This document shows, piece by piece, positions 1 to 64,000 of a stretch of DNA of 64,000 bases (its first letter is position 1; every line of letters begins with the position of its first letter). Under the pieces are notes generated by a model. It had not been told where the DNA came from. It was given only the letters and a program-made list of their open reading frames with translations, and made no database searches. Origin of the DNA: Gaiellales bacterium (lineage in GTDB: Bacteria; Actinomycetota; Thermoleophilia; Gaiellales; JAICJC01); contig DASWRM010000033.1 of NCBI GenBank assembly GCA_036403155.1, forward strand, positions 1-64,000, written 5' to 3'. The position numbers and the translations under genes are program-made.

Positions 1-1674
1 ACGACGTTTCAGGGCAACACGCTGGAAGCTGTCGCAGCGGTGTCGGCGACGTCCGTGCTTACGGTCGGTTTCCAGCATGTCGGCCCCGCCACACAAGCGC
101 TGACCGAGCGATACAACGGGACGGTGTGGTCGCTTGTGGTGTCGCCGAATGCCAACGCGTTCTCGACCAGTTTCAACGCGATTGTGGCTGTCGATCCCAC
201 CCATGTGTGGGCGGTTGGCAGATACTTGGCATCGGGGCGTGTGCCGCTGGCTGAGTTTTGGAACGGCAGCCGCTGGCAGGTCGCGCCGGTGCCGGCTCCG
301 GGCGGCGTTCTGGCAGGTGACGCGGAGCTGTTGGATGTGGCGGCCGTGTCGGCGAACGACATCTGGGCGGTTGGCACCGGTCTCACCAACATCAACCATC
401 AGACCGGTAACGCTCCCTTCGCAGAGCACTGGAACGGGATAGCGTGGTCGCTGGTGGCCCAGCCTGTGAGCGACAGTGCCCCGCTTGGGGTCGTGGCTTT
501 GAGCACAAACGACGTCTGGGCGGGCGGCGGCGCCACCAGCACCGGTCGGCTGCTCGAGCACTGGAACGGCAGTAGTTGGACCTCCTCGACACCCGCTGCG
601 AGTGGCCCCGGAGCGGTATACGGATTCGCCGCCTTCTCGTCCTCAGACATATGGGCGAGCGGCGACGGCCTAAGCACCCAGTCGATGGTCGAGCATTGGA
701 ACGGGAGCTCCTGGAGCACCACCAACATCTACCTTCCAGGAACCGGCGGAAACGGCGGAAACCTGGCTGGACTCGATGGCATCTCATCAGCCGATATCTG
801 GGGTGTCGGACACGAATACGGGTCGAACCCGACTCACGGACTGATCTTTCACTGGAACGGCTCTATCTGGTCGCAGTTCAGCTATGGGCAGCCCACGGGG
901 GCGAGTGATGTGCTCAAGAGCGTGAACTCACTCAGCGCCAAGGATGTGTGGCTGGTGGGAAGCCGCACGCCTGCCGGATCATCACTGATCGACAGCGTCG
1001 CCGCGCACTGGAACGGTGCCTCGTGGTCGCGCGTGAACGTGCCGGTCTCGGCGAGCAGTGACGCCCTGAACGACCTCTCAGCCCTTGCAGGCGGATGCCT
1101 GTGGGCGGCCGGCTACGTTCAGCCGTCGCTCCAGGTGCCTCTGGTGCAGCGCCTATGCCCCGTGCAGGTTACAGACACGGGGTTCTCACCGGCCGCCGCG
1201 TCCGCGTCACAGGGCCTGGCCGCGGCCTGGAGCTTCCCGGTCGCAAACATGGCGCCACACACCATCCGGGAGCAGGACGTCGGCCTGTTCACGTCGCCCA
1301 GCATCGTGCCGGGTGGATCGTTCGTGTTCACGCCGTTCGCCGCCGCCACCTACACCATCTTGGAGGACGCCGGCACGCCCGGTCAGCACACAGGCACTCT
1401 CGCCGTGCCACTGAAGGTATCGCCGACCTCGGGCAAGACCACGACAACCTTCACCATCACCATCGCCAGTAAGGCTGCGCCCGTCGGCGACACCTACGAG
1501 TTCCAGGTCGACCCGCCCGGCGCAGCCGGCTTCGCAACCGTCTCGAACGGCACGGCTCGAACGTTCAGCTACACCCCCAACGTCGGACCCGGCACATACG
1601 TCCTCCAAGCGCGACTCGACAAGGGCACAACCCACACGGGTTTCTCACCAACCCTCAGCATCACCGTTTCCTAG
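1..1674 (+). CDS. Beta-propeller repeat protein with cupredoxin-like and Ig-like C-terminal domains (5' partial)
   Basis: The frame is open from the first base, so the true start lies upstream of the window; 557 residues are visible. Residues about 1-375 are imperfect repeats carrying 'DVWAVG' and 'HWNGSSW' signatures, as in bacterial beta-propellers. Residues about 388-465 (DTGFSP ... HTI ... GTLAV) look like a small plastocyanin-type fold. The last 85 residues resemble an Ig-like domain. It is likely exported, but the signal peptide would be outside the window. A carbohydrate- or surface-binding role is possible; no catalytic motif is seen. Confidence 0.75.
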   Translation, partial: TTFQGNTLEAVAAVSATSVLTVGFQHVGPATQALTERYNGTVWSLVVSPNANAFSTSFNAIVAVDPTHVWAVGRYLASGRVPLAEFWNGSRWQVAPVPAPGGVLAGDAELLDVAAVSANDIWAVGTGLTNINHQTGNAPFAEHWNGIAWSLVAQPVSDSAPLGVVALSTNDVWAGGGATSTGRLLEHWNGSSWTSSTPAASGPGAVYGFAAFSSSDIWASGDGLSTQSMVEHWNGSSWSTTNIYLPGTGGNGGNLAGLDGISSADIWGVGHEYGSNPTHGLIFHWNGSIWSQFSYGQPTGASDVLKSVNSLSAKDVWLVGSRTPAGSSLIDSVAAHWNGASWSRVNVPVSASSDALNDLSALAGGCLWAAGYVQPSLQVPLVQRLCPVQVTDTGFSPAAASASQGLAAAWSFPVANMAPHTIREQDVGLFTSPSIVPGGSFVFTPFAAATYTILEDAGTPGQHTGTLAVPLKVSPTSGKTTTTFTITIASKAAPVGDTYEFQVDPPGAAGFATVSNGTARTFSYTPNVGPGTYVLQARLDKGTTHTGFSPTLSITVS

Positions 1675-1727
1675 CCAGCCAGCTTGCGGGAACCCCAAAG
1701 TCCAAGAGACGGCGGCGACGGAGGGAG

Positions 1728-1829
1728 ATGTCTGCTACGTGGCGACTGCTTACCCTCGCCATGCTGCGCGGATCGACTTCTCCACGACCGTCGCCCGGTG
1801 CGAATCCTGAAGGGGATGAGCGCGATTGA
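1728..1829 (+). CDS. Possible 33-residue peptide
   Basis: An ATG preceded by a GGAGGGAG ribosome-binding-like sequence opens a 33-codon frame in the 250-base gap between the two propeller genes. The peptide starts MSATWRLLTLAML and has no recognisable family. Nothing else is seen in this gap. The good Shine-Dalgarno match is the only support, so this is a weak call. Confidence 0.2.
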   Translation: MSATWRLLTLAMLRGSTSPRPSPGANPEGDERD

Positions 1830-1926
1830 CGATCCACGGGCAGTCACCTCATGGCTTCGTTGAGCGGAGTTCCCGCGATTGTGCGGTTCGAATAGTGACC
1901 GATTAGCTCCATGAGCCCGGTCGGGC

Positions 1927-3498
1927 TCAGCGCCCGATGGCGTAGAGCGTGGCGTTGTTGATCGCGTACACCGTGCCGTCCGGGCCGATCAGGGTGGGGG
2001 TGTAGGCCTCTGGGCGCGGCGGGTTGAGGTGGATCTGCTCGGCGAACGTGTTGTCGGCCAGGTCCCAGCGGTAGAGGACGCCGTCCTCGCTGTTGACGAT
2101 CACCGAATCGTCGGCCGTGTCGACGACGGCGCTGTTGATGCACCACTCATACGGCGCTCCGGCGGGTGTGCCGGGTTCGTGCGCGGGCGACAGGATGGTC
2201 TGGACGGCCTTCATCACCTCGGTGTCGGCGAAGGGGTCTTTCTGCCTTGCGCGGGGATCGAGCACGGCGACACGGTTGTGCCCGTTTCCGTGCGGCCCGA
2301 TGCCGAGATAGTTGTTGTACTTCGACACGAGCAGGTACGGCGAGCTTCCGTGGTAGCCCGGCGCCGCGCGGGCAGGCAGCACCGAGACGGTGGTGTCCCA
2401 GCCGAATGACCCGGGCGTCTTCGTCTCGGTCAGGCTGGCGTTGTAGTGCAGCAGCCAGCCGCGGTCATCGTGGTTGGGGAACGGGTTCTCGAGGACTCCG
2501 TAGTACACGTCTCCATCGGGTCCGACGGTCGGTGACGCGGACGAGCTTGTCGAGATCGCGGCCGGCCGGCCGCTGACCGGATCCTTCAGCAGGACGTGGA
2601 ACCTGGGCTTGAGCGTGGTGGCGTCGAGCCCGACCAGGATGCCGCGGGTGGGACTGGTGACGGTGATGTAGATGGTCGTGCCGGAAGGCGACAGTGCCGG
2701 GGCGCAGTTGAGGGCCACGTCGTCGTAGGCGGCGTTGCCGGCCGCCGCGGCCGCCGTCGTCCAGGTCGCGTGACCATGGGCATCGATCCGGGCGATCCCG
2801 CTGGACAGGTGCGCTGGTGTCGAGCCAGACACGCTGAAGCCGAAATACACCGACCCGTCGGGTCCCGCGGTCAGGGGCGTGGTGATGTGCACTGCCCTGC
2901 CGTAGGCCGACCGGTGGGCTCGCCACTGAGCTGCTCCGTAGAACACCCGCCGCCGCACCGCACCGGCCGTCCGGTTCGCGTGCGTGCGCATCAGCACCGT
3001 CCCCCCTGCACCGGCCACCGCGAGGGCCGCCCTGGGCGTCAGCACGGCGGGCAGCGGCGGCGTCCACGCGCCGAAGCCCCCGGTGAATGCAGGCGGTCGG
3101 TAGTCGGTGTCGAGCGACCAGCGCCGGGCGCCGCTCGTCCCGGAATAGGCGACGACCCGGTACCCGGCCCTGCCGCTGACCCGGGTTGGGACGAGCACGG
3201 TGTTGGCCGCGGTGATCATGGGCGAGCCGTAGTGGATCAGCAGCTCCCCGAACTGCACATCGGGGGCCAGATCGACCTTCGCCCTCCAGCGGACCCGGCG
3301 AAACGGCTGAGGTCGCCGCGTGGCCACTGCGGTGTGCTGGGCGTTTCCGGCGAAACCCGCCCATTCGACCGCGGACTTCCTGCCACCGTGGTGCAGCTGA
3401 GCAGACGGCTTGAGCGGCGCGGCGGTGACCGGGGCTGAGGTGACAGCCAGCAGCCCGGTGAGTGCGAGGGCGACGCGCCATGTGCAGCGGCTCACCAT
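1927..3498 (-). CDS. Secreted PQQ/WD40-like beta-propeller protein
   Basis: This 523-residue protein has a clear signal peptide (residues 1-27, hydrophobic core then VTAAP). It carries repeated 'GPDGxVY' blades (for example TAGPDGSVYFG, TVGPDGDVYYG, LIGPDGTVYAI), the usual signature of PQQ-like quinoprotein or SMP-30-type propellers. No cofactor ligands can be assigned. A GATACT -10-like box lies 8 nt upstream of the ATG, close to the leaderless spacing seen in this window. It stands convergent to the first propeller gene. Function unknown; probably an extracytoplasmic binding or scaffold protein. Confidence 0.75.
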   Translation of the reverse strand: MVSRCTWRVALALTGLLAVTSAPVTAAPLKPSAQLHHGGRKSAVEWAGFAGNAQHTAVATRRPQPFRRVRWRAKVDLAPDVQFGELLIHYGSPMITAANTVLVPTRVSGRAGYRVVAYSGTSGARRWSLDTDYRPPAFTGGFGAWTPPLPAVLTPRAALAVAGAGGTVLMRTHANRTAGAVRRRVFYGAAQWRAHRSAYGRAVHITTPLTAGPDGSVYFGFSVSGSTPAHLSSGIARIDAHGHATWTTAAAAAGNAAYDDVALNCAPALSPSGTTIYITVTSPTRGILVGLDATTLKPRFHVLLKDPVSGRPAAISTSSSASPTVGPDGDVYYGVLENPFPNHDDRGWLLHYNASLTETKTPGSFGWDTTVSVLPARAAPGYHGSSPYLLVSKYNNYLGIGPHGNGHNRVAVLDPRARQKDPFADTEVMKAVQTILSPAHEPGTPAGAPYEWCINSAVVDTADDSVIVNSEDGVLYRWDLADNTFAEQIHLNPPRPEAYTPTLIGPDGTVYAINNATLYAIGR

Positions 3499-3747
3499 GG
3501 ATTTCGAGTATCCCGGCGCCGTGTGGCAGGGTCAAGGTACGGCTCGTGCCGGAACCTCGTGCGCACCCATCAACGTAGGAGGCCAACGAACACACAGGAC
3601 ACCACCAAGGCGACTGTACGGTTACCCCCACCGATTCCGTGGAGAAGCGCGGATACCGTGGATGTCATGGCCATCGGCCCCATCACACACATTCACCCGT
3701 CGGCACGGCCGGACGCCGCTCCGACAGACGTATCCCGAGAGGTTCAC

Positions 3748-3957
3748 ATGAACACGGTGCTTCATACAGAACCCGTGGACGAAGGGTTCTATTTCAAAGG
3801 CCTGGCGGCCGGTCGAGGAATCAGTCGCGACGAGGCGGTCGACCTGATCGCGCGCGTTCAGCAGGGCGAGGCGAGGATCACGGTCTCGGTCACGACCAGC
3901 GACGGCATCACGCGACCGCTTCCGTTTCGACCGATGCAGATGCTCTACTGCGGGTAG
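3748..3957 (+). CDS. Small hypothetical protein, 69 aa
   Basis: The start is set by a GAGAGG Shine-Dalgarno at 3737-3742, five bases before this ATG. The longer reading frame upstream has no such support. The peptide contains a 'GLAAGRGISRDEAVDLIARVQQGEARITV' type segment (a helix then a strand) and ends in Cys-Gly. I do not recognise a family. There is no signal peptide or membrane segment, so it is likely cytoplasmic. Confidence 0.55.
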   Translation: MNTVLHTEPVDEGFYFKGLAAGRGISRDEAVDLIARVQQGEARITVSVTTSDGITRPLPFRPMQMLYCG

Positions 3958-4043
3958 ACGACACCGTGCCGGGCGCGTGCGCCGCGGCCGGCACGGCCTC
4001 GCCGCTCACCTTCGGTCAAGACGCGGCGGCTGGCATTCGAACG

Positions 4044-4430
4044 TCACTGTCCAGCAGGCGGTTCCCACAGCTCGACCTTGTTGCCGTCTGGGTCGATAAC
4101 CCAGCCGAACTTCCCGTACTCGGAGTCTTCGAACTTGTCGACCACGTTGCACCCCTCTTCCCTGAGGGTGTCCAACAGCGCGCGCACGTCGGCCACTCGA
4201 TAGTTCACCATGAAGGACGCCGTGCCTGGCGTAAACGCAGCGTCGCCGGCGGCCGCTATCGACCATACCGTCGTACCACCCACCGGGTTGCCATGTCCAT
4301 CGGTCCAGCCGAACGACGCGCCGCCCCACTCCTGCACATCGATGCCGAGGTGACGCGCGTACCAGGCTCGCAGTGCCTCCGGGTCGTCTGAGGTGAAGAA
4401 GATGCCGCCTATACCAGTGACGCGGTTCAT
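4044..4430 (-). CDS. VOC-family (glyoxalase/bleomycin-resistance fold) protein
   Basis: This 128-residue protein shows the paired beta-alpha-beta-beta-beta modules of the vicinal oxygen chelate superfamily. The N-terminus is 'GIGGIFFTSDDPEALRAWYA' and the C-terminus is 'DPDGNKVELWEPP', the typical metal-ligand-bearing last strand. The start is the ATG at 4430 with a GAGG about 8 nt upstream. The substrate cannot be read from sequence; relatives include glyoxalases and antibiotic-binding proteins. It is divergent from the oxidoreductase at 4573, with a hexanucleotide repeat in between. Confidence 0.8.
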   Translation of the reverse strand: MNRVTGIGGIFFTSDDPEALRAWYARHLGIDVQEWGGASFGWTDGHGNPVGGTTVWSIAAAGDAAFTPGTASFMVNYRVADVRALLDTLREEGCNVVDKFEDSEYGKFGWVIDPDGNKVELWEPPAGQ

Positions 4431-4458
4431 GTGGTGCCTCGCACGGGATTCGGGATTC

Positions 4459-4490
4459 GTGATCGTGATCGTGATCGTGATCGTGATCGT
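4459..4490. repeat. GTGATC hexanucleotide tandem repeat (5.3 copies)
   Basis: Five perfect copies of GTGATC plus a partial one occupy the intergenic region. They lie 28 bp upstream of the VOC gene start and about 82 bp upstream of the oxidoreductase start. Because the unit is a multiple of three and the repeat is non-coding, a copy change would alter promoter spacing, not a reading frame. Confidence 0.9.
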
Positions 4491-4572
4491 ACGTGAACGG
4501 CCAACCGCCGTCCCCGCGGGATGTCGCCGGGCTACGATCGGCGCCGAATCCCAGCCGCACCACGGAGGTGTC

Positions 4573-5565
4573 TTGGCGCACGAAACCATGCGGGCGGCCG
4601 TCGTCGACGCGTTCGGTCCGCCAGAGCTGATCCAGCTGAGGCACATCCCGCGCCCGAGGCCGGGTCGCGGGGAGCTGCTCGTCGAGGTCGTCGCCGCCGG
4701 CGTGAACCCCGTCGACGCGTCGAACCGTCTCGACGGCAGCTGGGCGGGATTGTCGCCGCCGGTGGTTCTGGGCAGCGACGCCTCTGGCATCGTCGTCGGT
4801 GTCGGGGACGACGTCGACGAGTTCGCGGTCGGGGACGCCGTCTTCTACTTCTCCGACTTCCTCGGGACGCGGCTTGGCTCCTACGCGGAGTACCAGGCCA
4901 TCCTCGCCGACATCGTCGCCTGGAAACCGAAGTCGGTGACGTTTGCTGAGGCTGCGGCGCTGCCGCTGGCGGCCGGCACGGCGTACGAGACGGTTGTCAG
5001 GCGCCTGGCTGTCCGGAGCGGAGAGACGCTGCTGATCCACGGTGCGGCCGGCGGCGTCGGCGGCTATGCCGTGCAGCTCGCCGCCGATCTGGGTGCCCGC
5101 GTCCTTGCCGTCGCGCGCGCCGAGCACGCCGAGTACCTGGCGGGCCTCGGCGCCGAGGCGACGCTCGACTACACCACGGCGGACGTCTCCGAGCTGGTCG
5201 CCCGGAACCACGGCCTCGTCGACGCCGTTGCCGACTTCGTCGGCGGAGAGAGCATCGTCTCCAGCCTGCCGATCGTCGCCGAGGGCGGCCGGCTGGCGAC
5301 CGCCTGCGCACTCGCCGGCGACCTGGACGTTGCGGTCGACCGCAACCTCACGATCCACGGCGTGCTGGTGCGGCCCGACGGGACGCGGCTCGCGGCGCTC
5401 TCCGAGCTGGTTTCGGCTGGTCGTCTGCGGCCGCTGATCCGACGCGAGCTACCGCTCGACCAGGCGGCGGACGCCCACCGCGAGGTGGAGCGGGGCCACG
5501 GCCGCGGCAAGATCGTCCTTCGGGTGCGGCCCGAGCCCGGGACGAGAGCCGCCGAACGTCCCTGA
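4573..5565 (+). CDS. Zinc-independent NADPH:quinone oxidoreductase-like MDR protein
   Basis: This 330-residue medium-chain dehydrogenase/reductase has an N-terminal GroES-like domain (MRAAVVDAFGPPELIQL) and a Rossmann nucleotide-binding motif 'HGAAGGVGGYAVQ' near residue 155. The cysteine and histidine ligands of zinc alcohol dehydrogenases are absent, which fits the quinone-reductase subgroup. I chose the TTG at 4573 because GGAGG lies four bases upstream. The ATG at 4588 would have no Shine-Dalgarno, but it matches the usual family N-terminus and remains an alternative. Confidence 0.85.
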   Translation: MAHETMRAAVVDAFGPPELIQLRHIPRPRPGRGELLVEVVAAGVNPVDASNRLDGSWAGLSPPVVLGSDASGIVVGVGDDVDEFAVGDAVFYFSDFLGTRLGSYAEYQAILADIVAWKPKSVTFAEAAALPLAAGTAYETVVRRLAVRSGETLLIHGAAGGVGGYAVQLAADLGARVLAVARAEHAEYLAGLGAEATLDYTTADVSELVARNHGLVDAVADFVGGESIVSSLPIVAEGGRLATACALAGDLDVAVDRNLTIHGVLVRPDGTRLAALSELVSAGRLRPLIRRELPLDQAADAHREVERGHGRGKIVLRVRPEPGTRAAERP

Positions 5566-5597
5566 CCCGGCGACCATAGCGGCGGCCGGTTGGCGAT

Positions 5598-6254
5598 TCA
5601 GCCTGAGTCCGGCGGCCGCACCGGCGTGGCATCCGGACGCGGGTGGTTGCCGATCGTGTACTCGTCCAGTGCGGACTCGTCCATGCCGAAGAGGTGCCCG
5701 AGCTCATGCAGCAGCGTCTCGTGCACGACGCGTCGCAGATCCTCCGGGCGGCCGGCGCTGCGGATGATCGGTGTCCGGTAGAGGGTGATCTGCTTCGCGC
5801 CCATCGTGCGGCTGTAGAGGCCGAGCGTGAGTGGCGAGCCGTCGCGCTCGTCCTGCACGGTGATTGCGACGTTCGCCTGCTCGATGTCGCGCCTGACCCA
5901 CTCGGGGAGGGAGTCCAGATCGCGCTCGAGCGTGTCCGCGAACTCCTGCTCGGAGCACTCGAACGGCAGCGTCCGGTTCATGAGTCGCTCGAACCGGCGC
6001 TGCCGCTGGTCGATCGCCACGTTCTCGCGGTGCACCTGGGCGGCATCGCGCTTCATCTTGGCGGTCGCCGCCCAGATCAGCAGGAAGACGATCGGCAGCA
6101 GCGGCGCGAAGACGGCCGGGCTCGGGCTACCCGGGCTCGCGCGGTGGTACGGCTCGATCGTCAGCGCTCCCATGACGCCCAGACCGAGGGTGATGAACAC
6201 CGTCGTCCACGGATCGCCGCCGGCGAAGATGCCACGGATGCGTTGCCACACCAT
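5598..6254 (-). CDS. Membrane-anchored zincin-like metallopeptidase (Zincin_1 type)
   Basis: The 218-residue protein has two hydrophobic segments near the N-terminus (about 17-36 and 49-66) followed by a soluble domain. That domain contains the HExxH zinc motif in 'HETLLHELGHLFGMDE' (about residues 176-192). The third acidic ligand follows at the expected distance for the PF06262-like minimal zincins. The soluble domain is about the usual length of that family. A TACGCT box sits exactly six bases before the ATG, supporting this start as leaderless. Substrate unknown. Confidence 0.8.
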   Translation of the reverse strand: MVWQRIRGIFAGGDPWTTVFITLGLGVMGALTIEPYHRASPGSPSPAVFAPLLPIVFLLIWAATAKMKRDAAQVHRENVAIDQRQRRFERLMNRTLPFECSEQEFADTLERDLDSLPEWVRRDIEQANVAITVQDERDGSPLTLGLYSRTMGAKQITLYRTPIIRSAGRPEDLRRVVHETLLHELGHLFGMDESALDEYTIGNHPRPDATPVRPPDSG

Positions 6255-6260
6255 GCGCTC

Positions 6261-6266
6261 AGCGTA
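6261..6266 (-). promoter_or_regulatory. -10 box (TACGCT) of leaderless zincin mRNA
   Basis: Six bases separate this TANNNT hexamer from the ATG at 6254, placing the expected transcription start on the start codon. Confidence 0.5.
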
Positions 6267-6389
6267 GAGGGTGAACGCAAGGGGACGTGCCTCGGGTCAC
6301 CCATACGAGGGATCACCACCCGAAGGCCGCCAGAGGGAGGATGGCTGTGAAGGGTCGGCAGCCCCGCCCCACATGCCGATATCCACCGC

Positions 6390-7220
6390 ATGAACCGACT
6401 CCAACGCTCCTTCCGCCTGTTCTCGGCCTCGCTCGCGGTCGTCCGCGAGGATCGCAGCCTGCTGATGTTCCCGATCCTGAGCGCCGTCTTCACCGTGATC
6501 GCGGTCGGGCTGATCGTCGTTCCGACGGCCGCGGTCGCTCTGGCCGGTGGGAATGACCGGCAGGCTGGCGAGATCGTCCTGCTGGCAATGCTCGTATCCG
6601 GCTACTGCGCGACCGCGGTGGCGACGTTCTTCAACGTCGCGCTCGTGAGCTGTGCAGCCGAACACTTCCGCGGGCAGCCGACGAGCGTCGCCGACGGCCT
6701 GCGCGCCGCCGGCCGCCGCCTCGGCCCGATCCTGCTCTGGGCGCTGATCGCCGCCGCTGTCGGCGCGATCGTCAGGTCGGTCGAGCAGCGCGCGGGCTTG
6801 GTCGGATCCATCGTCGCCGGCCTCGCCGGTGCCGGGTGGTCGGTGGCGACCTACTTCGTCGTCCCGGTGCTCGCCTTCGAACAGGTCGGTCCGATGGATG
6901 CCGTCCGCCGAAGCGTCGAGACCGTGCGCCGCTCGTGGGGCGAGAGCCTGATCGGAAACACCGGGCTCGGCATCGCGACCTTCGTCGTGGCGCTCCCCGT
7001 CCTGCTCCTGGGGCTCGCCGGTGCGAGGCAGGTGCCGACCGACCGCGGGGCGGGTGTCGGGCTGCTCGCCCTCGCCGGCGGCCTGCTGGTCGTGCTGATG
7101 GTGGTGAGCTCCGCCCTCGGGCAGGTCTACAAGACCGCCGTGTATCTCTATGCCGCGAACGGAGAGGTTGCCGGCTACTCGCAGGACCTGCTCGACGGCG
7201 CGTTCCGGAAAAGGGGCTAA
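6390..7220 (+). CDS. DUF6159-like polytopic membrane protein
   Basis: This 276-residue protein starts 'MNRLQRSFRLFSASLAVVREDRSLLMFPILSAV' and has about six transmembrane segments. The N-terminal basic stretch and the RS-LL-FP motif match proteins annotated as DUF6159. There are also a conserved 'GPMDAVRRSVETVRRSWGE' cytoplasmic loop and a 'VYKTAVYLYA' C-terminus. The function of the family is not known. GATATC lies at the -10 position relative to a start at the ATG, so leaderless expression is possible. Confidence 0.8.
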   Translation: MNRLQRSFRLFSASLAVVREDRSLLMFPILSAVFTVIAVGLIVVPTAAVALAGGNDRQAGEIVLLAMLVSGYCATAVATFFNVALVSCAAEHFRGQPTSVADGLRAAGRRLGPILLWALIAAAVGAIVRSVEQRAGLVGSIVAGLAGAGWSVATYFVVPVLAFEQVGPMDAVRRSVETVRRSWGESLIGNTGLGIATFVVALPVLLLGLAGARQVPTDRGAGVGLLALAGGLLVVLMVVSSALGQVYKTAVYLYAANGEVAGYSQDLLDGAFRKRG

Positions 7221-7307
7221 CAGGGCAGCGTGGCCGGGGGTTGCCAATGGCCCCGGCTCGTGGCACCCTGGTCGCGACACGAACGTGCGACCCGGGAGGG
7301 GGTCCCG

Positions 7308-8333
7308 ATGAGAACGCTTCTCCGCCGTCTCACCGCCTGCGCGGCGATGACGGCCGTGCTCGCCGCAGGTGCCGGTGGGAGCGCCGTTGCCGCAACGGCG
7401 CTCCCGGCACACGTGTACGCGCCGTACTTCGAGACCTGGACGACCGACAGCATCGCCTCGACCGCGCAGCAGTCCGGCAGCAAGTACTTCACGCTTGCCT
7501 TTCTCGAGACCTTGAACAGGCGCTCGTGCACGCTGGCCTGGAACGGGAGCAGCTCGCAGCCGGTGTCGGGCGGTCGCTACCTGTCGGACATCGCCGCCCT
7601 GCGCGCCACCGGCGGTGACGTCGTCCTCTCGCTCGGCGGCTGGAGCGCCGACCAGGGTGGCACCGAGATCGCCGACTCGTGTACCAGCGTCTCGCAGATC
7701 GCCGCCGCCTACGAGCAGGCCATCACCACGTACAACGTCTCTCGCCTCGACATGGACGTCGAGGGCCGCTCCCTGAGCAACACGGCCGGCATCGATCGCC
7801 GCAACAAGGCGATTGCGATGACCGAGGCGTGGGCGGCCGCGAATCGGCGGCCGCTGCAGATCAGCTACACGATCCCCACCTCGGCGACCGGGCTGGAGGC
7901 GACCGGCGTCGCGATCATGCAGAACGCGGCGGCCAACGGCGCGCGGATCGACACCGTGAACATCATGGCGTTCGACTACTACGACCACACGACCACCAGG
8001 ATGGCGACGGCCGCCGAGAACGCGGCGACCGGGGCGGTGTCGCAGCTGCACTCGATCTACCCCGGCAAGACCACCGCCCAGCTCTGGGCGATGATGGGGA
8101 TCACGTTGATGCCGGGCATCGACGACTACCCGAAGAAGACCGAGGTGACGACCGTCGCCGATGCCCAGGCCGTCGAGGCGTTCGCCACGTCGAAGGGCGC
8201 GAACACGCTGTCCATCTGGGCGATCCAGCGCGACAACGGAGCCTGCGCCGGCAACGGCGGCGCCAACGACTGCTCCGGCATCGCGCAGAACACGTGGGAC
8301 TTCAGCCACTCGCTGGAGCCCTTCACCGGATAG
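7308..8333 (+). CDS. Secreted GH18 chitinase
   Basis: The 341-residue protein begins with a signal peptide (residues 1-28, ending AVAATA) and then a single GH18 TIM barrel. It shows the SxGG-type strand 'VVLSLGGWS' and the catalytic DxDxE-type motif 'LDMDVEG' with D148, D150 and E152. E152 is the predicted acid/base. A GGGAGGGGG Shine-Dalgarno precedes the ATG. No carbohydrate-binding module is attached. The composition and barrel match the bacterial chitinase subgroup that includes Streptomyces ChiC-like and ChiD-like single-domain enzymes. It would hydrolyse beta-1,4-GlcNAc polymers outside the cell. Confidence 0.88.
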   Translation: MRTLLRRLTACAAMTAVLAAGAGGSAVAATALPAHVYAPYFETWTTDSIASTAQQSGSKYFTLAFLETLNRRSCTLAWNGSSSQPVSGGRYLSDIAALRATGGDVVLSLGGWSADQGGTEIADSCTSVSQIAAAYEQAITTYNVSRLDMDVEGRSLSNTAGIDRRNKAIAMTEAWAAANRRPLQISYTIPTSATGLEATGVAIMQNAAANGARIDTVNIMAFDYYDHTTTRMATAAENAATGAVSQLHSIYPGKTTAQLWAMMGITLMPGIDDYPKKTEVTTVADAQAVEAFATSKGANTLSIWAIQRDNGACAGNGGANDCSGIAQNTWDFSHSLEPFTG

Positions 8334-8399
8334 GACGGGCCGACCACGTGCCGGCCGCCGCGTGCAGGACTCGGGCGGTCGGCACCTAACTACTGCGCC

Positions 8400-8543
8400 A
8401 TGCGATTCGAGCCAACGTATGGCGTGACGCGCGCCGCGCCGAAGCCGCGAGCCTGGCTTCGGCTGCTCGCGCTGGCGTTGATCGTCGCGGTGCTGTGGGG
8501 CGTGATCCTCGCGGGCGTCGTGGTCGTCGCCCGCGCGGTCTGA
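8400..8543 (+). CDS. Small single-pass membrane protein, 47 aa
   Basis: This 47-codon frame encodes a basic N-terminal 20 residues followed by one hydrophobic helix (LRLLALALIVAVLWGVILAG). A TAACTA hexamer ends seven bases before the ATG, matching the leaderless promoter layout of neighbouring genes. I do not recognise a family. The combination of a membrane helix and a promoter box makes it more likely real than chance. Confidence 0.5.
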   Translation: MRFEPTYGVTRAAPKPRAWLRLLALALIVAVLWGVILAGVVVVARAV

Positions 8544-8700
8544 CTGCGCGGCCGAACCCGAGCGCGCCCCATCCGTCGCGGTACCGAGGCCGCGGTCTCC
8601 CGTCCGCGGTGATCCGCTCGCGGCATCCCTGCGTACTACCGAGCGAGACCGGACGCCATCGGGGCTTCCGGGTACGCTGGCCGTTCCCTCGGAGATCGCC

Positions 8701-8982
8701 GTGATACGCCGACTGCTCTGTCTGACCTTCGCACACCGCTGGCACACGTCCTGGGACTACTTCGCAGGCGTCATCCACATCCGTGCGCGCTGCCTGCGCT
8801 GCGACGCCTCCACGTTCGAGGCGGTCGACCTCGTGCGCGCGGGAGCGGCGCCGGACTGCGGCGTCGGCGTGGAATACGAGTCGGCGCACGGCCGGGTGGG
8901 GCCGATCATCTGGGACGACCAGTCGACCTGGTCGAGCGGCGGTGAGGTGCCCACCGCGCTGCTGACATACCGGGCGTTTTGA
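8701..8982 (+). CDS. Small hypothetical protein with CxxC pair, 93 aa
   Basis: Translation probably starts at the GTG at 8701, with GGAG six bases upstream. The protein carries a 'CLRCD' knuckle at residues 31-35 and two other cysteines (7 and 53), so metal binding or a redox pair is possible. It is rich in Trp and His and has no signal peptide. I do not recognise the family. It stands alone between the 47-residue membrane peptide and an aldo/keto reductase. Confidence 0.55.
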   Translation: MIRRLLCLTFAHRWHTSWDYFAGVIHIRARCLRCDASTFEAVDLVRAGAAPDCGVGVEYESAHGRVGPIIWDDQSTWSSGGEVPTALLTYRAF

Positions 8983-9066
8983 ACCACCCCGGGTCGCACG
9001 GGCGACCGGTGTACCAGGGCACCCGCGCGGGTACGCACGCGACTGCCCCGTCCTGAGAGGAGAACC

Positions 9067-9984
9067 GTGGCCGATCCGATGCACCAGAACCAGCTTGGCC
9101 GCTCCGGCCTGACCGTGTCGGCCGTCGGCCTCGGCTGCAACAACTTCGGACGCCGGCTCGACCGGACGGGAACACAGGCGGTCGTCGACGCCGCCCTCGA
9201 CGCCGGCATCACGTTCTTCGACACCGCCGACATCTACGGCGGCGAGGGGACGTCCGAGCGGTTGATCGGCGAGGTGCTCGGCGACCGCCGCAATCGCGTC
9301 GTGCTCGCCACGAAGTTCGGCATGGACATGGGAGACGGCACGCAGGCCCGCGGCGCTCGCGACTACGTCCGCCGGGCGGTCGCAGGGTCGCTCGACCGGC
9401 TGCGCACCGATCACATCGATCTCTACTACTACCACCGTCCCGACGGCCTGACCCCGCTCGAGGAGACCATGGGCGCTCTCGCCGAGCTGGCGGACGAGGG
9501 CACCATCCGCGCGTACGGCATCTCGAACGTGGACGGCGACGAGCTCCGGCAGGCCGCCGCCGGCGGCGATGCCAGGCTGGCTGCCGTCCAGAACGAGTAC
9601 AACCTGCTCGACCGCGCGGCCGAACAGGACGTGCTTCCGGTCGCCGAGGAGCTGGGCGTTGGATTCGTGCCCTACTTCCCGCTCGCAAGTGGGCTGCTCT
9701 CGGGGAAGTTCAGGCGCGACCAGCCGCCGCCTCCGGGGACGCGCATGTCCGACCGCTGGGCCGAGGTCGACATGTCGGTGTTCGACCGCATCGAGGCACT
9801 CGAGTCCTTCGCCGCGGAGCGCCACCACACGCTGCTCGAGCTCGCCTTCGCCGGGCTGCTCGCCCAGCCGGGCGTCGCGTCGGTGATCGCCGGGGCGATG
9901 AACCGCGAGCAGGTGGAGGGGAACGCCATGGCTGGGAGCTGGCGGCTCGCGGACGAGGACGCGGCCGAGCTCGCGCACGTCTGA
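9067..9984 (+). CDS. Aldo/keto reductase
   Basis: This 305-residue NADPH-dependent oxidoreductase of the AKR superfamily starts at a GTG preceded by GAGAGGAG. The tetrad is visible as Asp and Tyr in 'FFDTADIYG', Lys in 'VLATKFG' and His in 'YYYHRPD'. The C-terminal cofactor motif region is 'ASVIAGAMNREQVEGN'. The length is typical of the AKR5/AKR11-like bacterial group. Substrate unknown; probably reduces aldehydes or ketones in the cytoplasm. Confidence 0.9.
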   Translation: MADPMHQNQLGRSGLTVSAVGLGCNNFGRRLDRTGTQAVVDAALDAGITFFDTADIYGGEGTSERLIGEVLGDRRNRVVLATKFGMDMGDGTQARGARDYVRRAVAGSLDRLRTDHIDLYYYHRPDGLTPLEETMGALAELADEGTIRAYGISNVDGDELRQAAAGGDARLAAVQNEYNLLDRAAEQDVLPVAEELGVGFVPYFPLASGLLSGKFRRDQPPPPGTRMSDRWAEVDMSVFDRIEALESFAAERHHTLLELAFAGLLAQPGVASVIAGAMNREQVEGNAMAGSWRLADEDAAELAHV

Positions 9985-10045
9985 GAGCGCCGTGCCGTGG
10001 GGCAGCCTCCTGGCATCCGTGACGCTGGACTACGCTCCCTCGCCG

Positions 10046-11497
10046 ATGGCCGCGACGAGCCTCACCGTCACGCCGCTTCGCGGGGGAGCCGTTGAGCTAC
10101 GCGCACTGGCGGGGGACGAGCCGGTGCTGCTGGTCTTCGCGCACCGGGACTGCCCCACCTCCGCGCTCGCCCTTCGTCACCTGGCGGATGCCCGGGCCGG
10201 CGCCGTGCGGGTGGTGGTCGTCGCCGAGGAGCCGCCCGAGGAGGCCGCCCGGCTCGCCCTCCGTGCCGGCCTTCGCGCGCACGTTCTGTCCCAGGAGCCG
10301 CCCTACCAGGCGTCACGCGAGCTCGGCGTCGAAGCTGTGCCGACCGGGATCCTGCTCGACCGCGACGGCGAGCGCGAGCGGCTCGTCGGCTGGGACCGCG
10401 GTGCCTACGCGCGCGTGCTCGGCGTCGACCTCCCCGACCTCGGCGCCGCACGCAAGCCGGGCTGCGGGTCGCGTGCCGTCGAGCCTCCGCAGGAGGGTGG
10501 GCTGGATGAGGTGGAGGACATGTACGAGCGCGGCTTCACCGACGGTTTACCGGTCGTACCGCCAACGCCCGAACGGGTCGATTCGATGCTCGCCGGCCGC
10601 GATCCCGATCTGTCGCTCGGCGCCGTGCCGCCCGCGCACGGGGAGGCGACGCTCCGGCGGGTCGCGGCCTGTGCCGTTCTGGCGGGCTGCCGGCCGGAGT
10701 ACTTCCCCGTCGTCGCGGCAGCGGTGGAGGCGGCGCTCGAGCCCTCGTTCAACGCCCACGGAATCGCCGTCACCACACAGCCGGCCGGCGTCATGGTGAT
10801 CGTCAACGGCCCGGCGCGCGACCGGATCGGGCTCAACTCCGGCATGGGAGCGCTCGGCCCCGGCAGCCGGGCGAACATGACCATCGGCCGGGCGCTGCGA
10901 CTCGTGCTCATGCTGACCGGCGGCGCGCTCCCGGGCCGGCTCGACCGCTCGACGCTCGGGAATCCGGCCAAGCTGGGACTCTGCGTCGCCGAGGCGGAGG
11001 AGCGCAGTCCGTGGGAGCCGCTGCACGTGGAGCGAGGGCTCTCGGCCGGCGTCTCGGCGGTGACGGTGCTCGCCGCCGATGCGCCCCTCTCCGTGTCGGA
11101 TCACCGGTCGCGAACGCCCGAGCAGCTCGCCGACGTGCTGGCGCAGGCGGCGGCCGCGACGTGGAGCCCCTACTGGTGGCCGATGGACGACGACTCGCTG
11201 ATCGTCATCTGCCCGGAGCATGCTGACCTGTTCGCCGGGCACGGCTGGTCGAAGGCGCGCGTGCGCGAGGCGATCTTCGACGCCGCTCAGCGACCGGCCG
11301 CCCAGCTGCGGCGGGGGGAGACGACCGAGCTGGTGCTGACCAGCGCCGATGCTGCGCCCATCCGCAAGTGGACCGGCCCCGACCGGATCCTGCTCATGGT
11401 CGCGGGCGGCGAGGCCGGGCGCTACTCCGCGGTGTTCGGGCCGTGCGACGGTATGGGGACGAGAGCGATCACACGGGAGGTGCGATGGACTACGTGA
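10046..11497 (+). CDS. Thioredoxin-fold domain fused to a UGSC-associated domain
   Basis: The 483-residue protein has two parts. Residues 1-140 look like a thioredoxin/peroxiredoxin fold with a single redox cysteine in 'HRDCPTS' (C36; CxxS, no resolving Cys) and a cis-Pro-like 'EAVPTGILLD'. Residues from about 155 start 'MYERGFTDGLPVVPPT' and form a separate conserved domain that I know only as a neighbour of UGSC-type proteins. TACGCT lies nine bases before the chosen ATG; a GTG at 9992 is an alternative start. The 3' end overlaps the UGSC selenoprotein gene by 13 bases, so the two are probably coupled and may work together. Reaction unknown. Confidence 0.65.
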   Translation: MAATSLTVTPLRGGAVELRALAGDEPVLLVFAHRDCPTSALALRHLADARAGAVRVVVVAEEPPEEAARLALRAGLRAHVLSQEPPYQASRELGVEAVPTGILLDRDGERERLVGWDRGAYARVLGVDLPDLGAARKPGCGSRAVEPPQEGGLDEVEDMYERGFTDGLPVVPPTPERVDSMLAGRDPDLSLGAVPPAHGEATLRRVAACAVLAGCRPEYFPVVAAAVEAALEPSFNAHGIAVTTQPAGVMVIVNGPARDRIGLNSGMGALGPGSRANMTIGRALRLVLMLTGGALPGRLDRSTLGNPAKLGLCVAEAEERSPWEPLHVERGLSAGVSAVTVLAADAPLSVSDHRSRTPEQLADVLAQAAAATWSPYWWPMDDDSLIVICPEHADLFAGHGWSKARVREAIFDAAQRPAAQLRRGETTELVLTSADAAPIRKWTGPDRILLMVAGGEAGRYSAVFGPCDGMGTRAITREVRWTT

Positions 11498-12003
11498 GCC
11501 CGTTCGACGAGCGCGTCCGCGACTCCGAACCGCTGGCCGGCCGGGCCGCGTCGCTCGAGGGCCGGACGGTCGTCCTGCTCGACATCACGAAGGCGCGCGG
11601 GGACGAGTTCCTCGACCGGGTCGAGCGTCTGCTCCACCGCCGCGGTGCACGGACGTTCCGGATCGCGAAGGAGTCGTTCTCGCGGCCTGCGTCGCCGGAG
11701 GTGATCGAGCAGATCGCGATCCATGGCGACCTGACCGTCGAGGGCCTCGCCGACTGAGGATCGTGTGTGTCGTGCAGTGTGCACGACGCGGTGCGGCTGG
11801 AGCGGCGCGGGATCGCGACCGCTGTCGTCGGCACGGAACCGTTCGTCGACGAGGCGATCGAGCAGGCCCGCGTGCTGGGGATGCCGGACATGCGAATCGT
11901 GACGGTGCCGCACCCTGTGCAGATCCTGACCACCGCGCAGGTGCACGACCTCGCGGACATGGCGATCGACGAGGTCGAACGCCGCCTCACGGCTCCGGCG
12001 TAG
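11485..12003 (+). CDS. UGSC-family selenoprotein with in-frame UGA (Sec91)
   Basis: The frame runs 172 codons from an ATG with GGGAGG four bases upstream. It is interrupted only by a TGA at 11755-11757, which falls in the motif U-G-S-C (followed by VSCSVHD). The sequence continues seamlessly in the same frame for 81 more codons with protein-like composition. Proteins with U or C at this place are known as UGSC-family (seleno)proteins. A hairpin placed as bacterial SECIS elements require follows the TGA. I read the TGA as selenocysteine. The family's reaction is not known to me. If UGA were a stop, the product would be a 90-residue fragment lacking the motif. The selABCD genes are not in the window. 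Confidence 0.8.
11766..11790 (+). other. Putative bacterial SECIS hairpin
   Basis: GTCGTGC (11769-11775) pairs perfectly with GCACGAC (11781-11787) around a five-base loop AGTGT. Three more pairs, two of them G-U wobbles, extend the stem outward. The apical loop begins 18 nt after the UGA, inside the 16-37 nt window of known bacterial SECIS elements. It has a G in its first two positions, as SelB recognition usually requires. Confidence 0.7.
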
Positions 12004-12006
12004 GGG

Positions 12007-12027
12007 GCCGCCCTCCGTCGCGGCGGC
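12007..12027. terminator. Possible bidirectional terminator hairpin
   Basis: GCCGCC and GGCGGC arms flank a nine-base loop between the convergent UGSC and MarR genes. There is no T tract, so this is weak. Confidence 0.3.
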
Positions 12028-12032
12028 GCGCG

Positions 12033-12527
12033 TCAGCGCTTGAGGTCGGCCACTCCTGCGCACCGTGGCACGTGATGATCGGCCAGGCTCAGGAGCAGGG
12101 CGTGCAGCTGCGCTCGCTCCGAGTCGTCGAGCGGCGCAAGGAAGTCGTTCTCGATCCGGGACGACAGCCGGCGAAGGCGGCCGAGCGCGGCGCGGCCGGC
12201 CGGCGTCATCTGGACGACGTGGCGACGGCGGTCGGCGGGGTCGCGGCGGCGCTCGACCAGGCCGGCCTCCTCGAGATCGTCGAGCATCCCCACGAGCTGG
12301 CCCTTGTCGTAGCCGAGCGCCTCGCCGATTGCGCCCTGCGTCTCGGTCGTCCCCTCGTCGAGCAGCGCCAGGATCGCATGGTGGTAGGGGTGCAGCCCCG
12401 TCCCTTCGTATGCCTCGAGCGTCTCGCTCTTTGCCGCCATGCCGAGGCGCTTGAGCAGGAAGGTCGCCGAGGAGACGAGCTCCTTGGGCAGCCGCTGCGG
12501 GGGATGCGTGGTGAGGATCTGGTTCAC
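12033..12527 (-). CDS. MarR-family transcriptional regulator
   Basis: This 164-residue winged-helix regulator has the MarR layout. The recognition helix region is 'TQGAIGEALGYDKGQLVGMLDDLEEAGLVERRRDPADRR' with the wing DPADRR motif, flanked by N- and C-terminal dimerisation helices. The start is a GTG, with TACACT seven bases upstream, so the mRNA is probably leaderless. It is divergent from the MFS gene at 12599, and a perfect 15-bp palindrome lies between them. It most likely represses the transporter and itself. Confidence 0.9.
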   Translation of the reverse strand: MNQILTTHPPQRLPKELVSSATFLLKRLGMAAKSETLEAYEGTGLHPYHHAILALLDEGTTETQGAIGEALGYDKGQLVGMLDDLEEAGLVERRRDPADRRRHVVQMTPAGRAALGRLRRLSSRIENDFLAPLDDSERAQLHALLLSLADHHVPRCAGVADLKR

Positions 12528-12534
12528 AACGCGA

Positions 12535-12540
12535 AGTGTA
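12535..12540 (-). promoter_or_regulatory. -10 box (TACACT) of marR-like gene
   Basis: The hexamer ends seven bases before the GTG start at 12527, the same layout as other leaderless genes in the window. Confidence 0.45.
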
Positions 12541-12560
12541 GCGCGAAACCGTGGTCTGTG

Positions 12561-12581
12561 TATACTGTTGAGAATCTCAAC
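12561..12581 (+). promoter_or_regulatory. MFS gene promoter -10 and MarR-type operator
   Basis: TATACT (12561-12566) is a good -10 hexamer. It is followed immediately by the perfect palindrome GTTGAGAATCTCAAC (12567-12581), with arms of seven and one central base. A regulator bound here would cover the transcription start of the transporter gene. The divergent MarR protein is the obvious candidate ligand-responsive repressor. Confidence 0.7.
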
Positions 12582-12598
12582 GGTTGTGGAGGCTGATA

Positions 12599-14053
12599 AT
12601 GGGTCTAATCACCAATTTGCGCTCACGCTGGGTGGCACTCGCACTGATCGTCACCGCCCAGTTCATGGTCATCCTCGACGTGGCCGTCGTCAACGTCGCG
12701 CTCCCGTCGATCAAGGCCGATCTCGGCTTCGGCCAGTCCAGCCTGCAGTGGGTCGTCTCGGCGTACGCCATCGTCTTCGGCGGCACGCTCCTGCTCGGCG
12801 GCCGTCTCGCCGATCTGTTCGGCCGGCGGCGGATGTTCATCACCGGCCTCGTGCTGTTCGCCGTAACATCGCTGCTCTGCGGCCTGGCCTGGTCGGCCGG
12901 CTCCCTGGTGGCCTTCCGTGCCCTGCAGGGCCTCGCCGGCGCTCTGATGGCGCCCGCCGCCCTGTCACTGCTGATGACCACGTTTCCCGAGGGCCGCGAG
13001 CGGAACCTCGCGCTCGGCATCTACGGGGGCGCCTCCGGTAGCGGGGCCGCGGTCGGCGTGCTGCTGGGCGGGATCCTCTCGTCTTACCTGACGTGGTCAT
13101 GGATCTTCTTCGTGAACGTCCCGGTTGGCGTCGTGGCAGCCGTGCTCGCGCCGATGCTGCTCGCCGAGAGCCGGCCCGACCTGGGCCACCGGCACTTCGA
13201 CGTCGCCGGCGCGGCCACCGTCACCGCCGGCCTGATGCTGTTCGTCTACGCCCTCACCCGTGCAACCACGGACGGCTGGACGTCCGCCCCGACCGTGGGG
13301 CTGCTGCTTGCGGCCGCAGGCCTGATCGGCGCATTCCTGCGTATCGAGCACACGTCGCCATGGCCGCTGCTGCCGTTGCGGCTGTTCCGGCTGCCGACGC
13401 TGGCCGCCGCCAACGCGGCGATGGCCATCACCGCCTCGGTCGTGTTCTCGGAGTTCTTCGTACTGACGCTGTACCTCCAGGACGTCCTGCATTACAGCGC
13501 CGTCGAGAGCGGAGTCGCGTTCACGGGGTTCGCCGTAACGGTGACGGTCGTCTCGAACCTGGCACAGATCCCGATCGCGCGGTTCGGGGTGCGGGCGACG
13601 CTGACGGCGGGACTGACCGCATCCGCCATCTCGGTCGCCTACCTGTCCCGGCTTCCCGTGCACGGCCAGTACTTCTGGGATCTGTTTCCCGGGTTCGTGG
13701 TCGGCGGCGCGGGACTGGGCCTCGCGTTCGTCCCTGTCACCATCGCAGGGCTGGCCGGCGTCCAGCGCGCCGACGCCGGCATCGCGTCCGGCCTGATCAA
13801 TACCAGCCGCCAGATCGGCGGTGCGATCGGCCTGGCGGCCGTCAGCGCCATCGCGATCACCACCGGGCACACGGGCGGAACGGCCGCCGTCGGGACGCTC
13901 GACGACGGGTTCCGCACCGGGCTCTACGCACTGCTCGGCCTGACGGTGCTCGGCATCGCCGTGTCCGCGCTGTTCGTCCGGCCGGCCGCCCCGGCCCCGG
14001 CTCCAACCGCCCGATCATCCACCGACCTGCCGGCTCTTCAGGAGGCTGCCTGA
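12599..14053 (+). CDS. MFS drug efflux transporter, DHA2 (EmrB/QacA) type
   Basis: This 484-residue protein has about 14 transmembrane segments. The N-terminal helix carries the DHA2 motif 'FMVILDVAVVNVALPSI', the loop 2-3 motif A is 'GGRLADLFGRRRMF', and motif C is 'GGASGSGAAVGVLLGG'. The ATG at 12599 is chosen over upstream codons because GGAGG lies six bases before it. It lies under the control region shared with the MarR gene, pointing to inducible export of a toxic compound. The stop codon overlaps the next ATG (TGATG), so the 64-residue protein is co-translated. Confidence 0.92.
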   Translation: MGLITNLRSRWVALALIVTAQFMVILDVAVVNVALPSIKADLGFGQSSLQWVVSAYAIVFGGTLLLGGRLADLFGRRRMFITGLVLFAVTSLLCGLAWSAGSLVAFRALQGLAGALMAPAALSLLMTTFPEGRERNLALGIYGGASGSGAAVGVLLGGILSSYLTWSWIFFVNVPVGVVAAVLAPMLLAESRPDLGHRHFDVAGAATVTAGLMLFVYALTRATTDGWTSAPTVGLLLAAAGLIGAFLRIEHTSPWPLLPLRLFRLPTLAAANAAMAITASVVFSEFFVLTLYLQDVLHYSAVESGVAFTGFAVTVTVVSNLAQIPIARFGVRATLTAGLTASAISVAYLSRLPVHGQYFWDLFPGFVVGGAGLGLAFVPVTIAGLAGVQRADAGIASGLINTSRQIGGAIGLAAVSAIAITTGHTGGTAAVGTLDDGFRTGLYALLGLTVLGIAVSALFVRPAAPAPAPTARSSTDLPALQEAA

Positions 14054-14247
14054 TGCATACGACCGATCTCACCCGAGCTCAGCACCAGCTGATCGTCGAC
14101 CAGCTGCTCAACGACCTCCACGAGCGGCGCCGGCATCTGTACCGCCTGCAGGCCGCCGGCGTGCAGCGGGCGGGCATGCGCACCCCGAAGAGCGACCTGC
14201 ATGCCGTTCGCCAGCAACTGCGCGACGCGATTGGCCGGCTCGCCTGA
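14053..14247 (+). CDS. Small hypothetical protein co-translated with MFS transporter, 64 aa
   Basis: The ATG overlaps the transporter stop (TGATG) and has GGAGG at 14041-14045, so expression as part of the operon is well supported. The peptide is helical and very basic (Arg, Leu, Gln and His rich) with no membrane segment. I do not recognise the family. It may be an accessory of the efflux system, but only position supports that. Confidence 0.65.
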   Translation: MHTTDLTRAQHQLIVDQLLNDLHERRRHLYRLQAAGVQRAGMRTPKSDLHAVRQQLRDAIGRLA

Positions 14248-14286
14248 CGGGCACCTCCCCATGATCCAACGGAAGGACACCACCTG

Positions 14287-15111
14287 ATGACGACGGAACT
14301 GACCGGCCGGGAGCATGTCGACCTCGCCGACGGGAGCAGGCTGCCGATGCTGGGCCTCGGCGTCTGGCAGATCCCCGAGGGGCGCCGGTGTGCGGACGCG
14401 GTGCGCTGGGCGATCGAGCTCGGGTACCGCCACGTCGACACGGCGCAGGCGTACGGCAACGAGGCGAGCGTGGGGGACGGTCTGCGCCAGAGCGGCGTCT
14501 CTCGCGACGACGTGTACATCACCACCAAGTTCTATCCGGCGAAGGACGACCCGGTCGCGGAGCTCGAGGGCAGCCTCCGCCGGCTGGGCGTGGATGCCGT
14601 CGACCTCTACATCATCCACTGGCCCCAGGGCGGCGCCACGTGGGCATGGCCGGGCATGCAGCGGGCGCTGGAACGCGGGCTCACCCGCTCGATCGGCGTA
14701 TCCAACTTCTCGGCGGCCGAGCTGGCGGAGCTGCGCGGCGTCGCGGACGTCCAGCCCGCCGTCAACCAGATCCAGCTGAACCCGTTTCGCAACCGCCGTG
14801 GGTTGATCGAGGCATGCCGGCGTCACGGTGTCGTGCCCGAGGCCTACAGCCCGCTCGGCACCGGCCGGCACCTGTCCCACCCGGCGGTGGCGGAGATCGC
14901 CCAGCGGGTGGCAAGGACGCCGGCCCAGGTGCTTCTGCGGTGGTGCATCGACCACGACCTGCCGGTGATTCCGAAGTCGGCGCACCGGGAGCGGATCGAG
15001 GAGAACGCCCAGATCTTCGACTTCGAGCTGGGCGCAGACGACCTCGCGCGGCTGGACGCGCTGGACGAGAGCGATGGGACGGATCAGGCCCGCGAGGAGA
15101 CCTGGTGGTGA
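14287..15111 (+). CDS. Aldo/keto reductase (AKR5-like, 2,5-diketo-gluconate reductase type)
   Basis: This 274-residue reductase begins with the 'LADGSRLPMLGLGVWQI' strand typical of AKR5. Tetrad residues are visible: Asp and Tyr in 'HVDTAQAYGNE', Lys in 'ITTKFYP' and His in 'YIIHWPQ'. The C-terminal NADPH motif is 'VIPKSAHRERIEENAQIFDFEL'. It follows the efflux operon by 39 bases with a GGAAGGA sequence before the ATG, and could belong to the same transcript. It is likely a cytosolic detoxification or metabolic carbonyl reductase. Confidence 0.9.
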   Translation: MTTELTGREHVDLADGSRLPMLGLGVWQIPEGRRCADAVRWAIELGYRHVDTAQAYGNEASVGDGLRQSGVSRDDVYITTKFYPAKDDPVAELEGSLRRLGVDAVDLYIIHWPQGGATWAWPGMQRALERGLTRSIGVSNFSAAELAELRGVADVQPAVNQIQLNPFRNRRGLIEACRRHGVVPEAYSPLGTGRHLSHPAVAEIAQRVARTPAQVLLRWCIDHDLPVIPKSAHRERIEENAQIFDFELGADDLARLDALDESDGTDQAREETWW

Positions 15112-15151
15112 CCGCGGTGTAGCATCGGCTCCCGCGACGAAAGGCGAGGCG

Positions 15152-15529
15152 ATGAGCGGCAAGGTGGTGCACTTCGAGATCCCGGTCGACGACCGCGACC
15201 GGGCGTCGGCGTTTTACAGCGGCGCGTTCGGCTGGTCGCTGAACTCGATGCCCGACATGGGGTACACGCTGGTCAGCACGGGGCCGGCCACGGACACGGG
15301 CGCACCGGCGACGCCCGGGCACATCAACGGCGGCATGCTGGAGCGGCAGGGGCCGTGGCAGCACCCGATCATCACGATCGAGGTCGACGACATGGAGTCC
15401 GCGCTGCGCACGGTTGCCGAGCACGGTGGGTCGCAGGTCCGCGAGCCGCATGACGTCGGCGGCATGGGCATCGCCGCATACGTGAGCGACACCGAAGGCA
15501 ACATGATCGGCCTCTGGCAGTCGCTCTAG
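15152..15529 (+). CDS. VOC-family protein
   Basis: This 125-residue protein has the glyoxalase-like fold. The first module starts 'VVHFEIPVDDRDRASAFYSGAFGW' and the second ends 'AYVSDTEGNMIGLWQS'. The length is that of a single two-module VOC chain. The ATG follows GGCGAGGCG. It resembles the group of stand-alone VOC proteins with unknown ligand, often next to reductases. The preceding gene encodes an aldo/keto reductase. Confidence 0.85.
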   Translation: MSGKVVHFEIPVDDRDRASAFYSGAFGWSLNSMPDMGYTLVSTGPATDTGAPATPGHINGGMLERQGPWQHPIITIEVDDMESALRTVAEHGGSQVREPHDVGGMGIAAYVSDTEGNMIGLWQSL

Positions 15530-15601
15530 CCTGGGCGCACTGCGAAGCAGCCGCGCCCCTGTGGTGGAATAGCGGCAGCGCAGATTCGAGGAGGGGTGAG
15601 C

Positions 15602-16552
15602 ATGCACCACCAGTCGCTGCACGAGGTTCGCCCGGACGCGTACAGCTACGTCTGGGACAACGCGATCGAGCCGGCGATGTCGGTCGCCTCCGGCGAGGAG
15701 GTGCTGCTGCACGTCCGCGACGCCGGCGACGAGCAGATCGCCGCCGACTCGGACGCGAGCGCGATCCTCAACCTCGACTTCGAGCACGTCAACCCCGTCT
15801 CCGGGCCGGTGGAGGTGCGCGGTGCCAGGCCGGGCGACACGCTGCAGGTCGAGATCCTCGAGTTCTCACCCCGTGGCTGGGGATGGACGGCGCTGATCCC
15901 GGGGTTCGGGCTGCTCGCAAAGGAGTTCCCGGAGCCGTGGCTGCGGATCTCGCAGGTCGACCCGGAGAGCGGCCGCGTGCGGTTCGGTGAGGGCATCACG
16001 CTCCCGTACCGGCCGTTTCCCGGCACGATCGGAGTCGCGCCGCGCGATCCGGGGCCCCACGCGATCCTGCCGCCCTCACAGTGGGGAGGGAATCTCGACA
16101 TCAAGCACCTGCGCGGCGGCACGACGCTGTACCTCCCGGTCGGCGTCGAGGGCGCCCTGTTCTCGGTCGGCGACACGCACGCTGCGATGGGTGACGCGGA
16201 GGTGTGCGGAACCGCGGTCGAGACCGCCATGGACATCACCGTTCGCCTCACTGTGCGCACGGACATGGCGATCACGGCGCCGCAGTACCGCATGCCGGCC
16301 GGTGCGCTCGCCGAAACCGAGACCAGTGCGTACCACGTATGCACCGGCGTGGCCCCGGATCTGATGGACGCGAGCACGCAGGCCGTGCGCGCGATGATCG
16401 ACCACCTCGGGGCCCGCTATGGCATGGACCGCCAGGAGGCGTATGCGCTCTGCTCGGTTGCGTGCGACCTGCGGATCCACGAGCTGGTGGACGCGCCCAA
16501 CTGGGTGGTCGGCGCGTTCTTTCCGGAAGACATCGTCGAAGGGAGAGAGTGA
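15602..16552 (+). CDS. Acetamidase/formamidase family protein
   Basis: This 316-residue protein matches the FmdA/AmdA family. It shows 'NPVSGPVEVRGARPGDTLQVEI', 'GGNLDIKHLRGGTTLYLPV' and 'GALFSVGDTHAAMGDAEVCGTAVET', the metal-binding and active-site block. The ATG at 15602 follows GAGGAGGGG, so the in-frame GTG six bases earlier is unlikely. It hydrolyses short amides to ammonia and carboxylate in characterised members. The stop overlaps the permease ATG (TGATG), linking amide hydrolysis to uptake. Confidence 0.9.
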   Translation: MHHQSLHEVRPDAYSYVWDNAIEPAMSVASGEEVLLHVRDAGDEQIAADSDASAILNLDFEHVNPVSGPVEVRGARPGDTLQVEILEFSPRGWGWTALIPGFGLLAKEFPEPWLRISQVDPESGRVRFGEGITLPYRPFPGTIGVAPRDPGPHAILPPSQWGGNLDIKHLRGGTTLYLPVGVEGALFSVGDTHAAMGDAEVCGTAVETAMDITVRLTVRTDMAITAPQYRMPAGALAETETSAYHVCTGVAPDLMDASTQAVRAMIDHLGARYGMDRQEAYALCSVACDLRIHELVDAPNWVVGAFFPEDIVEGRE

Positions 16553-17994
16553 TGGCGACCGAGCCGGCGGGGCAGCCGGCGCTTCGGCGCGAGCTGCGGT
16601 TCTGGGAGACGATCGCGCTGTCGATCGGCATCATGGCGCCGACGGCCGCGATGGCGCTGAACGGCGTCGGCGTGGCCGCGAACGTCGGGCGCGCCGTGCC
16701 GCTTGCGATGATCATCGCGACCGCCGGAGTGTTCCTGGTGTCGTTCGCGTTCATCCGCCTGTCGCGGCACTTCGCGCATGCGGGATCGGTCTACGCGTTC
16801 AGCGGCGCGACGCTCGGGCCGCGCGCGGGGTTCTTCTCCGGCTGGGCGCTTCTGGGCACATATCTGTCGTTCACGGTCGCGTCCACCTGCGAGATCGGCC
16901 TGTTCTTCCCGGCGTTCCTGAACGGCGCCGGCATCTGGAGCGGCACGGAATGGTTCTGGATCGCCCTGGCCGCGGCCGTGGCGGTCTGGGTGATCGCCTA
17001 CGGCGACATCAAGGTGACGACCCGGGTCCTGCTCTCGATCGAGGCCGTCTCGGTGATGCTGATCGCGATCCTGATGGTGGTCATCTTCCTGAAGCTCGCG
17101 GGAATCGGCACGGCGCCGCCTCACGCCGGGTATTCGAGTGACGTCTTCTCGCTCCCCAGCGGGGCCGACCGCTCGGCGCTCGGCCTCGGCATCGTGCTGG
17201 CGTTCCTCTCGTTCGGCGGGTTCGAGGGAGCCGCGGCGCTCGGCGAGGAGACCAACGAGCCGCGTCGCGAGGTGCCGCGCGCGATCCGCAACGCCGTGAT
17301 CGCGGCGGGCGTCTTCTACACCCTGTGCTTCCTCGCGCAGAGCTGGGGGTTCGGCACGGATGCGGCAGGCGTGTCCGCGTTCGCGGGCGCCGGCTCGCCG
17401 CTTGGCGATCTCGCGACGAGCTACGTCGGCCACTGGATGAGCAACCTGATCAACCTCGGGGCGGCGGTCAGCGCGTTCGCGAGCGCGCTCGGCGCCGCCA
17501 CCGGCGCGTCGCGGATCCTCTACGCCATGGGCCGTGACGGGTTCGGGACACGCCGGCTGGGGGAGTCGTCGCCGCGAACGGGCGCCCCGGCCTTCGCGCT
17601 CTGCACCGTGATGACGATCGCTCTGGTCTGGATCGTCGCCCAGCGCATCCACGGCGTGAACGTGATCAACGCGTTCTTCTATCCCGGGACGATCGGCGTG
17701 CTGAGCATGATCGTCGCGTACGTCGTGACCAACGCGGGCGCCTTCAAGCTGTTCGTGCTCGACCGCGGCGAGCGGCGCTGGGAGCTGATCGTGCCGCCGC
17801 TGGCGATCCTATTCCTCGTCTACGTGTTCTGGCGCAACGCCAGCGGCGTGCCGTGGCCGTACGACCGGTTCCCGTGGCTGGTCGGGGCATGGGCTGCGAT
17901 CGGCCTTGCGATCGTCCTGGCCGTGCCCGGCCTCGCGAACCGGATCGGGACGTCGATGTCGCGGCTCGAGGACGGGAGCACGGCCGGAGACTGA
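16552..17994 (+). CDS. APC-superfamily amino acid/amine permease
   Basis: This 480-residue transporter has about 12 membrane helices. The first helix is 'ETIALSIGIMAPTAAMALNGVG', the second-helix motif is 'SRHFAHAGSVYAF', and the TM6 'FGGFEGAAALGEETNEPRR' is characteristic of the APC family. It is translationally coupled to the amidase upstream. The likely cargo is an amide or amino-acid-like nitrogen source that the amidase then cleaves; this pairing is inferred from position. Confidence 0.9.
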   Translation: MATEPAGQPALRRELRFWETIALSIGIMAPTAAMALNGVGVAANVGRAVPLAMIIATAGVFLVSFAFIRLSRHFAHAGSVYAFSGATLGPRAGFFSGWALLGTYLSFTVASTCEIGLFFPAFLNGAGIWSGTEWFWIALAAAVAVWVIAYGDIKVTTRVLLSIEAVSVMLIAILMVVIFLKLAGIGTAPPHAGYSSDVFSLPSGADRSALGLGIVLAFLSFGGFEGAAALGEETNEPRREVPRAIRNAVIAAGVFYTLCFLAQSWGFGTDAAGVSAFAGAGSPLGDLATSYVGHWMSNLINLGAAVSAFASALGAATGASRILYAMGRDGFGTRRLGESSPRTGAPAFALCTVMTIALVWIVAQRIHGVNVINAFFYPGTIGVLSMIVAYVVTNAGAFKLFVLDRGERRWELIVPPLAILFLVYVFWRNASGVPWPYDRFPWLVGAWAAIGLAIVLAVPGLANRIGTSMSRLEDGSTAGD

Positions 17995-18007
17995 CGGCCT
18001 CCGCCGA

Positions 18008-18949
18008 TCAGCCGACGATGATCTTGCCGCTGTGAGCGGCCAGCGAGTAGCCCGACCGGCGAACGGTGAGCTGCTGTGCGCTCGACGTGGTGTTCACGAC
18101 CACCGTCCCGTTCGTGTACCGCCGGACGAGCACGCCGTCATGGTCGTGCATCCGGTCGGCGGGCTTGCCGAGCTTCGCCGCGGTGTCGAAGAAGTCCCAC
18201 CACTTGCCGGCCTGCGAGTCGGAGCCCACGCTGATGCGGTCGCGCTTGCCGGCGCCGGCGAGGAACAGGGTGTACCCGTAGAGCGCGCCCTGCTCGGTGT
18301 CGAACTTCGCGAAGCAGAAGCACTTGCTGTGCCGGAGCACCCACAGCGAGCGGGTCGCCTGCGTCCGTCCGAACATCTCGTACGCGACGCGGAACTTCGG
18401 GTATGTCGAGGTGATCAGGTTGTTCGCCACGACGTGGAAGTGCGAGGACGCCTTCTCCAGGTAGTTGGCCTCGGCGGTCGTCTGCTTCACCCACCACGCC
18501 TCGCTCACGTCGGGCTTCGGCGTCGCCCGCTGGTAGCCGTCGATGCCCATCGCGTCGACGAAGCAGAACGACGGGGCGCCCTTGCAGGCGTCGAGCACGT
18601 GCGCACGCCAGCCCTTGCTCCCCGGGCTCATCACGTAGTAGCCGTTGGCCGCGTCGCGAACGCGGGCGCCGCTCGCCGAGTGGAGGTACCAGCTCTCGGG
18701 CAGCGTGCCGTCGAGCGAGCGCGTGCCCTTGGTGTAGATGCCGGTGTGGTTCGCGGCGTAGCCCTTCCTCAGCATCGATGCCTGGATGCTGATCGTGGGG
18801 AAGTGGCTGTCCACGAACGACGGCGAAGGCGCGGCCGCCGGGTGGATGTGGAGCGGTGCGTAGAGCTGCCTGAGCACACTGGCCTGGGCGGCGGTCCCGC
18901 CGAGCAGCGTTGCCATGAGAGCGGACATGATGATCACTCGTCGGCGCAT
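18008..18949 (-). CDS. Secreted putative glycoside-hydrolase-like protein
   Basis: The 313-residue protein starts with a signal peptide (1-24, AQASV). It then has a barrel-like domain with 'YYVMSPGSKGWRAHVLDAC', 'FVDAMGIDGYQ' and 'HVVANNLITS'. These resemble the putative GH15-like/GH66-type TIM barrels found in secreted actinobacterial proteins. The D in 'FVDAMG' is a candidate catalytic residue. The C-terminus is a small beta domain. GAGGAG lies about seven bases before the ATG. Substrate unknown. Confidence 0.65.
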   Translation of the reverse strand: MRRRVIIMSALMATLLGGTAAQASVLRQLYAPLHIHPAAAPSPSFVDSHFPTISIQASMLRKGYAANHTGIYTKGTRSLDGTLPESWYLHSASGARVRDAANGYYVMSPGSKGWRAHVLDACKGAPSFCFVDAMGIDGYQRATPKPDVSEAWWVKQTTAEANYLEKASSHFHVVANNLITSTYPKFRVAYEMFGRTQATRSLWVLRHSKCFCFAKFDTEQGALYGYTLFLAGAGKRDRISVGSDSQAGKWWDFFDTAAKLGKPADRMHDHDGVLVRRYTNGTVVVNTTSSAQQLTVRRSGYSLAAHSGKIIVG

Positions 18950-19097
18950 GAGTCGTCTCCTCGTTACAGCGACCGTGTGGTCACGAAGATGGATCCGCTA
19001 CGCGGCGGGACGCCGCGTGCGACCCGTTCGTAGACCCGGCTCCGATATCGGCCGCGTCCCGGGTCCCGTACTCCCCCGTCCGAGTGAGGAACACAGA

Positions 19098-20144
19098 ATG
19101 CAAACATCTCCGCCGCGAATGGGCGGCTTCGCCGGAGCACCGGGTGGGTATGCGCGGGGCATGGCCACCGCCGTGCGCCGTACGCCGTCAGGCCCTCCGC
19201 CGCTCGACCGGCTGATCGCCGCGGGGCGGCCGCTCGGCGACGGGCGTATCGAGGTCGAGCTCGAGGGACGGCGGCTGCGCCTCAGCAACCTCGGCAAGGT
19301 GCTGTGGCCGGCGACCGGGACGACCAAGCGCGACCTGATCGACTACATGCTTCGCGTGTCGCCCGCCCTGCTACCGCACATCCGCGGGCGCCCGCTCACG
19401 CTCAAGCGGTATCCCGACGGCGTCGACGGAGTGAAGTTCTTCGAGAAGCGCTGCCCGGCGCACCGCCCGGACTGGGTGCAGACGGAGCCGATCTGGTCGG
19501 ACCGGCACGGGGGGATGGTCGACTACTGCGTCGTCGCCGACCTGCCCGCGCTCGTGTGGCTGGCCAACCTGGCGTCCATCGAGCTGCACGTCGACCTGCA
19601 CGTGGCCGGTGCGTTCGACCATCCGACGGTGCTGGTCTTCGATCTGGATCCCGGGCCGGGCACGGGGACCGCGGACTGCTGCCGCGTCGCCCAGCTGCTG
19701 CGCGCGACCCTCGACCGCCTCGCGCTCGGCAGCCTCGCCAAGACCAGCGGGTCGAAGGGCCTCCAGGTGTACGTCCCGCTCAACGACGGCAGGGCGACGT
19801 TCGAGCAGACGAAGGCGTTCGCGCGCACGCTCGCCCAGCTGTTCGAGCGCGAGGCGCCGGAGCTCGTCGTCTGGCGCATGACGAAGGCGCTGCGTCCCGG
19901 CAAGGTGCTGATCGACTGGTCGCAGAACGACGCGTACAAGAGCACCATCTGCGCCTACTCCACGCGCGCGAAGCAGCTCCCTACCGTCTCGACACCGGTG
20001 ACGTGGGACGAGGTCGACCGCTGTGCCGAGGCGGGAGACCCCGCCGAGCTGACGTTCACCACCGACGACGTGCTGCGCCGCGTGGCCGACCTCGGCGACC
20101 TGTTCGCGGCGGCGGCGACGACCGTCCAGTCGCTGCCCGGCTGA
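19098..20144 (+). CDS. LigD-type DNA polymerase/primase (stand-alone PolDom)
   Basis: This 348-residue protein is the archaeo-eukaryotic-primase-like polymerase domain of bacterial NHEJ. It shows 'KVLWPATGTTKRDLIDYM', the metal-binding motif 'VFDLDPGPGT' (Asp at about 181 and 183), 'KTSGSKGLQVYVPL' and 'VLIDWSQNDAYKSTICAYS'. It lacks the ligase and phosphoesterase domains of full LigD. A separate ATP ligase lies 12.6 kb away. The start at 19098 is supported by GAGGA about seven bases upstream; an ATG at 19161 is also possible. No Ku gene is visible here. Confidence 0.88.
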   Translation: MQTSPPRMGGFAGAPGGYARGMATAVRRTPSGPPPLDRLIAAGRPLGDGRIEVELEGRRLRLSNLGKVLWPATGTTKRDLIDYMLRVSPALLPHIRGRPLTLKRYPDGVDGVKFFEKRCPAHRPDWVQTEPIWSDRHGGMVDYCVVADLPALVWLANLASIELHVDLHVAGAFDHPTVLVFDLDPGPGTGTADCCRVAQLLRATLDRLALGSLAKTSGSKGLQVYVPLNDGRATFEQTKAFARTLAQLFEREAPELVVWRMTKALRPGKVLIDWSQNDAYKSTICAYSTRAKQLPTVSTPVTWDEVDRCAEAGDPAELTFTTDDVLRRVADLGDLFAAAATTVQSLPG

Positions 20145-20170
20145 CCGGCGCCGAGGGGGAGGACGGGCGC

Positions 20171-20209
20171 CCGGTGAAAAAAAACTGCCTGGCACCTTTT
20201 TTTCACCGG
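20171..20209. repeat. Long A/T-tract inverted repeat, possible terminator or REP-like element
   Basis: CCGGTGAAAAAAA is followed 13 bases later by its exact complement, giving a 13-bp perfect stem. The inner part adds TGCC/GGCA with a two-base mismatch. The T run could terminate transcription of the polymerase gene. The motif also resembles the short palindromes with 'GGTGCC...CACC' cores and A/T tracts that occur in many copies in some environmental genomes. Only one copy is in this window. Confidence 0.7.
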
Positions 20210-20258
20210 CCGGCGGCGGCGCAGCCCGGGGGCTCACCTCCGGCCCGGCGCGATCGGC

Positions 20259-20264
20259 GAGAAT
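20259..20264 (+). promoter_or_regulatory. -10 box (GAGAAT) of exonuclease gene
   Basis: Six bases separate this hexamer from the ATG at 20271, consistent with a leaderless transcript. Confidence 0.4.
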
Positions 20265-20270
20265 GGCGCC

Positions 20271-21122
20271 ATGGGCGCACGTGACGAACCGGTCGTCGTT
20301 CACCTCGTCGACGGCACCTACGAGCTGTTCCGCCACTTCTTCGGCGCGCGAAAGGGCCGTCCGCGGCACCCGCAGACCGCGGCCGTCCGCGGCGTGCTCC
20401 GCACGCTGCTGTCCATGCTCGAGGACGGCGCGACGCACGTCGGCGTGGCGACCGACCACGTCATCGAGTCGTTCCGAAACGACCTCTGGCCCGGCTACAA
20501 GACCGGCGCCGGCATCGACCCGATGCTCAAGGCGCAGTTCCTGCCGCTCGAGGAATCGCTGGCCGCGATCGGCGTCGCCGTGTGGCCGATGGTCGAGCTC
20601 GAGGCCGACGACGCGCTTGCCAGCGCGGCGCATCGCGCCGCCGCCGAGCGTCGCGTCCACAAGGTCTGCATCTGGACGCCCGACAAGGATCTCGCCCAGT
20701 GCGTCGCGGGCGATCGCGTCGTGCAGGTCGACCGGCGGACGTCCACCGTGCGGGACGAGCCCGTGGTGCTCGAGCGGTTCGGCGTCGCGCCGCCGCTGAT
20801 CCCCGATTACCTGGCGCTGGTCGGCGACTCGGCCGATGGCTACCCGGGCATTCCCGGCATCGGCGCGGTCGGCGCCGCGTCCCTGATCCGCCGGCACGGG
20901 CCGCTCGAGCGGTTCCCCGCGACGGTGCTCGGGCAGAACCGCGACCTCGCGCTGCTGTTCAAGGATCTGGCCACGCTCCGCACGACCGCACCGGTGTTCG
21001 CGGACGTGGAAGAGCTGCGCTGGGCCGGGCCGCCCGGCCCCCTCGACGGGCTCGAGGAGGGCATCGTCGACGAGGATTTTCGCCGCCGGGTGGCGGCGCT
21101 GGCAGCGGTTCGCGCGGTCTGA
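20271..21122 (+). CDS. 5'-3' exonuclease / flap endonuclease (Pol I N-terminal-domain type)
   Basis: This 283-residue nuclease resembles the N-terminal domain of DNA polymerase I. Acidic metal-binding clusters appear in 'LVDGTYELFRHF', 'MVELEADDALAS' and 'IWTPDKDLAQCV'. The helix-hairpin-helix is 'GDSADGYPGIPGIGAVGAASLIRRHG'. There is no polymerase domain, so it is a stand-alone flap nuclease. Its position next to a LigD-type polymerase suggests a shared role in end processing, but their transcripts are separated by the inverted repeat at 20171. Confidence 0.9.
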   Translation: MGARDEPVVVHLVDGTYELFRHFFGARKGRPRHPQTAAVRGVLRTLLSMLEDGATHVGVATDHVIESFRNDLWPGYKTGAGIDPMLKAQFLPLEESLAAIGVAVWPMVELEADDALASAAHRAAAERRVHKVCIWTPDKDLAQCVAGDRVVQVDRRTSTVRDEPVVLERFGVAPPLIPDYLALVGDSADGYPGIPGIGAVGAASLIRRHGPLERFPATVLGQNRDLALLFKDLATLRTTAPVFADVEELRWAGPPGPLDGLEEGIVDEDFRRRVAALAAVRAV

Positions 21123-21160
21123 CCGGCTGCCCCGCCGCAGGCTCCTGTGTGCGTGCGTGC

Positions 21161-21221
21161 TTGACTCGGCCGAGTCACCCGGTAGAGTGCTCTCCCCATT
21201 GGACTGACTGTTCAGTCAGTC
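21161..21221 (+). promoter_or_regulatory. Promoter with two palindromic operators
   Basis: TTGACT (21161-21166), a 16-bp spacer and TAGAGT (21183-21188) form a sigma70-like promoter. The perfect 16-bp palindrome TGACTCGGCCGAGTCA (21162-21177) overlaps the -35 and spacer. A second inverted repeat, GACTGACTG-TT-CAGTCAGTC (21202-21221), lies at and after the start site. Paired GACT half-sites suggest a TetR-type dimeric repressor; no such regulator gene is in the window. Confidence 0.65.
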
Positions 21222-21237
21222 AGGAAACGGAGGGTAG

Positions 21238-22524
21238 ATGCATCCGAAGGAACGGCGCTCCGGCGCCACGCGGCGCGATTTCCTCGTGCGGTCCGGCGGC
21301 GCGGCGTTCGCGCTGAGCGGGGCGGGCAGCATCCTGGCCGCCTGCAGCAACAGCACGTCCAGCGGCACCGGTGCCACGAACTCGAGCGGACAGACGCTCG
21401 GGCCGCTGGGGCTGCCGCTTGCGCGGCCGGCCACCCCGGTGACGCTCCCTCGCTACGAGGACCCGATCGCCTCGGGAATGCAGCCCGAGACCGGCGGCGA
21501 CTTCGTCATCTACAACTATCCCGACTACATCGACCCCGCCGTGCTCAAGGAGTTCGGCAGGAAATACAACGTGACGTGCAAGGTGACGCCGTTTGACGAC
21601 ATCAACAGCGGCATCACCAAGCTGGCCGCGGGCACCATCACGCCGGACGTCACGGAGATGACCCCGGACAACATGGCGCGGGTCGTGGCGGCGAAGCTGA
21701 TCAAGCCGCTCAACCTCGATTACATCCCGAACCTGAAGAAGAACGCCTGGCCGCAGTTCGTCAGCCCGTTCTACGACCGGGAGGCGCGCTACAGCGTCCC
21801 GTACACCGTCTATACGACCGGGATCTACTGGCGCGCCGACCATGTCAAGGAGGACATCGCGTCGATGTCCAACCCGTGGGACATCTTCTGGCAGGCGCAG
21901 GCCTACAAGGGGAAGACGGCGCTGCTCTCGGAGGTTCGCGAGTCGATCGCCCTGGCGATGCTGCACAGCGGCGACACCGACATCAACACCGAGGACCCCG
22001 CGAAGATCAACAAGGCGGTCAGCGACCTGCAGCAGCTGTACGGCATCTGCAACGTCAAGGTCGGCGACCTTCAGTACACGCGCATCCCCGAGGGCAAGGA
22101 CTGGCTGAACCAGGGCTGGTCGGGCGACGCAGTCACCGGGTACCTGTTCTACGCGCCGGACAAGGCCTCCAAGGAGGCGCTTCGCTACTGGCACGCGCCC
22201 ACCGGCAAGGGGCCGATCGGAAACGACTGCTGGTGCGTCTGCTCGTCGTCCAAGAAGCCGGTGCTCGCGCACCTGTTCCTCAACTTCCTGCTCGACAACG
22301 GCATCGCCTACAAGAACTTCACGGAGTTCAACGGATATCAACCGCCGCTGAACGAGATCGACCCGAACGACCTGATCACGAAGGGGCTGATTCCCGACAC
22401 GCTGTCCTCGGCTGTCGTCACCGCGGAGGACGCCGGCCCGACGTCGCTCCAGGAGATGACGCTCACCACACAGGGCCAGGCGCTGTGGCAGAACGGCTAC
22501 TCGCAGTTCCTCTCGGGCGCATAG
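21238..22524 (+). CDS. ABC transporter solute-binding lipoprotein (PotD/spermidine type), Tat-exported
   Basis: The 428-residue protein has a twin-arginine signal (R12-R13 in 'TRRDFLVRSGG') followed by a lipobox with Cys36 ('SILAAC'). It should be exported folded and lipid-anchored. The mature part contains 'GGDFVIYNYPDYIDPAVLKEF', typical of polyamine/Fe-type group I-D binding proteins. A GGAGGG precedes the ATG. The permease and ATPase genes are not adjacent; the next gene is a Rieske oxygenase. It may capture a quaternary amine or polyamine that the oxygenase uses (inference). Confidence 0.88.
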   Translation: MHPKERRSGATRRDFLVRSGGAAFALSGAGSILAACSNSTSSGTGATNSSGQTLGPLGLPLARPATPVTLPRYEDPIASGMQPETGGDFVIYNYPDYIDPAVLKEFGRKYNVTCKVTPFDDINSGITKLAAGTITPDVTEMTPDNMARVVAAKLIKPLNLDYIPNLKKNAWPQFVSPFYDREARYSVPYTVYTTGIYWRADHVKEDIASMSNPWDIFWQAQAYKGKTALLSEVRESIALAMLHSGDTDINTEDPAKINKAVSDLQQLYGICNVKVGDLQYTRIPEGKDWLNQGWSGDAVTGYLFYAPDKASKEALRYWHAPTGKGPIGNDCWCVCSSSKKPVLAHLFLNFLLDNGIAYKNFTEFNGYQPPLNEIDPNDLITKGLIPDTLSSAVVTAEDAGPTSLQEMTLTTQGQALWQNGYSQFLSGA

Positions 22525-22536
22525 CGCGGATCCGGC

Positions 22537-23697
22537 GTGGCTGCACCAGACCGACTCGACATGCGGGCGCACGCCGAGCCGCGGGAGGAGTGGGATCCCC
22601 AGCCCACCCTCACCGGTGCGGAGTACTCCTCGTCGGAGGTGTTCGCGCTCGAGTGTGAGCGGCTGTTCCACGGCACGTGGTTCTGCGCTGCGCGCACCGA
22701 CGCGCTGAGGGGGCCGCGTGCGTTCACGGTCGTCGACGTCGCGGGCGAGAGCGTCATCCTGCTGCGCGACGAGGAGGGAGGCGTGCGGGCGTTCTTCAAC
22801 GTCTGCCGCCATCGCGGCGCCCGGCTGTGCGACGGGCTGGGGCGCCTGCCGCGGGCGATCCGGTGCCCGTATCACGCGTGGTCGTACGGGCTGGACGGCC
22901 GGTTGCTCGGCACGCCGAACGTCTCGGAGGACGAGCGGCTGCCGCGCGAGCGGCTGGGGCTGGTCCCCGTGGCCCTCGAGGAGTGGGACGGGTTCCTGTG
23001 GGTGAACGTCTCCGGGACGGCCGCGCCGCTCCGCGACCAGTTCCTGCGGTACGGAAGCGACGACCCCGACCAGTGGGCGCGCTACGGGCTGGGCGAGCTC
23101 GTGGCGGGCGCGCGGCGCGAGTACGAGGTCGCGGCCAACTGGAAGATCATCGTCGAGAACTACAACGAGTGCCTGCACTGCCCGACCGTGCACCCGTCGC
23201 TGGTTCCCGTCGTGCCGCTCTACAGGTTCGGCGAGGTCGAGGAGGCGCCCGGCGAGGGAGGAAGCGGCAACCGGCTCGCGGAGGGGCTCACGTCGTTCAG
23301 CCCGACGGGACGCAGCTCGCTGCCCACGCTGACGGGTCTGACCGACGAGGACGCGAACACCTTCTACGGCGTCACGCTGCTCCCGAACCTGATCATCAAC
23401 TACCACTCCGACAACGTGTCGACGTTTCATCTGTTCCCGCTGGCCGCGAACCGGACGCGGGTCGTGTGCGACTATCTGTTCCGCCCTGAAACGGTCGCGG
23501 CGGAGGGCTTCGACCCGTCCGAGGTGGTCGACTTTCGCCACGAGCTGGCGCTCGAGGACTGGGGGGTCTGCGAGCGAGCGCAGCAGGGCGTCGGATCGGT
23601 GGCGTTCGCGGCGGGCGGCCTGCTGCCCTACGCCGACCGGTTCGTCCACGCGTTCCACGAGCAGTACCGCGACATGCGGGGTGCGCCGGAAGGCTGA
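22537..23697 (+). CDS. Rieske non-haem iron oxygenase alpha subunit (GbcA/carnitine-monooxygenase-like)
   Basis: This 386-residue oxygenase has the Rieske cluster ligands C90, H92, C110 and H113 in 'CRHRGARLC' and 'CPYHAWSY'. The mononuclear iron site is 'NYNECLHCPTVHP' with H214 and H219. The NYxECxHCPTVHP form is typical of choline, glycine-betaine, stachydrine and carnitine demethylases/monooxygenases, so a quaternary ammonium substrate is the best guess. The start is a GTG 13 bases after the solute-binding gene, so the two are one operon. A reductase partner is not adjacent. Confidence 0.85.
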   Translation: MAAPDRLDMRAHAEPREEWDPQPTLTGAEYSSSEVFALECERLFHGTWFCAARTDALRGPRAFTVVDVAGESVILLRDEEGGVRAFFNVCRHRGARLCDGLGRLPRAIRCPYHAWSYGLDGRLLGTPNVSEDERLPRERLGLVPVALEEWDGFLWVNVSGTAAPLRDQFLRYGSDDPDQWARYGLGELVAGARREYEVAANWKIIVENYNECLHCPTVHPSLVPVVPLYRFGEVEEAPGEGGSGNRLAEGLTSFSPTGRSSLPTLTGLTDEDANTFYGVTLLPNLIINYHSDNVSTFHLFPLAANRTRVVCDYLFRPETVAAEGFDPSEVVDFRHELALEDWGVCERAQQGVGSVAFAAGGLLPYADRFVHAFHEQYRDMRGAPEG

Positions 23698-23775
23698 GCT
23701 CGAGTGGTATGGACCACCTCGGCGATGGTGTGCGAACCCGTACGCGGGGTTCATGGCGGACGGCGACACCGCCGA

Positions 23776-23781
23776 TAGGCT
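23776..23781 (+). promoter_or_regulatory. -10 box (TAGGCT) of amidase gene
   Basis: Seven bases separate it from the ATG at 23789, which helps choose that start over longer in-frame alternatives. Confidence 0.5.
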
Positions 23782-23788
23782 GAATGTG

Positions 23789-25420
23789 ATGGGGCAGGCA
23801 GCAACCCGTGGCGGGCGGCGGTTGGCACTCGGGATGTGCGCCGCGCTGCTGGTGACGGGGACGCCCGCGGCGGGCGCATCGGGCGCGGGCACGATCGGAT
23901 CGGCGGGCCGGGCGGCGCCGCCCGCGGCGTACCGGCTGCACGGCGGCGGCACCGCGCCGGCCGCGCGTGTGCTCGTCCCTTCATCGGACTACCGCCGGGC
24001 GCTCTGGGAGCCGGCGTCGACGGCGAACTACTCCCAGAGCGATCGCGGCGTGGGGGACATCCGGAAGCTGGTCATCCATGTCGCCGAGGGCGGGTTCTCC
24101 TCGACGTACCAGTGGTTCAAGAATCCGCGGGCCCAGGCGAGCGCCCACTACGTCGTCTCGGCGACCGGCGAGGTGGCGCAGATGGTGCCGGAGCGCGACA
24201 TCGCCTGGCATGCCGGCAACTGGGACCTCAACGTGCAGTCGATCGGCATCGAGCACGCGGGCTACACCAACCGCACGCACTTCCCGGACGTCGAGTACCG
24301 CGCCAGCGCGCGGCTGGCGGGATCGGTCGCCGCCCGGTACCTGATCCCTCCCGACCGACGCCACGTGATCGGCCACAGCGAGGTGCCGGACCCCTTCCAT
24401 CGCGGCCAGTTCGGGGGCGCGGACCACCACACGGATCCGGGCAGAACGTGGAACTGGCCGCGGTACATGGCATATCTGCGGCTGGCCTCCGCACAGACGT
24501 GGAGCTCGGTGGTGGACGACGCCGACCCAGGCGTGGCACACGGCGCCGCATGGACGACGGCGGCGGGCGACTCGTCGCTCGCGGGCGGGTACCTGCGGAC
24601 GTCGTCGCACCGGGCCGACCCGGTGACCTACACGGTGGGGCTGCCCCACGACGACACGTATGACGTGTTCGTCCGCTGGCCCTGCACCGCGGCTCGCGCG
24701 ACGGGCGTGCGGGTGACCGTCCGCACGGCCCAGGGGGCTGTCCGAAAGACGGTCTCCCAGAAGCACTGCCGCACGTGGCGCTACGTCGGCAGCTGGCCGA
24801 TGGCGGCGGGCCGGGCGCCTCGCGTCGAGGTGGGGTCGCACAGCGGCAACGGCGCGGCGGTGACGGCGGACGGGGTGAGGTTCGACGAGGCGACGGATCC
24901 GGTCGCGCCCGCGGCGGTGCAGGCGTCCGCGACGGCCGCTGTCGACAGGCTGTCGGTCACGTGGCCGGCGTCCCACGACACCATGGGCGTCGGCGCCTAC
25001 CAGCTCTGGGTCGACGGCGAGCGCGTCTACGAGGGCGCCGGCCGCGCGGCCACGGTTCCCGAGCCGTGCGGCACGACCCACACCGTGTCGGTGCGGGCGG
25101 TCGACCTGGCCGGGAACCGGTCCGGGCGCGACCCGACGACCGCGGCGACCGACGCCTGCCCGAACCCGGTCGGCAACCTCCAGACGGCGGCGGCCACCCA
25201 GACGAGCGTGACGCTCGCATGGCAGAACGGCGGCGGCACGGTGTCCGGGTACCTGGTGTACTTCACCGGCGGCGCGCTGATCGCGCAGACCGCGAGCCCC
25301 GGGTACACCGTCCTGAACCTCACATGCGGCACCGGCTACCGCTTCTCGGTGCGCGCGACGGATGCGGCAGGCGATCGTTCGGCGCGATCCGTCGTGGACG
25401 TCGCGACCGCACCCTGTTAG
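23789..25420 (+). CDS. Secreted N-acetylmuramoyl-L-alanine amidase with golvesin-like and two FN3 domains
   Basis: This 543-residue secreted protein has a signal peptide (about 1-32). An Amidase_2 domain follows with zinc ligands H97 ('LVIHVAEGG') and H214 ('HTDPGRTW') and catalytic Glu in 'SIGIEHAGY'. Residues about 240-375 resemble the golvesin/xanthan-lyase C-terminal-like beta domain ('AAWTTAAGDSSLAGGYLRTS'). The last 170 residues form two fibronectin type III repeats. It should cleave the amide bond between MurNAc and the peptide stem outside the cell, with FN3 modules as spacers. Confidence 0.9.
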   Translation: MGQAATRGGRRLALGMCAALLVTGTPAAGASGAGTIGSAGRAAPPAAYRLHGGGTAPAARVLVPSSDYRRALWEPASTANYSQSDRGVGDIRKLVIHVAEGGFSSTYQWFKNPRAQASAHYVVSATGEVAQMVPERDIAWHAGNWDLNVQSIGIEHAGYTNRTHFPDVEYRASARLAGSVAARYLIPPDRRHVIGHSEVPDPFHRGQFGGADHHTDPGRTWNWPRYMAYLRLASAQTWSSVVDDADPGVAHGAAWTTAAGDSSLAGGYLRTSSHRADPVTYTVGLPHDDTYDVFVRWPCTAARATGVRVTVRTAQGAVRKTVSQKHCRTWRYVGSWPMAAGRAPRVEVGSHSGNGAAVTADGVRFDEATDPVAPAAVQASATAAVDRLSVTWPASHDTMGVGAYQLWVDGERVYEGAGRAATVPEPCGTTHTVSVRAVDLAGNRSGRDPTTAATDACPNPVGNLQTAAATQTSVTLAWQNGGGTVSGYLVYFTGGALIAQTASPGYTVLNLTCGTGYRFSVRATDAAGDRSARSVVDVATAPC

Positions 25421-25518
25421 CCGAGCAGGCAAACTCCCCGAGCGTGGGCCTGGGCCTCGCGTTGCGGGGTGTCGCACCTCGGCCGCCGCCACACGGGTGC
25501 GACGGCAGCTGCGGCGCT

Positions 25519-26472
25519 TCAGGCGGCGGTGCGCACGCGCGACGGCGCCTGAAGCGCCGCGTCGAGCACCGCTCGCATCCACGCCGATCGCGTGGGCAGC
25601 ACCCAGACGGCGCCGTCTCCGATCGCAACGCGGTCGGCGCGTCCCGCGGCGACCAGTTCCAGCAGCCGCATCTCGGCGGCCGCCGCGTCGGCGGGGTCGT
25701 TCGACCCGGCCAGGAGCATCGCCGCCTCCTGGGTGGTCACGCCCTCCGGAAACGCGGCCAGCAACTCGGCGAGGTCGTCCGGCACCGCCCGCCGCTCGAT
25801 CGACGGGTCGAGGTTGGCGATGAGGACGTCGTAGGCCTCCACAGGCTGGAATCCGCCCGCGGTCAACCGCATGCCGTCTCGCTCGAAGATCACCGACGGT
25901 GCCGTGTAGCGCACCGACCCGTCGCTGACGGCAGTCTTACCCTGCAGCTCCGCCGGTGAGCCGGCCGCGCGCCGGGCCTCCGCCCGGTCGCGCTCGTACG
26001 CGGCGGTCACCTCGGCGCTGTCGAGCATCGCGCGGACGTCAGGCGCGTCCAGCGCGGTGGCCGCGGCGACGACCCGCGCGACCTGGGCGTCGTCGTCCAG
26101 CAGCATCGGCGTGGTGAACTGCGCAAGCTGCAGCGCCCGAAGGGCGCGCCACTCGCTGCCGGGGTCGGCCATCCGTGCGGCCGCAATCGCCCGGCAGGCG
26201 CGTGCGGTTGCGGCTACACGGCTCTTCGGCTGCGGTGAGAACGGCATCCCGTACCGGCGGAAGGAGACCGCGCTGTGCGCCTGGCGAAGCGGCGTGAACC
26301 CGCGCTCGGCGTACTGCCGCGCGTCCTCGGCGAGCCCGATCAGGACGAGTCGCCAGTCGAGCTGGTCGCCGTAGCGCCAGCGCACGACGCGAAGCGCCGG
26401 GACGGCCGAGTAGCCCCAGGGGCATCCGGGGTCGGTGTGGAGCGTCGCTGCGATGTGGCCGGTGGTCTGCAC
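25519..26472 (-). CDS. DsbA-family thioredoxin-fold protein, mycothiol-dependent nitroreductase Rv2466c-like
   Basis: The 317-residue protein carries the thioredoxin-type active site 'CPWG' with C17 and no resolving Cys, as in mycobacterial Rv2466c, which uses mycothiol. An inserted all-alpha domain and 'GKTAVSDGSVRYTAPSVIFERDG' follow. The C-terminal 110 residues extend beyond the core Rv2466c fold and look like a small helical domain. The GTG at 26472 fits the family N-terminus; a longer start would overlap the shared palindromic control region with the LLM gene. Its presence suggests a mycothiol-producing actinobacterium. Confidence 0.75.
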   Translation of the reverse strand: MQTTGHIAATLHTDPGCPWGYSAVPALRVVRWRYGDQLDWRLVLIGLAEDARQYAERGFTPLRQAHSAVSFRRYGMPFSPQPKSRVAATARACRAIAAARMADPGSEWRALRALQLAQFTTPMLLDDDAQVARVVAAATALDAPDVRAMLDSAEVTAAYERDRAEARRAAGSPAELQGKTAVSDGSVRYTAPSVIFERDGMRLTAGGFQPVEAYDVLIANLDPSIERRAVPDDLAELLAAFPEGVTTQEAAMLLAGSNDPADAAAAEMRLLELVAAGRADRVAIGDGAVWVLPTRSAWMRAVLDAALQAPSRVRTAA

Positions 26473-26475
26473 GGT

Positions 26476-26493
26476 GATTGATTGATCAACTAG
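26476..26493. promoter_or_regulatory. Operator-like sequence between nitroreductase and LLM genes
   Basis: TGATTGATTGATCAACTA contains the 8-bp palindrome TTGATCAA and sits directly upstream of the nitroreductase GTG in an 86-base divergent spacer. It may bind a regulator of both genes; no regulator is adjacent. Confidence 0.3.
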
Positions 26494-26558
26494 GGTGGTG
26501 CCACCGTGGGCATACCCAGCCTCCCCGCGCTCAATCGCACATCGGTCGCTACCGTCCC

Positions 26559-27599
26559 GTGACCGTGACGGCAGATCATCACCACACACCGCTCGGCGTT
26601 CCCCTCTCGGTACTCGACGTCGTGCCGGTGACGGCGGCCGATACCGCGGCCGAGGCGCTCGCCCGCGCCGGGCGCCTCGCCCGGCTGGTCGACGAGCTCG
26701 GCTTCGTGCGGCTCTGGTATGCCGAGCACCACAACATGCCCGGTATCGGCAGCACCACGCCGGAGGTGCTGACCGCCCACGCCGCGGCGATCACCGACCG
26801 GATCCGCGTCGGGTCGGGCGGCGTGATGCTGCCGAACCACTCGCCGCTGACCGTGGCCGAGCGCTATGCGACGCTCGAGGCGCTGCACCCGGGCCGCATC
26901 GACCTCGGGGTCGGCCGTGCGCCGGGCACCGACATGCGAACGGCCCGAGCGCTGCGCCGTTCGCTCGACACGGGTGAGGATCTCGACGCCCAGCTGGCCG
27001 AGCTGTTCGGATACCTGACCGGCTTCCCGCCCGGCCATCCGCTCGAGGGGATGGTGGCGTACCCGCGGCCTCAGTCTATGCCGCAGGTGGTCGTGCTCGG
27101 GTCGAGCGACTACGGCGCACGCCTGGCCGCGGAGCTCGGCCTGCCCTACGCGTTCGCCCATCACTTCAGCTCGCAGTACTCCCTGCCGGCGATGCACCTC
27201 TACCGCGACGGGTACCGCCCGTCGACGGCACACCCGGCTCCGCACGCCATCCTCACGGTCACCGTCGTCTGCGCGGACACCGACGAGCAGGCGCATGAGC
27301 TGGCATCGGCGTGGGCGCTCTCGTTCGTGCGGCTGCGCACGGGGCACGCGCCGCGGCCGTTTCCGACGCACGAGGAGGTCGCGTCGCACGAGTGGACTGC
27401 GGGCGAGCGCGAACTGGCGGACGCCGTGCTCAGCGCGCAGGCCGTCGGCGCTCCCCGTACCGTGCTGGACCGGCTGCGACGCCTGGTCCACGCCACCGGC
27501 GCCGACGAGGTGATGGTCACGACGCCGGTCACCGACGAGGAGGCGCGGCAGGCGTCGTTCCGGGCGCTGGCAGCGCTGGCCGCCCCGGCCGCGAGCTAG
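26559..27599 (+). CDS. LLM-class flavin-dependent oxidoreductase (luciferase-like)
   Basis: This 346-residue luciferase-like monooxygenase shows '[11 protein letters not shown]', '[24 protein letters not shown]', '[19 protein letters not shown]' and '[15 protein letters not shown]', the FMN/F420-binding TIM-barrel landmarks of the MsnO8-like group. The start is a GTG with no Shine-Dalgarno; a second GTG at 26565 is equally possible. It overlaps the 3' end of the phosphoketolase gene by four bases, tail to tail. Substrate unknown. Confidence 0.88.
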
Positions 27600-29947
27600 G
27601 GCGCCGTCTCCGACTCCGGCTGCCACTCCCACCCGGAGATCTCGGGCGGGTCCTCGCCGTGCTCCCGGGCGTATGCCCGCGCACGCAGCCGCGCGTCCAC
27701 CATCTCCTGGCGCAGCCAGCCGGAGGCATCCGCCAGCCCCGGCGTCCGGTCGATCACGTCCATGACAAGGTGGTAGCGGTCGAGGTCGTTCAGCATGACC
27801 ATGTCGAACGGCGTCGTGGTGGTGCCCTCCTCCTTGTACCCGCGCGCGTGCAGGTTCGCGTGGTTCGTGCGACGGTAGGTGAGCCGGTGGATCAGCCACG
27901 GATAGCCGTGGAACGCGAAGATGATCGGCCGGTCGGTCGTGAACAGTGCGTCGAACTCGTGCTCGGACAACCCGTGCGGGTGCTCCTCCTGCGGTTGCAG
28001 GCGCATGAGGTCGACCACGTTGATGACGCGCACCTTCAGGTCGGGCAGATGCGTGCGGAGGATGGAGGCCGCGGACAGCGTCTCGAGCGTCGGGACGTCA
28101 CCGCAGCAGGCGAGCACCACGTCCGGGTGGCCGCCGCCGTCGCTCGACGCCCACTCCCAGATGCCGATTCCGCGCGTGCAGTGCAGCACCGCCTCGTCGA
28201 TCGACAGGAACTGGAGCGCAGGCTGCTTCCCGGCCACGATCACGTTGATGTAGTGGCGGCTGCGAAGGCAGTGGTCGGCGACCGACAGCAGGCAGTTGGC
28301 GTCGGGCGGGAGGTACACCCGGATGATCTCGGCCTTCTTGTTGACCACGTGGTCGATGAAGCCCGGGTCCTGGTGTGAGAACCCGTTGTGGTCCTGGCGC
28401 CACACATGCGAGCTGAGCAGATAGTTGAGCGACGGCAGCGGCCGGCGCCACGAGATTCCGCGCGTGACCTTCAGCCACTTGGCGTGCTGGTTGACCATCG
28501 AGTCGACGATGTGGATGAACGCCTCGTAGCAGTTGAAGATGCCGTGCCGCCCGGTCAGCAGATAGCCCTCGAGCCAGCCCTGGCACTGGTGCTCGGACAG
28601 CATCTCGACGACGCGTCCGGCAGGCGCCAGGTGCTCGTCGGTCGGCTCGATCTCGGCGTCCCACTGCTTGTCGGTGACGTCGTAGACGTCGGAGAGCCGG
28701 TTCGACGCCGTCTCGTCGGGCCCGAAGATGCGGAACGTCCGCGGATTCGCGCGCACCACCTCCCGCAGCCAGCCGCCCAGCACGCGGGTCGCCTCGGCGG
28801 TCGTCGACCCCCGGGCCGGCACATCGACGGCGGCGTGGCGGAAGTCGGGCAGATCGAGGTCGACGAGCGCAGCGCCGCCGTTGGTCTTCGGGTTCGCGCT
28901 CATACGCCGGTCGCCCTCGGGCGCCAGCGACGTCAGCTCCGCGAGCGGGGCGCCGTCCTCGCCGAACAGCTCCTGCGGCCGGTAGCTCCGCAGCCAGGCC
29001 TCCAGCGCGTCGCGGTGCGCCTCGTTCGTGCGCACTTCGGCCAGCGGCACCTGGTGGGAGCGCCACGTGCCCTCGACCTGGACGCCGTCCACCTCGCGCG
29101 GCCCGGTCCATCCCTTCGGCGTGCGGAACACGATCACGGGCCATCGCGGGCGGCTCGTCGCCGCCCGGCAGTCGTCGATCCGGTCGAGCGCCTCATCCAG
29201 CAGCCGTGCGAACCGGTCGTGGGCGGTCAGATGGTCATCGTCGATGCCGGCCGAGAACACCATCGGCTCGTGGCCGTAGCCGCGCATCAGGTCGGCCAAC
29301 TCCTCGTCGCCGATCCGCGCGAGCACCGTCGGATTGGCGATCTTGTAGCCGTTCAGATGCAGGATCGGCAGGACGGCTCCGTCGCGCCCCGGATCGAGGA
29401 ACTTGTTCGAGTGCCAGCTGGTTGCGAGCGGCCCGGTCTCGGCCTCGCCGTCGCCGACAACGCAGGCGACCAGCAGGCCGGGGTTGTCGAACGCGGCCCC
29501 GTAGGCGTGCGACAGCGAGTAGCCCAGCTCACCGCCCTCGTGCAGCGAGCCGGGCGTCTCGGGGGCAGCGTGGCTGGGGATCCCGCCCGGGAACGAGAAC
29601 TGCCTGAACAGACGGCGGAGCCCCTGCTCGTCGCGGCTGACGTGCGGGTAGAGCTGGGAGTATGTGCCTTCCAGATACGCCTGCGCGACGACGGCGGGAC
29701 CGCCGTGGCCGGGGCCGGTCACGAAGATCGTGTCCATGTCGCGTGCGCGGATGGCCCGGTTGAGATGCGTGTAGAGGAAGTTCAGCCCGGGCGTGGTGCC
29801 CCAGTGCCCGAGCAGCCGCGGTTTGACGTGGTCCGCCTCGAGCGGCTGTCGCAGCAGCGGGTTGTCGAGGAGGTAGATCTGGCCGACGGACAGGTAGTTG
29901 GATGCGCGCCAGTAGGCGTCGAGGCGGCGGAGGTCATCGCTGTCCAT
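27596..29947 (-). CDS. xfp: Phosphoketolase (xylulose-5-P/fructose-6-P)
   Basis: This 783-residue thiamine-diphosphate enzyme is full length for the family. It shows 'YLSVGQIYL', '[18 protein letters not shown]', '[22 protein letters not shown]', '[21 protein letters not shown]' (ThDP/Mg2+ motif) and '[16 protein letters not shown]'. It splits xylulose-5-P or fructose-6-P with phosphate into acetyl phosphate plus a triose or tetrose phosphate. A GGAAAGG sequence lies about nine bases before the ATG. It is divergent from the acetate kinase gene with only 17 bases between start codons, which fits one metabolic unit. Confidence 0.95.
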
Positions 29948-29964
29948 GCAAGGATGCCTTTCCA

Positions 29965-30891
29965 GTGAGGGTGTTGACCGTAAACGCGGGCTCGACCAGT
30001 ATGAAGCTCCACCTCGTGGACGGGGGTGAGGCCGAAACCGTCCAGGACTTCGTGGCGGCGGATGCCGTCGGCCACCGGGTGGTGCACGGCGGCTCGCGCT
30101 ACACGGCCCCCGCGCTGGTCACGGAGGACGTCGAGCGCGAGATCGAGCGCATGACCGTGCTGGCACCGTTGCAGAACGCGGCGACGCTCCGTGGCATCCG
30201 GGCGGCGCGGGCCGCGCTGCCGGCCGTCCCGCAGGTGGCCGTATTCGACACCGGCTTCCACGCGACCATCCCGGACGCGGCTGCCACCTACGCGATCCCG
30301 GCGCTCTGGCGAGAGCGATTCGGGATCCGCCGGTTCGGCTTCCACGGGATCAACGTCCAGTGGGTCGCGTCACGCGTGCCCGCGGCGCGGCTGGTCGTCT
30401 GCCATCTCGGCGGCGGCTGCTCGGTGACCGCGGTCAGCAACGGCCGCTCGGTCGACACGACGATGGGATTCACTCCGCTGGAGGGGTTGCCCATGGCAAC
30501 GCGCTCGGGCTCGGTGGATCCCGGGGCGATCGTCTACCTGCTGCGCGAGGGGCGTGTCACGCTTGACCAGCTCGAGCACGCCCTCGAGCACGAGTCGGGC
30601 ATCGCGGGCCTCTCAGGCACGGCCGATGGGGATATCCGCAGCGCCAGCCCGCTCGCGGTCGACGTCTTCGTGCACCGCGTCGCGGCCGCCGTCGCCGCGA
30701 TGGCTGCGTCGTGCGGCGGGCTCGACCGGCTCGCGTTCACTGGCGGCATCGGCGAACGCGCGGACGGTGTTCGTGAGCGGATCGTCGAGCGCGTGCGGTT
30801 CCTGGGCGCGTTCGACGTGGCGGTCGTGCCCGCACGCGAGGAGCTGATGATCGCCGCGGAGACGCGCCGGCTGCTCGGCTCAGCGGCGTAG
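29965..30891 (+). CDS. Acetate kinase family protein, short form (308 aa)
   Basis: The protein retains AckA motifs: Asn in '[12 protein letters not shown]', the Arg of '[11 protein letters not shown]', '[11 protein letters not shown]', the His of '[13 protein letters not shown]', '[13 protein letters not shown]', '[20 protein letters not shown]' and Glu of 'FTGGIGERA'. At 308 residues it is about 90 shorter than E. coli AckA. Roughly 55 residues are missing before the first Arg motif, and there are shorter C-terminal loops. All catalytic landmarks are present, so it is probably active, making ATP from acetyl phosphate delivered by the adjacent phosphoketolase. The start GTG gives the family-like [10 protein letters not shown]. 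Confidence 0.85.
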
Positions 30892-30894
30892 GGC

Positions 30895-31308
30895 TCAGCG
30901 CGCGGTGCTTCCGCGCCCCGTCCAGGGGCCGCACGTCCAGCGGCGTGCTCCGAGCGGCCGCACCACGAGGAAGAACACGAGCGGCACGAGCAGCCACAGC
31001 GCGCGTCCGTGGCTGGCAATGACTGCGACCAGGGCGAGCGGCACGAGGATCAGCGGCCACGGGGCTGACCGAATCGTGCGCCGCTGATCGTGCCGCTCCG
31101 GCGTCGCGTCGGGCAGGTCGGCGAGCAGGCGGTCGAGCTCGGCGTAGGAGACCGCCGCGAAGCAGGCTGACAGCCGCGTCTCCAGCTCTGCGTCGTCCAG
31201 GCGTCCTGCGAGATGCTCGTGGCGAAGGATCTCGGCGACGGCGTCGCGCTCGGCATCGCCAGCGCGGAGGCTGCGGTCGCGTGGACCGGTGTGTCTGCTG
31301 TAGGACAT
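30895..31308 (-). CDS. DUF1707-domain small membrane protein
   Basis: This 137-residue protein has an N-terminal DUF1707 domain, recognised by 'LRAGDAERDAVAEILRHEHLAGRLDDAELETRL' (the SHOCT-like helix pair) and 'VSYAELDRLLADLP'. Two adjacent hydrophobic segments follow (about 84-99 and 103-117). The ATG at 31308 has GGAG four to five bases upstream. It follows a MarR gene on the same strand and is probably in its operon. The role of DUF1707 is unknown. Confidence 0.8.
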   Translation of the reverse strand: MSYSRHTGPRDRSLRAGDAERDAVAEILRHEHLAGRLDDAELETRLSACFAAVSYAELDRLLADLPDATPERHDQRRTIRSAPWPLILVPLALVAVIASHGRALWLLVPLVFFLVVRPLGARRWTCGPWTGRGSTAR

Positions 31309-31362
31309 GCGGCTCCATTCGTGGCTAATCGATTGCATACGAATGTGTAGCACACTAACGAT

Positions 31363-31845
31363 CTAGTCGCCAGGGCCGGCATTCGCCACCAGGCGATCGA
31401 GCAGCTCCTCGAGCTGCTGAAGCTGCTCGTCCGTCAGCCCGGCGCGCAGCCTGCGATCGAATGCGACGACGGCCCGGCGCATGCGTCCGTGCGCCTCCGC
31501 GCCCGCGTCCGTGATCTCGACTCGGACGGCCCTGCGATCGCTCTCCGCGCGGTGCCGCACCACCCAACCCATCCGCTCCAGGTTGTCGATGTGGCGGGTG
31601 AGCGTGGGGCCGACGATGCCGAGGGAGCCGGCCAGCTCGCGCTGCGTGCGCCAGCGCGCCTGGCGCAGGGAGGTGAGGATCAGCCAGGCGGGCACCGAGC
31701 CGCCCTCCGACGCGAGGCTGGCATTGAACGCAGCGCCGACGCGCTTGGCCGCCTGCGCGAGCGTGCGCCCGACGGGCTCCCGGCGTCCGCTCACCGCCTG
31801 CGGCCCGTGCGCTGCGGACGGGGCGGGGCGCCCGTTGCGAGACAC
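31363..31845 (-). CDS. MarR-family transcriptional regulator
   Basis: This 160-residue regulator has the winged helix 'TQRELAGSLGIVGPTLTRHIDNLERMGWVVRHRAESDRR', with the usual D-RR wing. Dimerisation helices lie on both sides, including a long C-terminal helix 'LTDEQLQQLEELLDRLV'. The start is a GTG. It precedes the DUF1707 gene by 54 bases on the same strand, so control of that gene and of itself is likely. Ligand unknown. Confidence 0.88.
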   Translation of the reverse strand: MSRNGRPAPSAAHGPQAVSGRREPVGRTLAQAAKRVGAAFNASLASEGGSVPAWLILTSLRQARWRTQRELAGSLGIVGPTLTRHIDNLERMGWVVRHRAESDRRAVRVEITDAGAEAHGRMRRAVVAFDRRLRAGLTDEQLQQLEELLDRLVANAGPGD

Positions 31846-31890
31846 GCGCTGATCACGAGCGGAGTCTAGGTATGCCGCCGGGTGACGGCA

Positions 31891-32727
31891 TCACTGTGGT
31901 GTGAATCCTGCGATCAGGTCGGCGGCTACGGCGGGGACGTCCAGCTGCGGGCAGTGGCCGACGCCGTCGAGCTCCACCCAGTCGGCATTGGGCAGCCATT
32001 CCTCGCGGTAGCGAACGGCGGCGCCCGGCCACCGAAGAACCCGGTCGCGAAGGCCCCAGACGATCCGCACGGGGCACTCGATGGCGGCCGCCTCCAGCTC
32101 CCAGGGAAGCGTCAGGGCGGCCTCGGTCAACCGATCGACGCCGGAGCATGCCGCCACACCCAGGAGCAGGTGGGCGACCAGCGCCGCCGGCAGCTCGTCA
32201 CCGTGCTCGCAGATCAGCTCGGTTGCGCGCCGCCGGCCTTCCGGCGTGGCGACGAGCCGGTCGAGGTGCGGCAGCGCAGCCCGTGCCTGCTGCTGCATGG
32301 CCGGGAACGAGCGGAGCATGTCGGCGGCGGCGCGGCTGCCCGGTCGCCATCCGCCGGCGGGCGCGAACGCCACGACGGAGCGGGCGCGCCCCCGGGCGGC
32401 CAGCCGAAGGGCGATGTGGCCACCGAGCGAGTTTCCCACGAGGTGGGCGGTCTCGAAGCCTGCGGCGTCCATCGCACGCTCGACCGCGTCGGCCATCGTC
32501 TCTTCGGTCAGCCGTGCGGGCAGCGAGGGGCCGCCCGCATGGCCGGGGAGCGTCGGAGCAAGCACGTCGTGCCGGCTCTCGAGCGAGGCCAGCACGAGCT
32601 CCCACGTGCGCCACGTATCCGTGAACCCGTGTACGCACACGAGCGGGGCGCCATGGCCGCCTCCGTGCAGCGGAGTGAAGGCGGAGAACGGCGCAGGGAC
32701 CGCGAGCACGCCGGGTTTCCGCAGCAC
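31891..32727 (-). CDS. Alpha/beta-fold hydrolase
   Basis: This 278-residue hydrolase has the oxyanion-hole strand 'LVCVHGFTDTWRTWELV', nucleophile Ser100 in the elbow 'GNSLGG', and the catalytic His in 'VELDGVGHCPQLDVP' near the C-terminus. Asp of 'RIVWGLRDRVL' completes the triad. The start is a GTG with TAGGGT exactly six bases before it. It is divergent from the DNA ligase gene with a 39-base spacer. Substrate not evident; probably an esterase or C-C hydrolase of the MhpC-like group. Confidence 0.88.
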   Translation of the reverse strand: MLRKPGVLAVPAPFSAFTPLHGGGHGAPLVCVHGFTDTWRTWELVLASLESRHDVLAPTLPGHAGGPSLPARLTEETMADAVERAMDAAGFETAHLVGNSLGGHIALRLAARGRARSVVAFAPAGGWRPGSRAAADMLRSFPAMQQQARAALPHLDRLVATPEGRRRATELICEHGDELPAALVAHLLLGVAACSGVDRLTEAALTLPWELEAAAIECPVRIVWGLRDRVLRWPGAAVRYREEWLPNADWVELDGVGHCPQLDVPAVAADLIAGFTPQ

Positions 32728-32733
32728 TCCCGA

Positions 32734-32739
32734 ACCCTA
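32734..32739 (-). promoter_or_regulatory. -10 box (TAGGGT) of hydrolase gene
   Basis: Six bases separate it from the GTG at 32727. It lies 15 bp from the -10 box of the divergent ligase gene. Confidence 0.5.
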
Positions 32740-32754
32740 CGCCAGTGGCGCTTC

Positions 32755-32760
32755 TACCAT
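32755..32760 (+). promoter_or_regulatory. -10 box (TACCAT) of DNA ligase gene
   Basis: Six bases separate it from the ATG at 32767, so the transcript would begin at the start codon. No -35 match is seen. Confidence 0.55.
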
Positions 32761-32766
32761 GCCCCG

Positions 32767-34299
32767 ATGCTGCTTCGCGAGGTCGTCGAGACGTCCGCCG
32801 CGGTTGCCGCGACCCGCTCGCGCACGGCGAAGATCGAACGCATCGCCGGCTGCCTCGCACGCATGGAGCGGTACGAGGTGCCGGTCGGAGCGGCGTTCCT
32901 GGCCGGCGAGCCGCGCCAGCGCCGGCTCGGCATCGGCTGGGCGTCCCTGCGCGAGGTGCCGGCCCCGGCTCCGGAGCCGTCGCTGACGCTCGCCGCGGTG
33001 CACGCGGCGTTCGAGCTGCTGGCCGGGCTCACCGGGTCGGGGTCCCAGGCGGAGCGCGCGCGGCTGGTGCAGGAGCTGTTCCGGGAGGCGACCGCCGACG
33101 AGCAGCGGTTCCTCCGCGGCCTGGTCGTCGGCGACCTGCGGCAGGGGGCCCTGCGATCCATCGTCATGGATGCCGTTGCGAAGGCTGCGGGCGTGCCGTC
33201 GGCCGAGGTGCGACGGGCGTTGATGCTGCTCGGGGATCCGGGTGCGCTTGCGAAGATCGCGCTCACCGAGGGGGTGAGTGGCCTCCGCTCCGTTCACCTC
33301 CAGGTCGGCCGCCCGGTGCAGCCGATGCTTGCCGGGTCTGCGCCGGATCTGCAGACGGCGATCGACAAGACCGGCCCCGCCGGGCTGGAGTGGAAGCTCG
33401 ACGGGGCCCGCATCCAGGTGCACCGGTCGGGGACGGATGTCGGCGTCTACACGCGCTCGCTCGACGACGTGACGGACCGCGTGCCGGAGGTGGTCGAGGC
33501 CGTGCTCGCGCTCGAATCCGACACGCTCGTGCTCGACGGCGAGGCGATCGCGCTGCGCGAGGACGGCCGACCGCAGCCATTCCAGGTGACCGGCTCGCGG
33601 TTCGGCAGCAGGCGCGCCATCGATGATCTGCGGCGGGCGATCCCCCTGACGCCGTTCTTCTTCGACGTCCTGCACGCGAGCGGGGAGGATCTGCTCACGC
33701 TGCCCGGCCGGGCGCGCGCCGCGCGGCTTGCAGCGGTGGTCCCCGAGACCCTCCGCGTGCCCCGGGGCGTCCCGGAGTCGGCGGAGCAGGCCGCAGCGTT
33801 CCAGCGGCATGCTCTCGACCGCGGGCATGAGGGCGTCGTCGTCAAGGCCCTCTCGGCTCCGTACGCCGCCGGGCGGCGCGGCGCCGGGTGGATCAAGGTG
33901 AAGCCGCGGCTCACCCTCGACCTGGTCGTGCTCGCGGCGGAGTGGGGGCACGGCCGGCGCCAGGGCTGGCTGAGCAACCTGCATCTCGGCGCGCGTGCTG
34001 ACGACGGCAGCGGCTACGTGATGCTGGGAAAGACGTTCAAGGGTCTCACCGACGCGCTGCTCACCTGGCAGACGGAGCGGCTGCTCGAGCTCGAGACCTC
34101 TCGGAGCGGCATCACCGTGCACGTCCATCCGGAGCTGGTCGTGGAGATCGCCATCGACGGCCTGCAGCGCAGCTCGCGGTACCCGGGCGGCGTCGCCCTG
34201 CGGTTTGCCCGCGTCCTGCGGTACCGGGACGACAAGCGGGCCGGCGAGGCTGACACGCTCTCCGCCGTGCTGGCCGTGGGCGGCGCCGCCTCGTCGTGA
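32767..34299 (+). CDS. ATP-dependent DNA ligase (LigB/archaeal-type, three-domain)
   Basis: This 510-residue ligase has an N-terminal DNA-binding domain (about 1-185), a nucleotidyltransferase domain with the adenylated Lys210 in 'EWKLDGARIQVHR', and motif III 'DTLVLDGEAIAL'. Motif IV is 'FFFDVLH', motif V is 'WIKVKPR', and a C-terminal OB domain follows. The size and DNA-binding domain match actinobacterial and archaeal ATP ligases, not the ligase part of LigD. A LigD-type polymerase is encoded separately at 19.1 kb. Confidence 0.93.
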   Translation: MLLREVVETSAAVAATRSRTAKIERIAGCLARMERYEVPVGAAFLAGEPRQRRLGIGWASLREVPAPAPEPSLTLAAVHAAFELLAGLTGSGSQAERARLVQELFREATADEQRFLRGLVVGDLRQGALRSIVMDAVAKAAGVPSAEVRRALMLLGDPGALAKIALTEGVSGLRSVHLQVGRPVQPMLAGSAPDLQTAIDKTGPAGLEWKLDGARIQVHRSGTDVGVYTRSLDDVTDRVPEVVEAVLALESDTLVLDGEAIALREDGRPQPFQVTGSRFGSRRAIDDLRRAIPLTPFFFDVLHASGEDLLTLPGRARAARLAAVVPETLRVPRGVPESAEQAAAFQRHALDRGHEGVVVKALSAPYAAGRRGAGWIKVKPRLTLDLVVLAAEWGHGRRQGWLSNLHLGARADDGSGYVMLGKTFKGLTDALLTWQTERLLELETSRSGITVHVHPELVVEIAIDGLQRSSRYPGGVALRFARVLRYRDDKRAGEADTLSAVLAVGGAASS

Positions 34300-34312
34300 G
34301 CAGGCCCTCCGG

Positions 34313-35482
34313 TCACCCCGCCAGCTTCTGCAGCGGCTGCGCCGGGCGCTCCTTGCGCGGATCGACGAAGGGAATCGCCGCCGTCTGCCCCGACATCGGG
34401 CCCCACTCGGATTCGACGTCGATGCGGTTGCCCGGCGACGCGAGGTCGATCGGAACCCACACGTACCCGATGTTCTTCTCGAGCCCCGGGGACCACACCG
34501 CGTCGGTCACCTTCCCGACCGGCGACCCGGCGTGGTGTGCCGGCCACGACTGCGTGATGCCCTCGATCGGCTCGGACTCGTCGAACTCGATGCCGACCAG
34601 CTTGCGGTCGACGCCCTCGCGGCGGACGCGCTCGAGCGCCTCCTTGCCGATGTAGTCCTGCGGCTGCTCCTCGACCAGGCGCTCCAGGCCCATGACATGG
34701 AACGGCGTGTCGCCGAGGCCGATGTCGGAGCCCCAGTTGAAGATGCCGGCCTCGACGCGACGCGCCTCGTTCGGCGCGATCGGCCGGATGGCGAACTCCT
34801 CGCCCGCCGCCATGATGGCGTCCCAGAGGGCGTCGCCGCGCGACCCGTCAAGAAGATTCACCTCGAACCCGGGCACCGCCGACCAGCCGGTGCGGCTGAT
34901 GACGACGGGGATGTCATCATTGATGGTGAAGCGCTCGGTCCAGTAGTACTTGATGTCGTAGATCGCCTCGCCGACCAGCTTCTCCAGCGTGCGGGCGGAC
35001 ATGGGGCCCTGCACCTGCACCGGGTGGACGTCCGGGTAGCTGACCTCGGCGTCGAGGCCGCTCTGGGAGAGGACGCCCAGCGCATACAGGCCCGCGTCGC
35101 TGTCGGCCAGCTGCATCCACCAGACGTTCGGCTCGACGTGGAGCAGCACGGGGTCGTTGACGATGCCGCCGTCGGGCGAGATGACGAGCATGTACTTGCC
35201 CTGCTTGACGGCGCACTTCGTCAGGTCGCGGCAGGTGAGCATGTCGATCAGGCGGTCGGCGTCCGGCCCGCTGACCTGAACGGTGCGCTCGACGCCGACG
35301 TCCCAGAGGGTGACACCCTCGTTCAGCGCGCGGTACTCGACGGCCACGTCGTCGTATTCGGCCGGCAGGTACATCTTGTTGTAGATGTCGTAGGCCTTGC
35401 AGCCCGCCCGGCGGGTCGCCTCGAAGTAGGGCGACCGCCTGTACCAGGGGCCGAAATAGAGCTTGGTCGTGATGTCCGCCAT
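34313..35482 (-). CDS. GcvT/DmdA-like folate-dependent aminomethyltransferase or demethylase
   Basis: This 389-residue protein has the GcvT fold: 'EYRALNEGVTLWDVGVERTVQVSGPDADRLIDMLTCRDL' (folate-binding strand region), 'RRVEAGIFNWGSDI' and a C-terminal 'DAVWSPGLEKNIGYVWVP' barrel. Relatives transfer a methyl or methylene group from amines or DMSP to tetrahydrofolate. The ATG at 35482 (MADITTK) is preferred because upstream in-frame codons lie under the palindrome at 35546. It is divergent from a TMADH-like dehydrogenase, which suggests that it captures the one-carbon unit released there. Confidence 0.82.
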   Translation of the reverse strand: MADITTKLYFGPWYRRSPYFEATRRAGCKAYDIYNKMYLPAEYDDVAVEYRALNEGVTLWDVGVERTVQVSGPDADRLIDMLTCRDLTKCAVKQGKYMLVISPDGGIVNDPVLLHVEPNVWWMQLADSDAGLYALGVLSQSGLDAEVSYPDVHPVQVQGPMSARTLEKLVGEAIYDIKYYWTERFTINDDIPVVISRTGWSAVPGFEVNLLDGSRGDALWDAIMAAGEEFAIRPIAPNEARRVEAGIFNWGSDIGLGDTPFHVMGLERLVEEQPQDYIGKEALERVRREGVDRKLVGIEFDESEPIEGITQSWPAHHAGSPVGKVTDAVWSPGLEKNIGYVWVPIDLASPGNRIDVESEWGPMSGQTAAIPFVDPRKERPAQPLQKLAG

Positions 35483-35545
35483 CGATGCCGCCGTCCCTTC
35501 CGCACGCTCGCGCGCCGTTGCCGTCTCCTGTAGGATCCACCCTCC

Positions 35546-35563
35546 TGACTGACTAGTCAATCA
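35546..35563. promoter_or_regulatory. Palindromic operator between GcvT-like and TMADH-like genes
   Basis: TGACTGACTAGTCAATCA is an 18-bp inverted repeat with one mismatched pair. Its half-site GACTGACT is identical to that of the operator at 21202-21221, though the spacing differs by four bases. It sits in the 140-base divergent region and probably binds a TetR-type repressor of one or both genes. Confidence 0.55.
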
Positions 35564-35606
35564 AATACCTGCCATGCGTGCAACCGGCGCCGGCGGCACC
35601 TGCCGC

Positions 35607-35612
35607 TAGCAT
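35607..35612 (+). promoter_or_regulatory. -10 box (TAGCAT) of TMADH-like gene
   Basis: It lies ten bases upstream of the ATG at 35623, implying a leader of about four nucleotides. Confidence 0.4.
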
Positions 35613-35622
35613 CTCCGCCCCG

Positions 35623-37713
35623 ATGACCAGAGACCCCCGCTACGACGTGCTGTTCGAGCCGGTGCAGATCGGCCCGGTCACCGCCCGCAACCGCTTCTTC
35701 CAGGTTCCGCACTGCAACGGCATGGGGCACCGCGACCCGACCGCGCTGGCCGAGATGCGCGGCGTCAAGGCCGAGGGCGGCTGGGCCGTCGTCTGCACGG
35801 AGGAGGTCGAGATCCATCCGACCTCGGAGGTGTCGCCGTACGCCGAGGGCCGGCTCTGGGACGACGAGGACATCCCCGCCCTCGCGCGGATGACGGAACG
35901 CGTGCATGCGCACGGCTCGCTGGCCGGCATCGAGCCGGTGCACAACGGGATCCATGGCGCAAACCTGTGGAGCCGGGAGGCGCCGATGGCGGCTGCGCAC
36001 ATGCCGGTCACCGGCATCGATCCGCTCCAGGTGCGGCGGATGGGCCCGCAGGACATCGCCGACCTGCGCCGGTGGCATCGCCGGGCCGTGACGCGGTCGA
36101 TCGAGGCCGGCTTCGACATCGTCTACGTCTACGCCTCTCACGGGCTCAACACGATCGGCCAGTTCCTCTCGCCCCGGTACAACTTCCGCGGCGACGGGTA
36201 CGGCGGCAGCCTGGAGAACCGCGCCCGGCTGCTGCGCGAGGTGCTCGAGGACACGCTCGAGGAGGCGGACGGCCGCATCGCGGTGGCGTGCCGCATCACC
36301 GTCACCGAGCTGATGGGCGACCAGGGCGTGCAGCGCGAGGACATCGAGCAGGTGCTGCGGTGGATGGGGGAGCTGCCGGACGTGTGGGACTTCGTCGCCG
36401 GGCAGTGGGAGGACGACTCGATGACCGCGCGCTTCGCGGACGAGGGACACCAGGAGCAGTACGTTCGCGGGTTGAAGGCGCTGACCAGCAAGCCGGTCGT
36501 GGGCGTTGGGCGGTTCACGTCGCCCGACACGATGGTGCGCATGATCCGCGACGGCGTTCTCGACTTCATCGGCGCGGCACGGCCGTCCATCGCCGACCCG
36601 TTCCTGCCGAAGAAGATCGAGGAGGGGCGGCTCGAGGACATCTGCGAGTGCATCGGCTGCAACATCTGCGTGTCGGGCGACGCGACGATGACGCCGATCC
36701 GCTGCACGCAGAACCCGACCATGGGGGAGGAGTGGCGGCGCGGCTGGCATCCCGAGCGCGTGCGGCCCAAGGCGAGCGACGCCAAGGTGCTGGTCGCCGG
36801 GGCAGGGCCGGCCGGGCTCGAGGCGGGGCGCGCTCTCGGCATGCGTGGGTACGAGGTGGTGCTGGCCGACGCCGGCTCCGACCTGGGCGGACGGGTCGCG
36901 CTCGAGGCTCGCCTGCCGGGCCTGGCGACGTGGATCAGGGTGCTCGACTATCGGCGCGGACAGCTCGCAAAGCTCCAGAACGTGGAGGTCGCCTACGACA
37001 GCCGGCTCACGGCCGAGGAGGTGCTCTCGTACGGGTTCGATCACGTCGCGGTGGCGACAGGGGCGGCGTGGCGGCGCGACGGGACGGGTCGGTGGCACAC
37101 GACGCCGATCGACCTCGACGCGGGCCTGCCGGTGCTGACGCCGGACGATCTGATGGCCGGCGAGCGTCCCGAGGGCCAGCGTGTTGTCGTCTTCGACGAC
37201 GACCACTACTACATGGGCGGCGTGCTGGCCGAGCTGCTGGCGCGCGAGGGGCGGACCGTGACGCTCGTGACGCCGGCTGCGCGCGTGTCGGAGTGGACGA
37301 TCAACACGATGGAGCAGGACCGGATCCAGCGCCGGCTGCTCGAGCTTGGAGTGGATGTGATCGTGTCCCAGACGCTCCAGCGATCCGCCGCGGGAACGGC
37401 GCACCTGGCGTGCGTCTACACGGAGCGCGAGCGGGAGGTGCCATGCGACGCGGTGGTGCTGGTGACGGCGCGCGATCCGCGCGACGAGCTGGCGTCGCAG
37501 CTCGTGGAGGCGCGGGAGCGGTGGGCGGACGCCGGGATCGCCTCCGTGCGGGCGGTCGGGGACGCCTGGTGTCCGGCGACGATCGCCGCCGCCGTCTGGG
37601 ACGGCCGCCGCTATGCGGAGCAGCTGGACGAGGTCGACGACCGTGAGGTGCCGTTGCTGCGCGAGGTCGTGCGGCTCTCGGAAGCCGGCCGGCCCGCCGC
37701 GACGCGGCCTTGA
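35623..37713 (+). CDS. Trimethylamine-dehydrogenase-like iron-sulfur flavoprotein
   Basis: This 696-residue protein aligns along its length with trimethylamine, dimethylamine and histamine dehydrogenases and DgcA-type demethylases. It starts with an FMN barrel 'DVLFEPVQIGPVTARNRFFQ' and C31, the 6-S-cysteinyl-FMN attachment residue in TMADH. The 4Fe-4S cysteines are in 'CECIGCNICVSG' plus a later Cys. The C-terminal part has dinucleotide motifs ('VLVAGAGPAGLEAGRAL'). The aromatic bowl that holds trimethylamine is not conserved (Tyr60 becomes Glu; Trp355 is missing), so the substrate is probably another N-methyl amine. Confidence 0.88.
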   Translation: MTRDPRYDVLFEPVQIGPVTARNRFFQVPHCNGMGHRDPTALAEMRGVKAEGGWAVVCTEEVEIHPTSEVSPYAEGRLWDDEDIPALARMTERVHAHGSLAGIEPVHNGIHGANLWSREAPMAAAHMPVTGIDPLQVRRMGPQDIADLRRWHRRAVTRSIEAGFDIVYVYASHGLNTIGQFLSPRYNFRGDGYGGSLENRARLLREVLEDTLEEADGRIAVACRITVTELMGDQGVQREDIEQVLRWMGELPDVWDFVAGQWEDDSMTARFADEGHQEQYVRGLKALTSKPVVGVGRFTSPDTMVRMIRDGVLDFIGAARPSIADPFLPKKIEEGRLEDICECIGCNICVSGDATMTPIRCTQNPTMGEEWRRGWHPERVRPKASDAKVLVAGAGPAGLEAGRALGMRGYEVVLADAGSDLGGRVALEARLPGLATWIRVLDYRRGQLAKLQNVEVAYDSRLTAEEVLSYGFDHVAVATGAAWRRDGTGRWHTTPIDLDAGLPVLTPDDLMAGERPEGQRVVVFDDDHYYMGGVLAELLAREGRTVTLVTPAARVSEWTINTMEQDRIQRRLLELGVDVIVSQTLQRSAAGTAHLACVYTEREREVPCDAVVLVTARDPRDELASQLVEARERWADAGIASVRAVGDAWCPATIAAAVWDGRRYAEQLDEVDDREVPLLREVVRLSEAGRPAATRP

Positions 37714-37716
37714 GGG

Positions 37717-38538
37717 TCAGGGGACGCCGGCGGGCTCGCGCTCCCAGACGACCGGGAACAAGCGGTGGTGCATGCGCGCGCCGGGCTCGAGCTCGTCGGC
37801 CAGTCCCGGGAACTCGGGCGAGGTGCGCCAGGCACGCGGCGCATGCACCACGTCGTCACCGAGGAAGCGCACCGAGAATGCGCGCCGTCGCCGGCCGGGC
37901 TCCACGCCGCCGGCCGCGTGCAGGGTCAGCATGTGGAAGAAGACGCCGTCACCGGGCTCGAGCTCCCAGCCGATGATCGGGAACGCGCTGCGGTCGGCCT
38001 CGATGTCGGGGAGGTCCTCGAGCGAGCCCTCCGGGAACCACCGCGCCTGGTTGTCCATGAACGTCCTGGGCATCAGCCACGGGCCGCGATGGGAGCCGGC
38101 CACGAACTCGAGGGTCGCCGGCCGGCTGACGCGATCGACGGGCATCCAGAGGCTGCACGTCTGCCCGCCGTCGATGTTGTAGTACGGCTGATCCTGGTGC
38201 CAGGGCGTCGGCTGGCGTGTGCCCGGCTCCTTGACCAGCATGTGGTCGTGGAACAGGCGCACCTCCCGCGCGCCCATCAGGTTCCCGGCGATCTCCGCGG
38301 CGGGGGATTCGCGGATGAAGCGCTCGTACTCGGGAATCCGCGACCAGTTGCAGAAGTCCTCGACGAAGCGGCCGCTGTCGGTGTCTGGACTGGCAACAAG
38401 CGCGCGGTCGCTCGGCTCGGCGAGGTTGCGCTCGATCCCGCGCTCCACGAGTGCGACCAGGTCGGAATCGAACGCCCGGCGGACGCAGACGGCGCCGTCG
38501 CGCTGGAAGGCCTCGATCAGCTGGTCGTCGACGGGCAT
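37717..38538 (-). CDS. PhyH-family Fe(II)/2-oxoglutarate dioxygenase
   Basis: This 273-residue oxygenase has the iron-binding facial triad H114, D116 ('TPWHQDQPYY') and H207 ('FHMLTLHAAGG'). The 2-oxoglutarate Arg is in 'RRAFSVRFLGDD'. Relatives hydroxylate phytanoyl-CoA, ectoine or other small molecules. It is convergent with the TMADH-like gene, three bases apart. TAGGCT six bases before the ATG supports a leaderless start. The exact substrate cannot be inferred. Confidence 0.88.
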   Translation of the reverse strand: MPVDDQLIEAFQRDGAVCVRRAFDSDLVALVERGIERNLAEPSDRALVASPDTDSGRFVEDFCNWSRIPEYERFIRESPAAEIAGNLMGAREVRLFHDHMLVKEPGTRQPTPWHQDQPYYNIDGGQTCSLWMPVDRVSRPATLEFVAGSHRGPWLMPRTFMDNQARWFPEGSLEDLPDIEADRSAFPIIGWELEPGDGVFFHMLTLHAAGGVEPGRRRRAFSVRFLGDDVVHAPRAWRTSPEFPGLADELEPGARMHHRLFPVVWEREPAGVP

Positions 38539-38544
38539 GCGGAG

Positions 38545-38550
38545 AGCCTA
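38545..38550 (-). promoter_or_regulatory. -10 box (TAGGCT) of PhyH gene
   Basis: Exactly six bases separate this hexamer from the ATG at 38538. Confidence 0.55.
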
Positions 38551-38745
38551 CCGCGCGTGCGGCGGCGGGCCGGGGCGGGGAGCGTTACAGAGTTCATGAC
38601 GCAGACGCCCAATTCTTGGAGACCAAGCCGGATCGTGTGGGCGTGACGCTCGTGGTGCACCATTGCGACAGGGCCCCGCCTGGTTGGGCCGAACCGGCCG
38701 CTCACCCCACCCGCCGGTGACCAAGTCGATCTCGTGGGTGGGTGC

Positions 38746-38757
38746 CGAAACGTTTCG
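38746..38757. promoter_or_regulatory. Perfect 12-bp palindrome CGAAACGTTTCG, LacI-type operator-like
   Basis: The GAAACGTTTC core is the usual LacI/GalR-family operator core. It lies in the 275-base gap between the PhyH start and the CBS gene end. The rest of this gap shows no convincing gene. No LacI regulator is in the window. Confidence 0.3.
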
Positions 38758-38813
38758 AAGTCGGCACACGGCGTCACGGGAGCGTCACGGCCGCCGTTGA
38801 CCGCCCGGCGGCG

Positions 38814-39209
38814 CTAGCCGTCCATGCAGAACCGGCCATGGCTCCGGTTCAGGCACAGCATGCCCGCCAGCCGGCCGTCCGCGTCCACCACGACCAGCCG
38901 CTCGCCGTCCAGCTCCGTCAGCGTGTCGATGGCGGCGCGCATGGTGGCATCGGGCGCGATCAGGTGGGGGTCGGATGCATACGCCGCGGCGTGCTCCGCG
39001 TCGCCCGCCGACGACGGCACGTCGTCGCGTCCCAGCTCGGCAAGCACTCTGCCGTCGGGCTCGACCAGCGGCGCCACGAGCACCTTGGGATTCGTGAACA
39101 GCGTCCGCGCATCGCCGACCGTCGCATCCGCGGGCAGCGACTTCGGACGGCGGATCATCACCTCGGATACGGGACGGTCGGCGACCTGCTCGATGTCGAG
39201 CTCGTTCAT
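38814..39209 (-). CDS. CBS-domain pair protein
   Basis: This 131-residue protein consists of two CBS motifs. The first is 'VSEVMIRRPKSLPADATVGDARTLF' and the second is 'APDATMRAAIDTLTELDGERLVVVDADGRLAGMLCLN'. Such pairs bind adenosyl nucleotides and sense energy state. No effector domain is attached. It lies four bases downstream of isocitrate dehydrogenase on the same strand and is likely co-transcribed, so a metabolic-sensor role is plausible. Confidence 0.85.
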   Translation of the reverse strand: MNELDIEQVADRPVSEVMIRRPKSLPADATVGDARTLFTNPKVLVAPLVEPDGRVLAELGRDDVPSSAGDAEHAAAYASDPHLIAPDATMRAAIDTLTELDGERLVVVDADGRLAGMLCLNRSHGRFCMDG

Positions 39210-39213
39210 GCGC

Positions 39214-40650
39214 CTAATCCTCGCCCTGGGCCTTGCTGTACGCCATCGCGCCGTCGAACTCGTGCAGCTTCTCGATGTGCGTGAACCGGTGCGATTCTGC
39301 CAGCCGCGCGAGCAGCGTGAGAAGATCCCCGTCGGACAGCTCCCCGGAGCCGTCGCGCACGAGGAACCGGCAGCGCCAGGCGTCGACGCAGTCGGTCGGC
39401 GTCCCGGTCGGCGGGTACACGCGCGTGCCCCGGTTGTCGACCAGCCGGAGCTCGACCGGCGAGTCGCCGACGAGCTGCTCCATCGCCGTGCCCAGCTGCT
39501 CGGGCGACCCGTCGAACTCGACGAACACGTCCACGCCCGCGACGCGCCGCACGGCGGGGTGCACGAGCGCGGGCTGCGTCGACACCTGCGGCATCCTCAG
39601 CGGCCGGTACTCCCGCGCCGCCCACGCCGCCGAGGTGCGTCCCAGGTTGCCGATGATCGCGTCGGTGAATGCGGTCGTGGACGCGGCGGCCTCGTCCCCG
39701 ACCACGTCCCGCGTGAGCGTGCCGCCCTCGAGCGTCACGAGCAGCGCGTTCTCGATGGCGGCCGCCTGCTCGAACAGCTGGAGGTGCCGGAGCATCATGA
39801 TCGTGGCTCCGATCATCGCCGTCGGGTTGATCGTGTTCTTGCCCGCGTACTTCGGCGCCGAGCCGTGAACGGCCTCGAAGATCGCAACGTCCGAGCCGAG
39901 ATTCGCCGACGGCGCGAATCCCAGCCCGCCGACCAGCGCGGAGGTGAGGTCGCTCAGGATGTCGCCGTTCATGTTGGTGGTCACGATCACGTCGAACTGC
40001 TCCGGGCGCTTCACCAGCTGGTGCGCGCAGTTGTCGACGATCACGTGCCACGACTCGATCTCCGGGTACTCCGGCGCGATCTCCTCGAACGTCCGCTTCA
40101 GCAGGCCCTCCGTCAGCTTCATGATGTTCGACTTGGTCGCGCACGCGACGCTGCGGCGCCCCTCCGCGCGGGCGAACTCGAACGCGAGTCGGACGATCTT
40201 CTCGCAGCCCTTCCGGGAGATCACCTTGAGGCACTGCGCCACGCCGGGGGTCTGCATGTGCTCGATCCCCGCATAGAGGTCCTCGACGTTCTCGCGGACG
40301 ACGACGAGGTCGATGCCACGCCCCGAGTACGGCGTCGTCACCCCGGGGAACTCGCGCGCCGGGCGGATGTTCGCGTAGGTCTCGAACAGCTTGCGGAGCG
40401 TCACGTTCGCGCTCTTCTCGCCGAAGCCCACAGGCGTCTCCAGCGGGCCTTTCAGCACGACCCGCGTGCGCGCGATCGAGTCGATCGTCTCCTGCGGGAC
40501 GCCCGACGGAAGGCCCTGCTTGAACACCTCGGCGCCCGCCTGCCGCACCTCCCACTCGATCGGCGCACCGCTCGCGCCGACCAGGCGGCGAGCCGCCTCG
40601 ACCACCTCCGGGCCGATGCCGTCGCCCGGGATCACGGTCACCAGTGTCAT
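39214..40650 (-). CDS. icd: Isocitrate dehydrogenase, long form with C-terminal extension
   Basis: This 478-residue beta-decarboxylating dehydrogenase shows 'VTVIPGDGIGPEV', the substrate Ser/Asn/Arg block 'EKSANVTLRKLFETYANIRPAR', 'DLVVVRENVEDLYAGIEH', 'KSNIMKLTEGL' and 'FEAVHGSAPKYAGKNTINP'. After the core (about 335 residues) a 140-residue extension ends 'EFDGAMAYSKAQGED', as in Thermus-type NADP isocitrate dehydrogenase. A homoisocitrate or tartrate dehydrogenase is less likely given this extension. TAGGCT lies seven bases before the ATG. Confidence 0.88.
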   Translation of the reverse strand: MTLVTVIPGDGIGPEVVEAARRLVGASGAPIEWEVRQAGAEVFKQGLPSGVPQETIDSIARTRVVLKGPLETPVGFGEKSANVTLRKLFETYANIRPAREFPGVTTPYSGRGIDLVVVRENVEDLYAGIEHMQTPGVAQCLKVISRKGCEKIVRLAFEFARAEGRRSVACATKSNIMKLTEGLLKRTFEEIAPEYPEIESWHVIVDNCAHQLVKRPEQFDVIVTTNMNGDILSDLTSALVGGLGFAPSANLGSDVAIFEAVHGSAPKYAGKNTINPTAMIGATIMMLRHLQLFEQAAAIENALLVTLEGGTLTRDVVGDEAAASTTAFTDAIIGNLGRTSAAWAAREYRPLRMPQVSTQPALVHPAVRRVAGVDVFVEFDGSPEQLGTAMEQLVGDSPVELRLVDNRGTRVYPPTGTPTDCVDAWRCRFLVRDGSGELSDGDLLTLLARLAESHRFTHIEKLHEFDGAMAYSKAQGED

Positions 40651-40657
40651 GGCTCGC

Positions 40658-40663
40658 AGCCTA
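40658..40663 (-). promoter_or_regulatory. -10 box (TAGGCT) of isocitrate dehydrogenase gene
   Basis: Seven bases separate it from the ATG at 40650. It overlaps the last codons of the FlhB-like gene. Confidence 0.45.
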
Positions 40664-40963
40664 TCGGAAGGCCTGCGCGCCACGCGGCGGGGGCCCCGCG
40701 CCCTGCGGCGGCCTGCGTCCGGCCAGGCGGTACGCCCACGCCAGCGCCTCGGCCACGGCGCGGTAGAGCTCGGGTGGGATCTCCTGGTCGAGCTCAAGGG
40801 TGGCCAGCGCCTCCATCAGCACCGGATCCTCGCGCAGCGGCACGCCCGCCTCGCGCGCGGCCTCGACGATCTTCCCGGCGACCAGACCGCCCCCGGCCGC
40901 AACGACGCGGGGAGCGTCGCGTCCGTCGTACCGGAGCGCCGCCGCGCGCCTACGCCTGGACAT
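40661..40963 (-). CDS. FlhB C-terminal-domain-like protein (YlqH/FlhX type)
   Basis: This 100-residue protein matches the cytoplasmic autoprotease domain of FlhB ('AAALRYDG', 'VAAGGGLVAGKIVEAAREAGVPLREDPVLMEALATLELDQEIPPELYRAVAEALAWAY'). It lacks the NPTH self-cleavage motif and all membrane helices. Stand-alone homologues such as Bacillus YlqH occur next to YlqG, and here the upstream gene is YlqG/FliK-like with a 14-base overlap. It probably relates to flagellar export specificity, role not established. Confidence 0.85.
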   Translation of the reverse strand: MSRRRRAAALRYDGRDAPRVVAAGGGLVAGKIVEAAREAGVPLREDPVLMEALATLELDQEIPPELYRAVAEALAWAYRLAGRRPPQGAGPPPRGAQAFR

Positions 40964-41651
40964 CGACCCGCCCCACGGGCGGCGCCGGCGGCGCGACGCC
41001 GGCCGGGCGCGCCGTCACGGACACCACGGCCTGCCGGCCCGTGGCTGACGCCAGCCGCTCGGTCAGCTCCCCGAGACCCGCCTCCGCAAGCGCCGCGGCG
41101 TTGCCCGGTGTGGCGACGACGCCGGCCCGAACGCCTCCGCGCGCCAGCGCGATGCGCACCTCTATCGGGCCCAGCGTGGGCGAGTGCAGCACGAAGGCGG
41201 CGACGCCCGTGGCGCCGTCCTGTCCGCTCTCCGGGCCTCCGTCGACGTCGACGGCCGCAGCCCCGCCATCCGGCAGCCACATCGGCTGCCGCTCCGACAT
41301 CGCCAGCGCGGCGCGCAGCAGCTCGCCGTCGCCGCTCACCGCGAGCCCACCCGCGGCCTGTGCAAGCGCGTGGGCGTCCGCGTCATCGGCACCCGCTTCG
41401 GCGCGGATGCGCACGGTCAGCTCGCCGGGCTCGATGCGCACGACCTTCAGGTGCAGCGTCTGGCCGGCCTGAACGCCGTGCGGCAGGCGGGCCGACACGA
41501 CCGCGCCCGCCAGGGCGATGGTGCCGCGGCCGGCCGCGCCGGTTGCGATCACCCGCGCGACCAGTTCGGAGCCCGGCTCGAGCGGCAGTCCGCGCGCGAG
41601 CTGGGGCAGCTCACCCGAGAGCCGGGCAAGGCTCACCGCGCCGAGCTGCAT
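40950..41651 (-). CDS. FliK/YlqG-like hook-length-control-related protein
   Basis: This 233-residue protein has the low-complexity Ala/Gly-rich composition of FliK-type proteins. A beta-rich N-terminal part ('GSELVARVIATGAAGRGTIALAGAVVSARLP', 'GQTLHLKVVRIEPGELTVRI') and a C-terminal FliK-like domain ('PTLGPIEVRIALARGGVRAGVVATP', 'LTERLASATGRQAVVSV') are visible. It overlaps the FlhB-C-like gene, the same order as ylqG-ylqH. GGGGAG lies two bases before the ATG. Assignment rests on fold-like pattern and context. Confidence 0.65.
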   Translation of the reverse strand: MQLGAVSLARLSGELPQLARGLPLEPGSELVARVIATGAAGRGTIALAGAVVSARLPHGVQAGQTLHLKVVRIEPGELTVRIRAEAGADDADAHALAQAAGGLAVSGDGELLRAALAMSERQPMWLPDGGAAAVDVDGGPESGQDGATGVAAFVLHSPTLGPIEVRIALARGGVRAGVVATPGNAAALAEAGLGELTERLASATGRQAVVSVTARPAGVAPPAPPVGRVDVQA

Positions 41652-41746
41652 GGCTCCCCAGGTCTCAACTTGCCCCCTCCGCAGACGACTACGAGATCGA
41701 CGACCACCGTCGTCCCCGTTATCGACAGATCGGATGGTCCATCCAG

Positions 41747-42478
41747 ATGGAACGCGGCCTCTACATCGCTGCGAGCGGCATGCTCGCCGAGCAGGTGCGC
41801 CAGGATCAGATTGCCAACGATCTCGCGAACGCCTCGACCCCCGGCTACAAGCCCGACCGTGCGGCGCAGGGCGCGTTCAACGAGATGCTGCTCCACAACT
41901 CCTCGAACGGCGCCTCGATCGGGTCGCTCGCGCTGGACACCGGCGTCGTCGAGCTCCGCACCGACCTCGGCCAGGGGCCGCTCAGCCAGACCGGCAACCC
42001 GCTCGACCTGGCACTGTCCGGTGACGGCTTCTTCGCGGTCGAGACCCCGCAGGGCGTCCGCTACACCCGGGACGGCCAGTTCACGACCGATGCGAAGGGC
42101 GAGCTGACCACGGTGACAGGGTTCACGGTGCTCGGCATGGACGGAAAGCCGATCGCCGTCGGCGATCCCAGCGCCGTGAGCGTGGCCCCGGACGGCTCCG
42201 TGACATCGGGCGGCGCGAGCGCCGGACGCATCGCCGTCGTCGCGCTCACCGGCGCTGTCAAGCAGGGCGACACGCTGTTCTCCGGCACACCGGGCGCGAG
42301 GCCCCGGGGAACGCAGGTCGAGCAGGGGTACATCGAGGGGTCGGGCGTCGAGCCGGCGCGCGCGATGGTCGACATGATCGTGTCGCTGCGCGCCTACGAG
42401 GCCTCCCAGCGCGTGCTCCACGCGATCGACGACACGCTCGGCGAGGCGACCAGCCGGGTTGGCTCGGCGAACAGCTAA
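41747..42478 (+). CDS. Flagellar basal-body rod protein FlgF/FlgG family
   Basis: This 243-residue rod protein has the N-terminal motif 'GLYIAASGMLAEQVRQDQIANDLANASTPGYK', the central 'LDLALSGDGFFAVETPQGVRYTRDGQFTTD' and the C-terminal helix 'EGSGVEPARAMVDMIVSLRAYEASQRVL'. This is the complete set of FlgE/F/G landmarks. The 243-residue size and position ahead of a second rod gene suggest FlgF. It would form part of the flagellar rod, exported by the flagellar type III apparatus. Confidence 0.88.
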   Translation: MERGLYIAASGMLAEQVRQDQIANDLANASTPGYKPDRAAQGAFNEMLLHNSSNGASIGSLALDTGVVELRTDLGQGPLSQTGNPLDLALSGDGFFAVETPQGVRYTRDGQFTTDAKGELTTVTGFTVLGMDGKPIAVGDPSAVSVAPDGSVTSGGASAGRIAVVALTGAVKQGDTLFSGTPGARPRGTQVEQGYIEGSGVEPARAMVDMIVSLRAYEASQRVLHAIDDTLGEATSRVGSANS

Positions 42479-42617
42479 AGACGGCGCCCGTGCGGACGAT
42501 TACGGGCCAAACGACCATTCGGGGAGCCAGGCTGGACTGCAGCGCGCAGAAGCCGGCGGGACACGCAGACGTCGTCTCCCGCACCCCCGCTCCCAGCAGG
42601 GAAGGAACGCAGACGCG

Positions 42618-42707
42618 ATGCTGAACGGCCTCTATTCGGCGGCGGCAGGGTTGATCGCCCAGCAGACGCGCATGGATGCGCTGGCGAACGACATCTCCAG
42701 GTTGTAG
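42618..42707 (+). pseudogene. flgG: flgG 5' stub, truncated after 29 codons
   Basis: The frame starts 'MLNGLYSAAAGLIAQQTRMDALANDI', a textbook FlgG N-terminus. After the conserved LANDI it becomes 'SRL' and stops. The remaining 230 codons of flgG are missing. The sequence continues as the 3' end of an oppositely oriented glycosyltransferase that also lacks its normal C-terminus. The join lies near 42695-42705. GGGAAGGA precedes the ATG by 12 bases. Confidence 0.8.
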
Positions 42708-43861
42708 CGGTTGAACGGGCTTGGGCTCTCGCGCGCCTCGATCTCGAGCAGCTCGATGTTCCGGCGCGACTTGTCCTTCGCGGTGATCCGGCTGCGCAGG
42801 TACCCATAGTGCCGCATGCGCACGGTGCTGGTCTCGAACCGCTCCGGCAGGTACGTCGGCATGGTGTGCGTCTTCTGCTCGTGGATGCGGCCCTCGAAGC
42901 GGTACTGTGGCCGGCGGCGCCAGAGTCGCAGCGCGTGGTGCGTCACCGCCGAGCCGGACTCGTCCCCGCCCGTGTAGTTCGTCTCGACCAGGTAGAACGC
43001 CTCGCGCCAGGTCTTCGTCAGCAGCTCCCGCAGCCTGGGGGCGTCCTCCGGCATCAGGTGCTCGTCCGCGTCCAGGTACATGACCCAGTCGCATGTGGCG
43101 TGGTCGATCGAGACGTTGCGCGCGTCGGCGAACGAGCCGTTCCACGGGAAGTGCACGACCCGTGCGCCGAACCGCTCCGCGATCGCGACGGTGTCGTCCG
43201 TGGAGCCCGTGTCGACGACGATCATCTCGTCGACGACGTCCTTCACCGCCTCGAGGCAGCCGGGCAGCATCTCCTGCTCGTCCTTGACGATCATGACCAG
43301 CGACAGCGTCAGGCCCGGCTCGGGCTTCGCCCGCGCAGCGATTGCCCGCGCGCGCTTGCCCAGCACGCGCAGAGCCGCCGCCACGATGCCGCGAGGCGGC
43401 GGCGCCGCGCCGCGTCCCCGGCATGCCGCCAGGTTCGCGTGCACGTGGTCGAGGTCGCCGTCGAGCCGCATCGCAGCGCGAAACAGCGCCTCGGCGCCGG
43501 CGCTCTCGGTCAGCTCGTAGAGCAGCACGCCGGTCAGGTTGAGGAGCACCGGCTCGCTCGGCTCGCGCTCCAAATCGTCCAGCAGGCAGCGTGCCGTCGT
43601 CGCGAACACCGGCGGCCAGAGCTGCTGCTGCAGCGGACGGTAGGCGAGCGTCGCCTCCGCGATCCGGCGGCGTGCCTGGTACGCCCGCTGCCGGTCCTGC
43701 CAGCCGCCGAGCTCGCCGAAGAGCGCCGCCAGCGCGGCCAGGTCGCCGCACTCGATCGCCGTGGCCGCCCGGCGCGCCACCTCGTCGACGCGCGCGCGCC
43801 AGCCGGCGGCTGCGGTCGCGGCGTCGCCGGGAGTGGGCGGTGCAGGGACGGACGGCTGCAT
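42632..43861 (-). CDS. Family 2 glycosyltransferase with N-terminal TPR-like region, 3'-truncated at a breakpoint
   Basis: This 409-residue protein has an N-terminal helical TPR-like region (about 20-200) and a GT2 domain. That domain has 'TLSLVMIVKDEQEMLPGCLEAVKDVVDEMIVVDTGSTDDT', the DxD-like 'YLDADEH' and 'FEGRIHEQ'. Homologues continue after 'PFNRYNLG' with further TPRs. Here the last about 22 residues are read from the antisense of the flgG stub, so the C-terminus is not native. The start at 43861 is one option; an in-frame ATG at 43969 is another. Possibly a flagellar or surface glycan enzyme. Confidence 0.75.
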   Translation of the reverse strand: MQPSVPAPPTPGDAATAAAGWRARVDEVARRAATAIECGDLAALAALFGELGGWQDRQRAYQARRRIAEATLAYRPLQQQLWPPVFATTARCLLDDLEREPSEPVLLNLTGVLLYELTESAGAEALFRAAMRLDGDLDHVHANLAACRGRGAAPPPRGIVAAALRVLGKRARAIAARAKPEPGLTLSLVMIVKDEQEMLPGCLEAVKDVVDEMIVVDTGSTDDTVAIAERFGARVVHFPWNGSFADARNVSIDHATCDWVMYLDADEHLMPEDAPRLRELLTKTWREAFYLVETNYTGGDESGSAVTHHALRLWRRRPQYRFEGRIHEQKTHTMPTYLPERFETSTVRMRHYGYLRSRITAKDKSRRNIELLEIEARESPSPFNRYNLEMSFASASMRVCWAINPAAAE

Positions 43862-44053
43862 CGGAGGGGTGATCGGCCGCGTTAAGGGCGAGTTGAGCCG
43901 GTGGGCCGCCGCCGGGTCGATGGCTACTATGACCGGTGTTGTGGTGCGCCGATCCGCCCCGAATGACATCCGCTTCAGTCTTCCGGCGGTAGTGACCGAT
44001 AGATCGGCTACCACCCTGCCCGCGCCCCCGAATCACGGAACGCCTCTGACCCC

Positions 44054-45091
44054 ATGAGCACCCCTGCACGGAACATCTCCGCGGTCCCCGAGCCCGAGCC
44101 TGCTCCGCGCGTCTCCGACGAGGAGGCGCTCGACCTCTATTACTGGATGGTGCTGACGCGCTCCACCGAGGAGCGCGCGCTCAACCTCTACCGGCAGGGC
44201 AAGCTGCCGGGCAGCTACTACACCGGCCGTGGCCAGGAGGCGATCTCGGTCGGCATGGCCACGCCGCTGCGCAAGGGGCCTGACGGCGACTGGCTGTCAC
44301 CCTGGATCCGCGACCTTGGCTCCTATCTCGTGCACGGCGTGCCGGTGTGGCGGATGTTCGCCCAGTTCATGGGCAAGGCCGGCTCCACCACCCGCGGGAA
44401 GGACGGCAACCTGCACATCGGCGGGCACGAGTGGAACATCCCCTGCCAGGTGTCGCACATGGCCGACATGATCCCGCTCACCGTCGGCGCTGCGCTCGCG
44501 TACAAGCAGCGCGGGGAGGACCGCGTTGCGGTCACGTCGTTCGGCGACGGCGCCACGTCGCGCGGCGACTTCCACGAGGGCCTGAACATCGCGGCGGTGC
44601 TCGAGGTTCCGGCCATCTTCGTCGCCGAGAACAACCGCTGGGCCTACACGACCCCGATCAGCAAGCAGACGAAGGTCACCGACCTCTACAAGAAGGCGCT
44701 CGGGTACGGCATCCCGGCGGTCGAGGTCGACGGCAACGACGTGCTGGCGGTGTACTCGGCGATGACCGAGGCCGTCGCGCAGTGCCGAGCCGGCCGCGGG
44801 CCGCGCTTCATCGAGTGCAAGACCTACCGGATGGCCGGCCACGCCGCCCACGACAAGTACGAGAGCTACATGCCGATGGAGCTGCTGGCCGAGTGGTCCG
44901 ACAAGGATCCGCTGAAGCGGCTCGAACAGGCGCTGCGCGACGACCGCACGATCCCCGACGACCGCCTCGACCGCATCCGCACCAGGGTGAAGGACGAGGT
45001 GCATGAGGCCGTCCAGCGCGCGGATGCCGACGGCTACGCGGACCCGTCCGAGGCGCATCTCGGCGTCTTCGCGGAGGCCGGCGATGCCTGA
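44054..45091 (+). CDS. 2-oxoacid dehydrogenase E1 component, alpha subunit (pyruvate or branched-chain)
   Basis: This 345-residue subunit shows 'LDLYYWMVLTRSTEERALNLYRQGK', 'GRGQEAISVGMATPL', 'GKDGNLHIGGHEWNIPCQVSHMAD', the ThDP/Mg2+ motif 'SFGDGATSRGDFHEGLNIA' and 'VFVAENNRWAYTTPI'. The phosphorylation-loop-like 'TYRMAGHAAHDKYESYMP' is of the E1-alpha family. It overlaps E1 beta by eight bases. It decarboxylates a 2-oxoacid and passes the acyl group to E2. Pyruvate versus branched-chain substrate cannot be decided from sequence. Confidence 0.92.
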   Translation: MSTPARNISAVPEPEPAPRVSDEEALDLYYWMVLTRSTEERALNLYRQGKLPGSYYTGRGQEAISVGMATPLRKGPDGDWLSPWIRDLGSYLVHGVPVWRMFAQFMGKAGSTTRGKDGNLHIGGHEWNIPCQVSHMADMIPLTVGAALAYKQRGEDRVAVTSFGDGATSRGDFHEGLNIAAVLEVPAIFVAENNRWAYTTPISKQTKVTDLYKKALGYGIPAVEVDGNDVLAVYSAMTEAVAQCRAGRGPRFIECKTYRMAGHAAHDKYESYMPMELLAEWSDKDPLKRLEQALRDDRTIPDDRLDRIRTRVKDEVHEAVQRADADGYADPSEAHLGVFAEAGDA

Positions 45092-46067
45092 GCTGACCTA
45101 CCTGGAGGCGATCCGGGCGGCGCTCCACGACGAGATGGAGGTGGACGACCGCGTCTTCGTCATGGGAGAGGACGTCGGACGGCAGGGCGGTGCGTTCGGC
45201 GCCACCAAGGAGCTGCAGCAGCGGTTCGGCGAGCTGCGCTCGATCGACACCCCGGTGGCCGAGTCCGGCATCGTGGGCGTGGCCGTCGGCGCGGCCATGG
45301 CCGGCCAGCGGCCGGTGGCCGAGATGCAGTTCGCCGACTTCGTCTCGTGCGCGTTCGACCAGCTGATCACCTGCGCCGCCAAGATGCACTACCGGATCGG
45401 CTGGGCCGTGCCCATGGTGGTGCGCTGTCCCAACGGCGGCGGAGTCGGCGGCGGGCCCTACCACTCCGAGAACGTCGAGGCGTGGTTCCACCATCACGCC
45501 GGCCTCAAGATCGTCTGCCCGGCGACGGCGGTGGACGCCTACGGCCTGCTTCGCTCGGCCATTCGCGACCCCAACCCGGTGGTGTTCTGCGAGCACAAGT
45601 TCCTCTACCGGCGCGTCAAGCAGGACGTGACGACGGGGCCGCGCGACGGGCACATCGTCCCGCTGGGCAGGGCCGCGGTCATCCGCGAGGGCACCGACCT
45701 GTCGATCATCACGTATGCCTCGACGGTGCAGCTGTCGCTCGCGGTCGCCGACTCGATGGCGGCGCAGGGCGTCTCGGTGGAGGTCGTCGACCTGCGCACG
45801 CTCGTGCCGTTCGACCGCGAGACGGTGCTCGACTCGGTGCGGAAGACCGGCAAGGCGCTGATCGTGCACGAGGACAACCTCACCGGCGGCTTCGGCGGGG
45901 AGGTCGCCGCGGTGATCGCCGAGGACGCGTTCGAGTACCTCGACGCGCCGGTCCGCCGCGTCGCGGCGCTGGACACGCCGATCCCGTTCGCGCCTCCGCT
46001 GGAGCGCGAGTACCTGCCGCTCGAGTCGGACATCCTGGCCGCCGCGGCCGACATCACCGCCTACTGA
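45084..46067 (+). CDS. 2-oxoacid dehydrogenase E1 component, beta subunit
   Basis: This 327-residue transketolase-like subunit shows 'LTYLEAIRAALHDEMEVDDRVFVMGEDVGRQGGAF', 'DTPVAESGIVGVAVGAAMAGQRPVAEMQFADF', 'GGGVGGGPYHSENVEAWFHH' and 'VVDLRTLVPFDRETVLDSVRKTGKALIVHED'. The ATG overlaps the alpha stop region. No E2 or E3 gene follows; the next gene is a diguanylate cyclase after a hairpin, so the other subunits must be elsewhere. Confidence 0.93.
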   Translation: MPELTYLEAIRAALHDEMEVDDRVFVMGEDVGRQGGAFGATKELQQRFGELRSIDTPVAESGIVGVAVGAAMAGQRPVAEMQFADFVSCAFDQLITCAAKMHYRIGWAVPMVVRCPNGGGVGGGPYHSENVEAWFHHHAGLKIVCPATAVDAYGLLRSAIRDPNPVVFCEHKFLYRRVKQDVTTGPRDGHIVPLGRAAVIREGTDLSIITYASTVQLSLAVADSMAAQGVSVEVVDLRTLVPFDRETVLDSVRKTGKALIVHEDNLTGGFGGEVAAVIAEDAFEYLDAPVRRVAALDTPIPFAPPLEREYLPLESDILAAAADITAY

Positions 46068-46079
46068 CGCGCCGCTCCA

Positions 46080-46109
46080 CCGAGAGACTCCCCCGAAAGG
46101 GGCGCTCGG
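46080..46109 (+). terminator. Hairpin with GAAA tetraloop after E1 beta
   Basis: CCGAG/CTCGG outer and CCCC/GGGG inner pairs enclose a GAAA loop 13 bases after the E1 beta stop. No T tract follows. Confidence 0.45.
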
Positions 46110-46127
46110 CGGCGGGGGTGGCATTCC

Positions 46128-46133
46128 TATAAT
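46128..46133 (+). promoter_or_regulatory. Consensus -10 box TATAAT before the GGDEF gene
   Basis: A perfect TATAAT lies 44 bases upstream of the GTG at 46178. No convincing -35 is seen at 16-18 bp. Confidence 0.45.
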
Positions 46134-46177
46134 CGGGGAAGCAGGGGTCTGGTCCGGGAGCGAGGTCATCCGAGCGC

Positions 46178-48046
46178 GTGCGGTTTCGTCACAAGCTGTC
46201 GATCGTGCTGGTCGGGCTGGCGCTGGTCCCGCTCGTCGCGGCCGGGCTGATCGTCCAGGCGCTGCTGGCCAACGACGAGGTCCGCTCGGTCGACTCGAAG
46301 CTCTCGGCCGGTGCCGCCGGTGCCGCCGCCGCGTACCGCGCCCAGCTGGCCGTCGCGCAGACGCTGGCGGAGCAGATGGCCGGCCGCCCGGACGTGGCCC
46401 GCGCGTTCGCCACGCGTGACGCATCGAGCGTCGACCTGAAGGCGGCGCCCGAGGGCTACACCGTCGCGCTCGCCGACGACCGCGGCACCTTCGCAGGGTC
46501 GGTGCCGCAGGGAACGGTGTGGAGCACCGCCGCGCACCTGGCGCCGCCGGCGCACGACCGGCGCGTGATCGTCTCGCGGCCGCTCGACACCGGGCTGCTG
46601 CTGCGCGTGCAGGCGCAGAGCCCCGTGGCGGAGGGGGTGGGCCTTGCGCTCGTGGTGGGCGCGCGCACGATCGCGAGCATCGGCGGGCCGGCCGGCGAGG
46701 TGACGGGGCTGCGGCCCGGCCAGGCACACGACGCGAGCATCGGCGGCAGCGACGTTCGCGCGCAGGCGATCGACGTGCAGGGCCCCGGCCGGCGCACCGC
46801 CCAGCTGGTCGCGGACTACCCGAGCGGGCGGATCGCCGACCACATCGACGCGGTGCGCCTGAAGCTGCTGATTCCGCTCGCGGTGCTGGCCGGCATCGTC
46901 GCGGCGCTCGCACTGCTCGCCGCCGACCGGATCTCGCGTGCGCTCGTCGAGCTCTCGCAGCGGGCGCTGGCGCTCGTGCGCAGCGAGGCACCGGTGCCCC
47001 GGCCGGGAGGAGACGAGCTGGAGGAGCTGAACGTCGCGCTCGACACCATGTCGGGTCAGCTCAGCGACCGCATGGAGGAGCTCGAGGGCGAGCGAGCACG
47101 GCTGAAGACGACGCTCGCGCGGTACGGGGAGACGCTCGCGGCGACCCACGACCTCCGCGCGCTGATGGGCGCGGTGCTCGAGACGGCCGTACAGGCGACG
47201 AAGGCGCGCGGCGGGCGGCTGCTGCTCTACGACGTCGACCGCGGCGAGGCGACGGAGCAGGTGCGGCTGGGCACGGCGCGCGGCTCGAGGGCCGACCTGC
47301 CCATGGTCGTGCCTGCCGGACGTGGGCTGGAGGGCGAAGCGCTGGTCGCCCAGCAGCCGCGGTGGGCAGCCGCGCCACGCCCGCTCGTCGCCGTGCCGAT
47401 CCTCCGCGAACAGAACCTGCTCGGCGTGGTGACGGTGGTCGACCCGATCGACGGCAGCTTCGGGCCGGATGACGTCGAGACGCTCGCCGGCCTGGCGGTT
47501 CAGGCAGGCGTCGCCATCGAGAACGCGCGGCTGCATCGCGCGGTGGAGCAGCAGGCGGTCACCGACGAGCTCACGGGCCTCGCCAACCGCCGCCAGTTCT
47601 ACGACGTGCTCGGCCGCGAGTTCGAGCGGGCGCACCGGTTCGGGACGCCGCTCTCGCTCGTCCTGCTCGACATCGACGACTTCAAGCGCATCAACGACAC
47701 GCACCCCATGAAGCACCTTGCGGGCGATGCCGTGCTCGGGGCGGTGGCCGCCGCGATCGCGGTGCACACCCGCGACATCGACCTGGCCGCACGCTACGGC
47801 GGCGAGGAGTTCGCCGTGCTGCTGCCCCAGACCGATCGAGAGGGCGCCGTGAATCTCGCCGAGCGGCTGCGCATCGCCATCGCGGCCCAGGTGGTGAGCT
47901 TCGGCGAGGGCGACGGGATCTCGGTGACCGCGAGCTTCGGCGTCGCGTCCGGCCCTCACGACGATCAGACGCAGCTCGACCTGATCGCCGCGGCGGACAA
48001 CGCCCTGTACGCGAGCAAGCGGGCCGGGAAGAACCGGGTAAGCTGA
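46178..48046 (+). CDS. Membrane diguanylate cyclase: sensor-HAMP-GAF-GGDEF
   Basis: This 622-residue protein has a TM helix (8-30), a periplasmic sensor region (about 31-225), a second TM (about 228-250) and HAMP. A GAF domain ('ATHDLRALMGAVLETAVQATKARGGRLLLYD') covers about 320-455. A GGDEF domain from about 460 has 'DELTGLANRRQFYDVL', 'LLDIDDFKRINDTHP' and the signature 'RYGGEEF'. It should make cyclic di-GMP in response to an external or GAF-bound signal. A PilZ receptor is encoded at 59.8 kb. The start is a GTG. Confidence 0.92.
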   Translation: MRFRHKLSIVLVGLALVPLVAAGLIVQALLANDEVRSVDSKLSAGAAGAAAAYRAQLAVAQTLAEQMAGRPDVARAFATRDASSVDLKAAPEGYTVALADDRGTFAGSVPQGTVWSTAAHLAPPAHDRRVIVSRPLDTGLLLRVQAQSPVAEGVGLALVVGARTIASIGGPAGEVTGLRPGQAHDASIGGSDVRAQAIDVQGPGRRTAQLVADYPSGRIADHIDAVRLKLLIPLAVLAGIVAALALLAADRISRALVELSQRALALVRSEAPVPRPGGDELEELNVALDTMSGQLSDRMEELEGERARLKTTLARYGETLAATHDLRALMGAVLETAVQATKARGGRLLLYDVDRGEATEQVRLGTARGSRADLPMVVPAGRGLEGEALVAQQPRWAAAPRPLVAVPILREQNLLGVVTVVDPIDGSFGPDDVETLAGLAVQAGVAIENARLHRAVEQQAVTDELTGLANRRQFYDVLGREFERAHRFGTPLSLVLLDIDDFKRINDTHPMKHLAGDAVLGAVAAAIAVHTRDIDLAARYGGEEFAVLLPQTDREGAVNLAERLRIAIAAQVVSFGEGDGISVTASFGVASGPHDDQTQLDLIAAADNALYASKRAGKNRVS

Positions 48047-48148
48047 CGCGCCGCCGCAGGTTCTCGTGTTTACGAGAGGATTACATTCGGTTGGTAGAGT
48101 CTCGGGCGCACCTCGGTGCTCAGGATTCCCATTCGACGGAGGGTGTGC

Positions 48149-48457
48149 ATGTCCGGTAGCGGTTCGCTGTTTTCCTCGGTGATCGAGGATCACCTCGCGC
48201 TCAAGCGCCGAAACGGCCATCTCGACGAGGCCATGCCGATCGACGAGTTCGTCGTCGACGACCCGTTCCAGAACCACCCGCTGTTCAAGTCCGAGGACGA
48301 GGCGCGGCGGGAGGAGGAGGAGACGGGCGAGCATCCTGCCGTGGCCCTCGAGATCCCGGCCGATACCCTCACCCTGCCGGTTGCCGCCGCCGTTGACGAG
48401 GCGGAGCCGCTCGGGTGGATGGAGACGACCACCGATCAGGACTTTCGCTGGGAATAG
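48149..48457 (+). CDS. Small acidic hypothetical protein, 102 aa
   Basis: A GGAGGG lies about five bases before the ATG. The protein is acidic and begins 'MSGSGSLFSSVIEDHLALKRRN'. A 'FQNHPLFKSEDEARREEEETGEH' segment (phosphate-rich-like, charged helix) and an 'ETTTDQDFRWE' tail follow. The 'EDHLxLKRRN' start is common in a family of actinobacterial proteins of unknown role that I recall only as hypothetical. No membrane segment. Confidence 0.65.
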   Translation: MSGSGSLFSSVIEDHLALKRRNGHLDEAMPIDEFVVDDPFQNHPLFKSEDEARREEEETGEHPAVALEIPADTLTLPVAAAVDEAEPLGWMETTTDQDFRWE

Positions 48458-48506
48458 CGCGGTCGTGCGCGAACCGGCCCGCCCTGGAGGCTGACCCGGC
48501 CGCCCG

Positions 48507-49421
48507 TCAACCCGCCGGCTGTGAAGCCGGCCCCCGCACCACCAGCTCGAACACATCCGGCCTGCTGTAGTGCCCGGCCGGGTCGAACCGCTGCCGGTCG
48601 GCCGCCAGGCGGTCGGGGTCGAGCGTCGCGTAGACGATGCCCGGCTCGTCGTACAGCGGTCCGGCCAGGTACGTCCCGTCCGGTGCGAGGATGGCCGCGC
48701 CTCCGCGATCCATCAGATCCGGCCCCTCCGCGATCGGCACCTCGGCGGGATGGCTCGACGCCCGCTGGAACACGCATGAGGTGAGTACGTAGCACCGCGC
48801 CTCGCGCGCGATGTGGCGCATCGAGTCCTGCCACGACTCGCTGTCGTCGGCGGTCGGCGCCAGATACACGTCGAGGCCGGCGAGATAGAGCGCGGCGCGG
48901 GGGAGCGGCATCAGGTTCTCCCAGCAGATCAGGCCGCCGACCCGGCCGAACGGCGCGCTCACCGTCTCCATGCCGCGACCGTCGCCCAGCCCCCACACCA
49001 GCCGCTCGTGGTTGGTCGGCATCAGCTTGCGGTGGTGCAGCGCCAGACGCCCGTCGGGCGCGTGCAGGAGCAGCGAGTTGTAGAGGGAGCCGCCCGCTCG
49101 CTCGTTCACGCCGATGGCGAGCCAGACGCCGTGCTGCTGGGCGATCGCGGCGAGCCGGTCGCACGCGGGCCCCGGCACCTCGACGGACTCCCGGACCAGC
49201 CGCGCGAACGTTGCGCGGGCGGCCTCGTCCGCGCCCGCCGCGAGCCGCTGCACCCACCGGTTGGAGGGATAGCAGGGGATGAACGTCTCCGGGAAGAGCA
49301 CCAGCTGCGCGCCCGCCTGCGCGGCCTCCGCGGTGAGCTCGGCGACCCGGTCGATCGTCGCCTCGCGGTCGAGGATGACCGGCTCGGCCTGGATGCACGC
49401 GACGGTGACGGGCTCGTTCAC
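48507..49421 (-). CDS. Nitrilase-family carbon-nitrogen hydrolase
   Basis: This 304-residue enzyme has the nitrilase catalytic triad: Glu of 'LVLFPETFIPCYPSN', Lys of 'LHHRKLMPTNHERLVWG' and Cys of 'GGLICWENLMPL'. The CWEN form with 'FIPCYPS' is that of true nitrilases, which turn nitriles into acids and ammonia. TAGGCT seven bases before the GTG supports a leaderless start. Specific nitrile unknown. Confidence 0.9.
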   Translation of the reverse strand: MNEPVTVACIQAEPVILDREATIDRVAELTAEAAQAGAQLVLFPETFIPCYPSNRWVQRLAAGADEAARATFARLVRESVEVPGPACDRLAAIAQQHGVWLAIGVNERAGGSLYNSLLLHAPDGRLALHHRKLMPTNHERLVWGLGDGRGMETVSAPFGRVGGLICWENLMPLPRAALYLAGLDVYLAPTADDSESWQDSMRHIAREARCYVLTSCVFQRASSHPAEVPIAEGPDLMDRGGAAILAPDGTYLAGPLYDEPGIVYATLDPDRLAADRQRFDPAGHYSRPDVFELVVRGPASQPAG

Positions 49422-49428
49422 GGCTGCC

Positions 49429-49434
49429 AGCCTA
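49429..49434 (-). promoter_or_regulatory. -10 box (TAGGCT) of nitrilase gene
   Basis: Seven bases separate it from the GTG at 49421; it overlaps the end of the MFS-cNMP gene. Confidence 0.45.
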
Positions 49435-51081
49435 CAGCGATGCGGGGCCCGCGCGCAGACCGCCGAGCCTGGCCGTGATCACCGCGTCGGCCGCCTCACG
49501 GCTGGGTGCATGGCCGGTGACCGCGGCGATGAACTCGTCGCGGTCGAGCGCGAGCAGCTCGGCATCGGCCGCGGCCCGCACCGTTGCCGTCCGGGGCACG
49601 TCCTGCACGAGCGCGATCTCCCCGAAATACTCCCCCGCCCCCAGCACCGCGATGGGAGTGCCGTCGCGCTCGACGGTCACCTCGCCGCGCTCGACCAGAT
49701 AGAACCTGTCGCCGGAATCGCCCTGCGCGAACACCTCCGCACCCGACGGGACCGCCACCGGCTCGAACAGCGCGCTGATCCGCTCCAGCGTCGGCTCTGC
49801 CAGAGGTGCCAGGAACGGCACGCCTCGCAGCAGGGCGAGCCGCTCGGGAAGCAGCGCGCCCGTGTCCACACGGGAGAGCAGCGGCCACGACAGAACGACG
49901 AGCACCGGCAGCACGGCGCCGGTTGCCACCAGCGCGCCCCTCACGCCCAGGGCGTCGATCAGGAGCGGTGTGACCGCCGCGCCGATCCCGACGCTGATCG
50001 AGAGCACCGCCTCGAGCACCCCGAACACGCGCCCCAGCACCTCGTCCGGAGCGACCCGCTGGAGCAGCGTGAGCGCGGCGACGTCCACCAGGACGTTGCC
50101 CACACCGACAATGAGCAGCATGGCGAAGGCAAACCCGGCGTGCGTGACGGCGGCGATCAGCGCGATCGGCAGCCCCCAGGCGACCAGGCCGGCCGCGAAG
50201 TTGAGCGACAGGCGCCCGCGACCGACGAGCACGGCCGTGACGAGGCTGCCGAGCAGTCCACCGATCCCGACCGCGGCGTTCAGCGTGCCGACGCCCGACT
50301 GGCCCATGTCGAGCAGCCGCAGGGCCATCACCACGATCAGCACGGTGAGCGCTCCGGAGACGAGCGTCTGGGCGCCGTAGAGCGCGATGATGACCCGCAT
50401 CCGCGGGTGCTCGCCGACCGCTCGGAACCCATCCGCGACCTCCGAGAGCATGCTCCCCGCCTCCGCTCCGCGCTCGGGCGCGTCGCCCCGCGGGATGCCG
50501 GCGAGCAGCGCGAACGACCACGCGAACGTGGCCGCGTCGATCGCCATCACGGCGCCCGTTCCGACCCAGACCAGCAGCAGGCCGCCGAGCGCCGGCCCGG
50601 CGAAGGTGCCGACGCTCTCGATGGTGCTCGTGACGACGTTGGCCGCGGTCAGCTCCTCGGGCGTCGTCGTCAGCGACGGCAGCAGCGCCGTCTGTGCCGG
50701 TTGGAATGCGGTCGAAACGACGCCCGTCAGAACCGCCAGCGCATACACGAGCACCGACGCCCCGCCTGTCCAGATCGTCACCGCCGCGCCGGCGATCAGC
50801 GCGCATCGGGCGGCATCGGAGGACATCATCACCACGCGGCGGCGATACCGGTCGGCGAGCACCGACATGAAGGGAGCCGCCACGGCCGCCGCCGTCCACC
50901 GCGCGAGCGCGAGCAGGCCGACGGCCGCCGCTCCGTTCGCCCGGTAGGCGTAGACCGCGAGCGCGATCGAGAACGCCCAATCGCCGACGACCGATCCCGC
51001 GAGGGCCAGCTCCAGCCGGCGCAGTGCACGGTTCGCGAACGCGTCGCGGAATGCGCGGGTGGAGTCGTGGAACCAGGACAC
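49432..51081 (-). CDS. MFS transporter fused to a C-terminal cyclic-nucleotide-binding domain
   Basis: The 549-residue protein has about 12 membrane helices of the MFS_3/enterobactin-exporter type (motif 'ADRYRRRVVMMSSDAAR'). A cNMP-binding domain follows from about residue 430. Its phosphate-binding cassette is 'GEYFGEIALVQDVPRTATV', containing the FGEIAL and PRxAT signature that holds cAMP or cGMP. The GTG at 51081 is the most likely start, without a Shine-Dalgarno match. The fusion suggests transport gated by a cyclic nucleotide. Cargo unknown. Confidence 0.82.
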   Translation of the reverse strand: MSWFHDSTRAFRDAFANRALRRLELALAGSVVGDWAFSIALAVYAYRANGAAAVGLLALARWTAAAVAAPFMSVLADRYRRRVVMMSSDAARCALIAGAAVTIWTGGASVLVYALAVLTGVVSTAFQPAQTALLPSLTTTPEELTAANVVTSTIESVGTFAGPALGGLLLVWVGTGAVMAIDAATFAWSFALLAGIPRGDAPERGAEAGSMLSEVADGFRAVGEHPRMRVIIALYGAQTLVSGALTVLIVVMALRLLDMGQSGVGTLNAAVGIGGLLGSLVTAVLVGRGRLSLNFAAGLVAWGLPIALIAAVTHAGFAFAMLLIVGVGNVLVDVAALTLLQRVAPDEVLGRVFGVLEAVLSISVGIGAAVTPLLIDALGVRGALVATGAVLPVLVVLSWPLLSRVDTGALLPERLALLRGVPFLAPLAEPTLERISALFEPVAVPSGAEVFAQGDSGDRFYLVERGEVTVERDGTPIAVLGAGEYFGEIALVQDVPRTATVRAAADAELLALDRDEFIAAVTGHAPSREAADAVITARLGGLRAGPASL

Positions 51082-51127
51082 GCCGGGAAGAGGATTGCAG
51101 CATCTCTTGCGATTTCCTAGAGGTGTG

Positions 51128-51153
51128 GGAAGATTTCGGTGCCGGTCGCCGTC
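51128..51153 (+). promoter_or_regulatory. ECF-type promoter, copy 1
   Basis: GGAAGATTTC (51128-51137) and, after 11 bases, CCGTCATGTG (51149-51158) are the same two blocks at identical spacing as copy 2. The GGAA and CGTC elements separated by 18 bp resemble an ECF sigma -35/-10 pair. The downstream ATG is at 51194. Confidence 0.55.
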
Positions 51154-51193
51154 ATGTGGACAGGTTTTGGAGATCGAACGAGCAGGAGGGATC

Positions 51194-51406
51194 ATGTCCG
51201 AGGAGATTGGCCGCCACCGGAACCACGGCGACGACGAGCACGGCAACGAGCCCGACGTCGAGGCGCACCGCATGCGTCACCGTCACAAGAGGACGGACGA
51301 CGAGCAGACCGACGAGCCCGAGGTCGAGGCGCATCGGCATCGGTTCGCAAACGACGAGGGCGGCGACGACGAGCCCGACGTCGAGGCGCACCGCCACAGG
51401 ATCTGA
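51194..51406 (+). CDS. His/Asp/Glu-rich repeat protein 1, 70 aa
   Basis: AGGAGGG lies four to five bases before the ATG. The 70-residue product consists of three imperfect units with the core 'EPDVEAHRHR' (variants EPDVEAHRMR, EPEVEAHRHR). It is rich in acidic residues and histidine and has no signal peptide. I do not recognise an established family. A paralogue follows 156 bases downstream, with a matching promoter and ribosome-binding site. Metal binding or stress-related disorder-type protein are guesses. Confidence 0.7.
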   Translation: MSEEIGRHRNHGDDEHGNEPDVEAHRMRHRHKRTDDEQTDEPEVEAHRHRFANDEGGDDEPDVEAHRHRI

Positions 51407-51427
51407 GCACAGCGCATTCCTGCCGCC

Positions 51428-51460
51428 CGGGGGCGGGCCGCACAGGCGGCTCCGCCCCCG
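51428..51460 (+). terminator. Strong GC hairpin after repeat protein 1
   Basis: CGGGGGCGG pairs with CCGCCCCCG, and inside it GCCGC pairs with GCGGC around ACAG, giving 14 pairs with one bulge. It is followed by TTGCGG, not a T tract. Confidence 0.6.
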
Positions 51461-51486
51461 TTGCGGTTAACGGGCGCGCGTGCGAC

Positions 51487-51512
51487 GGAAGATTTCTCCC
51501 CCGTCACCCGTC
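51487..51512 (+). promoter_or_regulatory. ECF-type promoter, copy 2
   Basis: GGAAGATTTC (51487-51496) and CCGTCATGTG (51508-51517) repeat copy 1 at the same spacing. The downstream ATG is at 51562. The conservation of only these blocks between the two copies argues that they are functional. Confidence 0.55.
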
Positions 51513-51561
51513 ATGTGATCGGATGCTTCAGATCGACCCCCCCGACGAGCAGGAGGAACCA

Positions 51562-51858
51562 ATGTCCGGAGAGCTTGACCGCCACCGCCAGCGCCACAAG
51601 GCCGCGACCGACGAGGCCGGCTCGGACCAGCCCGACGTCGAGGCGCATCGCCACCGCGCGCGCCACAAGTGGGCCGGCGACGAGGGCCAGTCGAGCGAGC
51701 CCGACGTCGAGGCGCACCGCCACCGCAGCCGCCACAAGTGGGCCGGCGACGAGGGCGAGAGCAAGGAGCCGGACGTCGAGGCGCACCGCTTCGTCGCGCG
51801 GCACAAGGCGGCCGGCGAGGATCAGGACACCGGCATGAACCGCATCAGCGCCCTCTAG
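51562..51858 (+). CDS. His/Asp/Glu-rich repeat protein 2, 98 aa
   Basis: AGGAGGAAC precedes the ATG. The 98-residue product contains three near-identical units of about 23 residues. Each has the core 'PDVEAHRHR' and then 'RHKWAGDEG' (the last one is 'HRFVARHKAAGED'). It is a paralogue of the 70-residue neighbour with the same unit. The codons of the repeats are also similar, which suggests recent expansion. No signal peptide or membrane segment. Function unknown. Confidence 0.7.
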   Translation: MSGELDRHRQRHKAATDEAGSDQPDVEAHRHRARHKWAGDEGQSSEPDVEAHRHRSRHKWAGDEGESKEPDVEAHRFVARHKAAGEDQDTGMNRISAL

Positions 51859-51875
51859 ACGGATCCTGCTCGGAG

Positions 51876-51909
51876 CGGGGCAGCCGCCGCACGGCGGTCG
51901 CCCCGTTTT
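51876..51909 (+). terminator. Rho-independent terminator after repeat protein 2
   Basis: CGGGGC/GCCCCG outer and CCGCC/GGCGG inner stems enclose a GCAC loop and are followed by TTTT. Confidence 0.8.
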
Positions 51910-51927
51910 CGTGGTCCCGAGCGCCCC

Positions 51928-52626
51928 TCAGCCGCGCCGCCGCCGGCGCGGGCGGAAGGTCTCCGCCTCGCCGCCACCGCCGCCGCCCTCGAGCACGTCC
52001 GCCAGCGACTCGAGCAGCCGCCGCGCCGCTCCGGCGTCGCCGTCCATCGCCTCGAGCCGCTCCGCGATGCGGGCCACCGCCGTCATGGCGGGATCCGCGC
52101 CGTCGAGCACCGAGCGCGCGCGCCGCGTCGCCTGCGTGAGGTCGAGCGCGATCGCCGCCTGGCTGGCGAACAGCCCCAGCAGATCCATCTCGGCCAGCGT
52201 GAAGGCCGCCTGCGCCGGGCGGTCGAGCACCTCGAGCACCCCGAGCGAGCGGTCCTCGTGCAGCAGCGGCACCGCCATGATTCCCTTCGGCACGTATCCG
52301 GTGTCTGCGGCGACGTCCTTTGCGAACCGCGGGTCCTCCCTGACGTCCTCGATCACCAGCGGCTGGCGGGTGACGAGCACCCAGCCCGCGATCCCACTGC
52401 TCGACGGAAACCGCCGGCCGATCAGCGTGTCGGCGCCGGTGCCGGCGACCGCCTCGAACACCAGCTCGTCGGTCCCCTCGTCGTAGAGGAAGATCGACGC
52501 CGCCTTCGCGCCGAAGATGGCGCGCGCCGTCTCGGCGACGGACGTCAGCAGCGCGCGGTGCGCCTCCTCCGCCGGCAGCACTCCCGCCGCCACCGCGGCC
52601 ATCATGGCATCGTCACTCACGGTCAC
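51928..52626 (-). CDS. GAF-domain protein
   Basis: This 232-residue protein is a single GAF domain ('AIFGAKAASIFLYDEGTDELVFEAVAGTGADTLIGRRFP', 'GIAGWVLVTRQPLVIEDV', 'IMAVPLLHEDRSLGVLEVLDR') with a C-terminal helical tail ending in poly-Gly and Arg. The GTG start overlaps the upstream subtilase gene by 14 bases. It is the last gene of a five-gene operon. No catalytic output domain is attached, so it may sense a small ligand and act on a partner. Confidence 0.82.
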   Translation of the reverse strand: MTVSDDAMMAAVAAGVLPAEEAHRALLTSVAETARAIFGAKAASIFLYDEGTDELVFEAVAGTGADTLIGRRFPSSSGIAGWVLVTRQPLVIEDVREDPRFAKDVAADTGYVPKGIMAVPLLHEDRSLGVLEVLDRPAQAAFTLAEMDLLGLFASQAAIALDLTQATRRARSVLDGADPAMTAVARIAERLEAMDGDAGAARRLLESLADVLEGGGGGGEAETFRPRRRRRG

Positions 52627-53449
52627 CCTCCTCCACGTTGGATGCGGTCGCGTGCAGGACGCTCTTCAGCTGAAACGGCGTCAGCTCGGGGTGCTTGCTG
52701 AGGATCAGCGCGCAGATCCCGGTCATGTGCGGTGTCGCGAAGCTGTTGCCGCTGCATCGGAGCGTGGTGCCGCCGACCCAGGGAACGTCCAGGTCGATCC
52801 CCGGCGCAAAGAACTCCACGGGCGGATTCGGGTTGTAGAAGAACGTGAGCGCGCCCGGCTGGTCGTGGCTCCCGACCGAGAGCACCGAGGAGAACCGCCA
52901 GGGGTAGCTCTCGACCGGCATGTTGTGGGCCGAGGCGACGATCATGGTGCCGTTGAAATAGGCGTCGTCGGCCAGCTCGTGCAGGAACTCCGAGAACTGC
53001 CGCTTCGTGGTCGAGAGGCTCATGTTGATCAGGTCGAACTCGTTGTCCACGGCCCATTCCAGGCCGGACATGAGCACCGGGCCGCTGCCGGTGTACCCGG
53101 CGCCGAGCACCCGCACGCTGGCGATCTCGCAGTCGGGGGCGATCGACCGCACGATCCCGGCGCATGCCGTGCCGTGCCCGCACAGGTCACCCTCGGTGTC
53201 CGGCAGCACCTCGTCCTTCTCGGGGTCGCCGATCGTGACCGCCTGCTGCACCGGGCCGACCAGCGGGTGATCCGGCTGGACGCCGCTGTCGACGATCGCG
53301 ACCCGCACGCCCGTGCCCGTGGCGCCGCCCCATGCCCATTCCCGGGTGATCCGCCTCGGCCATGCCGGCTGGCGCAGCGTCGCGGCCTGGTCGCCGGTCA
53401 GGCTCCAGGCGGGCAGTGGGTCGAGGGCATCGTCCTCCGCGTCCGTCAC
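52613..53449 (-). CDS. S8 (subtilisin-like) serine peptidase without signal peptide
   Basis: This 278-residue peptidase has the complete S8 triad: D54 in 'VAIVDSGVQPDH', H92 in 'CGHGTACAG' and S236 in 'GNSFATPHM'. The oxyanion Asn is N176 in 'VASAHNMP'. There is no signal peptide, pro-domain or membrane helix, so it is predicted to be cytosolic. It starts four bases inside the preceding small gene (ATGA overlap) and overlaps the GAF gene downstream. A regulatory role in this sigma-factor operon is plausible. Confidence 0.88.
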   Translation of the reverse strand: MTDAEDDALDPLPAWSLTGDQAATLRQPAWPRRITREWAWGGATGTGVRVAIVDSGVQPDHPLVGPVQQAVTIGDPEKDEVLPDTEGDLCGHGTACAGIVRSIAPDCEIASVRVLGAGYTGSGPVLMSGLEWAVDNEFDLINMSLSTTKRQFSEFLHELADDAYFNGTMIVASAHNMPVESYPWRFSSVLSVGSHDQPGALTFFYNPNPPVEFFAPGIDLDVPWVGGTTLRCSGNSFATPHMTGICALILSKHPELTPFQLKSVLHATASNVEEGDRE

Positions 53450-53697
53450 AGCCGGTCGCGGAGGTGCTCGACGAGCGCAGGGCTGGCCTCCACGCCGGCC
53501 CGCTCGAGCGCGCCCTCGAGATCCTGCAGCGCCTGCCCGCGGAAGGTCGCGTCGACCTCCGCGAGCGCCGCGATCTGGTCGATCGCGCGGCGTGTGGCAG
53601 GCAGCCGCGCGGCCGTCTGCACCCAGGCCTCCGGCACCTGCGGCAACGCCCGCAGCAGCTCTCCTATGCGCTCTTCGTCGTACATCTCATCCATCAT
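53446..53697 (-). CDS. Small helical protein between sigma factor and subtilase, 83 aa
   Basis: The 83-residue, Ala/Leu/Glu-rich protein appears entirely helical ('MYDEERIGELLRALPQVPEAWVQTAARLPATRRAID'). It overlaps the sigma-factor gene by 11 bases and the subtilase gene by four. The 'RIGELLRALPQVPEAWVQTA' start resembles short proteins that follow ECF sigma factors, where they may act as anti-sigma or sensor partners, but no zinc-binding anti-sigma motif is present. Confidence 0.7.
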   Translation of the reverse strand: MMDEMYDEERIGELLRALPQVPEAWVQTAARLPATRRAIDQIAALAEVDATFRGQALQDLEGALERAGVEASPALVEHLRDRL

Positions 53698-54247
53698 GAC
53701 GGCCGAGCGGCCCGTTCTCTTCCATCAGCAGCTCACGAAGTTTTCCGAGGCACCGCGAGATGCGGCTCGCGATCGTCCCGGACGGCAATTCCAGCGCGGC
53801 CCCGATCGCCGCGTAGCTCTCGTCCCGGCGGAAGAAGCGGTCGAGGATGTCGCGGCAGGGCTCCGCCATCGACGCCAGCGCCTCCTGCACGCTGAGCGCT
53901 TCGTCCAGCTGGTCGATCGTATCGTCCACCGCCGCCTCGACGGCCTCCGGATCGGCCGTCTCCCGCGCGCCGGCGCGGATCCGGTCGATGCACAGCCGGC
54001 GGGTCAGCTGGGCGATCCAGGGGCGCACCGCCTCGTCGTTGCGGAGGTCGGCGAGCCGCTCGTAGGTCTTGGCGAACACGTCCTGGAAGACATCCTCCGC
54101 GTCGGCCGGCGACAGCCGGTAGGCCTGCTGTGCGATTGCGAGCACGTACCGGGAGAATCGGCGGACGAGCTCCTCCCACGCGTCGTCCTCACCGGCCCGG
54201 CAGCGTGCGACGAGGCCTGCGTCCGTGATCGAGCTGAGTGCCGCCAT
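53687..54247 (-). CDS. Sigma-70 family (ECF-like) RNA polymerase sigma factor
   Basis: This 186-residue sigma factor has region 2 ('DAWEELVRRFSRYVLAIAQQAYRLSPADAEDVFQDVFAKTYERL', with the -10 binding 'RPWIAQLTRRLCIDRIRAGAR') and region 4 ('EPCRDILDRFFRRDESYAAIGAALELPSGTIASRISRCLGKLRELL'). Regions 1.1 and 3 are missing, as in ECF factors. The ATG at 54247 is used; a TTG at 54265 is an alternative. It starts 18 bases after the cyclodeaminase gene and overlaps the next gene, so it is the second gene of the operon. Confidence 0.88.
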   Translation of the reverse strand: MAALSSITDAGLVARCRAGEDDAWEELVRRFSRYVLAIAQQAYRLSPADAEDVFQDVFAKTYERLADLRNDEAVRPWIAQLTRRLCIDRIRAGARETADPEAVEAAVDDTIDQLDEALSVQEALASMAEPCRDILDRFFRRDESYAAIGAALELPSGTIASRISRCLGKLRELLMEENGPLGRHDG

Positions 54248-54265
54248 GGGTCGATGAAACCCCAA

Positions 54266-54802
54266 TTACCGCTCACTCGCTAGCATGGCGGCCGCCTGGT
54301 GAGCCCGGTCGACCAGCAGCCGCGCCTCACCGGAGCGTGCGTCGTCGGGCCGGCTGAGCAGATTGACCGCCACCAGATGGGCGCCCGAGCGCGTTGCCGC
54401 CTCCGCCAGCACCGCCGCCACCGTCATGTCGGCGTGGTGCGCCTGATCGCAATGGTGCGCCGCGTCGGCCGCGAGCTCGGCCACGTCGGCCGCGATGCGG
54501 GCCAGCACCAGGGAATCGTCGGCCGCGGCCGGCACCAGCGTGGCGATCCGCTGCTCGTCCCCCGCATCGAGCGCGGCGACCGCGCGCTCGTACGACCGCT
54601 CGAGCTGCTCGCTCGCCTGCCACAGCCGCGCCTCCAGCGCCGCCGCCTGAGCGATCGCGCCACCCGCCTCGGGCCAGACGCCGCGGGAGCGCCGGGCCGC
54701 CTTGACGACCAGCGCCGCCGCGAGCGCGGCCGTCGCCGCGCCGGCAGAGCCGGCGGCCGGGCTGCGCTCGTCGGAGCGAACCCGCTCCAGCAGCTGTTCC
54801 AT
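54266..54802 (-). CDS. Cyclodeaminase/cyclohydrolase family protein (FchA-like)
   Basis: This 178-residue all-helical protein shows 'RSPAAGSAGAATAALAAALV' near its N-terminus, the signature of methenyl-tetrahydrofolate cyclohydrolase/formiminotransferase-cyclodeaminase (FTCD-C). The length matches single-domain FchA. TAGACT lies exactly six bases before the ATG. It should act in folate one-carbon interconversion. It heads the operon that continues with the sigma factor; the functional link is unclear. Confidence 0.82.
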   Translation of the reverse strand: MEQLLERVRSDERSPAAGSAGAATAALAAALVVKAARRSRGVWPEAGGAIAQAAALEARLWQASEQLERSYERAVAALDAGDEQRIATLVPAAADDSLVLARIAADVAELAADAAHHCDQAHHADMTVAAVLAEAATRSGAHLVAVNLLSRPDDARSGEARLLVDRAHQAAAMLASER

Positions 54803-54808
54803 CCGTGA

Positions 54809-54814
54809 AGTCTA
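54809..54814 (-). promoter_or_regulatory. -10 box (TAGACT) of cyclodeaminase operon
   Basis: Six bases separate it from the ATG at 54802, an ideal leaderless layout. Confidence 0.55.
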
Positions 54815-54843
54815 AGCGTATGTGCGCCCGGGCACGAGCCCTG

Positions 54844-54865
54844 CTGCACCGGTTCTTCACCAGTC
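54844..54865 (+). promoter_or_regulatory. Weak PHO-box-like repeat before ppk1
   Basis: CTGCACC and CTTCACC are 11 bases apart, as in actinobacterial PhoP boxes (consensus GTTCACC). They end about 40 bp upstream of the presumed leaderless start. The first unit has two mismatches. Confidence 0.35.
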
Positions 54866-54893
54866 CGCAACAGCCGCTCCGCCGGTGCTCCAT

Positions 54894-54899
54894 TACCAT
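54894..54899 (+). promoter_or_regulatory. -10 box (TACCAT) of ppk1
   Basis: Six bases separate it from the ATG at 54906. Confidence 0.55.
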
Positions 54900-54905
54900 G
54901 GTCGC

Positions 54906-57005
54906 ATGAGCGTCGAGGATGTGACCACCGCAGCCGCAGACCCGGCGTCCGAGCCGCGGCTGCTGAACCGTGAGCTCTCGCGTCTGGACTTCGACCGCCG
55001 CGTGCTCGCCCAGGCGGCCGATCCGACGGTTCCGCTGCTCGAGCGCGTCCGCTTCTGCTCGATCGTGTCGTCCAACCTGGACGAGTTCTTCATGGTGCGC
55101 GTGGCCGGGCTGCTGCGCCAGGCCGGCGCGGGAGTGCCCGCCCGCTCGGCCGACGGGCGCACGCCACGTGCGGCGCTGGACGAGATCCAGGCGCGGGTGC
55201 ACGATATGTACGCCCTGCAGTCGGCGCTGTGGCGTGACGAGCTGGCCCCGGCGCTCGCGGAGCAGGGAATCATCGTCGGCGGCGTCGACGACTGCACCGA
55301 CGACGAGCTGACCGAGCTCACCAGCCGCTTCGACCGCGAGGTCTACCCGGTGCTGACGCCGCTGGGGGTGGGCCCGGGCCAGCCCTTCCCCTACATCTCC
55401 GGCCTCTCCATGAGCCTCGGCGTGTTCGTGCACGAACCGGAGAGCGGGGAGGAGCGGTTCGCGCGGGTGAAGGTGCCGGAGGTGTTGCCGCGGTTCCTGT
55501 CCATCGGCCGCCGTGGGCTGCTGCTTCCGCTCGAGGACGCGATCGCGCACTTCCTCTCCTGGTTGTTCCCGGGGATGGATGTCGCGGAGCACGTGGTCTT
55601 CCGCGTCACGCGCGACGCGGACTTCGAGGTGTCGGACGAGGCCGACGACCTGCTCGAGGCGGTGGAGCTGGAGCTGCGGCGGCGACGGTTCGGCGACGCG
55701 GTTCGGCTCGAGGTGGCAAGCACCGCCACGCCCGGGATGGTGCAGCGGCTCCAGGACGGCCTGGGCGTGACGGCGGAGCAGACCTACGCGATCGACGGAA
55801 TGCTGGATCTCGCCGACGTCAAGCAGGTGGCGGACATCGACCGCCCGGAGCTGCGGTTCGAACCGTGGGTGCCGGTGACGAGGGCGCGGCTGGCGGCATC
55901 GCCCCTCCGGCGCGAGCTGTTCGCCGAGGTGCGCCGCGGTGACGTGCTCGTGCAGATGCCGTACGACTCCTTTGCGACGTCGGTGGAGCAGTTCGTCAGC
56001 GCGGCGGCCAAGGATCGCGACGTGGTGGGGATCAAGACCACCGTCTACCGAACGAGCGACGATTCCGCCATGCTGCCGGCGCTGATCGACGCGGCCGAGG
56101 CGGGCAAGCAGACGGTCTGCCTGGTCGAGCTGAAGGCGCGGTTCGACGAGCGGCGCAACATCGAGTGGTCGAGGGCGATGGAGCAGGCCGGGGTGCATGT
56201 GGTCTACGGGTTCGCGAACCTCAAGATTCACGCCAAGATGACGCTGATCGTCCGCCGCGACGGCGAGCGGCTGCACCGCTACGCCCACATCGGCACGGGC
56301 AACTACAACGCCGTGACGGCGCGGCTCTACGAGGACTTCGGGCTGTTCACCGACGACGAGGCGATCACGGCCGACCTGGCCGACCTGTTCAACCACCTGA
56401 CCGGCTTCGGCCGGCCGCAGCGGTTCCGGACGATCCTCGCCGCGCCGTTCAACCTGCGCAGCGGGCTGACGGAGCGGATCCGCGCGGTCGCTCGCGCCGC
56501 GGCGGCGGGCGAGCGGGCGCGCATCCGGCTGAAGGTCAACGCGCTCGCCGACCCGGCCATCATCGACGAGCTGTACCGGGCGTCCCAGGCGGGCGCGGAC
56601 ATCGACATCGTCGCCCGCAGCATCTGCACCCTGCGCCCCGCGGTGCCCGGGCTGTCCGAGACGATCCGCGTGCGAAGCATCGTCGGGCGGTTCCTGGAGC
56701 ACAGCCGCGTGTTCGGATTCGAGGCCGGCGACGCCGAGGACTACTACATCGGCAGCGCCGACCTGCTGCCGCGCAACCTCGACCATCGCATCGAGGTGCT
56801 GGCGCCGGTGAAGGACGGCCGCCTCCGCGAGGAGCTGTCGAGCGTGCTGGACGTCCTGTTCTCCGACGACACCGCCTGGAGCCTGGGACCGGACGGCTCG
56901 TGGACACGCTCGCTGCCGGACGGCGGCCGCGACCGCAGCACCCACCGGGTGCTGATGCGGCGCGCCCGTCTCCGTGCCCGCCGCTCGGGCGCGGCCCGCA
57001 CCTAG
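54906..57005 (+). CDS. ppk1: Polyphosphate kinase 1
   Basis: This 699-residue enzyme is full length for PPK1. It has the N-terminal 'LLNRELSRLDFDRRVLAQA', 'FCSIVSSNLDEFFMVRVAGL', and the two catalytic histidines H442 ('NLKIHAKMTLIVRR') and H627 ('PRNLDHRIEVL'), equivalent to H435 and H592 of the E. coli enzyme. It makes long-chain polyphosphate from ATP. TACCAT lies exactly six bases before the ATG. A ppx gene follows 64 bases downstream, with SixA-like, CYTH-CHAD and PilZ genes beyond. Confidence 0.96.
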   Translation: MSVEDVTTAAADPASEPRLLNRELSRLDFDRRVLAQAADPTVPLLERVRFCSIVSSNLDEFFMVRVAGLLRQAGAGVPARSADGRTPRAALDEIQARVHDMYALQSALWRDELAPALAEQGIIVGGVDDCTDDELTELTSRFDREVYPVLTPLGVGPGQPFPYISGLSMSLGVFVHEPESGEERFARVKVPEVLPRFLSIGRRGLLLPLEDAIAHFLSWLFPGMDVAEHVVFRVTRDADFEVSDEADDLLEAVELELRRRRFGDAVRLEVASTATPGMVQRLQDGLGVTAEQTYAIDGMLDLADVKQVADIDRPELRFEPWVPVTRARLAASPLRRELFAEVRRGDVLVQMPYDSFATSVEQFVSAAAKDRDVVGIKTTVYRTSDDSAMLPALIDAAEAGKQTVCLVELKARFDERRNIEWSRAMEQAGVHVVYGFANLKIHAKMTLIVRRDGERLHRYAHIGTGNYNAVTARLYEDFGLFTDDEAITADLADLFNHLTGFGRPQRFRTILAAPFNLRSGLTERIRAVARAAAAGERARIRLKVNALADPAIIDELYRASQAGADIDIVARSICTLRPAVPGLSETIRVRSIVGRFLEHSRVFGFEAGDAEDYYIGSADLLPRNLDHRIEVLAPVKDGRLREELSSVLDVLFSDDTAWSLGPDGSWTRSLPDGGRDRSTHRVLMRRARLRARRSGAART

Positions 57006-57011
57006 CACGGC

Positions 57012-57033
57012 GTTCACCGAACCTTCACCAGGG
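57012..57033 (+). promoter_or_regulatory. PHO box (direct repeat) upstream of ppx
   Basis: GTTCACCGAAC and CTTCACCAGGG are two adjacent 11-base units with the GTTCACC-type core that PhoP binds in Streptomyces and relatives. They lie 36-58 bases upstream of the ppx ATG. Confidence 0.6.
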
Positions 57034-57069
57034 TGACACCGCGTGTGCCTTCGGGCGTCCGAGGTGGGT

Positions 57070-57969
57070 ATGAGAATCCCCATGATGAAGGTCGGCATCA
57101 TCGACGTCGGGTCGAACACCGTTCGCCTGCTCGTGGCGCAGCGCGGCCCGGGCGGGGCGCTGTATGCGCTGCGCGAGGAGCGGCGGCAGGTAGGCCTGGG
57201 CGAGACCATCGAGCGGCGGGGGCGGATCACCGAGGGCAAGCTCGCCGAGACGGCGCGCACGGCCCGCGGCTATGCCAAGCTCGCGCGCAACGCGGGCTGC
57301 GAGCGGCTCGAGGTCGCCGTCACGGCCCCGGGGCGCCAGAGCGGGAACGCGGGTGACCTGCTGCGGGCGCTGCGCGACGCCGTCGGCGTCGTGCCGGAGG
57401 TGCTGTCCGCCGAGGCTGAGGGACGGCTCGCGTACGTCGGGGCGGTATCGGCGGCGGAGGATCTCCGGGGCATGATCGCGGTGTGCGACGTGGGAGGCGG
57501 ATCGACCGAGGTCGCGTTCGGCGGGTCGTCACGGGAGCCCGACTGGGTCGACTCGGTGGACATCGGGTCGCTGCGCCTGAGCAGCCGCTTCTTCCCCGAC
57601 GGCGAGGGCGACGAGCGGGCCATCGGCGCCGCGCGTGATGAGGTTCGGCGCCACCTCGAGCACATCGGCGCCGCGGCTCCCGACGCGGCGCTCGCGACGG
57701 GTGGCAGCGCGCGCGCCCTGCGCAAGCTGATCGGCTGGACGCTCGGAGCGGCCGAGCTCGACGGGGCGATCGGGATGCTCGCTGGCCGCTCAGCCGCCAA
57801 GATCTCGCGGAAGTACGGGGTCGAGCCGCGCCGGGCCCGCACGCTGCTCGCCGGCGCGGTGATCCTCGCCGAGGTCCAGGCCCGACTGGGCGTGCCGTTC
57901 GCGGTCGCCCGCGGCGGGCTCCGGGAGGGGCTCGCCGCCGAGCTGCTCGCCGAGCCGGCCGCGGCGTAG
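57070..57969 (+). CDS. ppx: Exopolyphosphatase / Ppx-GppA family phosphatase
   Basis: This 299-residue protein is an actin-fold (ASKHA) phosphatase with 'VGIIDVGSNTVRLLVAQ' (phosphate 1), 'VCDVGGGSTEVAFG' (phosphate 2) and 'LATGGSARALRKL'. It is the short, two-domain form usual in actinobacteria. I chose the ATG at 57070 with GAGGTGG just upstream; ATGs at 57082 and 57085 are also possible. It follows ppk1 by 64 bases, with a PHO box in between, and would degrade polyphosphate or hydrolyse pppGpp. Confidence 0.9.
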   Translation: MRIPMMKVGIIDVGSNTVRLLVAQRGPGGALYALREERRQVGLGETIERRGRITEGKLAETARTARGYAKLARNAGCERLEVAVTAPGRQSGNAGDLLRALRDAVGVVPEVLSAEAEGRLAYVGAVSAAEDLRGMIAVCDVGGGSTEVAFGGSSREPDWVDSVDIGSLRLSSRFFPDGEGDERAIGAARDEVRRHLEHIGAAAPDAALATGGSARALRKLIGWTLGAAELDGAIGMLAGRSAAKISRKYGVEPRRARTLLAGAVILAEVQARLGVPFAVARGGLREGLAAELLAEPAAA

Positions 57970-57977
57970 CACCGGCT

Positions 57978-58391
57978 TCAGGTGGTCAGATACTCGACCG
58001 GCACCAGCCCGTCGCCGTCCAGCACCCAGACCGAGCCCTTCTTCGCCTCGCGGCCGGGCCCGACGAGCGCGGCGATCACGTCTCCGTGAGTGCAGGCGAC
58101 CGCCGTCTCGTCCAGTGAGGCGAGCAGCGCGCGCACATCGTCCGCGGCGGTGCCCTCGCCCAGGTCGTCGCGCTGCTCCACGGCCACGCCCAGCCGTGCC
58201 GCAAGCGGCTCGACGGTCTGCACGCAGCGGGTGAACGGGCTGCTGAATACCCGGCGGACGGGATAGCCGGAGAGCAGATCGGGCAGGCGGGCTGCTTGGC
58301 GGCGGCCCTTGCCGTCCAGTGGCCGGAGGCGGTCATCGCCGCCGCTCGCGCCGCGTCTCCCGGCGCGGCCGTGCCGCACGAGCAGGATCAC
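57978..58391 (-). CDS. SixA-like phosphohistidine phosphatase (histidine phosphatase superfamily)
   Basis: This 137-residue protein has the phosphohistidine motif RHG in 'ILLVRHGRAGRRG'. The SixA-type 'RPLDGKGRRQAARL' and 'VFSSPFTRCVQTVEPLA' follow, and the second catalytic His is in 'VACTHGDVIAAL'. The start GTG shares four bases (GTGA) with the stop of the CYTH-CHAD gene, so the two are co-translated. The length matches SixA. It is convergent with ppx. Confidence 0.88.
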   Translation of the reverse strand: MILLVRHGRAGRRGASGGDDRLRPLDGKGRRQAARLPDLLSGYPVRRVFSSPFTRCVQTVEPLAARLGVAVEQRDDLGEGTAADDVRALLASLDETAVACTHGDVIAALVGPGREAKKGSVWVLDGDGLVPVEYLTT

Positions 58392-59824
58392 GACCAGGCC
58401 GCGCTCCCACGCTTCTCGAGCGTCCGCCAGGCGTCCGGAAACTCGGCGCGGCGCTGCGCACGCCGGGCACGCTGCCGGGCGACCACGAGATCGGCCGCCG
58501 CGGCGGCGCGCGGCTGGGCGATCTCGGCCAGGTCTCGCATCGCCTGCTCGGCGACGTGCGCGTCCTGGTGCTCGCCGAGCACGTCCTGGACGCGCTTGGC
58601 GGCGGACACGAACCGCGTCGCCTTGCGCCCGCGCCCCAGCTCGGCCAGCTCGGCGGCGTAGCGGGCGTGCTTGACCGTCTTTCGCACCTCGTGGAGCTGC
58701 TCGTCCGCCGGCTGCTCGCCGAGCCCGCGCACCTCGCGCCGCAGGGCGCGGAACTCCTTCGCCGCGATCTGCTGCAGCGTGGTGCCGGTTGTGCGGGCCG
58801 GGGGAGCGGTCAGCTCGGCCTCGAGCCGGTCGAGCAGCCGCATGTACCTGGCGGAGGCGAGATCGCCCAGCATCTCGGCCCGGGCCGCGTCCCGCCGGGC
58901 GACGAGCGTCGGCAGCAGCGACTCGACGGCCTCGCGGTCGCGCGGATCCAGGCCGGCGGCGTCGCGGCGCAGGTGGTCCAGCAGGACGTCGAGATCGCGA
59001 ACCGCGCCGAGCGCGCCTCCCGCCCATGCCAGCTCGGAGCGCAGCTCCTTCACCCAGCGGCGCTCGAGCAGGGGAGCGCCCGCGCGGAGCAGCGCGCGCA
59101 TTCGCCGGATGGCCACGCGGTGCCCGTGGAGGTGCTCGGGATCGCTGCCCAGCCGCGTCCCGGGGTCGTTGACCAGGATCTCGCGATACTGCGCCTGGAG
59201 CATCGCGGCCAGCTGCCGCACGGGTCGCGCGGCGCGGCGCGGGGGCTGCGGGCCCGCGGGCAGGAGCCCGAGCGCGCGGACGAGCTTCGGCCGTCCGTCG
59301 CTGTCCCTGGCGCCCGCGCCCCGCAAGACGTGCTCGATCTGCGCCAGCGAGCCGCCGTCACCGTCCACCAGCTCCACCTCGACCTCGCTCATGCGGCTGA
59401 CCGCGGCTCCGCGTGCCGTGACCCGCACCTCGTCCATCAGCACCTCGGCGAGGTCGCGCCCATGCTCGCGCACCACCAGCCCGTGGCGGCGCGTGACGAG
59501 CGTGGCCGCGGGTCGCACGGGCCTGCCCCGGGTGACCGCCGGCAGCAGGTCGATGAACGCCTGGGGCACCAGGCGCGGCGATCCTTCCAGCTGGAGCTCC
59601 AGGCGGCCATCCTCCGCCGGCAGCTTGAGCTGCCAGGCGCCGGCACCGCGCTCGGCGCGGTAGCGAAGCGTGATCCCGCAGGCCGCGAGCCGGTGGTCAG
59701 GCGTGTCGTGGTACGTCGACGAGAAGCGGCGAGCCTCGATCGGCCGGCCCAGCTCTGCCGGCAGGGCGAACCCCGCACCGGCGCGGAGCTTGATCTCGCG
59801 TTCGACGGTCTGCTTCATCGCCAC
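58388..59824 (-). CDS. CYTH-CHAD domain protein, polyphosphate-binding
   Basis: This 478-residue protein has an N-terminal CYTH (triphosphate tunnel) domain with the EXEXK motif 'VEREIKLRAGAGF'. The strand 'GITLRYRAERGAGAWQLKLP' follows, and then a C-terminal CHAD domain with conserved His/Arg pairs ('LHGHRVAIRRMRALLRAG', 'LHEVRKTVKHARYAAEL'). CHAD domains bind polyphosphate granules and CYTH domains act on triphosphate or polyphosphate. The GTG start has TAGACT exactly six bases upstream. It lies in the polyphosphate island, sharing an operon with sixA-like. Confidence 0.9.
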   Translation of the reverse strand: MAMKQTVEREIKLRAGAGFALPAELGRPIEARRFSSTYHDTPDHRLAACGITLRYRAERGAGAWQLKLPAEDGRLELQLEGSPRLVPQAFIDLLPAVTRGRPVRPAATLVTRRHGLVVREHGRDLAEVLMDEVRVTARGAAVSRMSEVEVELVDGDGGSLAQIEHVLRGAGARDSDGRPKLVRALGLLPAGPQPPRRAARPVRQLAAMLQAQYREILVNDPGTRLGSDPEHLHGHRVAIRRMRALLRAGAPLLERRWVKELRSELAWAGGALGAVRDLDVLLDHLRRDAAGLDPRDREAVESLLPTLVARRDAARAEMLGDLASARYMRLLDRLEAELTAPPARTTGTTLQQIAAKEFRALRREVRGLGEQPADEQLHEVRKTVKHARYAAELAELGRGRKATRFVSAAKRVQDVLGEHQDAHVAEQAMRDLAEIAQPRAAAAADLVVARQRARRAQRRAEFPDAWRTLEKRGSAAWS

Positions 59825-59830
59825 AGTCGA

Positions 59831-59836
59831 AGTCTA
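59831..59836 (-). promoter_or_regulatory. -10 box (TAGACT) of CYTH-CHAD gene
   Basis: Six bases separate it from the GTG at 59824, supporting that start. Confidence 0.55.
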
Positions 59837-60520
59837 CGAGCCGATTCGCCGCTCGGCGGCGAGCGCACGCTCGATCAGCGACCGGCGCAGCGCGGGCCCG
59901 GCGCCCGCCAGCCGCAGCTCGTATTCGATCCGGCCGGCGGTGGGCTGGGCAGACGCGACCTCGGTGCGGGCGGTGAACGGGGGCAGCCGGTCGCCGAAGT
60001 CGAGCTCGAGGTCGACGAGTGCGCCCTCCGGCACCACCCGCTCCGTCCGGACGCGGACGCCGTCGAGCGCGAAGTCGACCGTCGCCGCCGCGAACTCCTC
60101 GACCGCATCCCCGGATGGGGCGACGCGACGGCACACCGCCCGCAGCCGCAGCGGGATCCGCGCCTGGGCGTGCCGCTCGAACAGTCGCCGGTCCTGGGCG
60201 TAGACCCAGCGGACGACACGCTGCTCCGTGTACTCCTCGAGCGGATCGAAGCGCAGCGCCTCGCCGTCCGCGTCCATCCGCACCACCTCGGCAGCGGTGA
60301 AGACGAGAAACCGCGGGTTCCGGAACTCGATCTCGAGCCACTGTCGCGACCCGACCGCCAGGCGTGCGTCCGGCGCGCCGGCGAGCTTCACGCCGCCGGC
60401 GGAGAGGTTCAGCGCGGCGCGGGGGACGGGATCGCTGCGGCCGCCGTCCGCCTGAAGCTCGCTGCAGGCGACGGCGATGTCCGTCTCCACCCGCAGGAAG
60501 GCCCGCCGCTCCCTCTCCAT
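59834..60520 (-). CDS. PilZ-domain (c-di-GMP receptor) protein, tandem
   Basis: This 228-residue protein shows a PilZ c-di-GMP motif 'RERRAFLRVETDIAVAC' (RxxxR) with 'ALNLSAGGVKLAG' (N/DxSxxG) and a second, degenerate copy 'RRLFERHAQARIPLRLRA' with 'VDFALDGVRVRTE'. It could translate the second messenger made by the GGDEF protein at 46.2 kb. TAGACT lies seven bases before the ATG, and the GGAAGG that abuts the ATG is too close to act as a ribosome-binding site. It is divergent from the decarboxylase gene. Confidence 0.82.
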   Translation of the reverse strand: MERERRAFLRVETDIAVACSELQADGGRSDPVPRAALNLSAGGVKLAGAPDARLAVGSRQWLEIEFRNPRFLVFTAAEVVRMDADGEALRFDPLEEYTEQRVVRWVYAQDRRLFERHAQARIPLRLRAVCRRVAPSGDAVEEFAAATVDFALDGVRVRTERVVPEGALVDLELDFGDRLPPFTARTEVASAQPTAGRIEYELRLAGAGPALRRSLIERALAAERRIGS

Positions 60521-60527
60521 CCTTCCG

Positions 60528-60533
60528 AGTCTA
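60528..60533 (-). promoter_or_regulatory. -10 box (TAGACT) of PilZ gene
   Basis: Seven bases separate it from the ATG at 60520. It is only six bp from the -10 box of the divergent gene. Confidence 0.5.
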
Positions 60534-60539
60534 TTGCGC

Positions 60540-60545
60540 GATACT
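60540..60545 (+). promoter_or_regulatory. -10 box (GATACT) of decarboxylase gene
   Basis: Six bases separate it from the ATG at 60552. Confidence 0.5.
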
Positions 60546-60551
60546 CCGCGG

Positions 60552-62045
60552 ATGTCCGCCACACCGACCGAGCGGCCGGCTCCCGTCGCCGACCTCGACT
60601 GGGACTCCGCGCGGATGCGGTCGCTCGCCGATCGCGCGGTCGAGCTGTACGGCGAGTTCCTCGACGGCCTCGACGACATGCCGATCGCGCGGGACATGCC
60701 TGCACAGCGTGTGCGCGAGGCGGTCGTCAGGCCGGTGCCCGAGGAGGGGCTGTCCGACGACGAGCTCGTCGCCCATCTGCACGACGTGCTGATCGAGTGG
60801 GGCGTGCAGTGCGGGCATCCACGGTTCCTCGCCTACGTCACCGGCAGCGGCACCGTGCCGGGAGCGGTGGCCGAGATGCTCGCCGCCGCGGTGAACATGA
60901 ACGTCGGCGGATGGCAGCTGTCGCCGTCGGCCAGCGAGATCGAGCACGCGCTGATGCGGTGGTTCGCGGACCGCTTCGGCCTGCCCGCCGCGGCGGGCGG
61001 ACTGCTCGTCTCCGGAGGAGCGATGGCGAACATGGTCTGCCTGAAGGCGGCACGCGACCACGCGGCCGGGTGGGACACGAGGCGCGACGGCATGGCCGCG
61101 GGGCCGCCCCTGGCGATCTACGCCACCGAGGAGACGCACGTGGTCACCGATCGGGCGGCCGACGCGCTCGGGCTGGGCACGGCTGCGGTGCGGCGGATCC
61201 CGGTGGACGGCAGGCTCCGGATGGTCCCGTCGGCGCTGGCGGAGCGGATCGCCGGCGACCGGGCCGCGGGCGTCCGGCCGATGGCCGTGGTCGGGACGGC
61301 GGGAACCACGTCGACCGGCGCGATCGATCCGCTGGACGAGATCGCGGCCGTCTGCGCCGCGGAGGGCGTCTGGCTGCACGTGGACGCCGCATACGGTGGC
61401 CCGGCCGTGCTGGCCGAGGGTCTACGCCCGCTGCTTCGCGGGATCGAGCGTGCCGACTCGGTGGCCTTCGATCCGCACAAGTGGCTGTACATCGCGCAGT
61501 CCGCCGGCTGCGCGCTGGTGCGCGACGCCCAGCACCTCGCCGACGCCTACCAGGTGCATGCCACGTACGTCTGGCAGGACCGGGATCGCACCGGCGCGGG
61601 GGTCAGCCTCGGCGAGCTCGGTCCCCAGTACAGCAGAGGGTTCCAGGCGCTGAAGGTGTGGGCGTCGCTGCTCGCTCACGGGTCGGCCGCCTACGGCCGG
61701 CGGATCGCGCACGACGCCGCGCTGGCGCACTACATGGCGTCACGGGTCGAGGAGCGGCCGGAGTTCGAGCTGGCCACGCCGGTCGGGCTGTCGATCTGCT
61801 GCTTCGCCTACGTGCCCGCGCAGCCGGCGCCGCAGGAGTACGCGTCGCGGCTGAACGAGCGGATCATGACCGAGCTCCAGCTCGACGGCCGCGCATACAT
61901 CTCCAATGCGATCCTGGGCGGCCGGTTCGTCCTGCGCGCCTGCTTCGTCAACCACCGGACCGAGGCGGACGACGTGGACGCCGTGCTGGACGTGGTCGCC
62001 GAGCTGGGCTCGCGGCTCGACGGGGAGCTGCGAGCGGGCTCCTGA
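60552..62045 (+). CDS. Group II pyridoxal-5'-phosphate decarboxylase
   Basis: This 497-residue enzyme belongs to the aromatic amino acid/glutamate decarboxylase family. PLP-binding Lys310 is in 'VAFDPHKWLYI', and the 'HVDAAYGGPAVL' Asp contacts the pyridine nitrogen. The N-terminal 'HPRFLAYVTGSGTVPGAVAEML' and 'GGLLVSGGAMANMVCLKAAR' are characteristic. The product amine cannot be predicted, though aromatic L-amino acid decarboxylases fit best. GATACT lies exactly six bases before the ATG, and only 31 bases separate it from the divergent PilZ start. Confidence 0.92.
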   Translation: MSATPTERPAPVADLDWDSARMRSLADRAVELYGEFLDGLDDMPIARDMPAQRVREAVVRPVPEEGLSDDELVAHLHDVLIEWGVQCGHPRFLAYVTGSGTVPGAVAEMLAAAVNMNVGGWQLSPSASEIEHALMRWFADRFGLPAAAGGLLVSGGAMANMVCLKAARDHAAGWDTRRDGMAAGPPLAIYATEETHVVTDRAADALGLGTAAVRRIPVDGRLRMVPSALAERIAGDRAAGVRPMAVVGTAGTTSTGAIDPLDEIAAVCAAEGVWLHVDAAYGGPAVLAEGLRPLLRGIERADSVAFDPHKWLYIAQSAGCALVRDAQHLADAYQVHATYVWQDRDRTGAGVSLGELGPQYSRGFQALKVWASLLAHGSAAYGRRIAHDAALAHYMASRVEERPEFELATPVGLSICCFAYVPAQPAPQEYASRLNERIMTELQLDGRAYISNAILGGRFVLRACFVNHRTEADDVDAVLDVVAELGSRLDGELRAGS

Positions 62046-62088
62046 CCCCGCGGCCACCCGGCGGGATGCACCGGGCGGCGGCGCGGGA

Positions 62089-62196
62089 TCAGATCCAGCG
62101 GCGGCGGTCGCGCGTATCCGAGACGCGGGAATCGACGCCGTAGCGCAGCGCGAGCGGGCCGACCACGAGGATGAAGATGATCATGAGCAGTTCCAT
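62089..62196 (-). CDS. Small single-pass membrane protein, 35 aa
   Basis: The 35-codon frame encodes 'MELLMIIFILVVGPLALRYG' and then a 'VDSRVSDTRDRRRWI' tail, a pattern seen in many short actinobacterial proteins. It has one N-terminal membrane helix and a basic cytosolic tail. GACACT lies seven bases upstream. Function unknown. Confidence 0.65.
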   Translation of the reverse strand: MELLMIIFILVVGPLALRYGVDSRVSDTRDRRRWI

Positions 62197-62203
62197 ACAT
62201 GGA

Positions 62204-62209
62204 AGTGTC
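62204..62209 (-). promoter_or_regulatory. -10 box (GACACT) of 35-aa membrane protein gene
   Basis: Seven bases separate it from the ATG at 62196; the first base deviates from the TANNNT pattern. Confidence 0.35.
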
Positions 62210-62220
62210 GGGCACGAAGT

Positions 62221-62236
62221 CGATTCGCTCAAATCG
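62221..62236. promoter_or_regulatory. Palindrome CGATT-N6-AATCG upstream of the LysR gene
   Basis: A 5-6-5 inverted repeat lies between the divergent 35-residue membrane protein and LysR genes, about 30 bp upstream of the LysR ATG, and is a candidate autoregulatory site. Confidence 0.35.
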
Positions 62237-62254
62237 AGTATTGGGTGATGATGA

Positions 62255-62260
62255 TAAGAT
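62255..62260 (+). promoter_or_regulatory. -10 box (TAAGAT) of LysR gene
   Basis: Six bases separate it from the ATG at 62267. Confidence 0.55.
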
Positions 62261-62266
62261 GGGCTA

Positions 62267-63205
62267 ATGGAAGCTGACCGCTGGCTCGGCGTTGAGCTCC
62301 GGCATCTCGCCGCCCTCCAGGCCGTCGCCGAGGAGGGCACCTTCGGCCGCGCCGCCGCCCGGCTCGGGTACACGCAATCCGCCGTCAGCCAGCAGATCGC
62401 AACGCTCGAACGGCTGGTCGGCGAGCGCCTGGTGGAACGACCCGGCGGACCGCGCCCGGTGTCGCTCACCGAGGCCGGCCAGGTGCTCCTGCGTCATGCC
62501 GACGGCATCGTCGCGCGGCTGCGGGCGGCGCAGGCCGATCTCTCCGCCCTGCAGGCCGGCACGGCCGGCTCGCTTCGCGTCGGCACATACCAGAGCGTTG
62601 GGGCGCGGGTGCTGCCCGAGGTGATGCTGCGGTTCTCGGCCGCACATCCGCAGGTGGACGTGCAGCTCTCGGAGAGCGATGACGGCACGCTGCTTCGCCA
62701 GGTGGAGGCCGGTGACCTCGACATCACGTTCATCCAGCTGCCGCTGGCCGACGGCCCGTTCGCGGCCGTGGAGCTGCTGCGCGACCCACACATGCTCGTC
62801 GTTCCGGCCGGATCGCCGCTCGCGGCCGGCTCCGCGCCCTCGCTTCGCGATGTGGCCGAGATGCCGCTGATCAGCTACCGCACGTGCACCTCCGGCCACC
62901 AGGTCGAGGCGCAGCTGCGGATGCGCGAAGCGGCACCTGAGGTCGTGTTCCGCTCGGACGACAACGGCACGATGCAGGGCATGGTTGCCGCCGGCGTGGG
63001 GGTCGCGCTGATGCCGGCGCTCGCCGTCGACCTGGCCGATCCGCGGACGCACGCGATCGACATGAGCGGCAAGCTGCCTCCGCGGCTGATCGGCATCGCC
63101 TGGCACCGCGACCGCATCCAGTCGGTCGCTGCGCGCTCGTTCATCGACCTCGCCGGCGACGTGTGCGCCGAGATCGGGAGCCGCCCGGTCGCCGCCGCGT
63201 CCTGA
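62267..63205 (+). CDS. LysR-family transcriptional regulator
   Basis: This 312-residue LTTR has the N-terminal winged helix 'LRHLAALQAVAEEGTFGRAAARLGYTQSAVSQQIATLERLVGERLVER'. A type-2 periplasmic-binding-like effector domain ('LRVGTYQSVGARVLPEVMLRF', 'VQLSESDDGTLLRQVEAGDLDITF') follows. It has the usual length for the family. The TAAGAT box exactly six bases before the ATG supports this start. Its target could be the small membrane gene or the decarboxylase, but nothing shows this directly. Confidence 0.92.
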   Translation: MEADRWLGVELRHLAALQAVAEEGTFGRAAARLGYTQSAVSQQIATLERLVGERLVERPGGPRPVSLTEAGQVLLRHADGIVARLRAAQADLSALQAGTAGSLRVGTYQSVGARVLPEVMLRFSAAHPQVDVQLSESDDGTLLRQVEAGDLDITFIQLPLADGPFAAVELLRDPHMLVVPAGSPLAAGSAPSLRDVAEMPLISYRTCTSGHQVEAQLRMREAAPEVVFRSDDNGTMQGMVAAGVGVALMPALAVDLADPRTHAIDMSGKLPPRLIGIAWHRDRIQSVAARSFIDLAGDVCAEIGSRPVAAAS

Positions 63206-63224
63206 AACGCCGCCCGGCGCGCCC

Positions 63225-64000
63225 TCACTCGTAGATGATCACGTCGGGGGGCGGGCGCAGCCGCAGCACCGCGCGCGGGCGCATCATGTGCGTGTCCTCG
63301 TGGTAGAACAGCTTGAAGCCGTTGTACCAGGCAGCCCGCCGGCGCGCGAACAGCCGGTACTTCGAGATCTTGTTCGGCGGGTTGCCGAACCCGTCGATGT
63401 TGACGACGAGGGCCACGCCCGGGTGCTGCGCCAGTCGGCGCTTGTGTCGGATCATCCCCGGTGTGAACTGGTGGACGATGAGCAGCTTCTCCGGGAGGTC
63501 CTCCTGCTTGACGATGCGGGCGAGCTGGGCGGCCGCGCGGTTTACGACGGATGCGTCGGTGGATCCGATCACCGTCCCCGGCACCTGGCCTGGGCGCATG
63601 CTCCACTCGGGGTCGAGCGCCAGCCCGACGTCCGGCTGGCGCAGGTAGCGGTCGTACGCCCGCACCTCCTTCAGGAAGTCCGCGCGGCCGGGCTGGATGT
63701 CGAGGATGAGCAGGGCCTTCGCTCGCCGCGCGGCGGCGAGGTAGCGGTCGATCACCGCGTCGGGCTGGCGGTAGCGATACTTCCCGTCGTCGCCCGGGGC
63801 GGCGGTGACGACCGTCGCGATCAGCTCGAACGCCGGCTGTAGCGGCCGGCCGCCTCCGGCGTACCGGGCAGCCTGTGCGAGCAGCCCGCGGGCGGCGGCG
63901 TCCGGTGTTCCGATCCCCAGCTGTCCGAACTGCGCGTCCTCCGGCGCGCCGTAGTAGGCGACGATGCGGTATCGCGGCAGCAGGGTCCGTCCGCCGCGTG
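63225..64000 (-). CDS. Conserved hypothetical, secreted glycosidase-like (5' partial)
   Basis: The frame stays open through the window edge, so the 258 visible residues are the C-terminal part. The visible N-terminal end reads 'LLPRYRIVAYYGAPEDAQFG'. It continues with 'LLILDIQPGRADFLKEV', 'DVGLALDPEWSMRPGQVPG', 'EKLLIVHQFTPGMIRHK' and 'VALVVNIDGFGNPPNKI'. These strand-end acidic residues suggest a TIM-barrel-like fold. I know the pattern from actinobacterial secreted or lipoprotein-annotated proteins of unknown function. Any signal sequence would lie beyond the window. Confidence 0.7.
   Translation of the reverse strand, partial: RGGRTLLPRYRIVAYYGAPEDAQFGQLGIGTPDAAARGLLAQAARYAGGGRPLQPAFELIATVVTAAPGDDGKYRYRQPDAVIDRYLAAARRAKALLILDIQPGRADFLKEVRAYDRYLRQPDVGLALDPEWSMRPGQVPGTVIGSTDASVVNRAAAQLARIVKQEDLPEKLLIVHQFTPGMIRHKRRLAQHPGVALVVNIDGFGNPPNKISKYRLFARRRAAWYNGFKLFYHEDTHMMRPRAVLRLRPPPDVIIYE

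What the first reader, a model, noticed from the sequence alone, without database searches (positions are those of the whole stretch)
11485..12003. In-frame UGA decoded as selenocysteine in a UGSC gene, with a SECIS-like hairpin
The frame is open for 90 codons, reaches a TGA at 11755-11757, and continues open for 81 more codons, with U-G-S-C formed exactly at the TGA. UGSC-family proteins carry Sec or Cys at this place (established knowledge). A 7-bp perfect stem (11769-11775 with 11781-11787) with a five-base AGTGT loop starts 18 nt after the UGA, matching the known bacterial SECIS layout. A conventional gene finder would split this into a 90-residue fragment and a 78-residue fragment starting at GTG 11767.
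Basis: partly seen in the sequence, partly recalled or inferred. Interest (0 to 1): 0.85.

Follow-up and report, generated by a model that had tools for sequence, protein, structure and literature searches.

The report
Selenocysteine UGSC protein with redoxin-linked partner
A gene that looks broken by a stop codon really encodes a selenium-containing protein of the known but uncharacterised UGSC family, and it travels with an unnamed partner gene, which suggests the two form a thioredoxin-powered enzyme resembling glycine/proline reductase.

Summary
Window 11485-12003 (+) is one gene whose in-frame UGA (11755-11757) is read as selenocysteine. The 172-residue read-through product matches Pfam UGSC (1.8e-46) and passes the NCBIfam UGSC cut-off. 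The genome carries tRNA-Sec, selA, selB and selD. In relatives, 47 of 53 genes have TGA at this codon and 6 have a Cys codon. The hairpin meets every published bacterial SECIS constraint; its loop is conserved and its stem shows compensatory changes in relatives.

The family is known and this is a new member. Three points go beyond it. (1) The overlapping upstream gene (9992-11497) is a redoxin fused to a ~330-residue domain "X" with no Pfam or NCBIfam model; X is present in all 27 UGSC-bearing genomes of 397, usually adjacent, sometimes fused. (2) UGSC is predicted to be flavodoxin/Rossmann-like, not thioredoxin-like as published; its Sec segment aligns with GrdB/PrdB of glycine/proline reductase. 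(3) Free X-UGSC pairs sit beside trxB/trxA and CoA-catabolic or carboxylate-uptake genes.

Proposed function (inferred, about 45%): a thioredoxin-driven, GrdB-like selenol reductase acting on a substrate bound with X.

The parts
11485..12003 (+). UGSC-family selenoprotein gene, 172 residues with UGA read as Sec91; motif U-G-S-C-V-S-C (UxxCxxC)
   Evidence: PF24696 E 1.8e-46; NF041046 142.8 bits vs cut-off 125
11755..11757 (+). in-frame UGA, codon 91, selenocysteine
   Evidence: TGA in 47 and TGC/TGT in 6 of 53 homologous sites
11769..11787 (+). SECIS core: 7-bp stem GUCGUGC/GCACGAC with apical loop AGUGU; full predicted hairpin about 11758-11798
   Evidence: fold; conservation and compensatory changes; constraints of PMC13188914
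11475..11480 (+). probable ribosome-binding site GGGAGG, 4 nt before ATG 11485
   Evidence: read directly; inference
9992..11497 (+). partner gene: N-terminal redoxin/AhpC-TSA-like domain (residues about 21-126, DCPTS motif) fused to domain X; true start may be downstream of GTG 9992
   Evidence: Pfam AhpC-TSA 2.3e-4 and Redoxin 2.7e-4, both below gathering score; relatives reach 6.9e-9; orthologues beside UGSC
10499..11485 (+). domain X (about 330 aa), unnamed constant partner of UGSC
   Evidence: no Pfam or NCBIfam model; co-occurrence 27/27 UGSC genomes of 397 and 15/15 of 129
11485..11497 (+). 13-nt overlap of partner gene end and UGSC start, suggesting translational coupling
   Evidence: coordinates; inference

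Best explanation
The UGA at 11755-11757 is decoded as selenocysteine by SelB and Sec-tRNA using the hairpin directly downstream, giving a 172-residue UGSC selenoprotein (this part about 0.98 certain). It works with its overlapping upstream partner, a redoxin-X fusion. The UGSC protein is a compact flavodoxin/Rossmann-like domain with Sec at the end of strand 3 and the N-terminus of the next helix, as in the Sec segment of GrdB/PrdB. The proposed cycle is: the Sec91 selenolate attacks a substrate held with X; Cys94 (or Cys97) resolves the selenoether to a Se-S bond; the redoxin domain, or TrxA/TrxB in relatives, reduces it. Shown here: gene, SECIS, sel machinery, family membership, constant partner. 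Predicted: fold, remote GrdB/PrdB similarity. Inferred: the reaction cycle; the substrate is unknown, probably a small carboxylate or acyl-CoA-pathway intermediate in the free X-UGSC clades. The confidence given is for the functional model as a whole.
For: Sec decoding; SECIS constraints in PMC13188914. Partner: same 15 of 129 genomes and 27 of 27 UGSC genomes of 397 (Fisher 5e-41), X within 310 bp in 39 of 43 matches; X beside UGSC in plasmids of Archaea, Proteobacteria and Actinomycetota; single-chain fusions. Fold: pLDDT 87.8, pTM 0.83, beta-alpha order; flavodoxins and a cobalamin-binding protein among best Foldseek matches, no thioredoxins. GrdB/PrdB: hhalign E 6.1e-7, probability 92%, U in register, versus redoxin P 0.003 (probability 10%) and reversed controls 0.07-0.6; three GrdB sequences outscore all 292 unrelated proteins. 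GrdB motif is UxxCxxC and glycine reduction uses Trx/TrxR (PMC13188914, PMC3091704). trxB-trxA-X-UGSC, X-UGSC-trxB and trxB near X-UGSC; redoxin fused to X here.
Against: The GrdB/PrdB match is remote, rests on about 60 columns, and its E-value is for a single pairwise comparison. X shows no detectable similarity to GrdE (P 0.17), so the pyruvoyl partner of glycine reductase has no counterpart here. Some X-UGSC fusions have Met in place of Sec/Cys and Ser in place of the resolving Cys, so the scaffold can do something without a selenol. The redoxin-X type, as in the window, lacks conserved catabolic neighbours. No expression or protein data.
Confidence: 0.45

Rival explanations
1. UGSC is a genuine selenoprotein but a general thiol/disulfide or peroxide oxidoreductase of thioredoxin type, as the literature assumes; the redoxin-X protein is simply its electron donor.
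For: PMC2398784 calls it 'likely Trx-like fold' with UxxC redox motif; redoxin domain in the partner; trxA/trxB neighbours. GrdB itself is reported to have peroxidase activity (reference title in PMC3091704).
Against: Predicted fold is flavodoxin/Rossmann-like, with no thioredoxin among the best PDB matches; profile match to redoxin is at background; obligatory large X partner and CoA-catabolic context in free X-UGSC clades argue for a substrate-specific enzyme.
Confidence: 0.3
2. UGSC is a selenoprotein whose X partner carries the chemistry (for example a lyase or isomerase) and whose Sec only regulates or protects it in a redox-dependent way.
For: X is the larger, well conserved component; Met-containing fusions keep X without Sec or Cys; weak Foldseek resemblance of X to class I fumarase (best E 6e-3).
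Against: X model is poor (pLDDT 62), so the fumarase match is unreliable; most UGSC proteins strictly keep Sec or Cys plus the resolving Cys.
Confidence: 0.2
3. The TGA is a true stop, a sequencing error or a pseudogene lesion.
For: A standard gene finder stops there.
Against: TGA shared by 47 of 53 sites across many families with covarying SECIS; Cys homologues lose the loop signature; sel genes present.
Confidence: 0.01

Closest known systems
UGSC family (seleno)protein, Pfam PF24696 / NCBIfam NF041046 (metagenomic description in PMC2398784)
   Same: Full-length profile match above curated cut-off; Sec or Cys at the motif; bacterial SECIS; UGSC motif intact
   Different: Nothing in the protein itself; the redoxin-X fusion partner upstream is not part of the family description found here
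GrdB / PrdB, selenoprotein subunits of glycine and D-proline reductase (PF07355 covers them up to the Sec)
   Same: Strand-U-x-x-C-x-x-(C)-helix-strand segment in register, followed by an HPxx motif; UxxCxxC; thioredoxin-system genes beside some members
   Different: UGSC is shorter, has its own N-terminal beta-alpha-beta-alpha unit, is not hit by PF07355, and its partner X is not detectably GrdE/PrdA
UGSC/'Unknown_1' fusion selenoprotein reported in PMC2398784 (supplement not readable here)
   Same: A conserved domain fused to UGSC, as in the X-UGSC fusions found here; possibly the same domain
   Different: Could not compare sequences; [quoted passage not shown]
Thioredoxin-like / AhpC-TSA redoxin family
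   Same: N-terminal domain of the partner (9992-11497)
   Different: UGSC itself does not match it in profile or predicted fold

Membership tests
UGSC (seleno)protein family | Profile match over the whole protein above curated cut-off | tested here: met
   PF24696 158.8 bits vs 25; NF041046 142.8 vs 125
UGSC (seleno)protein family | Sec or Cys in the UxxC (UGSC) motif | tested here: met
   U91-G-S-C94; 47 TGA and 6 Cys among 53 sites
Bacterial selenoprotein gene | bSECIS: loop 3-9 nt, stem 4-16 bp, G in first two loop positions, 16-37 nt from UGA to loop, MFE <= -7.5 kcal/mol | tested here: met
   loop AGUGU, 7 bp, G at loop position 2, 18 nt, -20.8 kcal/mol
Bacterial selenoprotein gene | SelA, SelB, SelD and tRNA-Sec in the same genome | tested here: met
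Bacterial selenoprotein gene | Selenocysteine present in the protein | not testable with these tools
   needs mass spectrometry or 75Se labelling
GrdB/PrdB (PF07355) | Match to the Pfam GRDB profile | tested here: not met
   no PF07355 hit for P0001 even at E 10; none elsewhere in genome G000
GrdB/PrdB (PF07355) | Sec segment homologous to GrdB/PrdB | tested here: inconclusive
   hhalign E 6.1e-7, probability 92%, Sec in register, controls clean, but short and pairwise
GrdB/PrdB (PF07355) | Partner homologous to GrdE/PrdA (pyruvoyl-forming subunit) | tested here: not met
   X vs GrdE P 0.17, near reversed control
Thioredoxin fold | thioredoxin topology with the CxxC-type motif at the N-terminus of the domain's active-site helix | tested here: not met
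   predicted model has five beta strands alternating with helices and U after strand 3; no thioredoxins among best Foldseek matches; prediction, not a solved structure

The most novel reading that the evidence does not exclude
UGSC plus X is a widespread, unrecognised class of two-component reductases in bacteria and haloarchaea: a minimal GrdB/PrdB-like selenol (or thiol) domain with a new substrate-binding partner, driven by thioredoxin or, as in this window, by a redoxin domain fused to the partner. It would bring glycine/proline-reductase-type Sec chemistry outside anaerobic amino-acid fermentation.
Probability: 0.4. Interest if true: 0.72.

Novelty: new member of a known kind. Interest (0 to 1): 0.5.

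Why it matters
UGSC is one of the commonest environmental selenoprotein families (255 sequences in the Global Ocean Sampling set, PMC2398784) and still has no known function; a 2026 review says the biological functions of nearly all such families remain largely uncharacterised (PMC13188914). A constant partner gene, a fold that differs from the published guess, a remote link to glycine/proline reductase and a thioredoxin/CoA-catabolic context make the function testable: co-express UGSC with X, reduce with thioredoxin, and screen the pathway intermediates. For annotation, the gene is broken in two by standard tools, as already happened in a Paracoccus plasmid record, and domain X deserves its own family model.

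Tried and rejected
Sequence search of UGSC and X against PDB: nothing significant. Rfam on the window: no match, and no tRNA in the window. X against Pfam and NCBIfam: only the redoxin part of the longer rows. X structure model: poor (pLDDT 62); Foldseek best hits class I fumarases at E 6e-3, not believed, because the Cys residues of X are not all conserved in divergent members. X as GrdE homologue: rejected. UGSC as thioredoxin-like: rejected. A possible extra Sec in a partner gene (L110, 'stops_inside 1 TGA'): it is the partner's own stop codon. Per-gene folding energy against synonymous recoding was mixed (z from -3.0 to +1.4), so energy alone was not used as evidence; conservation and covariation were. 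UGSC in phages: no match.

Full report
OBSERVATION. The reading frame is exactly as described: ATG 11485, 90 codons, TGA 11755-11757, 81 sense codons, TAG 12001-12003; read through with TGA as Sec it gives 172 residues with the motif LADUGSCVSCSVHD. A mechanical ORF list splits it into a piece ending at the TGA and a 78-aa GTG ORF at 11767. The hairpin 11769-11775/11781-11787 with loop AGUGU exists. The window itself has no Rfam hit and no tRNA.

IT IS A UGSC SELENOPROTEIN. The read-through product matches Pfam PF24696 over residues 3-169 at E 1.8e-46 and NCBIfam NF041046 at 142.8 bits against a cut-off of 125. The window lies in G000, a 3.2-Mb, 98%-complete assembly in 79 contigs; the named relatives are MAGs labelled Solirubrobacterales or Actinomycetes. 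This assembly holds tRNA-Sec (63.8 bits, over cut-off; ARAGORN calls it with anticodon TCA), selA, selB and selD (Cys-type by eye). Of 129 genomes of the order, 15 carry UGSC in 19 copies, 17 with a TGA inside and 2 without. Over all loci collected up to then, 47 of 53 sites are TGA and 6 are TGC/TGT, with no other codon.

SECIS. The published bacterial model (PMC13188914) asks for a 3-9 nt apical loop, 4-16 bp upper stem, a G in the first two loop positions (usually N1-G-[G/U]-N-N2 with N1 pairing N2), 16-37 nt from UGA to loop and MFE of -7.5 or lower. Here: AGUGU (N1 = A, N2 = U), 7 bp, 18 nt and -20.8 kcal/mol. Across 47 Sec homologues the loop is AGUNU or GGUCU in 43, and stem pairs change together: U-A to C-G in the UATC clade, C-G to G-C in several sequences, U-A to G-C in L035. 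In the tool's count, 97.1% of cells pair (shuffles 91.1%), 10 cells have changes on both sides (shuffles 1.6, 0/500 as high), and slid registers pair at most 56%. The Ser codon that forms the loop is AGT in 42 of 42 Ser cases versus 3 of 45 background Ser codons (P 1.3e-21). Cys homologues lack the signature; two of them (L023, L024) keep a stem-like sequence with loop AGCCU, which looks like a decaying SECIS after a Sec-to-Cys change. Folding energy compared with synonymous recoding is not uniformly low, so it is not used as an argument.

A CONSTANT PARTNER. The upstream gene 9992-11497 overlaps the UGSC start by 13 nt. Its N-terminus is redoxin/AhpC-TSA-like (sub-threshold; relatives reach 6.9e-9). 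The remaining ~330 residues (domain X) have no Pfam or NCBIfam model. X is found in exactly the same 15 of 129 order genomes as UGSC (a 16th hit in G127 covers only the redoxin part). In a sample of 397 genomes of the phylum, all 27 genomes with UGSC over the cut-off have X, and one further genome, G310, has X alone (Fisher 5e-41). X lies within 310 bp of UGSC in 39 of 43 matches. All 13 plasmid records with a UGSC match come from organisms and records that also appear among the X matches or list an X-sized hypothetical neighbour, in haloarchaea, Proteobacteria and Actinomycetota. The two also occur as one chain: G313 with Sec, Variovorax boronicumulans with Cys, and G264, Sporomusa and Vibrio with Met at the Sec position. 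The 2008 metagenome study reported a UGSC/'Unknown_1' fusion (PMC2398784); I could not read the supplement to see whether Unknown_1 is X, so the association may be partly known.

FOLD AND REMOTE RELATIVES. [quoted passage not shown] An AlphaFold2 model from four sequences (pLDDT 87.8, pTM 0.83) has strands 28-33, 56-61, 83-89, 111-117 and 138-141 alternating with helices, with Sec91 directly after strand 3. The best PDB matches include flavodoxins and a cobalamin-binding protein, with no thioredoxin in the listed top 50 (TM-scores are modest, 0.34-0.53). Profile-profile comparison of 53 UGSC sequences with 13 GrdB/PrdB-type sequences gives E 6.1e-7, probability 92%, with the Sec in register and UGSC 'PHPVQ' opposite 'THPFG'. 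The same query scores P 0.003 (probability 10%) with the redoxin domain and 0.065-0.61 with reversed profiles. Against single sequences, three GrdB proteins (41.0-42.8) exceed all 292 unrelated neighbour proteins (maximum 34.7, a D-2-hydroxyacid dehydrogenase), while redoxins stay at or below 21.8; several other PrdB-like single sequences fall within the background. PF07355 stops just before the Sec, which explains why Pfam does not show the link. GrdB carries UxxCxxC (PMC13188914), exactly as UGSCVSC does. X itself is not GrdE-like (P 0.17).

CONTEXT. In redoxin-X loci the neighbours vary. In free X-UGSC loci, CoA-transferase III, acyl-CoA dehydrogenase, AMP-binding ligase, enoyl-CoA hydratase and SDR genes recur beside the pair; none of these hits among 92 scanned neighbours lay in a redoxin-X locus (hits assigned to loci partly by sequence cluster). 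Annotated plasmids show trxB-trxA-X-UGSC (Arthrobacter), X-UGSC-trxB (Roseovarius), trxB near X-UGSC (Variovorax SRS16), CoA transferase, CoA ester lyase, TRAP/TTT carboxylate transporters and RraA. Glycine reductase is likewise fed by NADPH through thioredoxin reductase and thioredoxin (PMC3091704).

MECHANISM. Shown: gene, SECIS, sel machinery, family, constant partner. Predicted: fold and GrdB/PrdB kinship of the Sec segment. Inferred: the Sec91 selenolate attacks a substrate bound with X; Cys94 or Cys97 resolves the selenoether; the redoxin domain fused to X restores the selenol. In D-proline reductase the published proposal is the same sequence of steps for PrdB (PMC3091704). Against it: X is not GrdE-like, the profile match is short, and Met-bearing fusions exist. 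It works like GrdB in this proposal; it is not filed as a GrdB family member.

NOVELTY. The gene is a new member of a known selenoprotein family. The constant partner X, the non-thioredoxin fold and the GrdB-like reading are the parts that would interest a specialist.

Noticed in passing
G000 contigs C74 (loci L011, L012) and C61 (L010, L013): Two divergent selA-selB pairs (about 72% DNA identity), each cut by a contig end: either a second operon or assembly contamination (assembly reports 3.1%).
   Followed up: partly
L023 and L024 (G098, G097): Cys-type UGSC genes that keep a hairpin-like sequence downstream of the Cys codon but with loop AGCCU instead of AGUNU: looks like a relic SECIS after Sec-to-Cys conversion.
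   Followed up: partly
L133 (G264), L168 (Sporomusa termitida plasmid), L169 (Vibrio europaeus plasmid): Single-chain UGSC-X proteins with Met in place of Sec/Cys and Ser in place of the resolving Cys (GDMGTS); the two plasmid copies lie close to aconitase X and DUF126 genes. A non-redox branch of the family?
   Followed up: partly
L134 (G310:C272): Tandem X-X proteins in a genome without a detectable UGSC protein.
   Followed up: no
L163, Paracoccus ferrooxidans plasmid CP038202.1: UGSC annotated as two hypothetical proteins split at the TGA, with selB about 4.4 kb away on the same plasmid.
   Followed up: no
L036-L041 (G036, G083, G085, G086): A UGSC subfamily with UATCxSRS instead of UGSCxSCS, in several genomes as extra copies beside its own X gene; up to five UGSC copies in one genome (G487).
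   Followed up: partly
L070-L079: Short PrdB-like selenoproteins, most with U-x-x-C at the Sec site, occur in genomes of the same order, several of which also carry UGSC (G016, G036, G083, G085, G086).
   Followed up: no
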